NCBI RefSeq assembly: GCF_015207035.1
Contig: NZ_JADEXQ010000039.1
Location: 1-50,117, forward strand
Source of the DNA: Romeriopsis navalis LEGE 11480
GTDB lineage: Bacteria; Cyanobacteriota; Cyanobacteriia; Leptolyngbyales; Leptolyngbyaceae
Direction of reading: 5' to 3'
Length of the DNA: 50,117 bases
Shown here: positions 1 to 50,117 of the stretch, piece after piece
How the letters are laid out: the number at the start of each line of letters is the position of its first letter
How positions within the stretch are numbered: position 1 is the stretch's first letter
Program-made: the position numbers and the translations under genes
Notes under the pieces: generated by a model
Told to the model about the DNA's origin: nothing
The model's database searches: none
What the model saw: only the letters and a program-made list of their open reading frames with translations

Positions 1-1
1 G

Positions 2-121
2 TACAAAGGCGGAAAGAAAAAAATGCTTGGATTCTTCGTTGGACAAGTATTGAAGAAAACTGGCGGCAAAGCCGATCCAAAGCTCACAAACCAACTCGCA
101 GCCAAGAAGCTCAATCAGTAG
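2..121 (+). CDS. gatB: Asp/Glu-tRNA amidotransferase subunit B, C-terminal end (partial)
   Basis: The window opens inside a plus-strand gene; 39 codons and a TAG stop are visible. The residues contain [16 protein letters not shown] followed by a GGKADP turn and an ANQ-like tail, which is the conserved end of the GatB YqeY-like tail domain. GatB, in the GatCAB complex, activates and amidates misacylated Glu-tRNA(Gln) and Asp-tRNA(Asn) in the cytoplasm. The catalytic part lies upstream of the window. A strong hairpin about 100 bases after the stop ends the transcript. The identity rests on a short tail, but the motif is distinctive. Confidence 0.88.
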
Positions 122-222
122 TTATTTCCGCCAGCGCCGTAGACAAAGCCACGTACAGCAATAAACGCATCGTTCAACAAACCGGGCATTTCCATAACAC
201 AGATTCTTCTTGACTCGAAATG

Positions 223-271
223 CTCATCTAAAAAAGACATCGGACGAACTCCGATGTCTTTTTTAGATGAG
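223..271 (+). terminator. Perfect 22-bp hairpin terminator after gatB
   Basis: Two perfectly complementary 22-base arms (223-244 and 250-271) enclose a 5-base loop, CGAAC. The arms contain an A6 tract on the left and a T6 tract on the right, so the structure can act as a terminator in both directions. It isolates gatB from the repeated RNA units that follow. Confidence 0.85.
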
Positions 272-409
272 TCAACGAAGACACTGCTCTTACTCCTAAA
301 ACTCAGCTAGCAAAAACACTGAATTATTCACGCGTAAAAATACGCATACTAAGCACAGAGGAAAACAAATTTTACGTATTTACCGCAACAAAAAAAGTCG
401 ATAGGGGGT

Positions 410-438
410 GTGACCCCTCACCGCTAACGTGGCATAAT
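410..438 (+). promoter_or_regulatory. Promoter of RNA copy 1
   Basis: The -35 box GTGACC (410-415) and -10 box CATAAT (433-438) are separated by exactly 17 bases. A GGGGT-GTG-ACCCC inverted repeat (405-417) overlaps the -35 box and could be an operator. The predicted start is A445, 7 bases after the -10. Confidence 0.65.
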
Positions 439-444
439 TATTTC

Positions 445-497
445 AGTAGATGCACCCTGATGATAGGGGGAGTTGCCCTAGCGACTCTCCCTTTTTT
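445..497 (+). ncRNA. Putative 53-nt small RNA, copy 1
   Basis: The segment between the predicted start A445 and the T6 run at 492-497 carries no ORF. It has a single-stranded 5' part (AGTAGATGCA), a CCCT-GATGAT-AGGG mini-hairpin (455-468), and a terminator stem (466-491) that shares bases 466-468 with the mini-hairpin, so the two folds compete. The family is not one I recognise. The RNA assignment is inferred from promoter, terminator and repetition. Confidence 0.6.
466..497 (+). terminator. Terminator of RNA copy 1
   Basis: A 10-bp stem (466-475 with 482-491, including two G-T pairs) with loop CCCTAG is followed by six T residues. Confidence 0.8.
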
Positions 498-747
498 GTT
501 GGCAATTTTACAGCTTAGCAACATCTTCAGCTGCTATATAAATTATGAATCGAAGGTCCGAATTAGAAGAACATTTCAACGATCGGCAACATAACCTCAA
601 TGCCGAGCCAAAAATCAGACATGCGGAAATCAAACCAACAGAGCAGCAACAACAGCAAGGTAAAATATGCAAGTAGAACTACCGATTCGTCCCACAAGCT
701 AACATAACATTTACGTATTTACCGCAACAAAAAAGTCGATAGGGGGT

Positions 748-776
748 GTGACCCCTCACCACTAACGTGGCATAAT
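748..776 (+). promoter_or_regulatory. Promoter of RNA copy 2
   Basis: GTGACC (748-753), a 17-base spacer and CATAAT (771-776), as in copy 1. The GGGGT/ACCCC hairpin again covers the -35 box. The predicted start is A783. Confidence 0.65.
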
Positions 777-782
777 TATTTC

Positions 783-835
783 AGTAGATGCACCCTGATG
801 ATAGGGGGAGTTGCCCTAGCGACTCTCCCTTTTTT
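783..835 (+). ncRNA. Putative 53-nt small RNA, copy 2
   Basis: The predicted transcript is identical to copy 1 over all 53 bases. The first difference downstream is the base just after the T6 run. The flanking spacers are unrelated, so conservation stops at the unit boundaries. Confidence 0.6.
804..835 (+). terminator. Terminator of RNA copy 2
   Basis: Same GGGGGAGT / ACTCTCCC stem as copy 1, with loop CCCTAG and T6 (830-835). Confidence 0.8.
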
Positions 836-1089
836 ATTGGCAATTTTGAGACCAATGAAGGATTTGCAAATATCGCAGAAACAATAACTTGAAGATTAAC
901 TCCCCACAGACTTTTCTACGAGATTGCATAGCACCCAAAGCTCAGTCAAGGTGAAGTCAATTCCAATCAATAAAGCCAATAGACAAAACAAAATCGTAAA
1001 TGCCAATGCATAAGTAAAATCACTTATTGAACCGACAAGTTTACTACCAAATTTACGTATTTACCGCAACAAAAAAGCCAGTAGGGGGT

Positions 1090-1118
1090 GTAACCCCTCA
1101 CCACTAACGTGGCATAAT
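1090..1118 (+). promoter_or_regulatory. Promoter of RNA copy 3
   Basis: -35 GTAACC (1090-1095), a 17-base spacer and -10 CATAAT (1113-1118). The one change from the other copies lies in the loop of the GGGGT/ACCCC hairpin, so the hairpin itself is preserved. Confidence 0.65.
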
Positions 1119-1124
1119 TATTTC

Positions 1125-1177
1125 AGTAGATGCACCCTGATGATAGGGGGAGTTGCCCTAGCGACTCTCCCTTTTTT
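1125..1177 (+). ncRNA. Putative 53-nt small RNA, copy 3
   Basis: The predicted transcript is identical to copies 1 and 2. A chance ORF (1140-1436) starts inside it and runs through the spacer into copy 4; it has no protein-like features and is not annotated. Confidence 0.6.
1146..1177 (+). terminator. Terminator of RNA copy 3
   Basis: Identical stem-loop and T6 run (1172-1177). Confidence 0.8.
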
Positions 1178-1402
1178 ATTGGCAATTTTACAGTCCACAA
1201 ACAGATCAGGGGTGGTAATCAAACAAATTCGAAAAATGCACCGAAAAAGCCTAAACCATGACAATCAGATCAGCTTCAACAAAGAAACTCTAAATCTTGG
1301 CCAAGCAGCTAGAAAGGCTTTAAGTAATTACACGGAAGGAAAGAAGATTACCGGTAATAAATTTCCAAAGAAAACTGACTTTCTTCAAAAAGGGGTTTCA
1401 CC

Positions 1403-1425
1403 CCCCACCGGTTTTATGGCATACT
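1403..1425 (+). promoter_or_regulatory. Diverged promoter of RNA copy 4
   Basis: The -10 box is CATACT (1420-1425). The preceding 17 bases (1403-1419) have diverged from the other copies except for CACCG and the final TGG. A TTCACC at the -35 position (1397-1402) is a weak match. The upstream TTTACGTATT leader is missing, so regulation may differ from copies 1-3. Confidence 0.45.
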
Positions 1426-1431
1426 ATGCTA

Positions 1432-1484
1432 AGTAGATGCACCCTGATGATAGGGGGAGTTGCCCTAGCAACCCTCCCTTTTTT
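1432..1484 (+). ncRNA. Putative 53-nt small RNA, copy 4
   Basis: The first 38 transcribed bases (1432-1469) match copies 1-3 exactly although the promoter has diverged. Only the descending terminator arm differs: GCGACTCTCCC has become GCAACCCTCCC, which replaces one U-G pair by U-A and introduces one A-C mismatch. The RNA body is therefore the most conserved part of the unit. Confidence 0.58.
1453..1484 (+). terminator. Terminator of RNA copy 4
   Basis: Stem 1453-1462 with 1469-1478, one A-C mismatch, loop CCCTAG, then T6 (1479-1484). Confidence 0.75.
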
Positions 1485-1687
1485 ATTTTAAATGCAGCAC
1501 CCTTGATAGTTGCAGCGCAGGCAATACGCTTTGTCAGGGAACAAAGAACACTACTGACCTAATCGCTTTATCTAAAACTCGACAAGACATCGAAGCTTGG
1601 TTGAGTTCATCAGAGCATTGCTCCCCAAAGGTAAAAGCAATGTTTTTCTCTATGTATCTAATGTATAAAACTTTTCTTGTTTTCCTA

Positions 1688-1712
1688 TGAGGGGTTTGAC
1701 CCCTCATTTTTT
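1688..1712 (+). terminator. Hairpin terminator related to the array's -35 hairpin
   Basis: TGAGGGGT-TTG-ACCCCTCA forms an 8-bp stem with a 3-base loop, followed directly by T6 (1707-1712). The GGGGT/ACCCC core resembles the hairpin that overlaps the -35 box in the four RNA units, but here it is followed by T residues and no -10 box. It ends any read-through from the array before argJ. Confidence 0.7.
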
Positions 1713-1850
1713 CGCGGATCGGCTGAAACCCCTTCTCTCACTGAAAAAATATTTTTTCGCTCCCCTAAGTATTTTTAGAGCGCTGAGGTTTGGCATGATT
1801 CTATACTCGTTCCACCCCCGAATTGACCTGACCAAACACGATCAAAGCCT

Positions 1851-1859
1851 TGCTATAAT
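1851..1859 (+). promoter_or_regulatory. Extended -10 promoter of argJ
   Basis: TGCTATAAT is a consensus -10 box with a TGn extension, 27 bases before the chosen argJ ATG. No good -35 box lies 16-18 bases upstream, and a TTGACC further up is 25 bases away. This suggests an extended -10 promoter and a leader of about 20 bases. Confidence 0.6.
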
Positions 1860-1886
1860 CGCTGTCTCAAGTTGTTGTGGCAAAAC

Positions 1887-3239
1887 ATGATGGGAAAACC
1901 TTGGCAACCGGTATCAGGTGGAATTACAGCCCCCAAAGGATATCAAGCAGCAGGAATTGCTGCCGGGCTCAAACCCTCCGGCCTACCCGACCTTGCATTA
2001 ATTCTTTCGGAAGGGGAAGCGATCGCGGCGGGTGTCTTTACGCTGAATCAAGTGTGCGCTGCACCAGTGACTTATTGCCGTGAACGACTAGCGGAAAAAG
2101 CTAGTGCCCGCGCAATTATCTGCAATGCGGGTCAAGCTAATGCCAGCACTGGAGCTGGTGGGTGGCAAGATACGATCGAAACCGTCGAGCTCGTCGGCAA
2201 ACAACTGGATATTCCCGCCGATTCAATTTTAGTGGCCTCCACTGGTGTAATTGGACAGCGGATCCGGATGGATAAATTGCGTGCCAGTATTCCGCAACTC
2301 GTCGACAGCCTCAGCATCGAAGGATCCACAGCAGCACAAGCAATCACGACAACCGACATTGTCACCAAGTCCATCGCCCTCGAAACAACGTTTGGCGATC
2401 GACCGGTCCGTATCGGCGGCATCGCCAAAGGGTCAGGCATGATCCACCCGAATATGGCAACAATGCTCAGCTTTATCACTTGTGATGCCGCTGTCTCACC
2501 GCATCTTTGGCAACAAATGCTGAATCGTGCGGCTAACAAAAGTTTCAACCAAATTACCGTCGATGGAGACACCAGCACCAACGATACGCTGATTGCCCTA
2601 GCCAACGGGCGATCGCGCACGCCCGCGATCACTGAGATGGGAGCAGCAGCCGAACGCTTAGAAGCAATGCTGACTGAAGTTTGTGTTTATCTCGCGAAAT
2701 CGATCGCCCGCGATGGTGAAGGTGCGACCTGTTTGATTGAGGTCCAAGTTAGCGGTGCCGAGGATGACCATGCCGCCCGACAGGTAGCCCGCACCGTCGC
2801 GGGTTCATCCTTGACCAAATCAGCGATCTTTGGCCGTGACCCAAACTGGGGCAGGATTGCCGGTGCGGCCGGGCGCGCCGGCGTGAATTTTGACCAACAG
2901 GAGCTGAAAATTTGCTTAGGTGATTTTGTGCTGATGCAATCGGGTGAACCTTTGCCTTTCGATCGAGAAGCAGCCAATGCTTATCTAGTGCAACAAGCCA
3001 ATGCCAGCCAGCGCCCCTTTGAATCAGCCAGCACGACTAGCACCGCACAAAGTAATGAGTTGATGATTATGAACGGGAATCAACCGGTTAGCTTCGAGCG
3101 AGCAACGGCTTCGACCCAATTTGTGGAACACCCAGTGATCATTCAACTTTCGATCGGTAGTGGCGCTGGTCAGGGCACCGCATGGGGCTGCGATCTGAGC
3201 TATGACTACGTCAAGATTAATGCGGAATACACCACCTAA
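1887..3239 (+). CDS. argJ: Bifunctional ornithine acetyltransferase / N-acetylglutamate synthase
   Basis: ArgJ transfers the acetyl group of N-acetylornithine to glutamate, recycling it in cytoplasmic arginine synthesis. Seen here: the N-terminal GGITAPKGYQAAGI motif, the KGSGMIHPNMATML motif in which Thr192 is the expected autoproteolysis residue and nucleophile, and the C-terminal GTAWGCDLSYDYVKINA signature. The ATG at 1887 is preferred over upstream TTG codons at 1872 and 1875, because TTG 1872 lies only about 6 bases from the predicted transcript start. At 450 residues it is longer than the usual 400-413. The excess is a Ser/Thr/Asn-rich insertion at about residues 371-413 in the beta chain, before the final conserved strand. 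It appears to be transcribed alone. Confidence 0.96.
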   Translation: MMGKPWQPVSGGITAPKGYQAAGIAAGLKPSGLPDLALILSEGEAIAAGVFTLNQVCAAPVTYCRERLAEKASARAIICNAGQANASTGAGGWQDTIETVELVGKQLDIPADSILVASTGVIGQRIRMDKLRASIPQLVDSLSIEGSTAAQAITTTDIVTKSIALETTFGDRPVRIGGIAKGSGMIHPNMATMLSFITCDAAVSPHLWQQMLNRAANKSFNQITVDGDTSTNDTLIALANGRSRTPAITEMGAAAERLEAMLTEVCVYLAKSIARDGEGATCLIEVQVSGAEDDHAARQVARTVAGSSLTKSAIFGRDPNWGRIAGAAGRAGVNFDQQELKICLGDFVLMQSGEPLPFDREAANAYLVQQANASQRPFESASTTSTAQSNELMIMNGNQPVSFERATASTQFVEHPVIIQLSIGSGAGQGTAWGCDLSYDYVKINAEYTT

Positions 3240-3263
3240 CAGCCAGTCCGTCTAACAACATCA

Positions 3264-3307
3264 AGCCTTGTCGGGATGTTCATCCTGATTACCATCGCGA
3301 CAAGGCT
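3264..3307 (+). terminator. Hairpin after argJ, possible terminator
   Basis: AGCCTTGTCG (3264-3273) pairs with CGACAAGGCT (3298-3307). The 24-base interior holds a smaller GGATG/CATCC hairpin. No T run follows, so intrinsic termination is uncertain; it may instead stabilise the 3' end. Confidence 0.45.
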
Positions 3308-3439
3308 AAGTCGATCAACGAAAGTTTAGGATCAAGTACAGCACTTTATGAAGTTTAGTTTCATTATTAGAAGTATTCTCACAGATCCAACAGACCTACC
3401 GAGATAATGGACTCAAATTTATAACTCCCGTCATTTGAT

Positions 3440-3513
3440 GGTTTTACCGTTCAAACAGCAACGTCGCGTTTGCGAGGACATCGCTGTTTGAACTGACATA
3501 GTTGGTTTTACCG
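3440..3513. repeat. Inverted repeat flanked by 10-bp direct repeats
   Basis: GTTCAAACAGC (3449-3459) and GCTGTTTGAAC (3483-3493) form a perfect 11-bp inverted repeat around 23 bases. The direct repeat GGTTTTACCG lies at 3440-3449 and 3504-3513, on either side. The arrangement resembles a tiny insertion with a target duplication, but the element is not one I recognise. Confidence 0.5.
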
Positions 3514-3826
3514 CAATTATGTATCTCGGACTGAATATATAAGTCCCTTTGGCTTTTATCAACATTAGCTACACACAAGTTACGCGTTTGTGGTGGCCTG
3601 GCATTGACTCGGAATCAACTTAAATAACCAGCAACTTCCGATCACTTCCAGCTGAAATGGCCATGGCCCAAGTGCCGTAGCTATAGCTGGAGTTTGTTTT
3701 TAGGCAGCAATCATCAGACTCCGGCATGATTCTGATCAAGCGAGTTGGTTTTGGTTCATCGCAGTTTATTGCCCAGCTATTACCGCACAACTTGATTTCC
3801 GTTGATTTTGGTGGTGAGGGAATTTC

Positions 3827-4354
3827 ATGTCCGATCGTGGTTTTCCTACGGAACAGCCTGATGATGGCGATCGCGTCATTCTTCTAATTGATGGGGAAAG
3901 TCTGTTTCAAGCAGCGGCGCAACTCCAGTTTGAGATTGACTATGCCAAACTACTGGATTATTTTGCCCAAAAACATCAACTCGTTCGGGCCTATTTCTAC
4001 ACCGGTATCAGCGCGGGAAACCATCGGCAACAGGCCTTTCTAAAATGGATGCAACGAAACGGTTATCGTGTCATCAGCAAAGATTTAATTGTCCACAAAG
4101 ATGGCCGACGCAGCGCAGATTTATCAGTTGAAATCGCCACGGATTTATTGCGCTTAGCGGACCAAGTCCACAGCTTTATTATCATTACCCATAATGATGA
4201 TCTCACCTACGCTATTGCAATGGCATCACAGAGAGGCGTCCGCGTTGAGCTCGTCGGTCTTCCCGAACATATCAGAAGCAGTTTGAGTAACGCATGTGAC
4301 AACACAATTAATATCAGTAAAATTAAAAGTTTAGTTCAAAAAACCGTACGGTAG
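3827..4354 (+). CDS. NYN-domain (LabA/DUF88-like) protein
   Basis: A 175-residue single-domain protein of the NYN family, whose members have a PIN-like fold and act as, or resemble, metal-dependent RNases. Conserved acidic positions are visible in LLIDGESLF (residues about 20-28), in the GRRSADLSVEIATDLL helix (about 93-108) and in ITHNDDLTYAIAMA (about 118-131). Such proteins are frequent in cyanobacteria; LabA, linked to circadian output in Synechococcus, belongs to the same family, but orthology cannot be claimed. The ATG at 3827 has a GTGAGGG Shine-Dalgarno sequence six bases upstream. The stop overlaps a short palindrome ACCGTACGGT. It is flanked by long intergenic regions and so is probably monocistronic. 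Confidence 0.85.
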   Translation: MSDRGFPTEQPDDGDRVILLIDGESLFQAAAQLQFEIDYAKLLDYFAQKHQLVRAYFYTGISAGNHRQQAFLKWMQRNGYRVISKDLIVHKDGRRSADLSVEIATDLLRLADQVHSFIIITHNDDLTYAIAMASQRGVRVELVGLPEHIRSSLSNACDNTINISKIKSLVQKTVR

Positions 4355-4881
4355 CATATTCACAAAAGCATAAACAGCATCAGTCTTTCATATGACCAGT
4401 AAATCTAAATCATCGCAATACATAAGAAACCACCAATAATCCCGCTTTACCCGAAATGCTCAAAGTAACGCAGCATTACAAATTATTTAAGCAGGCGCAA
4501 CATTCTCCACTTATCCCAACCGTCCATGACACTATTTAGTTGCATAATTAACGACTGTGATTTAGTCCTGCATAGAATTTATTCGCCGACCCCAATCAAT
4601 ATAACGAGATTGGTAAGCAATTATGTAGGTTGGGGTTGAGTTCTCATAAACTTCGACAAAATTCCTGAGACTCGATCATTCGCAGCTAAAGGGCTAACGA
4701 GATAAAAGCCCTTCAAATCAATGCCTAATTTTTCTGGATATCAGACGACCAGGTCTGACACCCGATACTTTCTTTTGAGTTGTGAATTTAAAACTCAGAG
4801 GTTTTGCTAAATCACGCCAGAAGCTGGGAGCAATGCATCAAAGCAGTTGCACTCAAGTTAGTGGTATTAGTATGACCGCCT
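4355..4881. other. Intergenic region before the pentapeptide gene
   Basis: No convincing gene is seen. Two small hairpins are visible: AAGGGCT/AGCCCTT (4689-4695 with 4707-4713) and TCAGAC/GTCTGA (near 4740-4757). Neither has a T run. They could lie in the leader of the following gene. Confidence 0.5.
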
Positions 4882-5595
4882 ATGCTCATGTTCAGACTTG
4901 CAGAACTTCGCCGTATGAACATTCGACAAATTGCTTTCAACACATGTACCCCCGACGACGTGGGAGACGGCCCAAGTATTCAGCAGTTATTAACCGATTT
5001 TGACCAAGGACGGCGCAACTTTCGCCGTATTAGTTTACCCGTGGCTGACTTACACAATGCTGACTTGCGCCACCATGAAGCCATCCTTGACGGTCAAAAC
5101 TTAAGCCAAATCGACCTGGCACAATCTCGCTTAATTCGCACAAGCTGGCGCCGCACAATTCTAGTGGAAGCAGATTTCAATCAGGCTTTGCTGTGGTGTG
5201 CTAACTTCAACGAGGCTACAGCAATCAGAACCAACTTTAATCGGACAATGGCGGTTCGCAGCCAGTTTAGACAGGCGGATCTACATGGCGCTAGTTTTGT
5301 TTATGCCGATTTGCGCTTGGCGGATTTTTCGAATGCGGATTTAAGTAAGACTAATTTAGATGGCGCTGATTTACGCTATGCCAATCTGAGCGGGGCAAAT
5401 TTAGCAGGCGCAAATCTGAGCCAAGTCCGGTTAGATGGAGCTGACTTAACCGGCGCCGATCTATATCGGACGCGGATGCAACACACAATGTTCGATCGTA
5501 CCTGCCTCAAAAATGTGAACCTTGCTGGGACTGCATTTGTCGCATTTGATCTCGACCAAGCAAGCGAACTATTCAAGCCAAGTCTCACGCCATAA
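4882..5595 (+). CDS. Pentapeptide-repeat protein
   Basis: The protein has up to 237 residues. From about residue 55 it is built of A(D/N)LxX pentapeptides (for example NADLRHHE, GADLRYANLSGANL, GADLTGADLY), which fold into a right-handed quadrilateral beta helix. The first 50 residues include QQLLTDFDQGRRNFRRI, an N-cap seen in cytoplasmic cyanobacterial members. There is no signal peptide, unlike the second pentapeptide protein at 48926. Function is unknown; such proteins are numerous in cyanobacteria. The start is uncertain: ATG at 4882 is the longest, ATG at 4915 gives a more typical N-terminus, and neither has a clear Shine-Dalgarno sequence. Confidence 0.85.
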   Translation: MLMFRLAELRRMNIRQIAFNTCTPDDVGDGPSIQQLLTDFDQGRRNFRRISLPVADLHNADLRHHEAILDGQNLSQIDLAQSRLIRTSWRRTILVEADFNQALLWCANFNEATAIRTNFNRTMAVRSQFRQADLHGASFVYADLRLADFSNADLSKTNLDGADLRYANLSGANLAGANLSQVRLDGADLTGADLYRTRMQHTMFDRTCLKNVNLAGTAFVAFDLDQASELFKPSLTP

Positions 5596-5608
5596 CCGGC
5601 CAACCACA

Positions 5609-6799
5609 TTAGCTTTCAGACAGCATTGAAGCCCGTCTTTGCAACGCCACATCGACAGCTTGCTGCTGATCACGGCGGGTCATCCACTGGTGATAGGTGC
5701 GGGTATGTACCGCCACTGAATGGCCCATCATTTTAGCTGCGACCGTATCAGCGAGGCCCATATGAATCGTTCGCACCGCCCAGGCATGGCGTAAATCATA
5801 GGGTGAAAATGGAATGCCATAACGCCGAAATTGGGCTGTGACACGTTGGCCAATTCGCTGCAACGTCGTCTGCGTTAAATCCGTATTGATCGATGGCAGC
5901 ATCATGGTTCGCAGCCCAAATTGTTCAATCCACTCAGGATAAAAAGCCCATACAGCATGGCTCCCGGTCTTAGTAGAAGCTAATACTTCCACCCGCGTAT
6001 CACCCTGTAATAAAGCCGAATAATCACAGAAAAAGACTTCATGATTACGCAATCCATAGGTCGCCATCACACCATAGACAAACTGCCAAGCTGGGTTGGG
6101 AATCTGCTGCCATGCCGCTAAAATTTCCGCATCACTCGGTAATTGCCGCGCTTGCGTCCGATGCTTGCCATAACCACCGGCCAAGGTTTTGAGCGCGGTC
6201 GGCAACTCTAAGTTGAGGAATTCGGAAAACGCGGCTAAGGCCGTGCAGCAAAGCTGACGACCACGAGTATTGATATCGATCAACTGAATCGTTTTATAAA
6301 TACATTCTGGTAGCGTCAACGATTGATGCATTGCCTGTGTTGCTTCCAACTTGCGCAAATAGGGCGCATAGGCAGCATTCCAAGTTGTTTTAGTCGCGGC
6401 AGGATTCACCATACGGTGGGCCATACCAAAAAATGATTTTTCGAACGCCTGAATTTGATCGGCTAATTCCAACTGGCTCAGCCGCTTACCGCTCCCAACC
6501 GCCAAGTAATCATGCCAAACAAAACTTTTTTGGATCAATTGTGCCGCAATCACCTTCGCTTCTTGCTCAATTTGCTTCAGTCCTTGCTTCGTTGCAGGTA
6601 AACCAAGACTGAGGCGCTGCTGATGCGGACGCAATCGATCACTACCCGGCTTCGGCGGCAGTGTACCACGCAAATTCAACTTCTCACCGCGTCGCTCAAT
6701 TTGGATACCCATGCGTGCATTCGCCAGACGGGTATTCAACGTTTGGATTTGGGGATCAAGTGCGTGGAGTGAGTTAACCTGGGTATTTTTGGTCATCAT
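5609..6799 (-). CDS. Tyrosine recombinase / phage-integrase family protein
   Basis: The 396-residue protein shows the catalytic set of tyrosine recombinases in its C-terminal half: the first Arg in ATYGLRNHEVF, a Lys in ASTKTGSHAVW, an Arg in PYDLRHAWAVRT, His in MMGHSVAVHTRT, and the nucleophilic Tyr at about residue 369 in TRTYHQW. The usual His of the HxLR box is Tyr here (YDLR). The N-terminal half is basic and resembles a DNA-binding core domain. ATG at 6799 is preferred over a TTG three codons upstream. No phage or transposon genes, excisionase or attachment repeats are visible nearby, so this is an orphan integrase: either a domesticated chromosomal recombinase or a relic. It ends 13 bases from the convergent pentapeptide gene. 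Confidence 0.88.
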   Translation of the reverse strand: MMTKNTQVNSLHALDPQIQTLNTRLANARMGIQIERRGEKLNLRGTLPPKPGSDRLRPHQQRLSLGLPATKQGLKQIEQEAKVIAAQLIQKSFVWHDYLAVGSGKRLSQLELADQIQAFEKSFFGMAHRMVNPAATKTTWNAAYAPYLRKLEATQAMHQSLTLPECIYKTIQLIDINTRGRQLCCTALAAFSEFLNLELPTALKTLAGGYGKHRTQARQLPSDAEILAAWQQIPNPAWQFVYGVMATYGLRNHEVFFCDYSALLQGDTRVEVLASTKTGSHAVWAFYPEWIEQFGLRTMMLPSINTDLTQTTLQRIGQRVTAQFRRYGIPFSPYDLRHAWAVRTIHMGLADTVAAKMMGHSVAVHTRTYHQWMTRRDQQQAVDVALQRRASMLSES

Positions 6800-7108
6800 A
6801 ACGGGCAAAATAGAACCGGCGTATTACCTTGCAAAGTTATTTTGCCGCGAATTCCGGCGACTATGACAAAATTGATTAACGCTTTCTCAGAGATTAATAA
6901 TTCCACAGACAATCAAACAAGATTGGATGAGGAAGCTGGCTCGGGGATCGTCAATTCACCGCAATATGAGTAAGCTAGTAGAGAGTCGAGCATTAAATAT
7001 TACTCAAGCGCTATTCCATACTATTAATCATCAATCCCAAAATGCGGATCATGATGCCTGTGGAATCTAAACAAAATTTCTATTCTTGCATTCATCAACC
7101 CTATACCT
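6800..7108. other. Divergent intergenic region, integrase / metF
   Basis: About 310 AT-rich bases that must hold promoters for both flanking genes. A TTGATT-17 bases-TAATAA pair (6872-6900) points toward metF but its -10 matches poorly, so I do not call a promoter. No other structure was seen. Confidence 0.4.
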
Positions 7109-8047
7109 ATGACCCAACCGACTACCGGACAACTGCGCCAAGCCATTAAGCGCCAGGAATTCTTGATCACAGCGGAAGTTTCTCCCCCGAAAGGCGGCGA
7201 TCCAACGCATATGATTTCCATGGCTCAACAGCTTAAAGGGCGGGTCCACGCCGTCAACATCACCGACGGTAGCCGGGCTGTGATGCGAATGTCTTCGCTG
7301 GTCTCAGCGAGTCTTCTGCTCCAACATGGAATTGAGCCGATTTACCAAGCGGCCTGTCGCGATCGCAATGCCATTGCCCTCCAAGCCGACTTACTGGGCG
7401 CCCATGCCCTTGGCATTCACAACGTGCTTGCACTAACTGGGGATCCAGTAAAAGCTGGCGACCATCCCAAGTCAAAAGCCGTATTTGAATTAGAGTCGGT
7501 TCGCCTGCTGAAATTGATTCACAAGCTGAACAATGGATTTGACTGGAATGATCAGCCACTCACTGATGGGGCAACGGATTTATGTATGGGGGCTGCAGTT
7601 GATCCCCAAAATCCAAGTTGGTCTGGCTTAAAAATTCGATTTAAGCGCAAGCTCGACGCTGGCGCTCAGTTTTTCCAAAGTCAGCTAATCTCTGACTTTG
7701 ATCAGCTCGAAAGATTTATGGACGAACTCGGTCGCCCGGCCGGTAAGCCAATTCTCGCCGGCATCTTCCTGCTCAAATCCGCTAAAAATGCCCGCTTCCT
7801 TAATCGTGTTGTCCCCGGTGTTCAGATTCCAGACCACCTCATTGATCGACTCGAACGATCGGCTGATCCCTTGCAAGAAGGGATTCAAATTGCCGCCGAA
7901 CAGGTTCAACAGGCCAAAACTATTTGCCAAGGTGTGCACATGATGGCGATTAAGCGGGAAGACTTGATTCCAGAAATTCTGGACCGGGCGGGCGTCAAAC
8001 CCATGACCCCACCAGTGCAGGCGCCCGCCGAAACTGCCCGCGCTTAA
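7109..8047 (+). CDS. metF: Methylenetetrahydrofolate reductase family protein
   Basis: The 312-residue protein has the TIM-barrel fold signature of the family: an early ITAEVSPPKG strand with the catalytic-region Glu, ITDGSRAVMRMSS, GIEPIYQAACRDRN (folate/FAD region), LALTGDPVKAGDHP and a late PILAGIFLLKS strand. The enzyme reduces 5,10-methylene-THF to 5-methyl-THF for methionine synthesis, using FAD. Cyanobacterial members differ somewhat from E. coli MetF, for example HNVLALTGDP in place of RGDLP-type motifs, so its electron donor is uncertain. It is monocistronic, read toward glgC, and ends in a strong shared terminator. Confidence 0.88.
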   Translation: MTQPTTGQLRQAIKRQEFLITAEVSPPKGGDPTHMISMAQQLKGRVHAVNITDGSRAVMRMSSLVSASLLLQHGIEPIYQAACRDRNAIALQADLLGAHALGIHNVLALTGDPVKAGDHPKSKAVFELESVRLLKLIHKLNNGFDWNDQPLTDGATDLCMGAAVDPQNPSWSGLKIRFKRKLDAGAQFFQSQLISDFDQLERFMDELGRPAGKPILAGIFLLKSAKNARFLNRVVPGVQIPDHLIDRLERSADPLQEGIQIAAEQVQQAKTICQGVHMMAIKREDLIPEILDRAGVKPMTPPVQAPAETARA

Positions 8048-8101
8048 TCAGCATATTTAAGTGCAGCTGCGGCCGGCAACTGGCAAGCAAGCATAAAATC
8101 T

Positions 8102-8140
8102 AAAACCCCCGACAAAATCGGCGATTTTGTCGGGGGTTTT
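8102..8140. terminator. Bidirectional terminator between metF and glgC
   Basis: A perfect 39-base palindrome: 19-base arms at 8102-8120 and 8122-8140, centred on G8121. The realistic RNA loop is about five bases (CGGCG). The arms end in A4 and T4 and contain CCCCCGACAAAATC, giving a stable stem in both directions for these convergent genes. Confidence 0.88.
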
Positions 8141-8163
8141 ATTCAGACTTAATTGCAGCAGAA

Positions 8164-9459
8164 CTAGATAATTGTTCCGTCCGGAATCACCGCATTCTTC
8201 ACGACAACAACAATCCCGTTGCGAATAATATATCCCAGATTCTCACGATCGGCATCTTGGACATTTTCTTTGTTAACGATTTTGACGTTCGAGCCAATAT
8301 GGGCGTTCTTATCAATAATTGCGCCGCGAATAATTGACCCTTCACCAATACCCAAGGGGATATAGTCGGCTTTCAAGGCACTATTCGGCGTTTCATCCGA
8401 GGCTTCGTAATAGTCCGCGCCCATAATCAGCGTATCTTCAATCACACAACCAGCCGAGATCCGCGATCGCAAACCAAGAACCGAATGGTGCACCTTGCAG
8501 TTCTTCAGAATGCAACCTTCACCAACAATGGATTCCGTTACTTGGGCATCCAAGAACTTACTCGGCGGCAAATTACGATGACGCGTATAGATCGGCGCTT
8601 GCTCATCGTAGAAACTAAACGGCGGGCGCGGTTGCTGAGTCAGGGCCAAGTTGGCATCATAGAACGCCTTAATCGTCCCAATATCTTCCCAATAATCGTT
8701 ACAGAGGTAGGCTTGGATATTATGATCCTGGGCCGCATTGGGAATAATTTCCTTCCCAAAGTCCGTTTGATCAAGATTTTGGCGCAAGAGTTTGATCAAC
8801 GTATCGCGATTAAAGACGTAAATTCCCATCGACGCAATGTACGGCGACTTCTCCGCTTCTTCCGGACTCAGGCCCAGTAGCGTCGTATCAACCTGCATCG
8901 CTTTCAGTTCATCGCCCTTCGGCTTTTCACTAAAATCAACCACACGGCCCGTATCGTCCAACTTCATCAGACCAAAATCCGATGCCCGCTCATCATCGAT
9001 CGGCACGACCGACAAAGTAATATCCGCCTTGGTTTCTCGGTGGCGCTGAATAAATTGGCTGTAGTCCATGCGATAGAGATGATCCCCCGAAAGGATCAAA
9101 TACTCATCCACATCCCACTCTTGCATCAACCAAAGATATTGCCGCACCGCATCCGCCGTGCCCTGGAACCAATTTGGATTTTCCTTTGTTTGCTGCGCTG
9201 CCAGCACTTCTACAAACCCGTCATTAAAATCTGACGAAACGTTAAACGCCCTTGTGATGTGGCGATTCAAGGAAGCCGAGTTAAATTGCGTGAGGACAAA
9301 AATCTTAAAGATCTCTGAATTGATACAGTTACTCACCGGAATATCGATCAGACGATACTTACCGGCCAATGGCACTGCTGGTTTAGCCCGCTGCTTAGTC
9401 AATGGATAAAGCCGCGTCCCAGCGCCTCCACCCAAAATAATTGCTAACACTTTCTTCAC
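8164..9459 (-). CDS. glgC: Glucose-1-phosphate adenylyltransferase (ADP-glucose pyrophosphorylase)
   Basis: The enzyme makes ADP-glucose from glucose-1-phosphate and ATP, the committed step of glycogen synthesis. Visible motifs: nucleotide-binding [21 protein letters not shown], the substrate region [24 protein letters not shown], the FSEKPKGD loop, and a C-terminal left-handed beta helix of hexapeptide-like turns ending in VIPDGTII. Length is 431 residues, matching cyanobacterial GlgC. The open frame extends further upstream, but the correct start is GTG at 9459 ([12 protein letters not shown]), with GAGGAAGG about eight bases upstream. In cyanobacteria the enzyme is activated by 3-phosphoglycerate and inhibited by phosphate; that is family knowledge, not read here. 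Confidence 0.97.
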
Positions 9460-9683
9460 AGGGCCCTTCCTCTCTTCTACACTCTTGCTAAAAAACGGTT
9501 CGCTGGCTTTAACGCTTATCCTTCCAGTGTGAGATGCTCTGACGCCATTTGCAAGAGGTTTGTGATACATCTCTGGCAATCTGGGGATCATTTTTATCGC
9601 GTTTTCGTAATTACCCAAAATTAGGTAGTTAATCGCACAAGGACCCTTGGTAAGATACGGATGCAATTATCCAACCCACGATC

Positions 9684-10796
9684 GTGACTGAAAAATCCTC
9701 TCTTCAACGCACTCCACTCTACGACTTGATGGTGCAGTCCCAGGCTCGCATGGTCGGTTTCTCGGGCTGGGAAATGCCAGTTCAGTTTAGTGGCATTTCG
9801 AAAGAACATGCGGCGGTCCGGCAACAAGCTGGTCTCTTCGATATCTCTCATATGGGCAAATTCCGCTTGCAGGGTCAGGATGTGCTCGCACTCCTACAAG
9901 GTCTCGTGCCATCGGATTTAGCCCGGCTCCAACCGGGTCAAGCACAATACACCGTTTTACTGAACCCCGAAGGCGGAATTATCGATGATGTAATTTTTTA
10001 CTACCAGGAGACTGAGGCGCAAACGCAACACTGGGTAGCGATCGTCAATGCCGCCACCAAAGATAAAGACAAAATCTGGATTGAACAACATATTGGCTCC
10101 CTCGCCGTCGAGTTAGTCGATCAATCCGCCGACCAAGGATTAATTGCCATCCAGGGGCCCCAAGCACTCCAGATGCTTCAACCATTGAGCCAAGTTGACC
10201 TGAACAACATTGCCGCATTTAGCCATGTTGAAACAGAAATGCTCGGCACCACAGCCTTCGTCGCTCGCACTGGTTATACCGGCGAAGACGGATTCGAAAT
10301 CATGATTCCCGCCGCCACAGCAAGCACCCTATGGCAATCTCTCACAGCAGCCGGTGCCACACCCTGTGGCCTCGGGGCACGTGACACACTCCGATTAGAG
10401 GCAGCAATGTCGCTTTATGGTCAAGATATTAATGACCAAACCAGCCCGCTGGAAGCTGGACTCGGATGGCTGGTGCATTGGGACAAAACTGTTGATTTCA
10501 TTGGCAAAGATGTCCTGGCCAAACAGAAAGCAGCAGGCGTTGAACGGCGCATCGTTGGCTTGCAACTTGAAGGCCGCAATATCGCCCGGCATGACTATCC
10601 GATCGTCCAAGCCGACCAGACAATTGGGATCGTTACCAGTGGCACCCTATCCCCGACCTTGGGCTATCCCATTGCCTTAGCCTACGTCCCAGCCGCGATG
10701 GCCAAAGTCGGCAACACCGTGGACGTGCAAATTCGCAATAAAGCGGTTCCCGCCACGATCGTCAAACGGCCCTTCTACCGATCACCCAATAAATAA
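9684..10796 (+). CDS. gcvT: Glycine cleavage system aminomethyltransferase (T-protein)
   Basis: The 370-residue T-protein transfers the methylene group from the aminomethyl-lipoyl H-protein to tetrahydrofolate. Seen: RTPLYDLMVQSQARMVGFSG at the N-terminus, DISHMGKFRL, the PSDLARLQPGQAQYTVLLN strand, TGYTGEDGFEI, the GLGARDTLRLEAAMSLYGQD signature and a C-terminal beta-barrel GTLSPTLGYPIALAYV. The start is GTG at 9684 (TEKSSLQR); no in-frame ATG fits. In cyanobacteria glycine cleavage supports photorespiratory C2 recycling. The gene is divergent from glgC across 224 bases and other gcv genes are not adjacent. Confidence 0.96.
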   Translation: MTEKSSLQRTPLYDLMVQSQARMVGFSGWEMPVQFSGISKEHAAVRQQAGLFDISHMGKFRLQGQDVLALLQGLVPSDLARLQPGQAQYTVLLNPEGGIIDDVIFYYQETEAQTQHWVAIVNAATKDKDKIWIEQHIGSLAVELVDQSADQGLIAIQGPQALQMLQPLSQVDLNNIAAFSHVETEMLGTTAFVARTGYTGEDGFEIMIPAATASTLWQSLTAAGATPCGLGARDTLRLEAAMSLYGQDINDQTSPLEAGLGWLVHWDKTVDFIGKDVLAKQKAAGVERRIVGLQLEGRNIARHDYPIVQADQTIGIVTSGTLSPTLGYPIALAYVPAAMAKVGNTVDVQIRNKAVPATIVKRPFYRSPNK

Positions 10797-10855
10797 AGTA
10801 GGCCATTGTTAGCAGGCCGCCATGATTGAGGCCGCCACTAAATCAGTTAAGGATC

Positions 10856-11602
10856 CTAGTAGAAAAGTTCTTCAGGCCGCAGAAACCGCTTTAAAAACCC
10901 CGGTGGCAATGCCGCCATCTGCGAATCATGGGCGGCAATTGCGGCCCGTTTTTTATGCATTACCGTTTTGATGTTGAGCCGTCGCCAGCCCTGAAGCTGC
11001 CGGAGTGGCCACCGCCAGAACAATGGTGCTTTCCAAAATATCCAAATCGGATACTGACAGACTTTATGGGGCCGACCCGTTTGGGCAATCGCCCGACAAA
11101 CAATATCGTAAGTCGCCTCGTGATCAGCATGACGATCGGCGTGATGCGGCACATAAACTTCGGCAATATCGTCGATCGCGAGTAACCGAATCACTTCCTG
11201 CTGCATCATCGCCCGTTGGGCGACCGGCAGCTGCCGCAACTGACCATCAGGATAATTCCAGAACGACACATCTGATGCTGCAACACCAATAAACTCTAGC
11301 GCTTGTAGGGCTTCCGCTTCCCGCACTCGGGCAGATTCGGCATCACGACCACCAAGATAAGCATCCCCATTGGTCAAAAAGACCACTTTCACCGGGATGC
11401 CGCGTTCTCGTTTCAATGCAATGAGTCCCCCACAGCCCAAAGTCTCGTCATCTTGATGCGGCGAAAACACAATCACCGGCGCATCACTCACCACGAAGGG
11501 TACCGGTGACAGCCAACGAATCCCACAAGTCACAAAATCGACTTTCCAAGTGCGAAGAAATGACAGCAATCGCCGGATTAAAGAGACTTTAGAGGGTGAC
11601 AT
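10856..11602 (-). CDS. PIG-L family deacetylase
   Basis: A LmbE/PIG-L zinc hydrolase of about 248 residues. The metal-binding motif PHQDDETLGCGG (PHPDDE type, with Gln replacing Pro) appears early, followed by an HADHEAT (HxDH) motif in the middle. Family members remove acetyl groups from N-acetylglucosaminyl compounds such as GlcNAc-phosphatidylinositol or mycothiol precursors. The substrate cannot be told here. The C-terminal third is rich in Trp and Arg (IWIFWKAPLFWRWPL), suggesting membrane contact. ATG at 11602 was chosen; a GTG at 11623 would add seven residues. It is convergent with gcvT. Confidence 0.88.
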   Translation of the reverse strand: MSPSKVSLIRRLLSFLRTWKVDFVTCGIRWLSPVPFVVSDAPVIVFSPHQDDETLGCGGLIALKRERGIPVKVVFLTNGDAYLGGRDAESARVREAEALQALEFIGVAASDVSFWNYPDGQLRQLPVAQRAMMQQEVIRLLAIDDIAEVYVPHHADRHADHEATYDIVCRAIAQTGRPHKVCQYPIWIFWKAPLFWRWPLRQLQGWRRLNIKTVMHKKRAAIAAHDSQMAALPPGFLKRFLRPEELFY

Positions 11603-12057
11603 AGGGGTAATTAGGAATAACACACTTTAGGTAATCATATACTCACTATTAGCACTGAAAACAAAAGGTAATGCAAACAGCTAAAGTACTGATGTTCACC
11701 ATCATAAATACGTAGAGAAACTGCTTATATAAATAGATGATGAATCTCAACGCCAACAAACATTGCTAGCTTAAATTCCTGACGAAGATTGAATGAAGTG
11801 TGCGGTTCTATACCCCTACCAATTGCTAGGTTAGATGTACAGTGACTTCGCTGTATGGATTTCCACGCCATCGATCTATGCAACCAATCTGCATAAGTCT
11901 ATGGTCAAAAAATATATGTTGGGATAGGTGTCTCAACGAACTGTCAACCAACTCGTAATGTTGACCAACAATTAAGTCATGTGTTTTAGCGCATGACTTT
12001 TTGTGGCATCAATCGTTACAGCGCAACTTTTGAGTTATTACACTAGTCGGAAATTAA
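11603..12057. other. Intergenic region with a possible short RNA
   Basis: No protein-coding gene is seen. The right end holds a GTCAAC/GTTGAC hairpin (11943-11965) directly followed by a good terminator (11974-12002). Two consecutive hairpins without an ORF suggest a short RNA, but I find no convincing promoter. The left 300 bases are AT-rich and featureless. Confidence 0.45.
11974..12002 (+). terminator. Intrinsic terminator in a gene-free region
   Basis: AAGTCATG (11974-11981) pairs with CATGACTT (11992-11999), extended by one U-G and one G-C pair, with loop TTTTAG and a T5 run (11998-12002). No plus-strand gene lies upstream, so it must end an unannotated transcript or block antisense reading. 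Confidence 0.7.
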
Positions 12058-13275
12058 ATGTCAGTTTATTTTTACGTACACTATTTTCCGGCGCATGAAC
12101 CACCGGTCCAAAATGGCGTGGTGCGTGCAGTACATGGTTTAGTTAGCAGCTTAGCCAAATGTGGGGAAGCGATCACCCTGCTTTCCGAAGGGCCACAGAC
12201 AGAACAGATCCAGACTGCAACCGGGTATCAACATCGGTGCTTCGCCAATTCGCGCTCCCATCCCTCTACGCATCTCGCACCAGATCTAATCCAATTCGTC
12301 CAACAACGACTCACCCCCCAAGACTTAGTCATCCTGAATGGCGGGTTTCACCTGAATGTCTATGCTTTGGCAAAACTGCTGAAACAACACAACATTCCTT
12401 ACGTGGTCGCACCTCATCTGACCTATGACCGGTATATGTTTGCCAAGTCTCGGACACGCAAATATCCCTATTGGTATTTGTGCGAAAAAGCGACATTACA
12501 AAACGCGAGTGCCGTCCAGGTCCTCGATCAAAGTCAAGCGATCTGGCTCCGCAGACGGGGTATCACCACACCAATTATCACCGTACAAAATGGGTTTGCG
12601 CCAACCGATATTCCAGCCAAATCTAGTTTGTCATGGCGCACTAATGCGGATCAGCGTGCCCAATTACTGTTTTTTGGACGGCTTTGTCGCCACATTAAGG
12701 GATTGGATTTGTTACTGGAAGCCCTGGCTCAATTCAACGCACCCAACCGCCCGCACTTAACATTGCAAGGCCCAGAAGTTGGCGATCGACAAATTCTAGA
12801 GGCCCAGACACAGGCCCTCAAGATTGACGATCGGGTCAATTTTTGTAGTCCCGAGTATGCGTCCACACCGGCCGCGATCATGGCGCAATACGATATCGTC
12901 TGCCTGCCCTCCCGCTCTGAGGGCTTTGGACTAACGGCTTTAGAAGCGATGCTGGCTGGCCGTGTTCTACTTGTATCCGAGCATGCTGGCATTGCCACAC
13001 ATATTCGCGCAAGTGGCTGTGGTATCGTCGTCAAACCCAATGCTGAATCAATTCATGCAGGCTTAGTCGAACTACTCAACTGTCGGCATCAATGGGCAAG
13101 CATGGGTTTACGCGGTCGGGAATATGCCATCCAGCATCTCTCTTGGCAACAGATTGCACTGGCCGCACGGCAAACCTACAGTACGTTTACCCCCATCCCG
13201 CCTGAGCGGCAATCCGCATCACCGACTTCCAACAAGGCTAAATGGTCTGAGAAAGCCTTAGCCGCACAGCGCTAA
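12058..13275 (+). CDS. GT4-type glycosyltransferase (GT-B fold)
   Basis: The 405-residue protein has a two-domain GT-B architecture. The N-terminal domain begins VYFYVHYFPAHEPPVQNGVV, an acceptor-binding glycine-loop region. The C-terminal nucleotide-sugar domain contains LLFFGRLCRHIKGLDLLLEA and PSRSEGFGLTALEAMLAGR, the E(x7)E motif of family GT4. It retains configuration when transferring a sugar from an activated donor at the cytoplasmic face. The substrate is unknown. It stands alone, about 20 kb from the polysaccharide locus, and is separated from the FIST gene by 121 bases. The C-terminal 25 residues are polar and low-complexity. Confidence 0.9.
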   Translation: MSVYFYVHYFPAHEPPVQNGVVRAVHGLVSSLAKCGEAITLLSEGPQTEQIQTATGYQHRCFANSRSHPSTHLAPDLIQFVQQRLTPQDLVILNGGFHLNVYALAKLLKQHNIPYVVAPHLTYDRYMFAKSRTRKYPYWYLCEKATLQNASAVQVLDQSQAIWLRRRGITTPIITVQNGFAPTDIPAKSSLSWRTNADQRAQLLFFGRLCRHIKGLDLLLEALAQFNAPNRPHLTLQGPEVGDRQILEAQTQALKIDDRVNFCSPEYASTPAAIMAQYDIVCLPSRSEGFGLTALEAMLAGRVLLVSEHAGIATHIRASGCGIVVKPNAESIHAGLVELLNCRHQWASMGLRGREYAIQHLSWQQIALAARQTYSTFTPIPPERQSASPTSNKAKWSEKALAAQR

Positions 13276-13396
13276 ATGGTTCAAACCCGCCGAACTGATT
13301 GCGCCGAGTGCCGGCCACATTTGTTAGGCATCCCAGCCCATCGGGGCATCCTAAAACAGGATTGTCATCGGCAATCATCCCATCCTGCTGCTCCGG

Positions 13397-14596
13397 ATGG
13401 TCTGTAATCATATGAAGGATGCCCCTATTGTGTTTCAGGCTGTAATTAGCCATAGCAATGACCCAGATACCCTCAGTGCTGCGATCGAATTGATTGAGCA
13501 CAGCCAAAGGCAACTTGCCGGGGCGATCGCGCAAACCGGAATTTTATTTGCGGCACCTGACTTCGAACATCAAGTTCTGCTCCGCCACATTTCACAGGCA
13601 TTTCCACACCTCCAACTGATCGGTGGTAGTAGTGATGCCGAAATCTCTTCGGAAATGGGGTTTCAGGAAGATTCCTGTGTACTCGTTCTATTCCATAGCG
13701 ATGAAATCGAAATGGTCGTCGGCATTGGCCACGAGCTATCCCAGAATGCAGCGCAGGCAACCGCAACGGCGATTGCCCAAGCGCAATCCCAGCTCACACA
13801 GCCATCCAAACTCTGCATCACCTTCGCCGACGGCTTAACTCAGGATGGGAATCAGGTGCTCACCGGTCTACAAGCGGTGCTGGGCGATCACTTTCCAATT
13901 CTCGGCGGCATCACCAGCGATCAAATGCGGTTTCAGCAAACGCGGCAGTTTTTCCACAATGCTGAAATCAATAACGCCGTGATGAGTGATGCGGTGGTCG
14001 TATTGCTATTCGCCGGGCCACTCCAGTTTTCCCATCGGACGGCCCAAGGCTGGACCCCGCTCAGTCAGAAAGGCGAAATTACCAAAGTAGGCGGCACAAC
14101 ACTGACAGAAATTAACGGCCAGCCGACCTTAGAATTTTATCGCCCCTATCTCAACGGTGCTGCACCAACGGTTGAATATCCCCTAGCAATTTTTACAGCG
14201 CCTGATAATGAACAGTTTTATCTACGCGAGCCGATTCGATCGGACCCGATGACCGGCAGCCTGACCTCCACAGCCAGCTTCCCTGAAACAGGTACCGTAC
14301 AAATCGCCTACGGTGAACGCGAGAAACTGATTGCCGCATCCCAACAAGGATTTATCCAGGCTTTGGCCGATTACGATGGCAACCATCCAGCAATCGTCTT
14401 ACTGTTCTCCTGCGCGACCCGACGGGTAGTTTTAGGGACTCGTACAACCGAGGAATATCACGTCGTCCAATCCCTGAATCAATTACAGCTACCGATCATC
14501 GGCTTTTATACCTACGGTGAAATCGCGCCCCTCAATTACAATCAGCCCAGCGAAGTTCACCATGCCACGTTGGTCTCCTTGATCATCGGAACTTAA
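13397..14596 (+). CDS. FIST-domain sensor protein
   Basis: The 399-residue protein consists of a FIST N domain (about 30-220) followed by a FIST C domain (about 220-390). Supporting motifs are LIGGSSDAEISSE, FADGLTQDGNQVLTGL, FPILGGITSDQM near the middle, and in the C domain LLFSCATRRVVLGTRTTEE and IIGFYTYGEIAPL. FIST domains are thought to bind small ligands such as amino acids and to feed signalling proteins. There is no signal peptide or membrane segment, so it is cytoplasmic. The histidine kinase gene starts nine bases downstream, so the pair probably forms an operon in which this protein senses and the kinase signals. ATG at 13412 is an alternative start. Confidence 0.9.
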   Translation: MVCNHMKDAPIVFQAVISHSNDPDTLSAAIELIEHSQRQLAGAIAQTGILFAAPDFEHQVLLRHISQAFPHLQLIGGSSDAEISSEMGFQEDSCVLVLFHSDEIEMVVGIGHELSQNAAQATATAIAQAQSQLTQPSKLCITFADGLTQDGNQVLTGLQAVLGDHFPILGGITSDQMRFQQTRQFFHNAEINNAVMSDAVVVLLFAGPLQFSHRTAQGWTPLSQKGEITKVGGTTLTEINGQPTLEFYRPYLNGAAPTVEYPLAIFTAPDNEQFYLREPIRSDPMTGSLTSTASFPETGTVQIAYGEREKLIAASQQGFIQALADYDGNHPAIVLLFSCATRRVVLGTRTTEEYHVVQSLNQLQLPIIGFYTYGEIAPLNYNQPSEVHHATLVSLIIGT

Positions 14597-14605
14597 GGAT
14601 AAATC

Positions 14606-15721
14606 ATGGATATAACAACTGCAGCACAACGCATTCAGGAATTAGAAAAGACCAATCGCATTTTAGCCAAACAGCTATCGCGATCGGAAAGCAATCGACA
14701 GCAAATTGAGTTGCAACATGAAACATCCGCGACGTTCTTAAGACAGGTGATCCAGGAGCTTCAAACATCCCAAGTCCGGCTTGAGGAACGCACTCAAACC
14801 CTCGAAACAACACTTCAAGAATTACGTCTGACTCAGGGGAAACTGGTCGCCTCCGAAAAAATGTCAGCACTCGGAACGATGGTCGCTGGTGTCGCCCACG
14901 AAATTAATAACCCAATTAATTTTGTGCATGGCAATTTATCCCATGTCAATCTCTATAGCCAAGACTTGCTCCACCTGCTCAAGCTCTATCAGCAGGAATT
15001 CCCCGCAACATCCTCAAAATTAGCAATCGCAATCGAGGCGATCGATCTGCCATTTCTCGAGCAGGATCTCAAGAAAACCTTACAGTCCATGTCGAGCGGC
15101 ACCGACCGGATTCGCAAAATCGTCAATTCGCTCAAAATTTTTGCCCGGCTCGACGAAGCGGCCTATAAATACATTGATTTGCATGAAAGTCTAAACAGCA
15201 CAGTTTTAATGATCCAAAATCGTTTGGATGCAACTGAGGATCGGGCCGCCATCCAGTTGGTGACAGAATACCGCCCAATCCCCCAGGTCGAATGCTACGC
15301 CAGTGCGCTCAATCAAGTGTTCCTCCAATTGCTGAATAATGCGATCGATGCGATCAACGATCAGTCCATCCAACACCCCATATGGAAACAGATCCCCCAA
15401 GTTCGCATTCAGACAAACTACGACGGTGCGACCGACAGTATCACAATCACAATTGGCGATAATGGCTGCGGCATTCCGGAAACGATCCGGCCGAAGATCT
15501 TCGACCCATTTTTTACGACAAAGCCGATCGGCCAGGGCACCGGGCTCGGTCTATCCACCAGCTATCAAACGATCGTCGGACAGCACAAAGGCCAGCTTTA
15601 CTGCCGCTCCGTCCCTGCACATGGAACCGAATTTGTGATTCACTTGCCGCTACGCCAAAGCCTCGTGATCAGCGACACACCGCATCAACAAGACAATCAG
15701 GATCAGCAGCATGGCGATTAA
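14606..15721 (+). CDS. Soluble sensor histidine kinase paired with the FIST protein
   Basis: A 371-residue cytoplasmic kinase. Residues 1-80 are a long coiled coil ([15 protein letters not shown] onward). The HisKA H-box [20 protein letters not shown] carries the phosphoaccepting His98. The ATPase domain shows the N box (LLNNAIDAI), G1 (DNGCGIP) and G2 ([11 protein letters not shown]). It has no input domain of its own, which fits signalling from the FIST protein encoded nine bases upstream. The AAGGATAA Shine-Dalgarno sequence lies in the short gap. The transmitter is very like those at 19897 and 30913. No response regulator follows; the next gene is convergent. Confidence 0.92.
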
Positions 15722-15757
15722 TCAAACCAGGCAACTGACAATATGCCGGCTCTCGTC

Positions 15758-17974
15758 CTATTGGTTCAATTTGGGTTGATGCGGGGAAATCTGCGCGACT
15801 TTTTTGGCAATTTCCGGATTGTATAGACGCAAATAATTCCAGTAGTTGCCTAATACCGCACGGACATAACCCCGAGTTTCGGAGTAAGGAATCGCTTCAA
15901 CAAATTCATCCGCATCTTGCGTCTTGCGTTTTTCTAACCAGCCCCCCACGGCCCCAGGTCCCGCATTATAGCTAGCGACCGCCAGCATGGAGTTGCCATC
16001 ATATTCATCGTGGGTATACCCCAGATACCAAGTCCCCAGCTTGATATTATCAGCCGGATTTTCGAGGTTGTAATTTTTGACGTTGAGCTTACCCGCAATA
16101 AAACTGGCAGTCTCCGGCATCACTTGCATCAGGCCGGTCGCACCAACCGATGATTTAATCTGCGGCTCAAACCGCGATTCCTGACGCATCAACGCGGTTA
16201 CCAACATCGGATTAAGCCGATGCTGCTTTGACCAACTGGAAATTTCCGCGGCAAACGGGAATGGATACAGACTGTGCCAGTAGTCTGGAGTCGCTTTCAG
16301 CGTCAAATACTGCTGTTGCTCCGCGGGCTGATCCCGATCGGATAAGCTGCCCACCATATACAGGCCATCCAGATTATCCCCCACTCCCAAGCGCAGAATC
16401 CCATCCGTAAACTGCTCTGGCACGGTGGGCTTCAGTCGATTCTGAAATTCAACTTGCCAGTAGCTCCAGGCCGCTTGCCGCTGACCAATTTGATGCAACT
16501 CCTGCAACGCCGCTGAACCGGCTAATAACTGGGGTGGCGTCGTGGGCTGCTGAATCGCCGGCTGTAATTTTCGCACCGTCGTAAAATCGCCCACATTCCA
16601 GCCCAGCAGGCTCGCCGATCGCCAAGCATAATACGATTCCGGATGCTGCTTGATCACTTGCTGAAAAGTATTTGCCGCCTTCTGAGAATCACCTAACTTC
16701 AGCGCCCATTTTCCGGCCCAGAATCCCGCCCTTGCACCGAACTTCGCATCAGTGCTGTGCGTGAGGGTTTCGGCGGCCCATTGCTGGGCAACTTTCATGT
16801 CCCCGGCTTTGAGCCGATCTTGAGCAATCGTCCAGCGCAGTTGCGCCGCCGCCTTTGACTTCGGAAATTTCTCAAGTAAGTATTGGCGCAGCTGCGTCGC
16901 CGACTGACTACTGCGCATTTTATCGAGCAATTTAGCCTTTTCCAACAAGGCTTGCGGTGCCCGATCGGGATAACTCGCAATGACTTGATCGAGGTAAGGC
17001 AAAGCTTGCTTCGGTGGCACTAATTGGGCCAATCGAGTGAGCGCTAAGCCGGCTTCCGAAGTACCGGGAAACTGCTTAATCGTCATTTCATAACGTTGCT
17101 TCCCGCCTTTTTCCCCTTTCAAATGCAAACCGCGCGCCGATCGATAAGCAGTTTCAGGCGTCTGCGGGGCCTTCGCATAAGCCTTCGCGGCCCGATCGTA
17201 AACCTGACTCTCCCAATAGGCCCAAGCGACGGTCTGCCATTGTTGCGGCTGCAACTGCGGCCCAAATAGCTTCACCAACTGATCCATCCGTGCCGGCGTC
17301 CCCTTGGCATCTGGTTCGGCCTTCGCAAGCAACAGCAGCAATGGTAACTGCTTCGGATTTTGTTTGAGGCGTTTTTTGACGATCGCTACAGTCCGCGGAT
17401 GGGTCGGAAACTGTTTAATCGCTTGATCCCAATATTGCGGTGCCGTTTTACCCAACTCGTACAACACTTCCGCCGCCGCCGGATCGTTTCCATGCTTTTG
17501 GAGCACTATTTGCCAGGCAGCTTTCGCCTGATCCGGCTGCTTTGCCGCCATGAATGCTAGACCGCGCAAATGCAGAATTTTCGCCGTCAGCACTGGATAA
17601 TCTTGCTCAAGATTCGCTAGTTGCTTCAGGGCTGCTTGAGGTTGATTCGCCGCCAGATGATCGGTGGCCAATACGTAGCGAGCCCGGCTGCGATCCATTG
17701 ATGGCTGAGCCGTTTGGGCAATTTTCTGCAGATTCTGGGCGCGTTGCTGCGGCATCTGCTTCAACAGCGGCGCAATGATCGGGCTCGGCTTGATCGCACT
17801 CCCCGGCAGCGGTGCAGTCGGCTGTCCCACTCGCGCAACATTAAACAACCCACCAGAACGATCACCGGAGTTGACCTGAGTCGAAATCACCATGCCCGAC
17901 ACGAGGGCGATCGTCCCCGCACCGCCGAGCAAAAAAGGCATCCAAGACTTCGATTGATTTGGGGGTTGGGACAT
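15758..17974 (-). CDS. Membrane-anchored soluble lytic transglycosylase (Slt-like) with TPR repeats
   Basis: The 738-residue protein starts with a short cytoplasmic segment and a membrane anchor (FLLGGAGTIALVSGMVIS, about residues 14-31). A long alpha-helical, TPR-like region follows (for example YELGKTAPQYWDQAIKQFP, AGFWAGKWALKLGDSQKA), forming the superhelical U/L domain. The C-terminal SLT domain holds ALMRQESRF with the catalytic Glu at about 599, then SSVGATGLMQVMP and ASYNAGPGAVGGWL. It cleaves peptidoglycan between MurNAc and GlcNAc in the periplasm, making 1,6-anhydro products. ATG at 17974 has GGAG eight bases upstream; the longer frame (to 18046) lacks a suitable start. It is divergent from pepA. 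Confidence 0.93.
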   Translation of the reverse strand: MSQPPNQSKSWMPFLLGGAGTIALVSGMVISTQVNSGDRSGGLFNVARVGQPTAPLPGSAIKPSPIIAPLLKQMPQQRAQNLQKIAQTAQPSMDRSRARYVLATDHLAANQPQAALKQLANLEQDYPVLTAKILHLRGLAFMAAKQPDQAKAAWQIVLQKHGNDPAAAEVLYELGKTAPQYWDQAIKQFPTHPRTVAIVKKRLKQNPKQLPLLLLLAKAEPDAKGTPARMDQLVKLFGPQLQPQQWQTVAWAYWESQVYDRAAKAYAKAPQTPETAYRSARGLHLKGEKGGKQRYEMTIKQFPGTSEAGLALTRLAQLVPPKQALPYLDQVIASYPDRAPQALLEKAKLLDKMRSSQSATQLRQYLLEKFPKSKAAAQLRWTIAQDRLKAGDMKVAQQWAAETLTHSTDAKFGARAGFWAGKWALKLGDSQKAANTFQQVIKQHPESYYAWRSASLLGWNVGDFTTVRKLQPAIQQPTTPPQLLAGSAALQELHQIGQRQAAWSYWQVEFQNRLKPTVPEQFTDGILRLGVGDNLDGLYMVGSLSDRDQPAEQQQYLTLKATPDYWHSLYPFPFAAEISSWSKQHRLNPMLVTALMRQESRFEPQIKSSVGATGLMQVMPETASFIAGKLNVKNYNLENPADNIKLGTWYLGYTHDEYDGNSMLAVASYNAGPGAVGGWLEKRKTQDADEFVEAIPYSETRGYVRAVLGNYWNYLRLYNPEIAKKVAQISPHQPKLNQ

Positions 17975-18402
17975 AATCCGGCTCCAGCATATAAGTTCCA
18001 GCCCAGGATTACGGAGATCCCACAGCAGGCGAGTAAAAATGTTCAATTGATTGCGACTGCTTTAGCACAATTCACCCCATCCAACCACCACCTGTGAATC
18101 AAAATACCGCCCGTATCACCCAGTCAGATGACGGCCGGAATTTTGCGGGATTTGAGGTTGCATCATCAAAAAACAGGAAACTTTTTCTATTACAGCAAAT
18201 GTTTAAAATATTCGCCGACAAAAAAATCGATAGCACACCCAACTTTGCCAACGTGTCACCGAATTATGGCATTATTCATCCTCCGGAGAAAGACCTGCCG
18301 GTCGAAATCTCAGTTTTGACCGATACTAAATAAGCAGCTTGTGTCATCGCAATTATCCACAAGCCAAGATCTTTAGGTAGAACTACACATCAAGAGAGCG
18401 TT
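17975..18402. other. Divergent intergenic region, transglycosylase / pepA
   Basis: Open frames here are short and show no protein features. TTGCCA (18245) and CATTAT (18270) point toward pepA, but the spacing is 19 bases, so I do not call a promoter. No repeat or hairpin stood out. Confidence 0.4.
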
Positions 18403-19872
18403 ATGAAGTTTGAAGCATTGGGCACATCGTTTGTCGATTGGACGGGTGACGGACTGGCGATCGGCGTCTTTGAAGATCAAGTTGAACTCAGCGGCGATCT
18501 AGCCACGCTCGACGGCAAATTGTCCGGTATGCTCAGTGAGCTAATCAATGAAGCCGAGTTTAAGGGTAAAGCGAACAGCAGCCTCTTTAGTCGCGTCATG
18601 GGGGGACAGTTCAAAAAGCTGATTGTGCTGGGTCTCGGAAAAACGTCAGACCTCACAAGTGAAAGCCTGCGCCGCGCCGCCGCGACTGCCGCGAAACTAG
18701 CCCGACGGGAAAAATGTCAAACGCTCGGCATTCATCTCCCAACTGGCGATATCGCGGATGCGGATGCGGCCCAAGCAATCACCGAAGGCATGCACCTTGC
18801 ACTTTACAAAGACGTCCGCTTCAAATCGGAGAAAAAGGACGCCAGCCATCAATTGACCACGGTGCAACTGCTGGGTCTCACCGATCAAGCGGCCGCGATC
18901 GCCAAAGCCGAGCAAATCTGCCAAGGGGTATTTCTTGCCCGCGAACTGGTCGCCGCCCCCGCCAATTACGTCACCCCCATGTCCATGGCCGATATGGCCC
19001 AAGAGCTCGCCCAAACCTATGGCTTAGAACTCCAGATTTTAGAGCAAGCAGAATGTGAAGCATTAGGCATGGGTGCATTTCTCGGTGTCGCTATGGCTTC
19101 CGATATGCCCCCCAAATTTATCCATCTGACCTACAAACCTGCTGGTACTCCCCGCAAAAAACTGGCGATCGTCGGCAAAGGCCTCACCTTCGACTCGGGT
19201 GGCTACAACCTCAAAGTCGGTGCATCGTCGATCGAGATGATGAAAACTGATATGGGCGGTGCCGGGGCGACATTCGGGGCAGCAAAAGCAATCGCCGCCC
19301 TCAAACCCGATGTTGAGGTGCATTTCATCAGCGCCGTGACAGAAAATATGGTGAGTGGTCGCGGCATGCACCCCGGTGATATCTTGACCGCGTCGAATGG
19401 CAAAACGATCGAAATTAACAACACTGACGCCGAAGGTCGTTTGACCCTGGCCGATGCCTTGGTCTATGCCGATAAACTCGGCGTCGATGGCATGGTCGAT
19501 CTGGCCACACTCACTGGTGCTTGTGTTGTGGCCCTCGGCAATGACATCGCTGGACTCTGGAGTCCCAATGACCAGCTAGCCGATGACATTGTGGCCGCCG
19601 CCAAACAATCCGGCGAAAAGATCTGGCGCATGCCGATGGAAGAAAAGTATTTCGACAGCATGAAGTCACCGCTCGCCGATATGAAAAATACTGGTGCGCG
19701 GGCCGGCGGCGCAATCAGTGCTTCCGTCTTTCTGAAGCAATATGTCAAGGAAACGCCATGGGCCCACATTGATTTAGCTGGGCCAGTTTGGACCGATAAA
19801 GATAATGGCTACAACAGCGTTGGGGCCACCGGCTATGCGGTGCGGATGCTCGTTGATTGGGTCATGGCTTAA
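18403..19872 (+). CDS. pepA: Leucyl aminopeptidase (M17)
   Basis: A cytosolic M17 aminopeptidase of 489 residues that removes N-terminal amino acids using two divalent metal ions. The catalytic domain shows [19 protein letters not shown] (Lys and Asp metal ligands), [14 protein letters not shown] and the family signature [14 protein letters not shown] (Asp, Glu and Arg of the active site). The N-terminal regulatory or hexamer-forming domain spans about residues 1-170. ATG at 18403 has GAGAG upstream. Length and order agree with the family. It is apparently monocistronic and convergent with the sensor kinase gene downstream. Confidence 0.97.
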
Positions 19873-19883
19873 ACCCAGCGATC

Positions 19884-19903
19884 GGTTTAATGTCGATTAA
19901 ACC
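19884..19903. terminator. Small hairpin between convergent pepA and kinase genes
   Basis: GGTTTAAT (19884-19891) and ATTAAACC (19896-19903) pair around a GTCG loop. The right arm overlaps the kinase stop codon. The T tracts are short, so it may be a weak bidirectional terminator. Confidence 0.4.
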
Positions 19904-22188
19904 ACTGGCGTTAAGGCCATAGCGGCGGTGGGCAGGTGCAAGATAAATCTTGTACCTTCGCCCACCTGGCTATCACAGGAAATTTGACCGTGATGCTCAT
20001 TCACCACAATCTGATAGCAAGTGGATAAACCCAAACCCGTCCCTTGCCCGATCGGTTTAGTCGTAAAAAACGGATCAAAAATTTGTTTTTGCACAGCCTG
20101 GCTCATACCACCCGCATTATCGGAAATTTCAACTCGAACTTGATCCGCATTCAGCTGCACCGTCCGAATCATAATTTTCGGGACAAGTTGAATCTGGCGG
20201 GCCACTGCATCATGCAATGCATCAACGGCATTTGTCAGTAGGTTCATAAAGACCTGGTTGAGGTGCCCCACGACACCATTCACCATGACCACGTCCCCAT
20301 AGTCGCGTTCAACCGCAATTCGGATATGCGCCGGATTTTCACTAAACCGACTCCGCAGAATCATCAACGCACTATCCAATCCGGATTGCACATCAATCGG
20401 TTTCACGCCCGTTTCGTCTAGGCAAGCAAACACTTTCAAAGTTGAGACGATCGTTTGAATCCGATCAGCACCCATTTCCATTGACGCCAGCACTTTGGGC
20501 AAATCACGCTGAATAAATGGCAAATCCAGTTCATCTAAGGCCGCCAGTAATGTCGGACTCGGGGTCGGATGTTCTTGCTGATACAGCGCGACTGCTTGCA
20601 CAAGACTCCCGAAATAGTCTTGGCTATAACGGACATTACCCTGAATAAAATTCACCGGGTTATTAATTTCATGGGCAATCCCCGCGACCAGTTGCCCCAG
20701 ACTCGACATTTTCTCACTTTGCACCAATTGCGCTTGGGTTTTACGCAGCTTACTCAAGGTTAATTTCAACGCATCGGCTTTTCGCCGTAACTGCGCTTCG
20801 GATTTGGCTAGCGCTGCCTCTGATTGCTTGCGGTGAATGCCTTCGGCAATTTCACCCGCGATGAAGGACAGCATCTCTAATGTATCGTCCGGCAAATCCT
20901 GCTGAGCAAACAGTGAAATCACCCCAATCAGCTGCTCATTTACAATCAAGGGATATCCAGCAAACGCTTTCAAACCGGCTTCTAAGGCCCAATTTTTGCG
21001 TTGAATATGGGATTCCGATTGCACGTCATTAGTCAGGAGTGGGCAACGTGATTTGGCGATAAAGCCGATCGCCAAATCCCCCATCGCCACCCGGCGATAG
21101 TAATGATCAGAATCGATGCAATGCCCAGCGCTCGATCGTAATTCCAACATCTGCGTGTCGGGATTCAATGTCCAAACTCGCACCACCCCCACATTGAGCT
21201 GCTGCACCAAAATCGTCGTACATTGATCGAGCATCTGTGGCAACGGGATATTCCGAGCCAAAATACTATCAACCATAGCCCGCAGTTCAATCAGACAATG
21301 CTGATGATAGAGTTCAACTTCTGCCGCCTTCCGGTCAGTCACATCCCGATCAATGCCGCGATAGCCTTTGAAGTTGCCCTGGTCATCAAAGAAGGGGACC
21401 CCATTACTCTCCACCACAATCTGACGACCCGCTTTGCTCAAACGTCGCACTTCGACTCGTGAAAATCCTTGGTGCTGTGAGACACAACGTCGAATAATGG
21501 CACTCGCCAACGACTGCTGATCGACCAACATCAGAGCATCCAACTTCTGGCCAATCACTTCCTCCGGCGCATAGCCCAACAATTTCTTAACTTGGGGACT
21601 GACATAGGTATAAACTGCCTGTTCATCAACTTCCCAAATCAAGTCCTCGATCGTCTCCAGCAGATCGCGGAAACGTGACTCTGCCGTTTTTTCGACCAGA
21701 CTTCGGCACAAATCTTGCTGTCGCTGCAAGGCCACACCAAGACCAATGATAAAACTGCTGAGGGCATTAATTTGATCTGGTTGCAGTAAGGTGCTGGCAT
21801 CACTAAAGTCAAAGCTCAGCGCCCCCCACAACACATCCGAAACAAACACCGGCAACACTTGCACCGTCGTTGGCAAAACCGACAAACTGTCTGGCTGCGC
21901 CGCCAACATTGACGTAACGCACTCACCTTGCGCAAACAAGGCCGCTGATTTCAGATCTAGGTGTAAATCATCCGCTGAGGCAGTCGCAACCGCCGTCCAA
22001 CGAGGAGACAAGACCGATACCGGCATCGGTTGAACCCTAGATTGTTCAAATAGCGTCGCATTTTCGCACCCAATTGCCTCACACAGAAGCGATAGAGACC
22101 GAGGCAATGCGATATCCAAATCTGCAATAGTCAGTAAATTACTATTTGCTTGAGCAACAGCCGCCAGTAAGTGTTCAGCGAGAGACAT
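19897..22188 (-). CDS. GAF-PAS-GAF sensor histidine kinase
   Basis: A 763-residue soluble kinase. The order is: GAF-like domain (about 20-155, LLCEAIGCENATLFE onward), PAS (about 170-290, LLETIEDLIWEVDEQ and YTYVSPQVKKLLGY, ending in the PAC motif GIDRDVTDRK), second GAF (about 300-450, including a VGVVRVW strand), coiled coil, HisKA with His506 in GQLVAGIAHEINN, and HATPase with LLTNAVDAL, DNAGGMS and [11 protein letters not shown]. No chromophore-binding Cys signature was noticed in the GAF domains. It probably senses a soluble ligand or redox state. ATG at 22188 (MSLAEHLL) is preferred; the longer frame adds a hydrophobic stretch that does not look like a true N-terminus. No partner regulator is adjacent. 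Confidence 0.9.
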   Translation of the reverse strand: MSLAEHLLAAVAQANSNLLTIADLDIALPRSLSLLCEAIGCENATLFEQSRVQPMPVSVLSPRWTAVATASADDLHLDLKSAALFAQGECVTSMLAAQPDSLSVLPTTVQVLPVFVSDVLWGALSFDFSDASTLLQPDQINALSSFIIGLGVALQRQQDLCRSLVEKTAESRFRDLLETIEDLIWEVDEQAVYTYVSPQVKKLLGYAPEEVIGQKLDALMLVDQQSLASAIIRRCVSQHQGFSRVEVRRLSKAGRQIVVESNGVPFFDDQGNFKGYRGIDRDVTDRKAAEVELYHQHCLIELRAMVDSILARNIPLPQMLDQCTTILVQQLNVGVVRVWTLNPDTQMLELRSSAGHCIDSDHYYRRVAMGDLAIGFIAKSRCPLLTNDVQSESHIQRKNWALEAGLKAFAGYPLIVNEQLIGVISLFAQQDLPDDTLEMLSFIAGEIAEGIHRKQSEAALAKSEAQLRRKADALKLTLSKLRKTQAQLVQSEKMSSLGQLVAGIAHEINNPVNFIQGNVRYSQDYFGSLVQAVALYQQEHPTPSPTLLAALDELDLPFIQRDLPKVLASMEMGADRIQTIVSTLKVFACLDETGVKPIDVQSGLDSALMILRSRFSENPAHIRIAVERDYGDVVMVNGVVGHLNQVFMNLLTNAVDALHDAVARQIQLVPKIMIRTVQLNADQVRVEISDNAGGMSQAVQKQIFDPFFTTKPIGQGTGLGLSTCYQIVVNEHHGQISCDSQVGEGTRFILHLPTAAMALTPVV

Positions 22189-22609
22189 ATTTTCAATATC
22201 AAAGCACGATTGAGCAAGGCAAATGCATGCGGACAATATATTAAACAGATTTATTAAGCGCCAGAACCACGGCAAGGAAAGCAAGCATAAGGCTTTGACT
22301 CAGAATTCCCACAAACCTCTGAGATCAGACATAAAAAAGGGCGGAGAAACGCACACCCAACAAAACCAACGGTTTTCGCCAACTACCCACAAACACCTGT
22401 CTTTCAAGGCATGAGACAGACATTACTGTAGTAACGGCTTCAGCCGCCGCAATATTGTCCAAGCAAGACCCATATCAAAAAAAATCCTGCCTCAGCAAAC
22501 AAGTTGCCGAACCAGGATCGTCCGTTCCAAACCAATTGGCATATTTCAGATAGGCAATGGGTTCCTATTACTCACACATGAGCCATCTATCTGAAGGCCG
22601 TTAAAAGCT
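22189..22609. other. Intergenic region upstream of the kinase
   Basis: It contains the dcd terminator (22477-22518) and presumably the promoter of the minus-strand kinase at 22189-22470. No coding region or RNA gene was found in the rest. Confidence 0.5.
22477..22518 (-). terminator. Terminator of dcd
   Basis: Read on the minus strand, ATCCTG pairs with CAGGAT and, inside, TCGGCAA with TTGCTGA (one G-T pair), followed by a T8 run. It lies about 90 bases after the dcd stop. Confidence 0.75.
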
Positions 22610-23191
22610 CTAAATTCGCGCCAGCGTCACTTGCTCATTCTGATCTTGATATTTACCACGGCGAGTTTCATAACTCACTTCACATGGCACACCTTCAAGG
22701 AAGAGCAACTGTACAATGCCTTCATTCGCATAAATCCGGCAGTCAGCACTCGATGAGTTGGAAAACTCTAGGGTCAAATGCCCACGCCAACCAGCCTCGG
22801 CTGGCGTCAGATTAGCAATAATGCCAATCCGCGCGTAGGTTGATTTACCGATACAGATAACCGTGACATTTTCAGGAACTTCCAACCGCTCTAGGGCCAC
22901 ACCCAGTCCATAGGAATGCGCTGGCAGAACAAAGTAATCACCGAGATCATCCCGATGCAACGCCGCCGGTTCCAGATTCGATGGGTTGAAATTTTTGGGA
23001 TCAACAACCGTACCGGGAACATGGCGGAAAATGCGGAAATCCTTGGGCGATAGTCGCAGATCATAACCATAGCTACTCAAGCCATAGGAAATTACCGGAT
23101 TATCACTCTCAGTGCGACGTACCAGTTGTGGTTGGAAGGGTTGAATCATCCCCTTCCCGGCCATTTCGGTAATCCAAGAATCGCTCTTAAT
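22610..23191 (-). CDS. dcd: dCTP deaminase
   Basis: The 193-residue enzyme deaminates dCTP to dUTP, feeding dTMP synthesis. Seen: MIKSDSWI, the SSYGYDLRLS strand, ALERLEVPENVTVICIGKSTYAR and the nucleotide/catalytic signature TPAEAGWRGHLTLEFSNSS. This is the variant with TPxEAxWxGHxTLEF rather than the HVTA-x-IDPG form of E. coli. It is mono-functional in relatives, but a dUTPase activity cannot be excluded from sequence. ATG at 23191 gives the family length. The 137-base gap upstream to the CobO-like gene leaves it open whether they are co-transcribed. Confidence 0.93.
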   Translation of the reverse strand: MKSDSWITEMAGKGMIQPFQPQLVRRTESDNPVISYGLSSYGYDLRLSPKDFRIFRHVPGTVVDPKNFNPSNLEPAALHRDDLGDYFVLPAHSYGLGVALERLEVPENVTVICIGKSTYARIGIIANLTPAEAGWRGHLTLEFSNSSSADCRIYANEGIVQLLFLEGVPCEVSYETRRGKYQDQNEQVTLARI

Positions 23192-23328
23192 CATGGCTGA
23201 ACTCACACAACTGGGAATAACGGTTGAACAATGACGAAAAGGAAACACACGTTTAAAGTAAACTCAAACGCAACATTTAAGCTTTACACACACAAACCAC
23301 ATCAACAGGGGAAACAATTTGACCAACA

Positions 23329-23865
23329 CTATGGCTGATGACTACGACGCAGTTCAGTAATCTGATCCGCAACATCTAAAATTCCATCTGGCACATCTGG
23401 TCCAGTGAGGATGACATCAATATGACGTGGCCGCTTCCGTAAAAACTCCAAAACTTCCGCTTGACTAATCAAGTTGAAATTCATCGCCACACTTAACTCA
23501 TCCAAAACCACTAAATCATAGCGATTCTGGTAGACAACATTCTGCATGTACTGCCACAAATCGATGATCGATCGCCGCTCAAACTCATCAACTTCCGGGG
23601 TATCAATACACCGAGGCAAATCGCATCGCACCCAATCCAAATTTTGCGCTAGCTGCATGGGCCGATCGTAACCTTGCCCAATTCCACCTTTGAGGAATTG
23701 CACCACAAGCACGGAAGTTCCCTGACCCGCCAGACGAATTGCCTGAGACATCACACTTGTAAAAAAGTTGCGATGGGGACAGGTAAACACCTGCACCAAA
23801 CCTTCAATTTCCATATCGTAGGAACGACTAGAACTGAATGTTGGTCGTTGGATTTGGGCAACCAT
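23329..23865 (-). CDS. CobO/BtuR-like P-loop family protein with a degenerate Walker A
   Basis: A 178-residue protein resembling cob(I)alamin adenosyltransferase of the CobO type: SVLVVQFLKGGIGQGYDRP, NRYDLVVLDELSVAMNFNLIS (Walker B-like), a late VILTGPDVPDGILDVADQITEL. In true CobO the first strand is followed by GDGKGKTTAA. Here the corresponding segment is TCPHRNFFTSVMSQAIRLAG, with no GK(T/S). ATP binding in the usual way is therefore unlikely, and adenosyltransferase activity should not be assumed. The rest of the fold is well kept, which argues for a conserved non-canonical role rather than decay. Same strand as dcd. A start at the internal Met17 is also possible. Confidence 0.75.
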   Translation of the reverse strand: MVAQIQRPTFSSSRSYDMEIEGLVQVFTCPHRNFFTSVMSQAIRLAGQGTSVLVVQFLKGGIGQGYDRPMQLAQNLDWVRCDLPRCIDTPEVDEFERRSIIDLWQYMQNVVYQNRYDLVVLDELSVAMNFNLISQAEVLEFLRKRPRHIDVILTGPDVPDGILDVADQITELRRSHQP

Positions 23866-24236
23866 AAGCTCAACGCATCACGAGATAAGAAGGATACCAG
23901 ATATGAGGCCTTACCAACGGTAAAACTCCAGACAATTAGAATTTAAGATGCTACACCTAGCGCTCTCAACATTCAACTGCCATATAAAACACTAAATAGA
24001 GGAAAGCGTCAAGGGATCGGTCAATGTTTTTTCGCGACGAGATATAGATCCGTGACAGCGCTACATCTAGTGGAAGATCTCTTCCGCTTCAATGCCGAGG
24101 ATCCAGAACGCTTGTTCTATTTTCAAGGCATTCACATTGTAGAACAGTTGTTCATTTCTGGGAGTTGCCAGTTACAAAACTCTGACATCGGATCGGGATA
24201 CAGTGGATCAGAAGATTGCCATCTAGATCAGGGCTT
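23866..24236. other. Intergenic region downstream of the M28 peptidase
   Basis: No convincing gene. A 72-codon plus-strand frame starting at GTG 24052 overlaps the peptidase 3' end in antisense; it has no Shine-Dalgarno sequence and no family resemblance, so it is not called. No hairpin terminator was found. Confidence 0.4.
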
Positions 24237-25082
24237 CTATAAATTTGCAATCCCATCACATAAGCCCTGACAAACTCCCGCCATAAAATCGAGGTCAAGC
24301 GTATCGAAGGTATCTGTGGGCTGATGATAATTCGGGTTACGCAGAAAGGCGGTGTCAGTCACCATAATTGCTGGATAACCCGCATCCCAAAATGGCGCAT
24401 GGTCACTGCGGCGCAATTCCTCTAAAAATTTCCCCTTCCACCCGGCTGGCAACCACTGGCTCGGAACGCCCGATCGACGCATTGACCTTCCCAAACTAAG
24501 CATTGAAGGAATCGTCGGGATGTTACCAATCAAAGCAATAAAGTTTCCCTGATCGGGATATATCTTCTCTAATATCGGTGCCGGATAGCGTTGTGTATTA
24601 CGTTCCCGTTTGCAATATCCCAGCATTTCCAAAGACAACATCAAATGAACCTTTTGCTGTTGTTTCGCTAACTGTTTAGCATACAGTTCACTACCGATCC
24701 AGCCCGGTTCTTCTAGGTCAAACGCAATCAATTGCAGTGGACGTTTAGCCGGATGTGTCTGGAAAAATCGTGCTAGCTCTAACAACACCGCTACACCGCT
24801 GGCATTATCATCCGCTCCCGGAGAACCCGGCACCCCGTCATAGTGCGCACCAATGATGATGGGCGACCGTTGCTGATGTTGCTGGGCTGGGAGATTGAGA
24901 ATAATATTCTGGTGGGGCCGGGCTTTGATCTTGAACTCGTTCAGCACTACGTCACCAAACTGGCTCAGAGTTTGCTGGATATAGGTTTGTACATAGAAGT
25001 GCCCCTGCGGTGCAAGATACGGATCACGTTCACGCACGATTTCAAGCAGGTGCGATCGCAATCGAGTTTTGAGATCCGCCAT
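24237..25082 (-). CDS. M28-family zinc aminopeptidase
   Basis: A 281-residue peptidase with the co-catalytic zinc set of family M28: GAHYDGVPGSPGADDNASG (His, Asp), DLEEPGWIGSE (catalytic Glu and next Glu), SLEMLGY (Glu or Asp ligand), and the late His in NPNYHQPTDTFDTLD. The LRRSDHAPFWDAGYPAIMVTD strand is also characteristic. No signal peptide or lipobox is seen at the N-terminus (MADLKTRLRSHLLEI), so it is probably cytoplasmic. Substrate unknown; relatives remove N-terminal amino acids, and glutaminyl cyclases share the fold. Confidence 0.92.
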   Translation of the reverse strand: MADLKTRLRSHLLEIVRERDPYLAPQGHFYVQTYIQQTLSQFGDVVLNEFKIKARPHQNIILNLPAQQHQQRSPIIIGAHYDGVPGSPGADDNASGVAVLLELARFFQTHPAKRPLQLIAFDLEEPGWIGSELYAKQLAKQQQKVHLMLSLEMLGYCKRERNTQRYPAPILEKIYPDQGNFIALIGNIPTIPSMLSLGRSMRRSGVPSQWLPAGWKGKFLEELRRSDHAPFWDAGYPAIMVTDTAFLRNPNYHQPTDTFDTLDLDFMAGVCQGLCDGIANL

Positions 25083-25195
25083 ATGCTGGGTGCCACGAGA
25101 ATATACTGAGTGCTTCGAGAACCAGTCTTACCGTAGCAGTTTCGCATCAGACTATATGTGAGCAGCAAAACCGACCGTAGTCACATCTTAAGCAC

Positions 25196-25225
25196 AAAAA
25201 AGGGTGAGCCATGACAGCTCACCCT
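25196..25225 (-). terminator. Terminator of fba
   Basis: On the minus strand AGGGTGAGC (25225-25217) pairs with GCTCACCCT (25209-25201) around a 7-base loop, followed by T6. It lies 35 bases after the fba stop. Confidence 0.85.
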
Positions 25226-25259
25226 CACACAACAAACAAAAGGAATCAGATCAAATCAA

Positions 25260-26330
25260 CTACACAGCAGCAGCAACTTGCTTCAACTCACCTTTGGAGT
25301 ACTTAGCAGCGTAGTCTTCCAAGCTAACTTGCTTGATCTTGCTCGCCTGACCGGCACACCAGAACTGCTGGTAACGATCGGAACAAACTTGCTTCATGTA
25401 CTTGATGGAAGGCTTCATGAAGTGGCGAGGATCGAAGTTAGCAGGATCAGCAACTGCTGCTTCACGGATGGCTGCGGTGATTGCCAAACGGTTATCAGTA
25501 TCAATGTTCACCTTACGAACACCAGACTTAATACCCTTCTGGATTTCTTCAACCGGTACACCGTAAGTCTCAGGAATCTTACCGCCGTACTTGTTGATCA
25601 TCTCCAACCACTCTTGGGGCACAGAGGAAGAACCGTGCATAACCAAGTGAGTGTTTGGCAGGCGCTTATGAATCTCTTCAATGCGGCTGATGGCCAAGAT
25701 TTCGCCAGTCGGCTTGCGAGTAAACTTGTAAGCACCGTGGCTAGTACCAATTGCAACAGCCAAAGCGTCAACCTGAGTCGCTTCAACGAACTGTACCGCT
25801 TCATCCGGATCAGTCAACAGCTGCTCTTTGTCGAGCTTACCGTCAAAACCGTGGCCGTCTTCCGCTTCGCCCATGCCAGTTTCCAAAGAACCGAGGCAAC
25901 CCAGCTCACCTTCAACCGATGCGCCGATCGCGTGCGCTACCTTCACAACTTCAGCCGTGACGGAAACGTTGTACTCAAAGGAAGCCGGAGTCTTCGCATC
26001 AGCTTGCAAAGAACCATCCATCATCACAGATGTGAAGTTGTTCTTAATCGCAGAGTAGCAAGTGGAAGGCGCATTACCGTGATCCTGGTGCATCACGATG
26101 GGGATATGTGGATAAGTCTCAACTGCAGCCAAGATCAAGTGGCGCAGGAAATTCTCACCGGCGTAGCTACGCGCACCGCGAGATGCTTGCAGGATCACCG
26201 GGCTGTCCGTCTCGTTCGCAGCCTGCATGATCGCCTGGATCTGCTCCAAGTTGTTAACGTTGAAAGCTGGAATACCGTAGCCATTCTCAGCCGCGTGATC
26301 TAGGAGCAATCGCAAAGGTACGAGAGCCAT
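25260..26330 (-). CDS. fba: Class II fructose-1,6-bisphosphate aldolase
   Basis: A 356-residue zinc-dependent aldolase of the Calvin-cycle/glycolysis type, cleaving or forming fructose-1,6-bisphosphate (and sedoheptulose-1,7-bisphosphate in cyanobacteria). Motifs: [29 protein letters not shown] with zinc ligand His and catalytic Asp, [35 protein letters not shown] and [13 protein letters not shown]. The start has a perfect AGGAGG seven bases upstream, as expected for a strongly translated gene. A 341-codon frame on the opposite strand is an artefact of its codon bias. It is monocistronic, with a terminator downstream. Confidence 0.97.
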
Positions 26331-27025
26331 ACACAGTCCTCCTGGGGTCCGATGAAGTTAAGGATTTATTTAGATTCTTCATTATAGTATGTCAAGTCGG
26401 GCGAAGAGTCAGCCTTAGTTTAGGCAAATGAGTAGAAATTACTATCAGAGAAGTTACGTCTTGTGACAACTTTGCATAATCAGTTCTTATCTTGTGATTT
26501 TGCGACCCCTTCCCGCCTGATCCAGACAACCCATCTTCTCGAAATACGCCCAATCATCAGTTGATCCCCACGCTCACAGGCGGCAGACTAGCTAAAATCA
26601 AATCAAGTCCCGCCGAGGCTCAAGCATTTCCCCACTGAAAAACCGATCGCCTAATTCAGCCATCTGGCTTAACTACTTCTAGTCCCAACAAATTGCCATA
26701 CAGACAATCTGTAATCAGTTCAAAATTGCAGTAAACGCAAAATTGCAATGAACTGGAGCAACACAAGATTCAAACATACGGGAACATCCAGCATAATTTT
26801 TCACGGCATAGTTTTACCACCAGCAGCTCGGGAATCAACGCCCCAAAGCTCACTCGCAAGGATTACCCCATTCTAAGAGCGCCATCCCCAGCGATTCAGG
26901 TAAACACCTCGCAACGTTACTGCGCAAAGTTTAACAGTCGGGCGATTGCTAGGTTGATAGGATTGTGAATAGGTAAATCATTTGCCATGCGTTTCAAAAT
27001 TCTTTTGAGAATAGGGTAGAAATTT
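26331..27025. other. Long intergenic region between fba and the 152-residue gene
   Basis: Nearly 700 bases without a recognisable gene. It contains the fba promoter and a hairpin with arms CAGTTCA (26716-26722) and TGAACTG (26749-26755), continued by TTGCA/TGCAA, with a repeated CAAAATTGCA inside. No tRNA fold or strong terminator was seen. Confidence 0.5.
26381..26395 (-). promoter_or_regulatory. Likely fba promoter
   Basis: On the minus strand a consensus TATAAT (26386-26381) sits 50 bases before the start codon, immediately preceded by TTGACA (26395-26390) only three bases away. They cannot form one promoter. TATAAT with a weak -35 near 26404, or TTGACA with a downstream -10, are the options. 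Confidence 0.5.
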
Positions 27026-27484
27026 ATGACCACGACGATCGCCGCTGACCTTGCCGCCGAAGACTATGTGGTCCTTGGCCTTGCAACCTGCTTCACCAAA
27101 ACCGACGGCGAAGTCCAACAGCTCAAAGTGGTTGAACCGATTCCTTCTGCCACCCTCGAAACCCTCTGTCAAGGCATTCCCACTTCCTACGAAATGGCGA
27201 TCGCCACCACCCTCGGCGCGATCATCAAAGATGGACAAACGCACATGCCGAGTATCTTTCCAGCCGAGGCAGAAGTCTTTGATGATTTCGGTGATCGGAT
27301 ATCGGCCAGCGCCCGTACGTACAAGCGCACCCGCCAAGCACACGTCAAGGATCTCATGCCCCTCGGCACCGAGAAACATGACTTCAACTATTCCACTGAG
27401 CGCAAGCGGATTTTGAATGCGGACCGGACCGTCAGTGCTGACGACAATGTGAAGCAGCACGCCCATACACATCAAGTGCTATAA
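27026..27484 (+). CDS. Unrecognised conserved-looking 152-residue protein
   Basis: I do not recognise a family. The protein is hydrophilic with no signal peptide or membrane segment. The first 90 residues look like a small alpha/beta domain (EDYVVLGLATCFTKTDG, VVEPIPSATLETL). The C-terminal 50 are charged and probably extended, with two His near the end (HAHTH). Codon use is like its neighbours, and third-position GC supports a real gene. A strong bidirectional terminator starts 36 bases after the stop. No operon partner; the next gene is convergent. Confidence 0.75.
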   Translation: MTTTIAADLAAEDYVVLGLATCFTKTDGEVQQLKVVEPIPSATLETLCQGIPTSYEMAIATTLGAIIKDGQTHMPSIFPAEAEVFDDFGDRISASARTYKRTRQAHVKDLMPLGTEKHDFNYSTERKRILNADRTVSADDNVKQHAHTHQVL

Positions 27485-27519
27485 CATCGTCTCACGGCGA
27501 ATCACAGTCGAGACATGAC

Positions 27520-27565
27520 AAAACCCCGGTTAGATGGCAGGCAATCACCATCTAACCGGGGTTTT
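27520..27565. terminator. Strong bidirectional terminator
   Basis: Perfect 18-bp stem (27520-27537 with 27548-27565), 10-base loop, arms bounded by A4 and T4 plus one more T. It serves the plus-strand gene ending at 27484 and the minus-strand reductase ending at 27597. Confidence 0.88.
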
Positions 27566-27568
27566 TGG

Positions 27569-27600
27569 TTGAGATACGTTTTAGTTGAGATACGTTTTAG
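27569..27600. repeat. 16-bp perfect tandem duplication at a stop codon
   Basis: TTGAGATACGTTTTAG is repeated head to tail (27569-27584, 27585-27600). The right-hand copy contains the TAA stop of the minus-strand reductase, so the stop codon itself is duplicated. Confidence 0.85.
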
Positions 27601-28123
27601 TGGAGATGCTTGGCAAAATCACTCAACGATCGTGCTAGAACCTCGGCCAATTCCGGCGTATCCACAATCCCTGTCGCATCCAACCCACTGCCCATAATCG
27701 GCAGCGTGATGCAGCAGGGATTAATCACCTTTGCTGCCATGGTGGTGAGAATTTCGGCGAGTGAAGCCTGGGCGATCGTCGCACGCAGTGAAGCATTAAT
27801 CAGCATCACTGGTTTATGCACAAATTCGCCACTGCCAACCAGCCAGTCCAAACCATTCTTCAGTGAACCGGCGATCCCATGGGCGTATTCGGGACTCGAA
27901 ATCATCACCCCTGAGGCCGTCTGTAAAACTGTTGTCGGAAATGGGCGATCGCTGCCGGCGCTGGTTCCACATCCCGATCCGGGTTGAAATGCGATAGCTC
28001 ACCCACCCCCCCATACAAATCAATCTGCATCCCGACTGGGGCCAATACTGCCGCAGCTTGAAGCACAGCCTGATTCGAAGACTGTGCGCTTAAGCTGCCA
28101 CAAATTGCGAAGACCTTGGTCAT
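27597..28123 (-). pseudogene. NADPH-dependent FMN reductase, frameshifted
   Basis: Two overlapping minus-strand frames together make one flavodoxin-like FMN reductase. The N-terminal part from ATG 28123 has FAICGSLSAQSSNQAVL (FMN phosphate loop) and runs to HFRQQ. The C-terminal part, in another frame, gives LQTASGVMISSPEYAHG, KNGLDWLVGSGEF and the VMLINAS strand, ending at 27597. The break is at an A4 run on the plus strand (27925-27928, T4 in the coding sense). One extra T there would restore a continuous protein of about 175 residues. Either a recent inactivating mutation, a sequencing error in a homopolymer, or slippage. All motifs on both sides are intact, so decay is not advanced. Confidence 0.8.
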
Positions 28124-28187
28124 CCGTGCCTCAATCCTAGAGCCTTTGCGATCGTGACTCAATCGACGCGGTTAACCAACTATTGGT

Positions 28188-29714
28188 TTAGCCACTCAAT
28201 GCTTCTTTAGCGGCATACAGCGTTTCTGCCGTAATCTTTTGAATATGCTGATCGCGGGCAAACTTCTCGGTATTGCGCTTCACTTTATTACGCACAAATC
28301 CCGGAATTTTCGCCAATTCAGCCGAACCATCTTTACTCCAGGCCAAATCCGCATCCGCCGAAATCGTCTGCGTAATCGCTTCTTTCGTATCATGGCCACC
28401 AAAGATCTCCATCAGGTGATCTTCCATGCCTAAGGTAAAGGAATTATAGATCAAGTCCACCAGCTGATTTGTCCCTTCATAACCCACCATCGGGCGATAC
28501 CCCACAGGGAAGTTCTGGACGTGAATCGGGGCAGAAATGACACCGCAGGGGATATTCAAGCGCTTACCCACATGGCGTTCCATCTGAGTACCAAAAATCA
28601 CCGCCGGTTCAGTTTTCGCAATCCGATCGCCCACTTCTCCATGGTCTTCCGAGATTAATACTTCATCGCAGTATTCGCTCACCTGCTCGCGGAACCAGTC
28701 CTCATCGTGTTTGCAGAATGTTCCCGACCAGACAACTTGAATTCCCATCTCCCGCGCAAGGATTTTGGTAATTGCCGCGGCATGGGTCGCATCCCCATAA
28801 ACCACCGCTTTTTTACCCGTCAGATTCTGACAGTCGATCGACCGGGAGAACCAAGCCGCCTGGGAAACAAAGCGGGTTTGCTCATCAATAAATTCATCGT
28901 AGTTGGCATCTGAGCCACCCTGATTCAACACCTGCTGAATCGCCCGAATACAGCGCGCAGTTTCCACCACACCCATCGGCGTAATATCGACATAGGGCAT
29001 ATCAAATTCGGCCTTGAGATACTCGGCAGTCATACAGCCGAGTTCGCGGTAAGGCAAGAGGTTAAACCAGGCTCGGGGCAAAGTTTTCAGGTCTTCGACC
29101 GAGGCTTGATCAGGCAAGACCATATTCACTTCAATGCCCAAGTCGGCCATCAGCCGCTTCAGCTCCGTGCAGTCATGGTTATTGTGAAAGCCCAAAGTCG
29201 AGATACCAATGATATTTACCGAGGGCTTGGCGGATTTTTCCGTCACGATATCGCCATGCTTACGGGCTTTATCGATATAGAACTTCACCACCTGATGCAG
29301 GGTACGATCGGCCGCCTGCAGTTCCGTCACTCGATAGTGGTTCACATCGGCTAACAACACATCACATTGCGCATCAAAGCTGGCACGTTCGACAAAGTTA
29401 TTCAGATCTTCTTGCAAAATACTGGAAGTACAAGTCGGCGTCAGAATAATCAGGTCCGGCTTTTCCGCCGCATCCATCCGAGTGATATTATCGACCACCT
29501 TTTCCTGTGATCCCCGCGCCAACACATTGCGATCGACCACACTGGTCGTCACTGGCGTATAGTCACGCTCGCGCTCCAACATCGAGCGCATAACATTAAA
29601 ATAGTCGTCACCCAAGGGCGCGTGCATAATTGCATGGACATTCTTAAAAGAACTGGCCACCCTCAAAGTGCCGATGTGGGCCGGGCCAGAATACATCCAA
29701 TAAGCAAGTTTCAT
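28188..29714 (-). CDS. chlB: Light-independent protochlorophyllide reductase subunit B
   Basis: ChlB with ChlN forms the NB component that reduces protochlorophyllide in the dark, receiving electrons from ChlL. The 508-residue length is standard. Asp36 ([10 protein letters not shown]) and Cys95 (TPTCTSSIL), which ligate or neighbour the [4Fe-4S] cluster, are present, as are [30 protein letters not shown] and the [12 protein letters not shown] segment. The C-terminal helical domain ([20 protein letters not shown] onward) is intact. ATG at 29714 gives the universal [13 protein letters not shown] start. chlL and chlN are not in the window, so the genes are dispersed. Confidence 0.98.
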
Positions 29715-29855
29715 GAGGCGTACGGTTCCTAATGATTTCAATCTGAAGTGACTTATCAAGCCATCGCAAACGCAGCGATCGTATGGCCTACGATCGTTTA
29801 TACCGCGTGCCCCACCCCCACCTCACAAACCAGCCAGAAATCTTAACCATCACCG

Positions 29856-30377
29856 CTAATTCTCGCCAATCAAACAGTCATCCGGCACGCCGTCACCGTC
29901 ATAGTCAATACGCGAATCATCAGCTTTCCCATCATTATCACAATCCATCGCCGGACCAATCAAAGTGCCTTTTTTCGCGCCAGTCGCGGGTGCGGGTTTA
30001 GCCGGTGTAATCGACGGGCGTATATAGGGTTGTATCGGCTCCGATGAAGTCGTCGGTGTAATCGCCGGCGATGGCGTAATCAAGGATGGTGAAGGGAGCG
30101 TTTTGGGTGAAGGGAGCGTTTTGGGCGGATTTGGCAACTTCACTGGTTGCGGGACGATCGGCGCCGCATCAACAGGTTTAGCGACTGCCTTTGGAGCGGC
30201 GGCACTCGATGATTTGGGTGCGACAGTTGGACTCGCCGCCGTTGAAGCCGCTGGAGATGACACAGCTGGCACAACGGGAGTCGGCTTGGGCAGATTTTCA
30301 GTCGGGGGTGGTGTATTCGCACAAGCCCCGAGGCCAGCGGTGATCGCACCTAAACACCAAATCTGAAACTTGTGCAT
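29856..30377 (-). CDS. Proline-rich lipoprotein with calcium-binding-like C-terminus
   Basis: A 173-residue exported protein of unknown function. Residues 1-19 are a lipoprotein signal with lipobox LGAC (Cys19). Residues 20-140 are low-complexity Pro/Ala/Ser/Thr, probably an extended linker, and include a duplicated KTLPSP unit. The C-terminus, DCDNDGKADDSRIDYDGDGVPDDC, carries two DxDxDG loops bracketed by cysteines, like thrombospondin type-3 or EF-hand-like calcium loops. It is probably membrane-anchored with a Ca-binding tip in the periplasm. It follows 141 bases upstream of the chlB start on the same strand, with no functional link evident. Confidence 0.75.
   Translation of the reverse strand: MHKFQIWCLGAITAGLGACANTPPPTENLPKPTPVVPAVSSPAASTAASPTVAPKSSSAAAPKAVAKPVDAAPIVPQPVKLPNPPKTLPSPKTLPSPSLITPSPAITPTTSSEPIQPYIRPSITPAKPAPATGAKKGTLIGPAMDCDNDGKADDSRIDYDGDGVPDDCLIGEN
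30088..30123. repeat. In-frame 18-bp tandem repeat
   Basis: GGTGAAGGGAGCGTTTTG occurs twice in tandem (30088-30105, 30106-30123). It encodes the repeated KTLPSP in the lipoprotein linker and is likely a slippage product. Confidence 0.85.
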
Positions 30378-30912
30378 GAATCTAGTCCCCCAGAAAAACC
30401 ACCCACATTATGCACAAACTTCCTGCCAGCACAGCCAATACCAAACAATGCACAATAACGCGAGAAATCCTGTAGCAAAAGCATTTCAGCCAACTAAATC
30501 ACCCAGATCAACTAAAAATTAGGGTTTGCGACGCACAAAGATTTCAAGCCTGTTAAAACTTTCTTTAGAAATTCGTGGTTTGCACAACATAAGCCTCAGA
30601 AAACAAAGCGATCGGGCCTCATTCAATAATTTGCCTGAATACAGGCAAATCTAAATTTCATCCCCCACGTCAGCTTTTGTCAGGAAAAGCGCATCAATAA
30701 TCAGAATTCTGGGCAAGCTAAAAAAGTATGGAAAGTGTGATTTGACGCAATTAAGCGTTCTCTATCACTTCGTCCGATTCAAACAGCACAAAAAAATCAC
30801 GCATAGTCCATGACGTGCTGCTGCATTCATAAAAACTCCTGATTCATAAAACTGCCATCAACGCTCCCACTAAGCACCAGTTTGTCTACCGAATATCATC
30901 ACGTTACGCTAT
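30378..30912. other. Divergent intergenic region, lipoprotein / Amt-kinase
   Basis: About 535 AT-rich bases. The clearest element is a hairpin, ATTTGCCTG-AATA-CAGGCAAAT (30629-30650). I searched by eye for an NtcA-type GTA-N8-TAC site before the ammonium-sensor gene and did not find one. No ORF or RNA gene recognised. Confidence 0.45.
30629..30650. promoter_or_regulatory. Perfect 9-bp inverted repeat, possible operator or hairpin
   Basis: Arms at 30629-30637 and 30642-30650 with an AATA loop, about 260 bases upstream of the Amt-kinase start. There is no T run, so a terminator is unlikely. Confidence 0.35.
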
Positions 30913-33552
30913 ATGTCTTCTACCCCCTTGGACCTACTTTGGGTCAGTTTGTGTGCCTGTCTCGTTTTCCTGATGCAGGCCGGGTTTCTTTGTCTTGAGT
31001 CAGGGCTCACCCGCACCAAGAACAATATCAACGTCGCTCTCAAAAATCTTACCGACTTCGGCATATCAGTACTGATTTTTTGGGCTTGTGGTTATGGATT
31101 CATGTTTGGTGATTCATGGCATGGCTGGTTAGGCACGAATCATTTCTTTTTCGAAGTCGGTCAAGGTATCGCACCGCAAATCACCAGTTTTTTCTTCCAA
31201 GCCATGTTCTGCGGCACTGCCGTGACGATCCTATCCGGCGCTGTGGCCGAACGGATGCGATTCACCAGTTATGCCGTGACCGCGCTAATTATTTCGATGG
31301 TGATCTACCCGGTATTTGGCCATTGGGCCTGGGGGGGAATCATCGAGCAAAATCCCACTGGCTGGTTAGCCCAATTAGGCTTTGTCGACTTTGCGGGATC
31401 AACGGTTGTGCATAGTGTCGGGGGGTGGGTCGCCCTCGCGACGGTCCTGATTATTGGCCCCCGGATCGGCCGCTTCTCACGCAAACGCCGTGGTCAAGAT
31501 ATTCAGGGTTCGAATATTCCCCTCGCCTTACTCGGTTGTCTCACCCTTTGGTTTGGCTGGTTTGGGTTCAACGGGGGCAGTACGCTGGCCTTAAACACCC
31601 AGGTTCCCGGCATCATTGCCAATACGCTATTAGCGGGTGCCGCAGGTCTAATGATGGCTCTGGTGCTCAGTTGGCTCACCAAAGTTATCGTCCGGACTGA
31701 GAATCTCATCAATGGCACCCTGGCCGGATTAGTCGCCATCACAGCTAGCTGCCATGCGGTAACGGCAGTTTCTGCCGTCGTGATTGGGGCGATCGGTACA
31801 GTTGCAATGTGGGGCACCCAACATTGGCTACAGCGAGCCAAAATTGATGATGCCGTCGGGGCAATCCCAGTGCATTTGGCCGCTGGTGCCTGGGGCACGA
31901 TCGCCGTTGCCCTCTTTGGCGATCTCAGCATCTTGGCCACGGGGCTCGATCGCGCCCATCAAATGCGAATTCAAATATTAGGCGTCGTCGTCTGCGGAAT
32001 TTGGGCTTTTTCGAGTGCTTACTTACTGCTACAACTGCTCAACCGGCTCACGGCGCTGCGGGTCAGTCGCCGACAAGAGTATATGGGCCTGAATATTGCA
32101 GAGCACGGGGCTGAGAACGAACTTTTCCGGCTATACAGCACAATGCAAAGCCATGTCAAAACCGGTGATCTCAGTCGGCGGGCACGCGTTGATGCTTTTA
32201 GTGAAGTTGGACAAATCGCCACGTGGTATAACCGCGTGATGGATTCTCTTGAAAATGCCATTACAACGACCCAAACGGCGGCAGACGGGTTGATTACGAT
32301 TTCGAGTCAGACATATCAAATCACCACCGCCAATATCGCCTGCCAAAATATGTTTGGGATGAGCAATCAGGAATTGGTCGGCCAATCCGTCATGTTGCTG
32401 TTTGATTCAGCGACTAAACGATTTTGCATCACCGATCTGCTGAATGAATTGCAACAAAATCCGGCCAACGGCATGTGCCAAGAAATCATCGGACGGCGAC
32501 AGGATGGTTCAAGATTTCCCTTAGAAATTACCGTGGGTGAAGCGAAAACGAGCGATCGCAGCTTCTACACCTGGATTCTACGAGACATTACCGAACGCAA
32601 AGCGAACGAAGCCGCACTCAAGGCATCGGAAGCCAATGCCCGTGCAAAATCCCAGGAACTCGCTCAAGTCCTCAGCGACTTAAAACAAACCCAGGCCAAA
32701 CTGATTCATAGCGAAAAGATGTCGGGCTTAGGCCAGATGGTTGCCGGTGTAGCCCACGAAATTAATAACCCCGCGAACTTTATCCACAGTAATATTCCCC
32801 ATCTGACTTCCTACACTGAGGGATTGATTCAAATTATTGATGAGTATAAGCAGCAGTATCCCGAGACGAACTCCCAAATTACCGCAGTTGAAGAGGAGGT
32901 TGACTACAACTTCATCCAAGCCGATCTCAAAGAAGTGCTTAAATCAATGCGCAATGGCAGCAATCGAATTCGTGGCATTGTCAAATCCCTGCGAAATTTT
33001 TCGCACTTAGATGAAGCTGGACGTAAAAAGTCGGATATTCACGAAGGCATCGAGAGTACCCTGCTTGTATTACAACATCGTCTTATCAGCAAAAAACAAC
33101 AGATTGAGATTGTCAAGGTATATGGGGATATTCCATTCGTAACTTGCCACATGAAGCAAATCAACCAAGCCATCATGAATGTATTGAACAACGCAATTGA
33201 CTCACTCGATTCACATTTTGCAAACAGCAAAATCGAAATTCAAGCACAGGGGAAATCACTCAATTCAACACTCGTCAAAACATCCTTTGCACCCCGCATC
33301 TACATTCAGACACAGCAACTTGATGCTGAGCATGTCAGCATTAGTATTCGCGATAATGGTAGTGGCCTTGAGCATGAGCGTCAAAGCCAAATATTCGACC
33401 CCTTCTACACCACTAAATCAGTCGGTCAAGGCACGGGCCTTGGCCTCACGATTAGTCATCAAATTATCGTTGACCAACATCAAGGGCAAATCACTTGCAA
33501 TTCAACCCCAGATAATGGCGCAGAGTTCGTCATCATATTACCGATCGCCTAA
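30913..33552 (+). CDS. Ammonium transporter-PAS-histidine kinase fusion
   Basis: An 879-residue fusion. Residues 1-400 form a complete Amt domain, with about 11 membrane segments and the family's cytoplasmic tail motif (GLNIAEHG, 392-399). The conduction residues are kept: Phe99, Asp159 and His167 in FVDFAGSTVVHS, Phe219 and Ser223 in WFGFNGGS, and His321 in IPVHLAAG, so the twin-His pair is intact. A linker (about 400-450) precedes PAS (about 455-560), a coiled coil, HisKA with His615 in AGVAHEINN, and HATPase with VLNNAIDSL, RDNGSGL and GQGTGLGLT. Amt-kinase fusions such as Kuenenia Ks-Amt5 act as ammonium sensors. Whether this one also transports is unknown. No response regulator is adjacent. 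Convergent with the export gene. Confidence 0.93.
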   Translation: MSSTPLDLLWVSLCACLVFLMQAGFLCLESGLTRTKNNINVALKNLTDFGISVLIFWACGYGFMFGDSWHGWLGTNHFFFEVGQGIAPQITSFFFQAMFCGTAVTILSGAVAERMRFTSYAVTALIISMVIYPVFGHWAWGGIIEQNPTGWLAQLGFVDFAGSTVVHSVGGWVALATVLIIGPRIGRFSRKRRGQDIQGSNIPLALLGCLTLWFGWFGFNGGSTLALNTQVPGIIANTLLAGAAGLMMALVLSWLTKVIVRTENLINGTLAGLVAITASCHAVTAVSAVVIGAIGTVAMWGTQHWLQRAKIDDAVGAIPVHLAAGAWGTIAVALFGDLSILATGLDRAHQMRIQILGVVVCGIWAFSSAYLLLQLLNRLTALRVSRRQEYMGLNIAEHGAENELFRLYSTMQSHVKTGDLSRRARVDAFSEVGQIATWYNRVMDSLENAITTTQTAADGLITISSQTYQITTANIACQNMFGMSNQELVGQSVMLLFDSATKRFCITDLLNELQQNPANGMCQEIIGRRQDGSRFPLEITVGEAKTSDRSFYTWILRDITERKANEAALKASEANARAKSQELAQVLSDLKQTQAKLIHSEKMSGLGQMVAGVAHEINNPANFIHSNIPHLTSYTEGLIQIIDEYKQQYPETNSQITAVEEEVDYNFIQADLKEVLKSMRNGSNRIRGIVKSLRNFSHLDEAGRKKSDIHEGIESTLLVLQHRLISKKQQIEIVKVYGDIPFVTCHMKQINQAIMNVLNNAIDSLDSHFANSKIEIQAQGKSLNSTLVKTSFAPRIYIQTQQLDAEHVSISIRDNGSGLEHERQSQIFDPFYTTKSVGQGTGLGLTISHQIIVDQHQGQITCNSTPDNGAEFVIILPIA

Positions 33553-33582
33553 ACCTCGTTTGGTCTGTTGGGGCTAATGGCG

Positions 33583-34692
33583 CTAGCGGAACAGATTAAA
33601 TAGCAAGCCAAATGGCCCTAATGCCTGTGATGCAACATCCAGGAAATTGCGGCCACCATCCTTTGGCACCAGCAAAACATCCCCATCTTGCACTTGGTAG
33701 GTATCTGTTAGATTTTTCAGATCAACTTCTTGACGATCGAGTTGTCCCTGAGGATTCATCCGAACAAACACCACCTTATCTAACCGCCCTTTATCCGTCG
33801 GACCACCGGCAATCGCCACCGCACTAGAGAGGGTGCCATCCGGTGCCACTTCGACCTCACCCGGTCGCTTCACTTCACCCACGACCCGAACTCGCACAGT
33901 CCTCGGTGAGAAATTCGCGCGGGCGACTAAGCGCCGATCAACATCACTCTCTCCCGATGTTGTGGGAATATAAATCGCATCACCATCCATCAAAATTGGA
34001 TCGGTGTTGAGCTGTGGTGATCGGAGTGCTTCCCAAAGATTAATCGTCTGTTCCGAAATCGTGCCATTGGATTGGGCGCGCCGTAAGGTCACACGCCGAA
34101 TATCCGCTTTACGCGTAATTCCACCGGCTAACAACAGTGCTTCACTAAGCGTCGGCACCGAGAACTGATTACTCGCTGTCCGAACTTCCTCCGATTTCAG
34201 TCCCGATAGACGAATCGGACCGGGACGCAACACTTCGCCGGCAATATTAATGCGCAACGATCGCAGTTGCTTGACGCCAACGGTCACGACTGGTTGTTTT
34301 AACCAACGCTGCAGTCGTTGCGTGATTACTTGCTGCAGTTGAGCGGCGGTCTGTCGCTCAGCTGATACACGTCCCAGCAATGGCAAAGTAATTGCGCCAT
34401 CCGGCAGAATCATCTGCTCACCCGTAAACTCCGGATGATCGTAAACCGTAATTGCCACCACATCACCCGGGCCTAAGGTATAGGTGAGTTCTGATAATTG
34501 CCGATCGGGTTGAAGACTTGAGCCAGTCGCAACTTTCAAAGCAGTTGGGGGAATCGAACGCTGGGGTAAGTAGCCCGGTGGCAACGGCGTACTAAAAGCC
34601 GCAACATCGGTTTCGACTGGTTTTGCCATCGCCGACAGCGGCGCTAGTAGTAACGGCAAAAAACTGATCAATAGACAGTGACGATAAAACAT
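33583..34692 (-). CDS. Polysaccharide export outer-membrane protein (Wza-like)
   Basis: A 369-residue exported protein with a signal peptide (LLISFLPLLLAPLSAMA). The Poly_export domain contains YTLGPGDVVAITVYDHPEFTG and LPDGAITLPLLGRV. Two SLBB domains follow: INIAGEVLRPGPIRLS and VRVVGEVKRPGEVEVAP. Family members form the periplasmic/outer-membrane channel for capsule or slime polysaccharide. The Wza lipid-attachment Cys is not seen, as in many cyanobacterial homologues. ATG at 34692 was chosen; a GTG at 34716 is possible. It follows the BY-kinase gene by 90 bases on the same strand, an order typical of wzc-wza operons. Confidence 0.9.
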   Translation of the reverse strand: MFYRHCLLISFLPLLLAPLSAMAKPVETDVAAFSTPLPPGYLPQRSIPPTALKVATGSSLQPDRQLSELTYTLGPGDVVAITVYDHPEFTGEQMILPDGAITLPLLGRVSAERQTAAQLQQVITQRLQRWLKQPVVTVGVKQLRSLRINIAGEVLRPGPIRLSGLKSEEVRTASNQFSVPTLSEALLLAGGITRKADIRRVTLRRAQSNGTISEQTINLWEALRSPQLNTDPILMDGDAIYIPTTSGESDVDRRLVARANFSPRTVRVRVVGEVKRPGEVEVAPDGTLSSAVAIAGGPTDKGRLDKVVFVRMNPQGQLDRQEVDLKNLTDTYQVQDGDVLLVPKDGGRNFLDVASQALGPFGLLFNLFR

Positions 34693-34782
34693 AACGATTA
34701 GCTGCGGCAGTGCCACGCAAATATTTCAGGAAATCTCAAGCAAACGTCAATCACTATTCAAGCCAAGAATTGACTCAACGCT

Positions 34783-37023
34783 TTAGCGCTTCAGTTTTTT
34801 GGCACCCATCAGCGATCGCAAAACCGTTTCGGCCTGACTCGGCGCTGGTACGGAATCGGGTAACTGTTCATCCAGATGCGGCTTCAAAGCTGTATGAGGT
34901 TGTTGGTAGCGATCGATATAGTAGTAACCGCCGTAGGTCATTTTCGTCTTCACCCCATTAAAGGCAACACCGAGGACCGTTTCACCAGAATGCGTAAGCG
35001 CCGATTGGGCTGCGGCTAGGGCCTTGGTATTGACAGTTCCAGGACGAACCACCAGCATGACCCCATCGGATAATTGCCCTGTAAGTAAGCCATCCGCCAC
35101 AACACTAACTGGCGGAGTGTCAATAATCACGAAATCAAAGGCATCTGACACAACCGCAATCAAATCCCTCATACCCTGAGAATTCAACAAGGCAGTCGGA
35201 TTCGGCGGAATCGTCCCCGCCGTCAACACATGCAGATTACTCATCACCTTCGTGCTACAAGCCATGACATCAGCTTGGCCCACTAAAACGTCACTCAACC
35301 CCTTCAAGTTATGTAATTCCCAGGCCGTATGTTGCGTCGGACATCGCATATCGGCATCAATCAACAGCACTCGCTTACCCATTTGGGCCGTCGCGATCGC
35401 CAGATTCGCCGCCACGAAAGATTTACCCTCATTCGGCAGGGAACTTGTAATCGTAATCACCTTCAACGCCTTATCGGTCAAGGTAAAGCCAAGATTCGTC
35501 TGCAACATCTCAAACGCGACATTGGCTGGCGAGTAGGTCGCCTCGCGCAATGGTAAAGCCAATGTAGATGTGGTGGGCATCGTCAACGTCGGAATTTGTC
35601 CCAGCACCGGATAATCAACAATCCGCTTCGCTTCCTCGAGGTCTTTCACCGTATTATCTAAAGACTCTAGTAACCAAATCATGGCCGCCGACAAGGCCAC
35701 CGCAATAAATCCACCGAGCAATAAGTTTAAGGCAAGCTTTGGCGAAACAGACTTCTTCGGAATATTAGCATTAGCGACGATTTGCACATTCCCAATATTC
35801 TGATTTTCAATAATTTGGACTTCTTGCAGGCGCTTGAGTAACTCCTCATAGGTTGAACGCGCAACGTGCAAACGACGTTCTAACTCACGCTGATTTTGCT
35901 CTAGCTGTGGTAGCACATTCGCTCGCTGTTGTGACTGTCCCATCGCACTCGTCAGCACGGACAAACGATTGCGTAAACCTAATCTTTCAGCTTCCAGATT
36001 AACTAAATCAGCCGTGATTGACTGCTCTAGCTTACTAATATTCAATTTGCCATCCACATCAGTCTGAGGCGATCCAATCACCTGATTCACCCGCAATCTG
36101 AGTTGCGACTTTAAGGCTGCGGCCTTCCGCTGTAATTTCTGTACTGCAGGATGCTCATCTTGATATCGAGTCTGCTGCACCACCAAGTTGTCCTGCACTT
36201 GCCGATACTCACGCAGCGACTGTTGCACGGCTTCGGATTGACTCAGGGCAGTTAAAGCAATGCCAGTTTGCGCATTTACGCCAAGCCGTGATCCCAGCAC
36301 CGACATCTTTGAAGTCACAGAGGCTAATTCGGTGCGGGTTGCGGTCAAACGATCCGTGAGTTGGTTCAAACCACTGACCACAATCTTGGCTTCTTCATCC
36401 AAGGCAACGATTTGGTTCTCTTCTTTAAATTGTCGTAGAGACTGCTCGGCGACCAACACACGGGTCTCAACTTCCGGTAGCTGCTTTGTGATAAATTTAC
36501 GCGCAGCCACAGCCTCAGCACGGTTTGTTCGCTTATGGTGATCCAGATAATTACTAATCAACTGATTGACCACCGTCGCTGCTTCCTGGGGATCAGTACT
36601 GCGATACGATACGGCTAAAATATCGGTGCCACGCACAACTTTAATTTGCAACCGTTTGAGTAAGTCCTCCGGCTCCAAATCTTCTTCGGTTTTATCTTTG
36701 AGCTGGAGCTGCTGAATTGTTTTCTGCAGTAAAGGTTCCGATTTGATAATTTCTGATTCGGTTTGTAAGGGGTTACTTGAGTTGGTCAAACCACTTAATC
36801 CCCCGAATTCCTGTGACAAACCGGCCAGGGAAGAAGCTCGATCATCCTTATCAAACCGCAACTTTCCCTGGGATTGATAAATTGGTTTTTGTACGCTAGT
36901 GATTAAAAAAGTCGCACCTAATACTGCACCAAACACCAGGCTTGCTGGCAGCCAACGCCGCCTGATTGATTGACTGACCTGCTGGAGGTCAACATAGTCC
37001 TGGCTGGTAGATGATGATTGCAT
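34783..37023 (-). CDS. Polysaccharide co-polymerase / BY-kinase (Wzc-like)
   Basis: A 746-residue inner-membrane protein. There is a Wzz domain with a first membrane segment (about 25-45), a long periplasmic coiled coil (about 150-420) and a second membrane segment (LALNLLLGGFIAVALSAAM). The cytoplasmic tyrosine kinase domain has Walker A SSLPNEGKSF, Walker A' VLLIDADMRCP and Walker B FVIIDTPP. A Tyr-rich stretch (YGGYYYIDRY) near the C-terminus is the likely autophosphorylation cluster. These proteins control chain length and export by cycles of phosphorylation. It is the first gene of the minus-strand export pair and is divergent from the sugar-transferase operon. Confidence 0.93.
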   Translation of the reverse strand: MQSSSTSQDYVDLQQVSQSIRRRWLPASLVFGAVLGATFLITSVQKPIYQSQGKLRFDKDDRASSLAGLSQEFGGLSGLTNSSNPLQTESEIIKSEPLLQKTIQQLQLKDKTEEDLEPEDLLKRLQIKVVRGTDILAVSYRSTDPQEAATVVNQLISNYLDHHKRTNRAEAVAARKFITKQLPEVETRVLVAEQSLRQFKEENQIVALDEEAKIVVSGLNQLTDRLTATRTELASVTSKMSVLGSRLGVNAQTGIALTALSQSEAVQQSLREYRQVQDNLVVQQTRYQDEHPAVQKLQRKAAALKSQLRLRVNQVIGSPQTDVDGKLNISKLEQSITADLVNLEAERLGLRNRLSVLTSAMGQSQQRANVLPQLEQNQRELERRLHVARSTYEELLKRLQEVQIIENQNIGNVQIVANANIPKKSVSPKLALNLLLGGFIAVALSAAMIWLLESLDNTVKDLEEAKRIVDYPVLGQIPTLTMPTTSTLALPLREATYSPANVAFEMLQTNLGFTLTDKALKVITITSSLPNEGKSFVAANLAIATAQMGKRVLLIDADMRCPTQHTAWELHNLKGLSDVLVGQADVMACSTKVMSNLHVLTAGTIPPNPTALLNSQGMRDLIAVVSDAFDFVIIDTPPVSVVADGLLTGQLSDGVMLVVRPGTVNTKALAAAQSALTHSGETVLGVAFNGVKTKMTYGGYYYIDRYQQPHTALKPHLDEQLPDSVPAPSQAETVLRSLMGAKKLKR

Positions 37024-37603
37024 GGGGACAGTTCAGATTTTGAGGAACGGTATAGCGATTTAGCAACCAGCCACCCCTGAGTGGCCGTGCCTAAATCCTG
37101 AAGTGACAAAGATCGACTTAAGCAATACTTAAAATCAAGGACACACCAGATAAGCGTAGTCATACCAGATAGCACAAACGAAAAATTATCGTCACAGCCT
37201 AGACAAACTGCGTAAATGTACGAGGAGGTGACCCTGCACAGTTTCATTGAATTACAGCGTTTCAGCATCCGTAATTTTTCTGAGGGATCAGCTATGCTCA
37301 AAAAACAAACGTATTTCCTTCCGTAAAACCGCTAAACCCGCAAATTCGAACTCCCACTAAACTTGTCAGCGTCATCGCTCGGTCAAATCACCCCAAAAAG
37401 TTGCCTAAGGTCAGTAAATCTCAATTTAAATCGCAACTTAAATTGAGGTTTCAATATCACTCTCGGGAACTGTAAGAATACTCAAGCAATTTCAGTTTCT
37501 ACGGAAATTCACTGAGTCCAAATACCTCATCCCGAGTTTGGCCATGAAACTAGTCAGCATTTTTCTGATTTGACTGTGCGAATGTAGAAATCTAGGGAAG
37601 AGT
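37024..37603. other. Divergent regulatory region of the polysaccharide locus
   Basis: About 580 AT-rich bases between the export pair and the biosynthetic genes. A 10-bp perfect palindromic hairpin (37420-37447) lies near the centre. Promoters for both directions must be here but none matches consensus clearly. A minus-strand frame covering 36918-37301 shows no protein features. Confidence 0.45.
37420..37447. promoter_or_regulatory. Inverted repeat in the divergent promoter region
   Basis: CTCAATTTAA (37420-37429) and TTAAATTGAG (37438-37447) around ATCGCAAC. Its symmetry and AT-rich arms fit a dimeric regulator site, but no family can be named. Confidence 0.4.
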
Positions 37604-37774
37604 ATGTTTCTGAAGATCATCAGACCACAGTTCGATCGTGATTATCGCGTTCGAACGATGGTTCACCGTCATCTACTTACTGATCAGTTTCCACAATGGC
37701 TGAGGCTATATCCGAACCGAATCCAGAAGCGCATTCGTTCACATAATAATTTCCAGGGGGGCTATGCCGTATGA
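37604..37774 (+). CDS. Small basic protein translationally coupled to the sugar transferase
   Basis: A 56-codon ORF starting ATG at 37604 with AGGGA five bases upstream. The product begins MFLKIIRPQFDRDYRV, is rich in Arg/His and aromatic residues (QWLRLYPNRIQKRIRSHNN) and has no membrane segment. Its TGA stop (37772-37774) overlaps the ATG of the sugar-phosphate transferase (37771), an ATGA arrangement also used between that gene and galE. The coupling and Shine-Dalgarno sequence support a real gene. The function is unknown. It could be a translation-coupling leader peptide or a small partner of the membrane transferase. Confidence 0.6.
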   Translation: MFLKIIRPQFDRDYRVRTMVHRHLLTDQFPQWLRLYPNRIQKRIRSHNNFQGGYAV

Positions 37775-39003
37775 TGTCATCGACTAATTGGCAACAGCAC
37801 CGTCCCTGGATTGACTGGCTACTTCAACCCTCACGTCTCTCAGTAGTGAGACTTAGCAGTGACCTTTGTGGCGCTTTAGTCTGTTTCGGGCTATTCCCAT
37901 TAGCGGCAGCAAATCAACTTGGCTTAAAGACAGTTTGGGTTAGCGCTGGATGTCTCCTGGCGGCTTGGTTATGGTTATCACGATTATTGATTCAGATGTG
38001 GCGACATCATCATGAACGCCAAAGCCAATGGTTGTTGTTATCTAACCCAGAAGCAACATCTGGGTTTAGCCAGCAGTTTCGACAGTTACTTCCCCACGGG
38101 GAGTTAGTTGCCTTAACGCAGTCCCAAACAACCAAGGAGCAGATAGCGACAAACCCAGAAACAAGTGATCCGATCCATCAAGCTGGCCCGATTCACAATC
38201 TGTTGAATCTTCAACAGCGACCTTGGTCCGGCATCATCCTTGACCCGCAGCTAGAACTCGCTGAGACACATCAGGAATGCCTCATGGAAATGCGATTAAG
38301 CGGCATCCCCGTATATCGCTTCTCGGAATTCTATGAGACTTTCTGGAGCAAGCTGCCATCACGGGTTCTCTGGCGCAACTGGTTTACCCTCAGTGATGGG
38401 TTCCAACTCCAGCGGAGCAATCCGCTCTGGTGGGTCAAACGGATGAGTGATGTCGTCGTGGCCGTGATGCTATCAGTTTTGCTTGCACCACTGATGCTGC
38501 TGGCAACGATCGCCATCAAACTCAATAGCCCCGGTCCGATCTTTTATAGTCAAATTCGCACAGGGTTAAATCAACAACCCTTCCGAGTCTATAAATTTCG
38601 ATCGATGTACCAAGATGCCGAAAGTCGGGGGGCGCAATGGGCGAAAAAGCGCGATCCACGCATCACACCCGTGGGCAACTTTCTGCGCATGACCCGGATT
38701 GATGAACTACCTCAAATTTGGAATGTGCTAAGAGGCGATATGAGCCTCATTGGCCCACGTCCAGAGCGGCCAGAGTTCGATGAAAAACTGGCCGCGGTAA
38801 TTCCCTACTATTACCTGCGCTATCGGGTGAAACCCGGCATTACGGGTTGGGCACAGGTGATGTATCCCTATGGTGCATCCGTAGAAGATGCATACGAAAA
38901 ACTATCGTATGACCTCTACTACATGAAGAACTATTCACTCGGACTAGAACTTCAAATCTTCCTCAAAACCATTAAAGTTGTTGTACTAGGCAAAGGGCGA
39001 TGA
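37771..39003 (+). CDS. Polyprenyl glycosylphosphotransferase (priming sugar transferase)
   Basis: A 410-residue WcaJ/CpsE-type enzyme that moves a sugar-1-phosphate onto undecaprenyl phosphate, the first step of repeat-unit assembly. N-terminal membrane segments lie at about 30-75 (two hydrophobic stretches), then a divergent cytoplasmic domain. A re-entrant membrane helix (VVAVMLSVLLAPLMLLATIAIK) precedes the catalytic domain: LNSPGPIFYSQIRTG, FRVYKFRSMYQDAE, LRMTRIDELPQIWNVLRGDMSLIGPRPERPEF (Asp-Glu pair) and VKPGITGWAQV. The motif in the previous list is split over about 225-330. AGGGGGG lies ten bases before the start. It overlaps galE by ATGA. Confidence 0.93.
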   Translation: MMSSTNWQQHRPWIDWLLQPSRLSVVRLSSDLCGALVCFGLFPLAAANQLGLKTVWVSAGCLLAAWLWLSRLLIQMWRHHHERQSQWLLLSNPEATSGFSQQFRQLLPHGELVALTQSQTTKEQIATNPETSDPIHQAGPIHNLLNLQQRPWSGIILDPQLELAETHQECLMEMRLSGIPVYRFSEFYETFWSKLPSRVLWRNWFTLSDGFQLQRSNPLWWVKRMSDVVVAVMLSVLLAPLMLLATIAIKLNSPGPIFYSQIRTGLNQQPFRVYKFRSMYQDAESRGAQWAKKRDPRITPVGNFLRMTRIDELPQIWNVLRGDMSLIGPRPERPEFDEKLAAVIPYYYLRYRVKPGITGWAQVMYPYGASVEDAYEKLSYDLYYMKNYSLGLELQIFLKTIKVVVLGKGR

Positions 39004-40106
39004 AACAGACAGTATTGGTTACTGGTGGCGCTGGTTATATTGGTTCACACGTCGTCCGTCAGCTCGGAGAAGCGGGCTACGACATCGTGATCTACGATAA
39101 CTGCTCAACTGGAGTACCTGCTTCGATTCTCTATGGAGATTTGGTTGTAGGTGATTTAGCCGACCAAGATCGCTTATATAAGCTATTTTCCCGGCATAAA
39201 TTTAGCGCTGTGCTGCACTTTGCGGCCAGCCTCATTGCTCCAGAATCCGTGGAAAATCCACTGGATTACTATGCCAACAACACTCGCAATACCTTGAATC
39301 TGCTGCGTTGCTGCGATGTATTCAATGTTGAGCAACTTGTGTTCTCAAGTACCGCCGCTGTCTATGGTGAGCCGGGAGAGAAGCCAGTAACCGAACAAAC
39401 GCCCACCTTGCCGATTAACCCTTACGGCCGATCGAAGTTAATGAGTGAGTGGCTGATCCAAGATCATGCGCGCGCTTCCAAGTTACGCTACGTCATCTTG
39501 CGTTACTTCAATGTCGCGGGCGCTGATCCGGGTCGGCGGATCGGTCAAATGACCGCGGCCACACATCTCGTCCGGGCTGCTTGCGACGCCGCACTGGGTC
39601 GCAAGCCAGAAATCAAAATTTTTGGCACGGATTTTGCCACGTCAGACGGCACTGGCATTCGTGACTATATCCACGTTGAAGACCTCGCCTCAGCCCATCT
39701 GGGTGCACTGCAATATCTCGAAGGCAACAATCAGTCCCAAACGCTGAATTGTGGTTATGGAAAGGGCTATAGCGTGCGGCAGGTAATTGATTTGGTTCAG
39801 CAAGTTTCGGGGGTTAAGTTCAAGGTATTAGAAGCACCCCGGCGCCCCGGCGATCCAGCTTGCGTCACGGCCTGTGCCGATCGCATTCGCGAAGTGCTTG
39901 ATTGGCAACCGCAATATGACGATCTTGAAACAATTATTCGGACAGCCTTATTCTGGGAAATTCGACGTGATTTACAAGGTGCAAAACACCCCTTGGTTGA
40001 TACGATCGCGACTCGACTCAAACAAGCTGCTGCTGAACGCAAGCTCGCAAGAATGCCCCAAGCATCCGCAACATCAACACAATATAGGCAACCGAAATCC
40101 GCATAA
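39000..40106 (+). CDS. galE: UDP-glucose 4-epimerase
   Basis: An extended SDR epimerase of 368 residues. The NAD-binding TGGAGYIGSH motif lies at residues 8-17. The active site comprises SSTAAVYG (Ser/Thr) and the YGRSK motif (Tyr-x-x-x-Lys). RYFNVAGADP and the substrate loop TSDGTGIRDYIHVEDLA are typical of GalE. It interconverts UDP-glucose and UDP-galactose, here probably supplying precursors to the polysaccharide. It is about 30 residues longer than usual because of a polar C-terminal tail (from about 335). The start overlaps the stop of the sugar transferase, so the two genes are translationally coupled. A hairpin follows 27 bases after the stop. Confidence 0.94.
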   Translation: MKQTVLVTGGAGYIGSHVVRQLGEAGYDIVIYDNCSTGVPASILYGDLVVGDLADQDRLYKLFSRHKFSAVLHFAASLIAPESVENPLDYYANNTRNTLNLLRCCDVFNVEQLVFSSTAAVYGEPGEKPVTEQTPTLPINPYGRSKLMSEWLIQDHARASKLRYVILRYFNVAGADPGRRIGQMTAATHLVRAACDAALGRKPEIKIFGTDFATSDGTGIRDYIHVEDLASAHLGALQYLEGNNQSQTLNCGYGKGYSVRQVIDLVQQVSGVKFKVLEAPRRPGDPACVTACADRIREVLDWQPQYDDLETIIRTALFWEIRRDLQGAKHPLVDTIATRLKQAAAERKLARMPQASATSTQYRQPKSA

Positions 40107-40133
40107 TAGACAAAGTTAAACAGCATTTTCAAA

Positions 40134-40170
40134 TCAAATGGGGGGCACAGATTATGTGCCCCCCATTTGA
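40134..40170. terminator. Bidirectional hairpin between galE and the GT2 gene
   Basis: Perfect 16-bp stem (40134-40149 with 40155-40170), loop GATTA, core GGGGGGCACA. T runs are short on both sides, but position between convergent genes and stem strength support termination. Confidence 0.75.
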
Positions 40171-40202
40171 TTGCCAATCGATTCATTCGTTAATCGAGCA
40201 CA

Positions 40203-41348
40203 TTACCAACCACGGTGGTTAAGTACGCGCTGGCGAAAGAGTTGGTAAGCATAACCACTAAAGTGGGCTAGGGGCAACGTAAATAGCGTAACGCTGCAGC
40301 TCAAGACACGCATCATAAACGATGGTGCGTGTCTTGGCATAGCACGCCAAATCTCTGCTAAGAACGCACGATTATGCTTAGCAACCACCCGCACACTCTC
40401 AAGCACTGGAAGGCATAAGCCCAAAAGTGCTAACCCAAAAGTCGGCAAACGTAATACAGGCAACAAACCACTAGCAATCGTCATTGCACAGAATCCAGAA
40501 AGGGCCAGAAACGGTAGCCTGCCTCGTAACTGTTTACGGTTTCCATGCTTCTTAGCGGTTAAACATCGGCCACGGCCGTATTTAAAATATTGTTTCCATA
40601 GTGATCGCCAAGTCTTACGCGGGTAGTACCAAGTCTGAATCGCTGAACTGACATAAATCGCACGCGGGTTGAGATCGAGCAAGCGCTGATTCAGTTCAGC
40701 ATCTTGGTTCGTAATTTGAGTTGTATCAAAGAGGGGTTTTGAGAATTCCGGCGTCTCTTCTGACACAGTCGCATTACCAGATACCTGGAGAAGCGCATCA
40801 CGCCAGAAACATCCCAGATATACAGTATCCGCATAACCGGTATAGCTCGGATCACGATATTTCGCACCACCACTACCAAGAAAACTCTTCGTGGCTAAGG
40901 CAATACCAGATTGGAACGCAGTCTTCGCCACAAACCGCTGTGCGCCACCCACATTAAATGCATCAGACTGCTGCAGAGCCTCAACACAGCGTTCAATATA
41001 ATCGGGCGCGTAGTCAGAATGGGCATCGGCACGCAAGATAATCTCACCCACTGATTGCGCAAGCGCCAAATTCAAACCAGCTGATTGGATTTTCTGAGGA
41101 TTATCAATCAACTTGACGCGGGAATCTTCGGAAATCAGATTTTGAATAATTTCACGGGTACGATCGTGGCTGCGGCCATCCGCGATACAAACTTCAATTA
41201 GATTTGGATAGTTAGTATTAAGAAATCCTCGTACAATCCGCTCAATATCAGCAGCTTCATTATACGTTGGAATCACCACACTCAGACTCGGATATGTTCG
41301 CGACAGTGATGATTTTTGTTTTTGCTCAGTCAACAACGACTTTGACAT
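40203..41348 (-). CDS. GT2 glycosyltransferase (ExoA-like), membrane associated
   Basis: A 381-residue family 2 transferase with a GT-A domain: PSLSVVIPTYNEAADIERIV at the N-terminus, VCIADGRSHDRT, GEIILRADAHSDY (DxD-like, DAH), and TNQDAELNQRLL, the ED-like acceptor motif, here QDAE. A QxxRW-like KQYFKYGRGR follows. The C-terminal 110 residues carry about two hydrophobic segments (FLALSGFCAMTIASGLLPVL and a second at about 350), anchoring it to the membrane. It resembles ExoA of succinoglycan synthesis, which adds a glucose to the lipid-linked repeat. It is the last gene of the minus-strand cluster, 229 bases beyond the polymerase gene. Confidence 0.9.
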   Translation of the reverse strand: MSKSLLTEQKQKSSLSRTYPSLSVVIPTYNEAADIERIVRGFLNTNYPNLIEVCIADGRSHDRTREIIQNLISEDSRVKLIDNPQKIQSAGLNLALAQSVGEIILRADAHSDYAPDYIERCVEALQQSDAFNVGGAQRFVAKTAFQSGIALATKSFLGSGGAKYRDPSYTGYADTVYLGCFWRDALLQVSGNATVSEETPEFSKPLFDTTQITNQDAELNQRLLDLNPRAIYVSSAIQTWYYPRKTWRSLWKQYFKYGRGRCLTAKKHGNRKQLRGRLPFLALSGFCAMTIASGLLPVLRLPTFGLALLGLCLPVLESVRVVAKHNRAFLAEIWRAMPRHAPSFMMRVLSCSVTLFTLPLAHFSGYAYQLFRQRVLNHRGW

Positions 41349-41577
41349 TACTGAAATAACCTAAACACAGAGGTGTTGTTTTTATACACCAGGGCCAGTT
41401 ATTTGCTATTCAGTATTCTCACTCAAGTTATATTGTCAACCCGACCAAAATACGACTAACCAAAAGAAATGAACTTAATTCTAGACAATATATCAGTCAA
41501 AAAATCACCAGAAAAACACTCAACTAAAAGCTAAAATCCACCTAGTATTGAGCCAGTAAAATTGCAAACAATGGAGT

Positions 41578-42960
41578 TTAAGATTCGCCTTGAGTTCGGG
41601 GAGACATATCTTGCAAACCAATTAAAATAAGAATCCAGCCTGTAGGAAGGGAAGCCAGACTATTAAAGTACAACATCATAGAGCCGCAGATCAGACATGC
41701 GCAGGCAAAAGCCGAAGGCATACCTACTTTCATTATTTTTTTCAACAAGAGACTTAAAAACATGGAAGATAGCGTAAATAGGCCAATGCATCCCATATCA
41801 AAAGACACCAAAGCAGCATAAGCATAAGGCTTCAAATTCTTAAATCCGTTATAAACAAAGAACTTAACCTTAGAGGCATCAATCCCAGCTTGCTCTAACG
41901 TATCTAAAAAATTCACTGACCAAGAACCCAACCCAGAACCCAACCCACGCGTTTCAACAATATTATAATAACCAGAGTAAACACTCAAGGTTCGCTGACT
42001 ACCTAGATCATTAGTCAAACCCAAGATATCTATCAGATTAAAATTATCAGCATTAAGATTGGATAATGCAACTACTAAATCAGTAACTCTCGATTCTGGC
42101 AGCGAGACACTAAATACCTGTAGAGAAATCAAAACAGGCACTAACGCACACATAAGTAATAGTATTTTTTTACTGACTCTCAATCCTTGATCAGTTGAAA
42201 ACCGTGTTCGAACACTTCCAATAGAATATGAAATTAAAGTTTTCATGAGAAAGCCGAAAACAAACACAGCAATAAATGAGGCGATCGTTGCTGAGCGGTT
42301 TAACACAATCATGGACACGCAACTAGCTAACATCAAAACAAATTCCTGTTTAGCGAGCCGCTGCTTTCGATAAAGAAAAAGACAAATAGCCAAGAGCAAA
42401 ATAATCACTTGCGCTGCATAAGATGGTTCTGGGGCAAATCCAGCAACACCTCTTGTTCCACCAAGAGCAGCACTAGAAAATCGAGAAATCAAGCGCGATA
42501 AGATAAAACTAATACCTGTCGCATTCAAAATTGACGGCAGAAATGCCTGCAAAATACTAATCCCAGCCCAAGCATATATACAAAGTTTTACAACCTGCAC
42601 TTTGAGTAAGTGCAGGTTTTCATACAATGCGACAAAAATCAGTAAGGGAGCAAACAAAATTACTATTGATTCTAGTCCAGCTGGCAGAAAAAAAGATTCT
42701 GATGGATTAGCAATATATCCTATTAGTCCTATAAAGAAATAGCTTCCAAGTACAAACAAATAAGGCAATAAAGTCTGTTTCGGAAATGTATGCTTACGCA
42801 GTAACAGAAGATGAATTGCAGCAACTACACAAGCAATTGGCTGTGTCTCAGAACTGCCCAAGGGAATAATTCGAAGAAATGGAAAGACAGATAGCAGGAA
42901 AATCAGATTGACAACATTCTGCTTGGCAGCACTGGTTACGGCAGATTGAACTTCTAACAT
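41578..42960 (-). CDS. Candidate polysaccharide polymerase (Wzy-like membrane protein)
   Basis: A 460-residue very hydrophobic protein with about 10-12 predicted membrane helices by eye. It has the layout of O-antigen/EPS polymerases: a larger extracytoplasmic loop in the second half (about 285-375) and a GFAPEPSYAAQ motif at the start of a helix, an EPS-like signature found in some Wzy proteins. Wzy links repeat units on the periplasmic face. Primary sequence is poorly conserved in this class, so the call rests on topology plus position between glycosyltransferase genes and the flippase cluster. AT-rich, as is common for wzy. Confidence 0.7.
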   Translation of the reverse strand: MLEVQSAVTSAAKQNVVNLIFLLSVFPFLRIIPLGSSETQPIACVVAAIHLLLLRKHTFPKQTLLPYLFVLGSYFFIGLIGYIANPSESFFLPAGLESIVILFAPLLIFVALYENLHLLKVQVVKLCIYAWAGISILQAFLPSILNATGISFILSRLISRFSSAALGGTRGVAGFAPEPSYAAQVIILLLAICLFLYRKQRLAKQEFVLMLASCVSMIVLNRSATIASFIAVFVFGFLMKTLISYSIGSVRTRFSTDQGLRVSKKILLLMCALVPVLISLQVFSVSLPESRVTDLVVALSNLNADNFNLIDILGLTNDLGSQRTLSVYSGYYNIVETRGLGSGLGSWSVNFLDTLEQAGIDASKVKFFVYNGFKNLKPYAYAALVSFDMGCIGLFTLSSMFLSLLLKKIMKVGMPSAFACACLICGSMMLYFNSLASLPTGWILILIGLQDMSPRTQGES

Positions 42961-43023
42961 TATGTCGCAAGCCTTGTATTTGGAGCAGTAGCAATAAATC
43001 TACTTTTATCAATAAATATTAGC

Positions 43024-44277
43024 TTATTGAGACTTACAGCCGTAAATTTGAAAGTAAAGTGATTCAATCATTGATTCCGTTAAAAATGGGGAGGCCAAAA
43101 GTTTCGGAATGAATCGAGCCAAAACTTTTACAGGGTTGTCTTCAAATGCTAAGTGCTCAAACATACGTGGAAGTAAATATTTAGGATTCGTAGAGATACC
43201 TCCAAAACGGCTGAGTGATATTGTCTTTCCGGGAACAAATTTTGCTGAACACCAAGGTTTATAGCGACGCCATAGCTCTGAATCTGCACTATAGGGAAAT
43301 GTTATATCAAATCGGTGAAGTCTAAAATCTCGACGATGCATAAAGAAAGCCTGATGTGGAATATGCTGATTTCTGGGTTTAGAGTAAAGTAGTCTTGGGA
43401 ATTGGCGACTAAAAAAGATGTTTGCCCCACAAATAGACACTTCAGAATCCTGAAAATCCATAGAATCAAGAACTAAATTATTCGCAAACATATCACCAAC
43501 ATTCATAAAATTAACAAAATCACCTTGCGCAAGCTCAAAACCTTTATTCATCGCATCATACAAACCAGAATCTGGTTCACTGATCCATTTAGAAATATAC
43601 TTTTCGTACTTACTAATAATCTCTAATGTTCGATCTGTTGAATCTCCATCAACAACGATATATTCAATATTAGGATATGTTTGATTGATGACCGATTGAA
43701 TAGTTTGTTCTATCAGCAGCTCACCATTATATACGACTGTAACAACAGTAACTAAGGGGGGAGGCGTCTTAATATTCAGTGTTGAAGACTGACAAGTGAG
43801 ATAAGGAGTATCAATTTCAAATGGATGCATACACGGCAAAGCCACATACAAATGATGCACACTACGCCAATAAGATCCTAAGATGTAGCGTTCAGGCAAC
43901 AGCTTTAATAAAGAAGAAACCGGCATTGAGCTATCTAACTCTAGATTCTCCAACAGTTGAGTTTCAGGCTCACACAGGTAAATAATAATTTTATGCTGTT
44001 CTACACTAGAAACTTCTGATTGGTCAATCAATGGCAATCTATCCCAGGCCTGATCAATCAGATTCTGTTGGAAGATTTTATTATCACTAGCATATCGAAC
44101 ATCAAATTCATAAATTTCCCCATCCAAGTCTAAGGCAGAAATCTGTATTAGTTCCACTGCACCACATAGACACAAGCTGGATTCAGCAGGAAACCGCACC
44201 TCCAAAATTCGCTGAATCTTTGTAGGCAAATTCAGCTGCTTCAGAAAATTAAGATAACGATCTTTTCTTTGAGTCAT
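43024..44277 (-). CDS. GT2 glycosyltransferase with an unknown N-terminal domain
   Basis: About 417 residues. The second half is a GT-A family 2 domain: PLVTVVTVVYNGELLIEQTI, VVDGDSTDRTLEII, a DSGLYDAMNKGFELAQGD motif and FMNVGDMF. The first 170 residues match nothing I recognise; they may be a binding or regulatory domain. The longest frame starts with TTG at 44340, but ATG at 44277 has GGAAG five bases upstream and is preferred. Intermediate ATGs at 44307 and 44289 lack ribosome sites. It lies 64 bases downstream of the GT4 gene and 63 bases upstream of the polymerase, apparently in one operon. AT-rich. Confidence 0.85.
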   Translation of the reverse strand: MTQRKDRYLNFLKQLNLPTKIQRILEVRFPAESSLCLCGAVELIQISALDLDGEIYEFDVRYASDNKIFQQNLIDQAWDRLPLIDQSEVSSVEQHKIIIYLCEPETQLLENLELDSSMPVSSLLKLLPERYILGSYWRSVHHLYVALPCMHPFEIDTPYLTCQSSTLNIKTPPPLVTVVTVVYNGELLIEQTIQSVINQTYPNIEYIVVDGDSTDRTLEIISKYEKYISKWISEPDSGLYDAMNKGFELAQGDFVNFMNVGDMFANNLVLDSMDFQDSEVSICGANIFFSRQFPRLLYSKPRNQHIPHQAFFMHRRDFRLHRFDITFPYSADSELWRRYKPWCSAKFVPGKTISLSRFGGISTNPKYLLPRMFEHLAFEDNPVKVLARFIPKLLASPFLTESMIESLYFQIYGCKSQ

Positions 44278-44341
44278 CAGAGCTTCCATATTCAACAAAC
44301 TGAACATTGTATTTAATATGATTTCCAGAACGTAGGACAAA

Positions 44342-45454
44342 TTAGTTTTTTGCTAGCAGTCCTTGATAAATATTCTGAGTTTCTATTGCACATTTTTCCC
44401 ATGAGAATCTGGTTAGACGTTGCTTTCCCAATTCAACCAGATTTGCTTGCTTCAATGGCGAGAGTAGAACCATTTTCAGACTATTTACGATCGAACTCAG
44501 ACTATTCGGATCAAAATAGACACCAGCATCTCCAACAATTTCAGGAATGGAACCACCATTACTACAAATCACCGGACAATCAAAAGACATTGCCTCTAAG
44601 GGAGGAATACCAAATCCCTCATAGAGTGAAGGATAGATAAAAGCCTCAGCGTTAGCATAAAGATGTCCCAGCACATTATCATCACCAGATAAGTGTATTA
44701 CCTGATTTTGATTAAGTCCTAATTCTTGAAATAATTCACGCTCAGAATCTGAAAATGCCTGAGAACCAAAGCATACTAATGCAATGTCTTGATTAATTTC
44801 CTTGCTCGCTGCATATGCATGAACAAGACCGGAAAAATTTTTATACGATCTTCTTGAGCCAACATACAAGATATAAGGTTGTCCGACAATTGGCAAAGAG
44901 TCTGAATTCTTATTTTGGGTTAAAGAAAATCCCAAATGCACTACAGAGAGTTTTTCAGGAATTACATCAAATGTCTCAATTAAATCACGCTTAGTTTGTT
45001 CAGAGATACAGATAATATGGTCAGCACGCTCAATTGCTGATCGTTTTGCATCCACAATACGCTGTTCACGCCGTGGCATCATGTGCCCAAATTTTTCATG
45101 GATCATATCATATACTGTCAATACCGTCTGGCATGACTTCGGTGCGATCCGTCGCTGGGAATAGTATGTTTCATGAACAATATTTGGTGTCTTATATTGC
45201 AGATAAGCACCAACTAATCCAGAGTTAATTAGTCTAAGAACTTGTGCAGTCTTAGGCACCGTTGGGATCTGCAATCCTCTCACAATAGATTTCTGATCAC
45301 GTTTCACATAATTATTTGTGTATAAACCTGCAAGAATTTTGACATCAAAACTATCTAAACTGGCAGATCGTGAAGCTAGTTCATAAACATAACGAGTAAT
45401 TCCTCCATATGGGGAAAGACAAAATGCTTGATGGTCGTAGGCTAAATTAATCAT
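44342..45454 (-). CDS. GT4 glycosyltransferase
   Basis: A 370-residue GT-B enzyme. The N-terminal domain has the glycine-rich SPYGGITRYVYEL loop; the C-terminal donor domain has PYILYVGSRRSYKNF and the E(x7)E motif in PSLYEGFGIPPLEAMSFDCPV. Such enzymes retain anomeric configuration and often use GDP-mannose or UDP-sugars. The precise donor cannot be told. It has its own ATG start 61 bases after the methyltransferase stop. Part of the AT-rich polysaccharide block. Confidence 0.92.
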   Translation of the reverse strand: MINLAYDHQAFCLSPYGGITRYVYELASRSASLDSFDVKILAGLYTNNYVKRDQKSIVRGLQIPTVPKTAQVLRLINSGLVGAYLQYKTPNIVHETYYSQRRIAPKSCQTVLTVYDMIHEKFGHMMPRREQRIVDAKRSAIERADHIICISEQTKRDLIETFDVIPEKLSVVHLGFSLTQNKNSDSLPIVGQPYILYVGSRRSYKNFSGLVHAYAASKEINQDIALVCFGSQAFSDSERELFQELGLNQNQVIHLSGDDNVLGHLYANAEAFIYPSLYEGFGIPPLEAMSFDCPVICSNGGSIPEIVGDAGVYFDPNSLSSIVNSLKMVLLSPLKQANLVELGKQRLTRFSWEKCAIETQNIYQGLLAKN

Positions 45455-45515
45455 TGGTTATGAATTAGATAAAAAACAACATAAATCTCAAACACATAGC
45501 TCTAATTTATTCGAA

Positions 45516-46325
45516 TTAATGATTCGACATAAAGACTCTATGATCCTCAAGAGTATATGATTTTCGCATTCTGCGAAATAGGAAATTACTAATGCCACCA
45601 ATTTTTCCAGTCATCAGGTCAAACAATCTGGAACCAAGCATAGACTGTTTATTAGTCAGCATATGAATATTTTTATTTGAGTACAGTTTCAAAGACAGTT
45701 TCTGAGCAATAAATTCTAAAGTAGTGCGTTGATAGAATGAGATATGTTGGCCTGTTGCAAACTGGTAATACCACCAGTCCTCAGGTAAAGGCGGAGTCTC
45801 TGAGAATAGTTCTGTAGAGAAAATAATTGTTGATGAATTAGCATCTCTGAACGCACTTTCAAGAAACTCAATCGGATTAACAACATGCTCTAAAACTTCA
45901 AATGCCGTAATCGCAGAGAATGCATCAACATCGTCAGGCTTCTCAAACCCAGGTGAAAGAATATTGTTACAGTAAATATCTTGCCAATAAAAATCAAATC
46001 CTGCATCTCGCATCAATCGAGTCAAAGTACCATAACCACCTGCAACATCAAGATACTTTGCTTGCTTATCGAAATAAATTGAAAGTAGACTTACTAATTT
46101 CTTAGAGATAGCAATATTACGCGATAGCAAACCCGTATCAGCTTTAGCAATCGCGCTGCTATAGGCTTCTTCCAACCAGTACGGTGTCTCAGTTTGCAAT
46201 AATCCACAATTAGAACAGTAAAAATATTCCACCTGGTGTCGGTTCAACACCTGATGACTAAAACTCAGTTCTCGTTGAGAGGAACAGACCGGGCAACAAG
46301 TAATCGACATAATAGTTCTAGACAT
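45516..46325 (-). CDS. SAM-dependent methyltransferase with N-terminal zinc ribbon
   Basis: A 269-residue class I methyltransferase. Near the N-terminus CPVC and CSNCG (about residues 11-14 and 37-41) form a four-Cys zinc ribbon, as in sugar C-methyltransferases and related hypothetical proteins. Motif I is YLDVAGGYGTLTRL, the acidic second strand is WQDIYCNN, and FEVLEHVVNP is a typical motif IV region. It probably methylates a sugar or precursor of the polysaccharide. ATG at 46325 would overlap the flippase gene by eight bases; ATG at 46310 is an alternative. It lies between flippase and GT4 genes. Confidence 0.85.
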   Translation of the reverse strand: MSRTIMSITCCPVCSSQRELSFSHQVLNRHQVEYFYCSNCGLLQTETPYWLEEAYSSAIAKADTGLLSRNIAISKKLVSLLSIYFDKQAKYLDVAGGYGTLTRLMRDAGFDFYWQDIYCNNILSPGFEKPDDVDAFSAITAFEVLEHVVNPIEFLESAFRDANSSTIIFSTELFSETPPLPEDWWYYQFATGQHISFYQRTTLEFIAQKLSLKLYSNKNIHMLTNKQSMLGSRLFDLMTGKIGGISNFLFRRMRKSYTLEDHRVFMSNH

Positions 46326-47691
46326 CTAAATTACACTTGACATGACTACTTTTGATGCGGATTTTAGAAAAAGCATTGCCTCCCAAAATCACAAGCGAAA
46401 AGAAAGTCGTACATATTACTGTTGACCATGCAACACCAGCGCTACCCAAATGAGCACCAAGGAAAAATGAAAGAGCAAGATTAGAGATAGCAGTCACAGG
46501 GGCAATTAAAGTCTGTAGTTTAGTCTCAGCCAATCCATTGATCAATGTTGCTACACATCGAGCAATCGTAGTTACTACAGCAACGCAGAACATTGCAAAC
46601 AATAAATCAATCGATGGAATTATATCGGGATTAAACCAAATCGCAATAATTTTTTGAGCGGATAAGAGTAGCACACCACTTAATCCAGCTGACCACAGTA
46701 AACCAAATAACAGTGACTTCTTAAATGTTTGATTAATCCACCAATAGTCACCTCTCGATTGAGCTTCACTATAGGCTGACCACAAAGGTGTAATAAAACA
46801 GGATGGAATATAACAGACCAACATAAATAGACGCAACACAATGCCATAACTTGCGACTTCGCTAGAACCAAATAGTTTGAGGACAATCAACAAATCTGTT
46901 TGGCATAAAATAAGTGCTGAGATCTGAGCAATCCACATCTGAAGGCTTTTAGATGTTAGGCTTCTCGCAATTGAAAAATCAAAGAATTCTAATCGAGGCA
47001 ATAACCAAGGGTGACGGAATCGAAAAATATGCACCGCTGCAAACACATCACCTAATAGCTGCATACCAAAAAAAGAAATAATTAGCCAAGGCAAGTCAGC
47101 CTTAAAATGGATAGCGATAGTAATTGCTGCGAACGATAAAAAATTACTTAAGGCATACCACAACTCATACAAATACCCTTCCTGGTAAGCATTGCAAACA
47201 CGAGAGGGAATTGTTAGTGGCAACTTCAGCACAAAAATCACTAAGCAAATTAAAATTGCTGATTGCACTTCTTGACTATTGCTTAGAGATTTGAGGTTAA
47301 GCATTAAATCCCAAGGGAGCATAGCGTAGATCGACAAGGATATTAATAACAGCCCTAGTGAAATTAATATAATTAGAAAAAAAACACTCGATAGTGCCGA
47401 TTGAGCACTACGACGATCATGTCGAGTATCTGCAGAAGACAGTGCATTAATCAAGCTATTGGATAGTCCTAAATCTGCCATACTGACCCAAGTCAGTAAT
47501 GTCCCTAAGATCAGCCAAAGTCCGAACCGTTCAGCACCTAGGTATTGAGCAGTTAACGGCAACACCAAAAAACCGACAAGTGTTGAGAAACCTCTTACTA
47601 ATAATTTGCTGACTCCAGTCATACCAGCACGATGCAACCGGCCTTTGGGTATGAACAGCTGAATCAGACGACTGGAAGCTTTTTTTTGCAT
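46318..47691 (-). CDS. Polysaccharide flippase (Wzx-like)
   Basis: A 457-residue integral membrane protein with about 12-14 hydrophobic segments. Near the N-terminus FSTLVGFLVLPLTAQYLGAERFGLWLIL and LGLSNSLINA are characteristic of the MOP/Wzx superfamily (read over about 35-85). Wzx moves undecaprenyl-linked repeat units to the periplasmic face. It is the first gene of the six-gene minus-strand block, and its stop lies within the start region of the methyltransferase gene. Nothing lies upstream for nearly 380 bases, so the operon promoter should be at 47692-47800. Confidence 0.9.
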   Translation of the reverse strand: MQKKASSRLIQLFIPKGRLHRAGMTGVSKLLVRGFSTLVGFLVLPLTAQYLGAERFGLWLILGTLLTWVSMADLGLSNSLINALSSADTRHDRRSAQSALSSVFFLIILISLGLLLISLSIYAMLPWDLMLNLKSLSNSQEVQSAILICLVIFVLKLPLTIPSRVCNAYQEGYLYELWYALSNFLSFAAITIAIHFKADLPWLIISFFGMQLLGDVFAAVHIFRFRHPWLLPRLEFFDFSIARSLTSKSLQMWIAQISALILCQTDLLIVLKLFGSSEVASYGIVLRLFMLVCYIPSCFITPLWSAYSEAQSRGDYWWINQTFKKSLLFGLLWSAGLSGVLLLSAQKIIAIWFNPDIIPSIDLLFAMFCVAVVTTIARCVATLINGLAETKLQTLIAPVTAISNLALSFFLGAHLGSAGVAWSTVICTTFFSLVILGGNAFSKIRIKSSHVKCNLDV

Positions 47692-48068
47692 TAACCTTTA
47701 CACCCATTTACCAGGAACTGCCAATCAGAACACGATTTCCAGGATCATTATTCCAGGAGCACTTGCGTGGACAGTGTAAGTAATACTGCTGAGTGTACCC
47801 TTCAAGAAAATACTGATTTTTCTGAAGGGTGCATACAAAGAAACCAGTAATCATACGGATTACAGCTCATAACCTACGATTCACAAAATAACAGCAATGA
47901 ACACCTCGGAAGCCAGCAGACGATGCAGCATTTCGCTCCGCCCATATACGGCACAGTTCGCCCAATAACTCCTTTCGGGTTAGATGATGTCTAACGGACG
48001 CAGCAGGTTGCAGGGAACAGACTTAAGGAGATTGAAAAACATGATTAAGTTTGACTAATACATCGACA
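47692..48068. other. Intergenic region between the flippase and rph
   Basis: No coding region. It holds a long hairpin (47797-47830) and presumably the promoter of the polysaccharide operon. No clear terminator for rph was found. Confidence 0.45.
47797..47830. promoter_or_regulatory. 13-bp hairpin with a single bulge
   Basis: ACCCTTCA-A-GAAAA (47797-47810) pairs with TTTTCTGAAGGGT (47818-47830) around a 7-base loop; two or three further pairs can extend it. There is no T run in either direction, so the role is unclear. It lies about 100 bases upstream of the flippase start. Confidence 0.4.
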
Positions 48069-48776
48069 TTAATTCTTCTGCAACTGCATTAACGTTTGAA
48101 TTCCCGCTTCCGCCGTATCCATAATTTGATTCAACTGCGATCGACTAAAACTCCCCGCTTCCGCCGTTCCCTGCGCTTCGATAATCCCACCGGCTTCATT
48201 CATCACAACATTGAAATCAATGTCAGCCTTCACATCTTCGATATAGTCCAAATCTAAATAGGTCTCACCCTCAATCAACCCCACCGAAATCGCCGCAACT
48301 TGGTGAATCAATGGCGAAGTTTCGAGTAAGCCCTGGTCCATCAGCTGAGCGATCGCATCCTGCAAAGCCACAAAACTCCCTGTAATTGCCGTCGTCCGCG
48401 TCCCACCATCGGCCTGCAACACATCAGCATCAATCAGTAACGTCCGTTCACCCAATAAATTCATATCGAGGGTCGATCGTAAACTCCGACCAATCAACCG
48501 TTGAATCTCCTGCGTCCGCCCCGACAATTTCATAAATTCACGCTGCTTACGATCGTGCGTCGAAGAAGGCAACATCCGATATTCTGCCGTCAACCAACCC
48601 TGACCTTGATCCTGTAACCAACGCGGCACCTTCTCTTGGATACTCACCGTACAGAGAACATGGGTATCACCACATTCCGCCAGCACCGACCCCGCGGCAT
48701 GCTTCGTAAAATTATGCTCAAACCGAATCGGACGCAGTTGGTCACGTTGACGACCGTCGGGACGTTGCCAAGACAT
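48069..48776 (-). CDS. rph: Ribonuclease PH
   Basis: A 235-residue phosphorolytic 3'-5' exoribonuclease that trims tRNA 3' ends. Conserved features: [60 protein letters not shown], and the catalytic [18 protein letters not shown]. Length is typical. ATG at 48776 has AAGGAAC upstream. It is adjacent to but separate from the polysaccharide operon, and divergent from the lumenal pentapeptide gene. Confidence 0.97.
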
Positions 48777-48925
48777 GGGAAGCAGTTCCTTACGACTTTA
48801 GAAAGCAGGATAACTTAGTTTGTCAGCGACAAATTGCGAAAGGCTGACAGGAATATTCATAAAACTTCAAACTGTCCCTTACACTGAGAAAGAAGATTTC
48901 TCGTATATCCCCAGAAAATTTAGTC

Positions 48926-49465
48926 ATGCTTAGCGGAATGCTGTCCCGATTCAAAGCTCAGGTTTTATCTTGTCTAGTGGCGCTGCTATTGCTGCTCATA
49001 CCCGTAATGACCCAGGCACAACCAGCCTATGCTGCTGCTTCAACAGCCGCCGCAGGCAGCTTATCCGACTTTGAAAATGGCAATCTCGACGGCAAAGACC
49101 TCTCCGGACGCGACCTCAATGGCGCCCAGTTCGCCAATGCCCGGCTCAAAGGCACCAAGTTTGACAAAACGAACCTAATTGGCGCGGTCTTCAGTACGTC
49201 AACGGTACGGGAAACAAGTTTTCAAGGGGCTGACTTAACACAAACGATCTTTGACCAAGTTCGCATCTTTGATACCGACTTTAGTAACGCAATTTTGGCA
49301 GATGCCATGCTACTGCGGGCTGAATTGACGAATGTGACAGTCGATGGTGCCGATTTTAGCGATGCGCTGCTTTCACCACTTCAAGTCAAAACACTCTGTG
49401 CCAACGCCAGCGGCACCAATCCCACGACGGGCATGGACACGCGCGAAACTTTGGGCTGCCGCTAG
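48926..49465 (+). CDS. Lumenal/exported pentapeptide-repeat protein
   Basis: A 179-residue protein with an N-terminal signal peptide (LSCLVALLLLLIPVMTQA, cleavage near AQA or AYA). A pentapeptide beta-helix of about 90 residues follows (NLDGKDLSGRDLNGAQFANARL and later AxF/ADF units, about residues 50-145). The end, LCANASGTNPTTGMDTRETLGCR, has two Cys that could form a disulfide. This layout matches thylakoid-lumenal or periplasmic pentapeptide proteins of cyanobacteria and plants (TL17-like). Function unknown. ATG at 48926 was used; the next Met, four residues later, is possible. Confidence 0.88.
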   Translation: MLSGMLSRFKAQVLSCLVALLLLLIPVMTQAQPAYAAASTAAAGSLSDFENGNLDGKDLSGRDLNGAQFANARLKGTKFDKTNLIGAVFSTSTVRETSFQGADLTQTIFDQVRIFDTDFSNAILADAMLLRAELTNVTVDGADFSDALLSPLQVKTLCANASGTNPTTGMDTRETLGCR

Positions 49466-49514
49466 AGTCCTTGCCTTGCCGCTAAAGTAAGCATCAATCA
49501 ACCGTAATCACGAC

Positions 49515-49592
49515 CGGCCCAAACAGCGCCGTCCCAACCGACTAAATCGCAACGGGGACGGCGCTGTTTGGATTGCGGCGCTGTTTGGGCCG
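49515..49592. repeat. Three-arm inverted repeat before purK
   Basis: One left arm can pair perfectly with either of two right arms. 49519-49535 pairs with 49555-49571 (17 bp, core CCAAACAGCGCCGTCCC) and 49515-49531 pairs with 49576-49592 (17 bp). The right side holds a 13-base direct repeat, CGGCGCTGTTTGG, at 49559 and 49576. There is no T run, and about 120 bases separate it from purK. It could be a mobile palindromic repeat, a processing site or a switch. Confidence 0.7.
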
Positions 49593-49713
49593 TAATCCAA
49601 GCCAGGGTGATACACTAAATCCCGATAAGATTTTCGTTATTTAGTCAGCATTTCGGCCCATTTATATTGCGGTCTTTGAACAACCGGACGTGCGGCTGGC
49701 ACGTTGATCGAGC

Positions 49714-50117
49714 ATGAATCAAACTTCCTCAATCGCGCGCGCAAACAACGTGCCCACTCGACAGCGCATTGGCATTATCGGTGGTGGACAATTGGCCTGG
49801 ATGATGGCCGAAGCCAGCAAAAAACTAAATCTGGATTTGATTATTCAAACTCCCAAACAAAGTGATCCAGCGGCGGCGATCGCCAGTTCCCTCGTCCTTG
49901 CCCCCGTGGGTGATGCCACCGCCACCGCGACACTCGCGCAGCGCAGCGACGTCATTACCTTTGAGAATGAGTTCGTTGATCTCACGGCCCTCGGCCAACT
50001 CGAAGCTCAAGGCATCTGCTTTCGGCCCCGGCTCTCTGTCTTAAAACCGCTACTCGATAAGTACAAACAGCGCCAGTTTTTCCGGCAGCATCAGCTCCCC
50101 ACCCCCAACTTTATCTC
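49714..50117 (+). CDS. purK: 5-(carboxyamino)imidazole ribonucleotide synthase, N-terminal part (partial)
   Basis: 134 codons are visible before the window ends. IGIIGGGQLAWMMAEASKKL is the N-terminal nucleotide-binding signature of PurK, followed by an ITFENEFVDL strand and LDKYKQRQFFRQHQLPTP at the start of the ATP-grasp domain. PurK converts AIR, ATP and bicarbonate to N5-CAIR in purine synthesis. The N-terminus has about 16 extra residues before the first strand; the ATG at 49714 is the first in frame. No stop interrupts the frame up to the edge. Confidence 0.93.
   Translation, partial: MNQTSSIARANNVPTRQRIGIIGGGQLAWMMAEASKKLNLDLIIQTPKQSDPAAAIASSLVLAPVGDATATATLAQRSDVITFENEFVDLTALGQLEAQGICFRPRLSVLKPLLDKYKQRQFFRQHQLPTPNFI

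Follow-up and report, generated by a model that had tools for sequence, protein, structure and literature searches.

An array of four units between gatB and argJ

The window (the whole stretch of DNA analysed, 50,117 nt) carries, in the interval between gatB and argJ, four copies of a 139-nt unit, which a repeat search placed at 371-509, 709-847, 1051-1189 and 1358-1496, i.e. at intervals of 338, 342 and 307 nt. The surroundings of the array are as follows:

2..121, forward strand: 3' end of gatB, the upstream neighbour (81% over 26 aa to GatB at another locus)
223..271, no strand assigned: perfect inverted repeat of 22 bp, with T-runs, in the gap from gatB to the array (read by eye from the sequence)
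372..396, forward strand: A-rich element TTTACGTATTTACCGCAACAAAAAA upstream of copy 1, recurring before copies 2 and 3 and absent before copy 4
1687..1707, forward strand: fifth palindrome ATGAGGGGTTTGACCCCTCAT, followed by T6 (from the sequence)
1887..3239, forward strand: argJ, the downstream neighbour (TIGR00120, 527.7 bits)

The inverted repeat at 223..271 is a probable two-way terminator. The fifth palindrome, which adds to an earlier sequence-only reading of this DNA, may be the terminator of the array or an additional HetR-type site; the idea of a HetR site conserved ahead of argJ was rejected, a palindrome being there in just 2 of 27 loci.

That sequence-only reading had described four promoter-RNA-terminator units at the same intervals and had taken them for small-RNA genes in a tandem family, every one self-contained with promoter and terminator, and both descriptions hold. 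Its 53-nt transcript ending in a hairpin and T6 is predicted in all four units, with starts read from the sequence at A445, A783, A1125 and A1432. Compared with copy 2 by BLAST, copy 1 is 98% and copy 3 is 97% identical, and copy 4 is 82% identical over 96 nt. The strength of the terminator claim depends on the copy: the hairpins of copies 1-3 (-20.5 kcal/mol) are more stable than any of 200 shuffles, whereas the hairpin of copy 4 (-16.0 kcal/mol) is equalled by 12 of 200 shuffles and, taken alone, is therefore unexceptional. The spacers are indeed unrelated, save one weak pair whose score is reached by 2 of 100 shuffles, and for this reason Tandem Repeats Finder reported no array in the region. 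A search allowing up to 3 mismatches finds GTAGATGCACCCTGAT at 4 places in the 50-kb window, where 0.26 are expected. The statement that the array holds no ORFs needs amending, as a mechanical 98-aa ORF (1140-1436) overlaps it; this ORF looks spurious.

From the seed onward, 52 nt of copy 4 are identical to the single copy of the relative G177, and copy 4 is probably the ancestral copy of the array. Either gatB upstream or argJ downstream, or both, flank the locus in all 23 loci of the window's family, a count that leaves aside locus L218 (altered seed, missed by the script); the sequence-only reading had wondered about just this adjacency. In a named scan of at least 115 loci, chosen by box pattern and with several loci from some genomes, gatB lies upstream in 52 of 115 among the matches listed. 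Of the 42 family genomes, scored by exact pattern, 33 carry exactly one copy with a HetR-box promoter, two carry more than one and seven lack it. We read the array as a conserved locus, single-copy in most relatives and neighbouring gatB and argJ, that has been amplified locally.

Near-identical units set among unrelated spacers would also suit a mobile or dispersed repeat devoid of regulatory meaning. Yet BLAST found the full unit nowhere else in the genome, single copies keep their gatB and/or argJ neighbourhood across the family, and box, -10 element and seed hold their register across families; we regard such a repeat as highly improbable.

The repeated RNA belongs to NsiR1

In Nostoc, NsiR1 is the small RNA of the heterocysts, the cells that fix nitrogen, and its expression there depends on HetR and is induced by nitrogen stress. 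At the Rfam gathering threshold the array gave no match, which would favour an unrelated, undescribed small RNA that merely resembles NsiR1. In a permissive search with RF02399 (NsiR1), however, all four copies match model positions 1-60 end to end, at 30.8-34.8 bits (E 1e-4 to 1e-3; gathering score 39). We also used R1, a covariance model from 39 relatives picked from 61 distinct HetR-box RNAs, with the window left out. It gives the four copies 68.9-69.2 bits (E about 2.5e-17) and the genome's other NsiR1 copies 19.4-30.9 bits. As deviant hairpins and some near-repeats were omitted from its alignment, R1 represents the main hairpin type only, and since its training copies were picked by box pattern, the subtype itself is selected by the box, though this does not extend to the 30 loci considered below.

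445..497, forward strand: NsiR1 copy 1; seed 446-461, hairpin 465-492, T-run to 497 (RF02399 33.6 bits, R1 69.2 bits; fold)
783..835, forward strand: NsiR1 copy 2; seed 784-799, hairpin 803-830 (RF02399 34.8 bits, R1 69.2 bits)
1125..1177, forward strand: NsiR1 copy 3; seed 1126-1141, hairpin 1145-1172 (RF02399 34.8 bits, R1 69.2 bits)
1432..1484, forward strand: NsiR1 copy 4; seed 1433-1448 (RF02399 30.8 bits, R1 68.9 bits)

The 16-nt 5' seed of these copies is common to NsiR1 copies in many genomes. They also have the NsiR1 layout, about 60 nt that open with the seed and close with an intrinsic terminator, and, as in the Nostoc type, several tandem copies each have a promoter. On these sequence matches the array copies are almost certainly NsiR1, and with full-length RF02399 matches in all four of them, the shared seed and 69 bits under R1, an unrelated RNA seems very hard to uphold. 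The RNA that the sequence-only reading could not recognise thereby has a name. Its comparison with NsiR1 was apt, but the sequence, judged by the covariance models and the shared 5' end, is not different as it had claimed; it was right that the context differs from that in Nostoc, where the array lies beside hetF, and missed that the gatB/argJ context is itself conserved. As the copies are NsiR1 in a conserved context, its term 'undescribed system' was too strong.

A HetR-type box in the place of DIF1

HetR is the master regulator of heterocyst cell fate. In each array copy GGGTnnnACCCnnCA stands at the position of the DIF1 motif TCCGGA of Nostoc NsiR1, and that motif is absent upstream of the four copies; DIF1 is a feature of the Nostoc-type promoter and lies outside the Rfam model RF02399. 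The centre of the palindrome is about 34 nt before the predicted start, at the -35 position that DIF1 occupies elsewhere among NsiR1 copies, and together with an extended -10 it makes up the conserved promoter features:

406..420, forward strand: HetR-type box of copy 1, GGGTGTGACCCCTCA; fits GGGnnnnnCCC and GGGTCTAgCCCagCA (as given in PMC4192349)
744..758, forward strand: HetR-type box of copy 2 (from the sequence)
1086..1100, forward strand: HetR-type box of copy 3 (from the sequence)
1393..1407, forward strand: HetR-type box of copy 4 (from the sequence)
430..438, forward strand: extended -10 of copy 1, TGGCATAAT; TGGCATA.T is conserved in relatives
768..776, forward strand: extended -10 of copy 2, TGGCATAAT (from the sequence)
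1110..1118, forward strand: extended -10 of copy 3, TGGCATAAT (from the sequence)
1417..1425, forward strand: extended -10 of copy 4, TGGCATACT; of the four, nearest to the relatives' consensus

This promoter class and its conserved location had escaped the sequence-only reading. The 17-base-spaced promoter it assigned to the units finds weak evidence in a sigma-70 scan, which hits copies 1 and 2 only and gives 3 sites in the region vs 3.5 in shuffles. The proposal that the two NsiR1 classes have hairpins of different strand polarity was dropped, the pattern not being clean.

Published HetR sites include GAGGGGTCTAACCCCTC, GGGnnnnnCCC and GGGTCTAgCCCagCA (PMC4192349). The GGGnnnnnCCC core with the outlying CA is present in all four array copies. 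Among loci found with R1, GGGn5CCC lies 28-30 nt before the seed in 30 of 30 (29 by script, L218 by eye), compared with 0.05% in shuffles, and the C and the A of CCCnnCA, positions outside the search pattern, are each kept in 29 of the 30 copies with a 29-nt gap.

A genome-wide search with GGGTNNNRCCCNNCA gave 39 matches, some palindromic sites being counted on both strands, and the reversed pattern gave 14. Thirty of the matches became loci: 19 inside ORFs, 7 intergenic and the 4 boxes of the window, which the script tags as within the spurious 98-aa ORF. The intergenic sites are the fifth palindrome and one at a TldD-like gene (both strands in either case), and further ones at rlmN with a histidine kinase, at a DUF2949 gene and at the gene for a 394-aa protein. 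This protein has no family match; we considered it as HetZ and rejected it, as the translation gives no support and no solved structure matched. GGGn5CCC is absent from the hetP-like locus (a single gene, 3,177 nt) and hetZ was not located in the genome; the HetR regulon thus offers no internal positive control here.

HetR and NsiR1 in the host and its relatives

The genome has one hetR, whose product scores above the curated cut-off of NF009718 and aligns over 2-298 with a HetR of known structure, and a patX-like ORF with RGSGR lies upstream of it. No nifH above cut-off was found in the genome, and the host, a filamentous cyanobacterium, appears to make no heterocysts. Outside the array there are six additional NsiR1 copies, five of them with the DIF1 motif.

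Across 388 genomes of the class, NsiR1 (E<1e-5 with RF02399) is present in 200 among the matches listed, HetR in 194 and both in 192; the genome sets in this count have sizes of 194, 127 and 185, equal to the tallies. In number, genomes over the RF02399 gathering score agree with this, also being 200 among the matches listed. Of 14 control genomes, 5 gave weak RF02399 matches at E<=0.1, none of which passed the cut-off. HetR occurs without NsiR1 in two genomes, and their HetR is just 51% identical. Conversely, seven NsiR1-bearing genomes gave no HetR, also with our genome's own HetR as query, and four of these seven have an exact HetR-box copy (at <=5% contamination or 62-99% completeness).

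Genomes such as G006 (99% complete), in which an exact box copy but no HetR was found, speak for a different reading, in which the RNA is NsiR1 and its palindrome serves a regulator other than HetR, or HetR acting as a repressor. So does the binding of HetR to promoters lacking the palindrome, as noted in a ChIP-seq paper (PMC4192349). Against this stand the fit of the box to the HetR site in both core and outlying CA, its position at the -35 place of DIF1, and the presence of HetR in 122 of 127 genomes with a box copy. We judge this reading unlikely, and predict with good confidence from the sequence that HetR controls the array box.

hetF as a candidate target

One of the NsiR1 copies outside the array lies antisense, upstream of a hetF-like gene. 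The same arrangement is found in 15 of 27 genomes (29 hetF-like loci minus two with <300 nt upstream), and the sense orientation never. A perfect 16-nt complement of the seed lies upstream of the genome's own hetF-like gene, and the seed duplex with this presumed leader reaches -30.7 kcal/mol, the best of 500 shuffles being -27.6; seed-only duplexes were used, full-length RNA-RNA duplex energies being uninformative. The own hetF-like match scores 608.7 bits, compared with an NCBIfam cut-off of 1200, and 28 of 30 genomes stay under this cut-off, one of them with no match at all.

It is possible, if somewhat doubtful, that HetR drives the array and NsiR1 has targets other than hetF, e.g. hetP-like genes or other mRNAs, the hetF copy being one of several local antisense arrangements. 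The antisense copy is absent upstream of hetF in 12 of the 27 genomes, so that hetF cannot be what generally conserves the seed, and a second NsiR1 target in Nostoc is alr3234 (PMC9045159). On the other side are the perfect complement upstream of the own hetF-like gene and the failure of the hetP-like gene as a seed target: pairing at its start region, calculated with the 21-nt 5' end only, is matched by 498 of 500 shuffles and hence no better than chance. With its perfect complement, the hetF leader is the best candidate target of NsiR1; that hetF is a main target we rate a little below even.

Proposed mechanism and significance

Taken as a whole, the locus is likely best explained as a four-copy NsiR1 array activated by HetR. 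Each copy would be transcribed from its own promoter, where HetR on GGGTnnnACCCnnCA, about 34 nt before the start and ahead of the extended -10, would, as we infer, activate rather than repress. The product, an RNA of roughly 53 nt, would start with a near-invariant, single-stranded seed and end in an intrinsic terminator. Active HetR would enlarge the NsiR1 pool directly through the four copies, alongside the six others in the genome, with a possible effect of dosage such as the sequence-only reading had proposed. The seed would then pair with mRNAs, the hetF leader being the best candidate, and NsiR1 may lower HetF, by analogy with Nostoc, and so feed back on HetR.

The role of hetR and patX in filamentous cyanobacteria without heterocysts was called a mystery in 2024 (PMC11298460). 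The array locus, whose promoter box is defined, is a short, measurable candidate for what HetR directly drives in these organisms. One genome here has one small RNA under two promoter classes, of which one is expected to respond to HetR directly and the other through DIF1 and HetZ; that DIF1 promoters answer through HetZ is taken from PMC7377430. The data suggest that the NsiR1-hetF link of Nostoc perhaps predates heterocysts. More broadly, and not quite as an even call, NsiR1 might be the RNA branch of a HetR module of ancient origin that reaches far beyond heterocyst formers. HetR would then act directly on a HetR-box copy that often neighbours gatB and/or argJ, with DIF1 copies at other places and, in many lineages, one antisense to hetF; together these would form a HetR-NsiR1-HetF feedback loop that predates heterocysts and that tandem amplification has tuned in some lineages.

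Comparison with known systems

The array RNAs resemble NsiR1 of Nostoc/Anabaena sp. PCC 7120 in the seed GTAGATGCACCCTGAT, a length of about 53-60 nt and an intrinsic terminator, and in forming tandem copies with their own promoters and a link to HetR, here by sequence. They differ from it in having a HetR-type box instead of DIF1, a hairpin subtype of their own, scores below the Rfam gathering score and a host apparently without heterocysts, and the array lies in the gatB-argJ interval rather than upstream of hetF as in PCC 7120. Nostoc NsiR1.1 is antisense, upstream of hetF (PMC9045159), and one non-array copy here is placed likewise. The box shares the GGGTnnnnCCCnnCA core and outlying CA with the HetR recognition sites of hetP and hetZ; unlike these, it would drive a small RNA, and its position some 34 nt ahead of the start is constant. 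A similar case is RNA162 of Limnospira indica PCC 8005, a 57-nt NsiR1-like RNA in a host without heterocysts, which we liken by its description in PMC8400943, not by sequence; the passages on it mention neither a tandem array nor a promoter or locus. Finally, the HetR-PatX module has been tied to HetR beyond heterocyst formers (PMC11298460, PMC12756182), and here a patX-like ORF is found upstream of hetR; unlike PatX, from which an inhibitory peptide derives, NsiR1 would represent an output of this module in the form of RNA.

Array layout and identity of the small RNA

The window begins with the final gatB codons, argJ starts at 1887, and between the two genes lie four units of 139 nt. Every unit has a palindrome and an extended -10, then the predicted start of an RNA of 53 nt with a T6-tailed hairpin. 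The array of four promoter-RNA-terminator units proposed in the sequence-only reading was thus confirmed.

371-509: unit copy 1, predicted RNA start A445
709-847: unit copy 2, predicted RNA start A783
1051-1189: unit copy 3, predicted RNA start A1125
1358-1496: unit copy 4, predicted RNA start A1432

The hairpin is more stable than 200 of 200 shuffles in copies 1-3 and is equalled by 12 of 200 in copy 4. The array spacers are mutually unrelated, bar one weak pair, and within the 6.47-Mb genome the full unit is present at the array only.

An Rfam search at the gathering threshold reports zero families for the array, hence the RNA looks new. A permissive covariance search, however, identifies NsiR1, a small RNA known from heterocysts of Nostoc, in all four copies. 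The NsiR1 model (RF02399) matches copies 1-4 over model positions 1-60 with 33.6, 34.8, 34.8 and 30.8 bits (below its gathering score of 39), and the next best match in the region has an E-value of 1.1. GTAGATGCACCCTGAT is common to the window copies and the NsiR1 genes found with RF02399 in other genomes, and the terminator hairpin differs between them. R1, a covariance model built from the NsiR1 copies of 39 relatives with the window excluded, scores 68.9-69.2 bits on the window copies and 19.4-30.9 bits on the six other NsiR1 copies of the host genome (contigs C202 and C159, two each; C7; C25); at 25196-25224 a match to the hairpin alone (17.8 bits) probably marks a terminator. In a search of 39 relatives R1 matched 33 and, among the matches listed, the subtype scores at least 51.8 bits and the rest at most 40.8. 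The subtype hairpin covaries, with two-sided changes in 6 of 9 pairs (equalled by 7 of 500 shuffles), and 93.1% of its cells pair vs 55.7-70.1% in slid controls. Judged from these sequence comparisons, the window RNA belongs to NsiR1 and forms a distinct subtype of it.

In all four copies the conserved seed (447-461 in copy 1) contains ATGCACCCTGAT. Lying within a few nt of the RNA 5' end, it could pass for the start of a tiny ORF (Met-His-Pro-Asp), and the downstream frame varies between copies.

A HetR-type box in the promoter

Nostoc NsiR1 promoters are described as carrying the DIF1 motif, TCCGGA (PMC9045159), which also lies upstream of five of the six other host copies and is absent at the C25 copy. 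At the DIF1 position the window copies have GGGGTnnnACCCC instead, its centre ~33 nt ahead of the model start. The pattern GGGTNNNACCC occurs six times in the window (0.35 expected), four occurrences being the boxes and one a fifth palindrome. According to PMC4192349, HetR binds GAGGGGTCTAACCCCTC before hetP, crystal structures indicate that GGGnnnnnCCC is needed, and GGGTCTAgCCCagCA is a related HetR site at hetZ.

We examined the box in 30 loci found by R1 on the RNA alone, so that the individual loci were not motif-picked, although the subtype is box-selected, as the R1 training copies were picked by box. All 30 have GGGn5CCC, 28-30 nt ahead of the seed (0.05% in shuffled upstream sequences). 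Scripted scoring of 29 loci with 34 copies gave GGGn5CCC in 33 and TCCGGA in the remaining one; at locus L218, whose seed has one change, the box was read by eye. The C and A of CCCnnCA, not part of the search, are each kept in 29 of 30 copies with a 29-nt gap, and a box-seed gap of 29 is found in 83 of 134 box copies (115 named loci listed; 24-34 allowed).

Genomic location and copy number

Among the 115 named box-scan loci listed, 52 have gatB upstream on the same strand, 27 argJ downstream and 20 both; a Moorena locus (L153) has NsiR1 between gatB and argJ in opposite orientation, and the others lie on short contigs or in other places. The corresponding numbers for the 30 R1-found loci are 20, 13 and 8. 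One or both genes flank NsiR1 in 23 of 23 R1-found loci of the window's family (window counted); of the seven outside it two have gatB and four neither gene (L218 not counted). Six HetR-box copies with neither gene nearby were seen at one locus of Moorena sp. SIO3I8 (L088).

The exact box pattern is present in 35 of the 42 genomes of the window's family, with more than one copy only in the host (four) and G237 (three). Over the 52 nt compared, seed onwards, copy 4 shows no difference from the one copy that G177, a relative, has, and its -10 is nearer to the family consensus; copies 1-3 therefore look derived. Other lineages likewise carry more than one box copy next to gatB and argJ, for example Symploca L048, Symplocastrum L050 and Rivularia L108 with three each.

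Two host NsiR1 loci adjoin arginine-biosynthesis genes, argJ in the window and argC at L161 (G000:C7:43000-52000; 1308-2384 and 2451), where argC is followed, 67 nt on and in the same orientation, by a DIF1-type NsiR1.

The NsiR1 family is known; what sets this array apart is its promoter class, its locus and its amplification. An open-access library that was searched gave no earlier account of HetR-type boxes at NsiR1, of its gatB-argJ locus or of its co-distribution with HetR, and a prior mention is possible.

HetR in the host and distribution of NsiR1

The host encodes one HetR (NF009718, 563.5 bits vs a cut-off of 489), which aligns over 2-298 with HetR of PDB 3qod (sequence group including 4izz, 4j00 and 4j01); some structures of this group presumably contain DNA. 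A short ORF upstream of hetR, ending RGSGRFEW, is a patX candidate. No nifH match exceeds the cut-off (best 219.5 bits vs 394.35), the sub-threshold match being probably a ChlL-type protein, and we infer a non-heterocystous, non-diazotrophic, filamentous host. Its family includes Leptolyngbya sp. FACHB-321, Scytolyngbya sp. HA4215-MV1 and Phormidium tanganyikae (56-mers identical to G217, G015 and G244). With no hetZ found and no box at the hetP-like locus, neither gene offers an internal positive control for a HetR regulon.

Three other host loci were noted. The single hetP-like gene (L234, contig C168) follows a 455-aa ORF resembling an HlyD-type secretion protein, with two ORFs resembling transposase pieces on its other side (read from translations). 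A HetR-type palindrome, GGGGTCTGACCCC, lies ~90 nt upstream of a sigF gene (L164, contig C106, ~2434). At L242 (G000:C24:16023) TCCGGA adjoins a HetR-type site, GAGGGGTGAGACCCTC, upstream of a 394-aa protein without a Pfam or NCBIfam match.

NsiR1 was scored with RF02399 (E<1e-5) and HetR with PF03574 across 388 genomes of the class: 200 have NsiR1, 194 HetR and 192 both; Fisher values for this co-occurrence are not probabilities, because related genomes are not independent. HetR-box NsiR1 occurs in 127 genomes (HetR present in 122), DIF1-type NsiR1 in 185 and both promoter classes in 119; reversed box and DIF1 patterns gave zero among the matches listed. HetR without NsiR1 is found in G164 and G238, whose HetR proteins are 51% identical to the host HetR query. 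In eight NsiR1-bearing genomes PF03574 gave no match; with host HetR as query, a contig-end fragment was found in G182 and no HetR in G006, G021, G093, G243, G304, G367 and G385. An exact HetR-box copy with no HetR found is seen in G006 (L227; 99% completeness), G304, G385, G093 and G367. Such genomes, G006 foremost, count against HetR control of the box.

NsiR1 extends beyond the Anabaena-holding family f32 (23 genomes, box copy in 7, DIF1 in 22; named Anabaena loci L063 and L144 share their 56-mers with G245 and G365), and an NsiR1-like RNA has already been noted in Limnospira (PMC8400943).

Proposed mechanism and possible hetF connection

Beyond the promoter sequence, we infer all steps of the mechanism from sequence. 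Most likely, active HetR would bind the four boxes and bring in polymerase at the extended -10, which would raise NsiR1 directly; the 5' seed of NsiR1 might then pair with the hetF leader, possibly with other leaders, and lowered HetF would alter HetR level and cell division (for HetF and cell division in Anabaena, see PMC8406250).

The host HetF match (E 1.9e-182, 608.7 bits) is below the curated cut-off of 1200; 29 of 30 chosen genomes match and two pass this cut-off. As most matches fall below it, 'hetF-like' is the safe word. An antisense NsiR1 precedes the hetF-like gene in 15 of 27 genomes with usable upstream sequence (sense in 0, none in 12), the arrangement occurring in families f1, f10, f17, f18, f19, f20, f25, f28, f32 and f38. 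If the transcript starts upstream of the C25 copy, the hetF leader would contain a perfect 16-nt complement to all window copies; the predicted seed duplex with the host hetF-like leader has -30.7 kcal/mol (best of 500 shuffles -27.6). In Nostoc, NsiR1.1 is described as inhibiting hetF translation, with central copies partly able to do so too (PMC9045159). The C25 copy, antisense and 408 nt before the HetF match, is like Nostoc NsiR1.1 in its antisense place before hetF.
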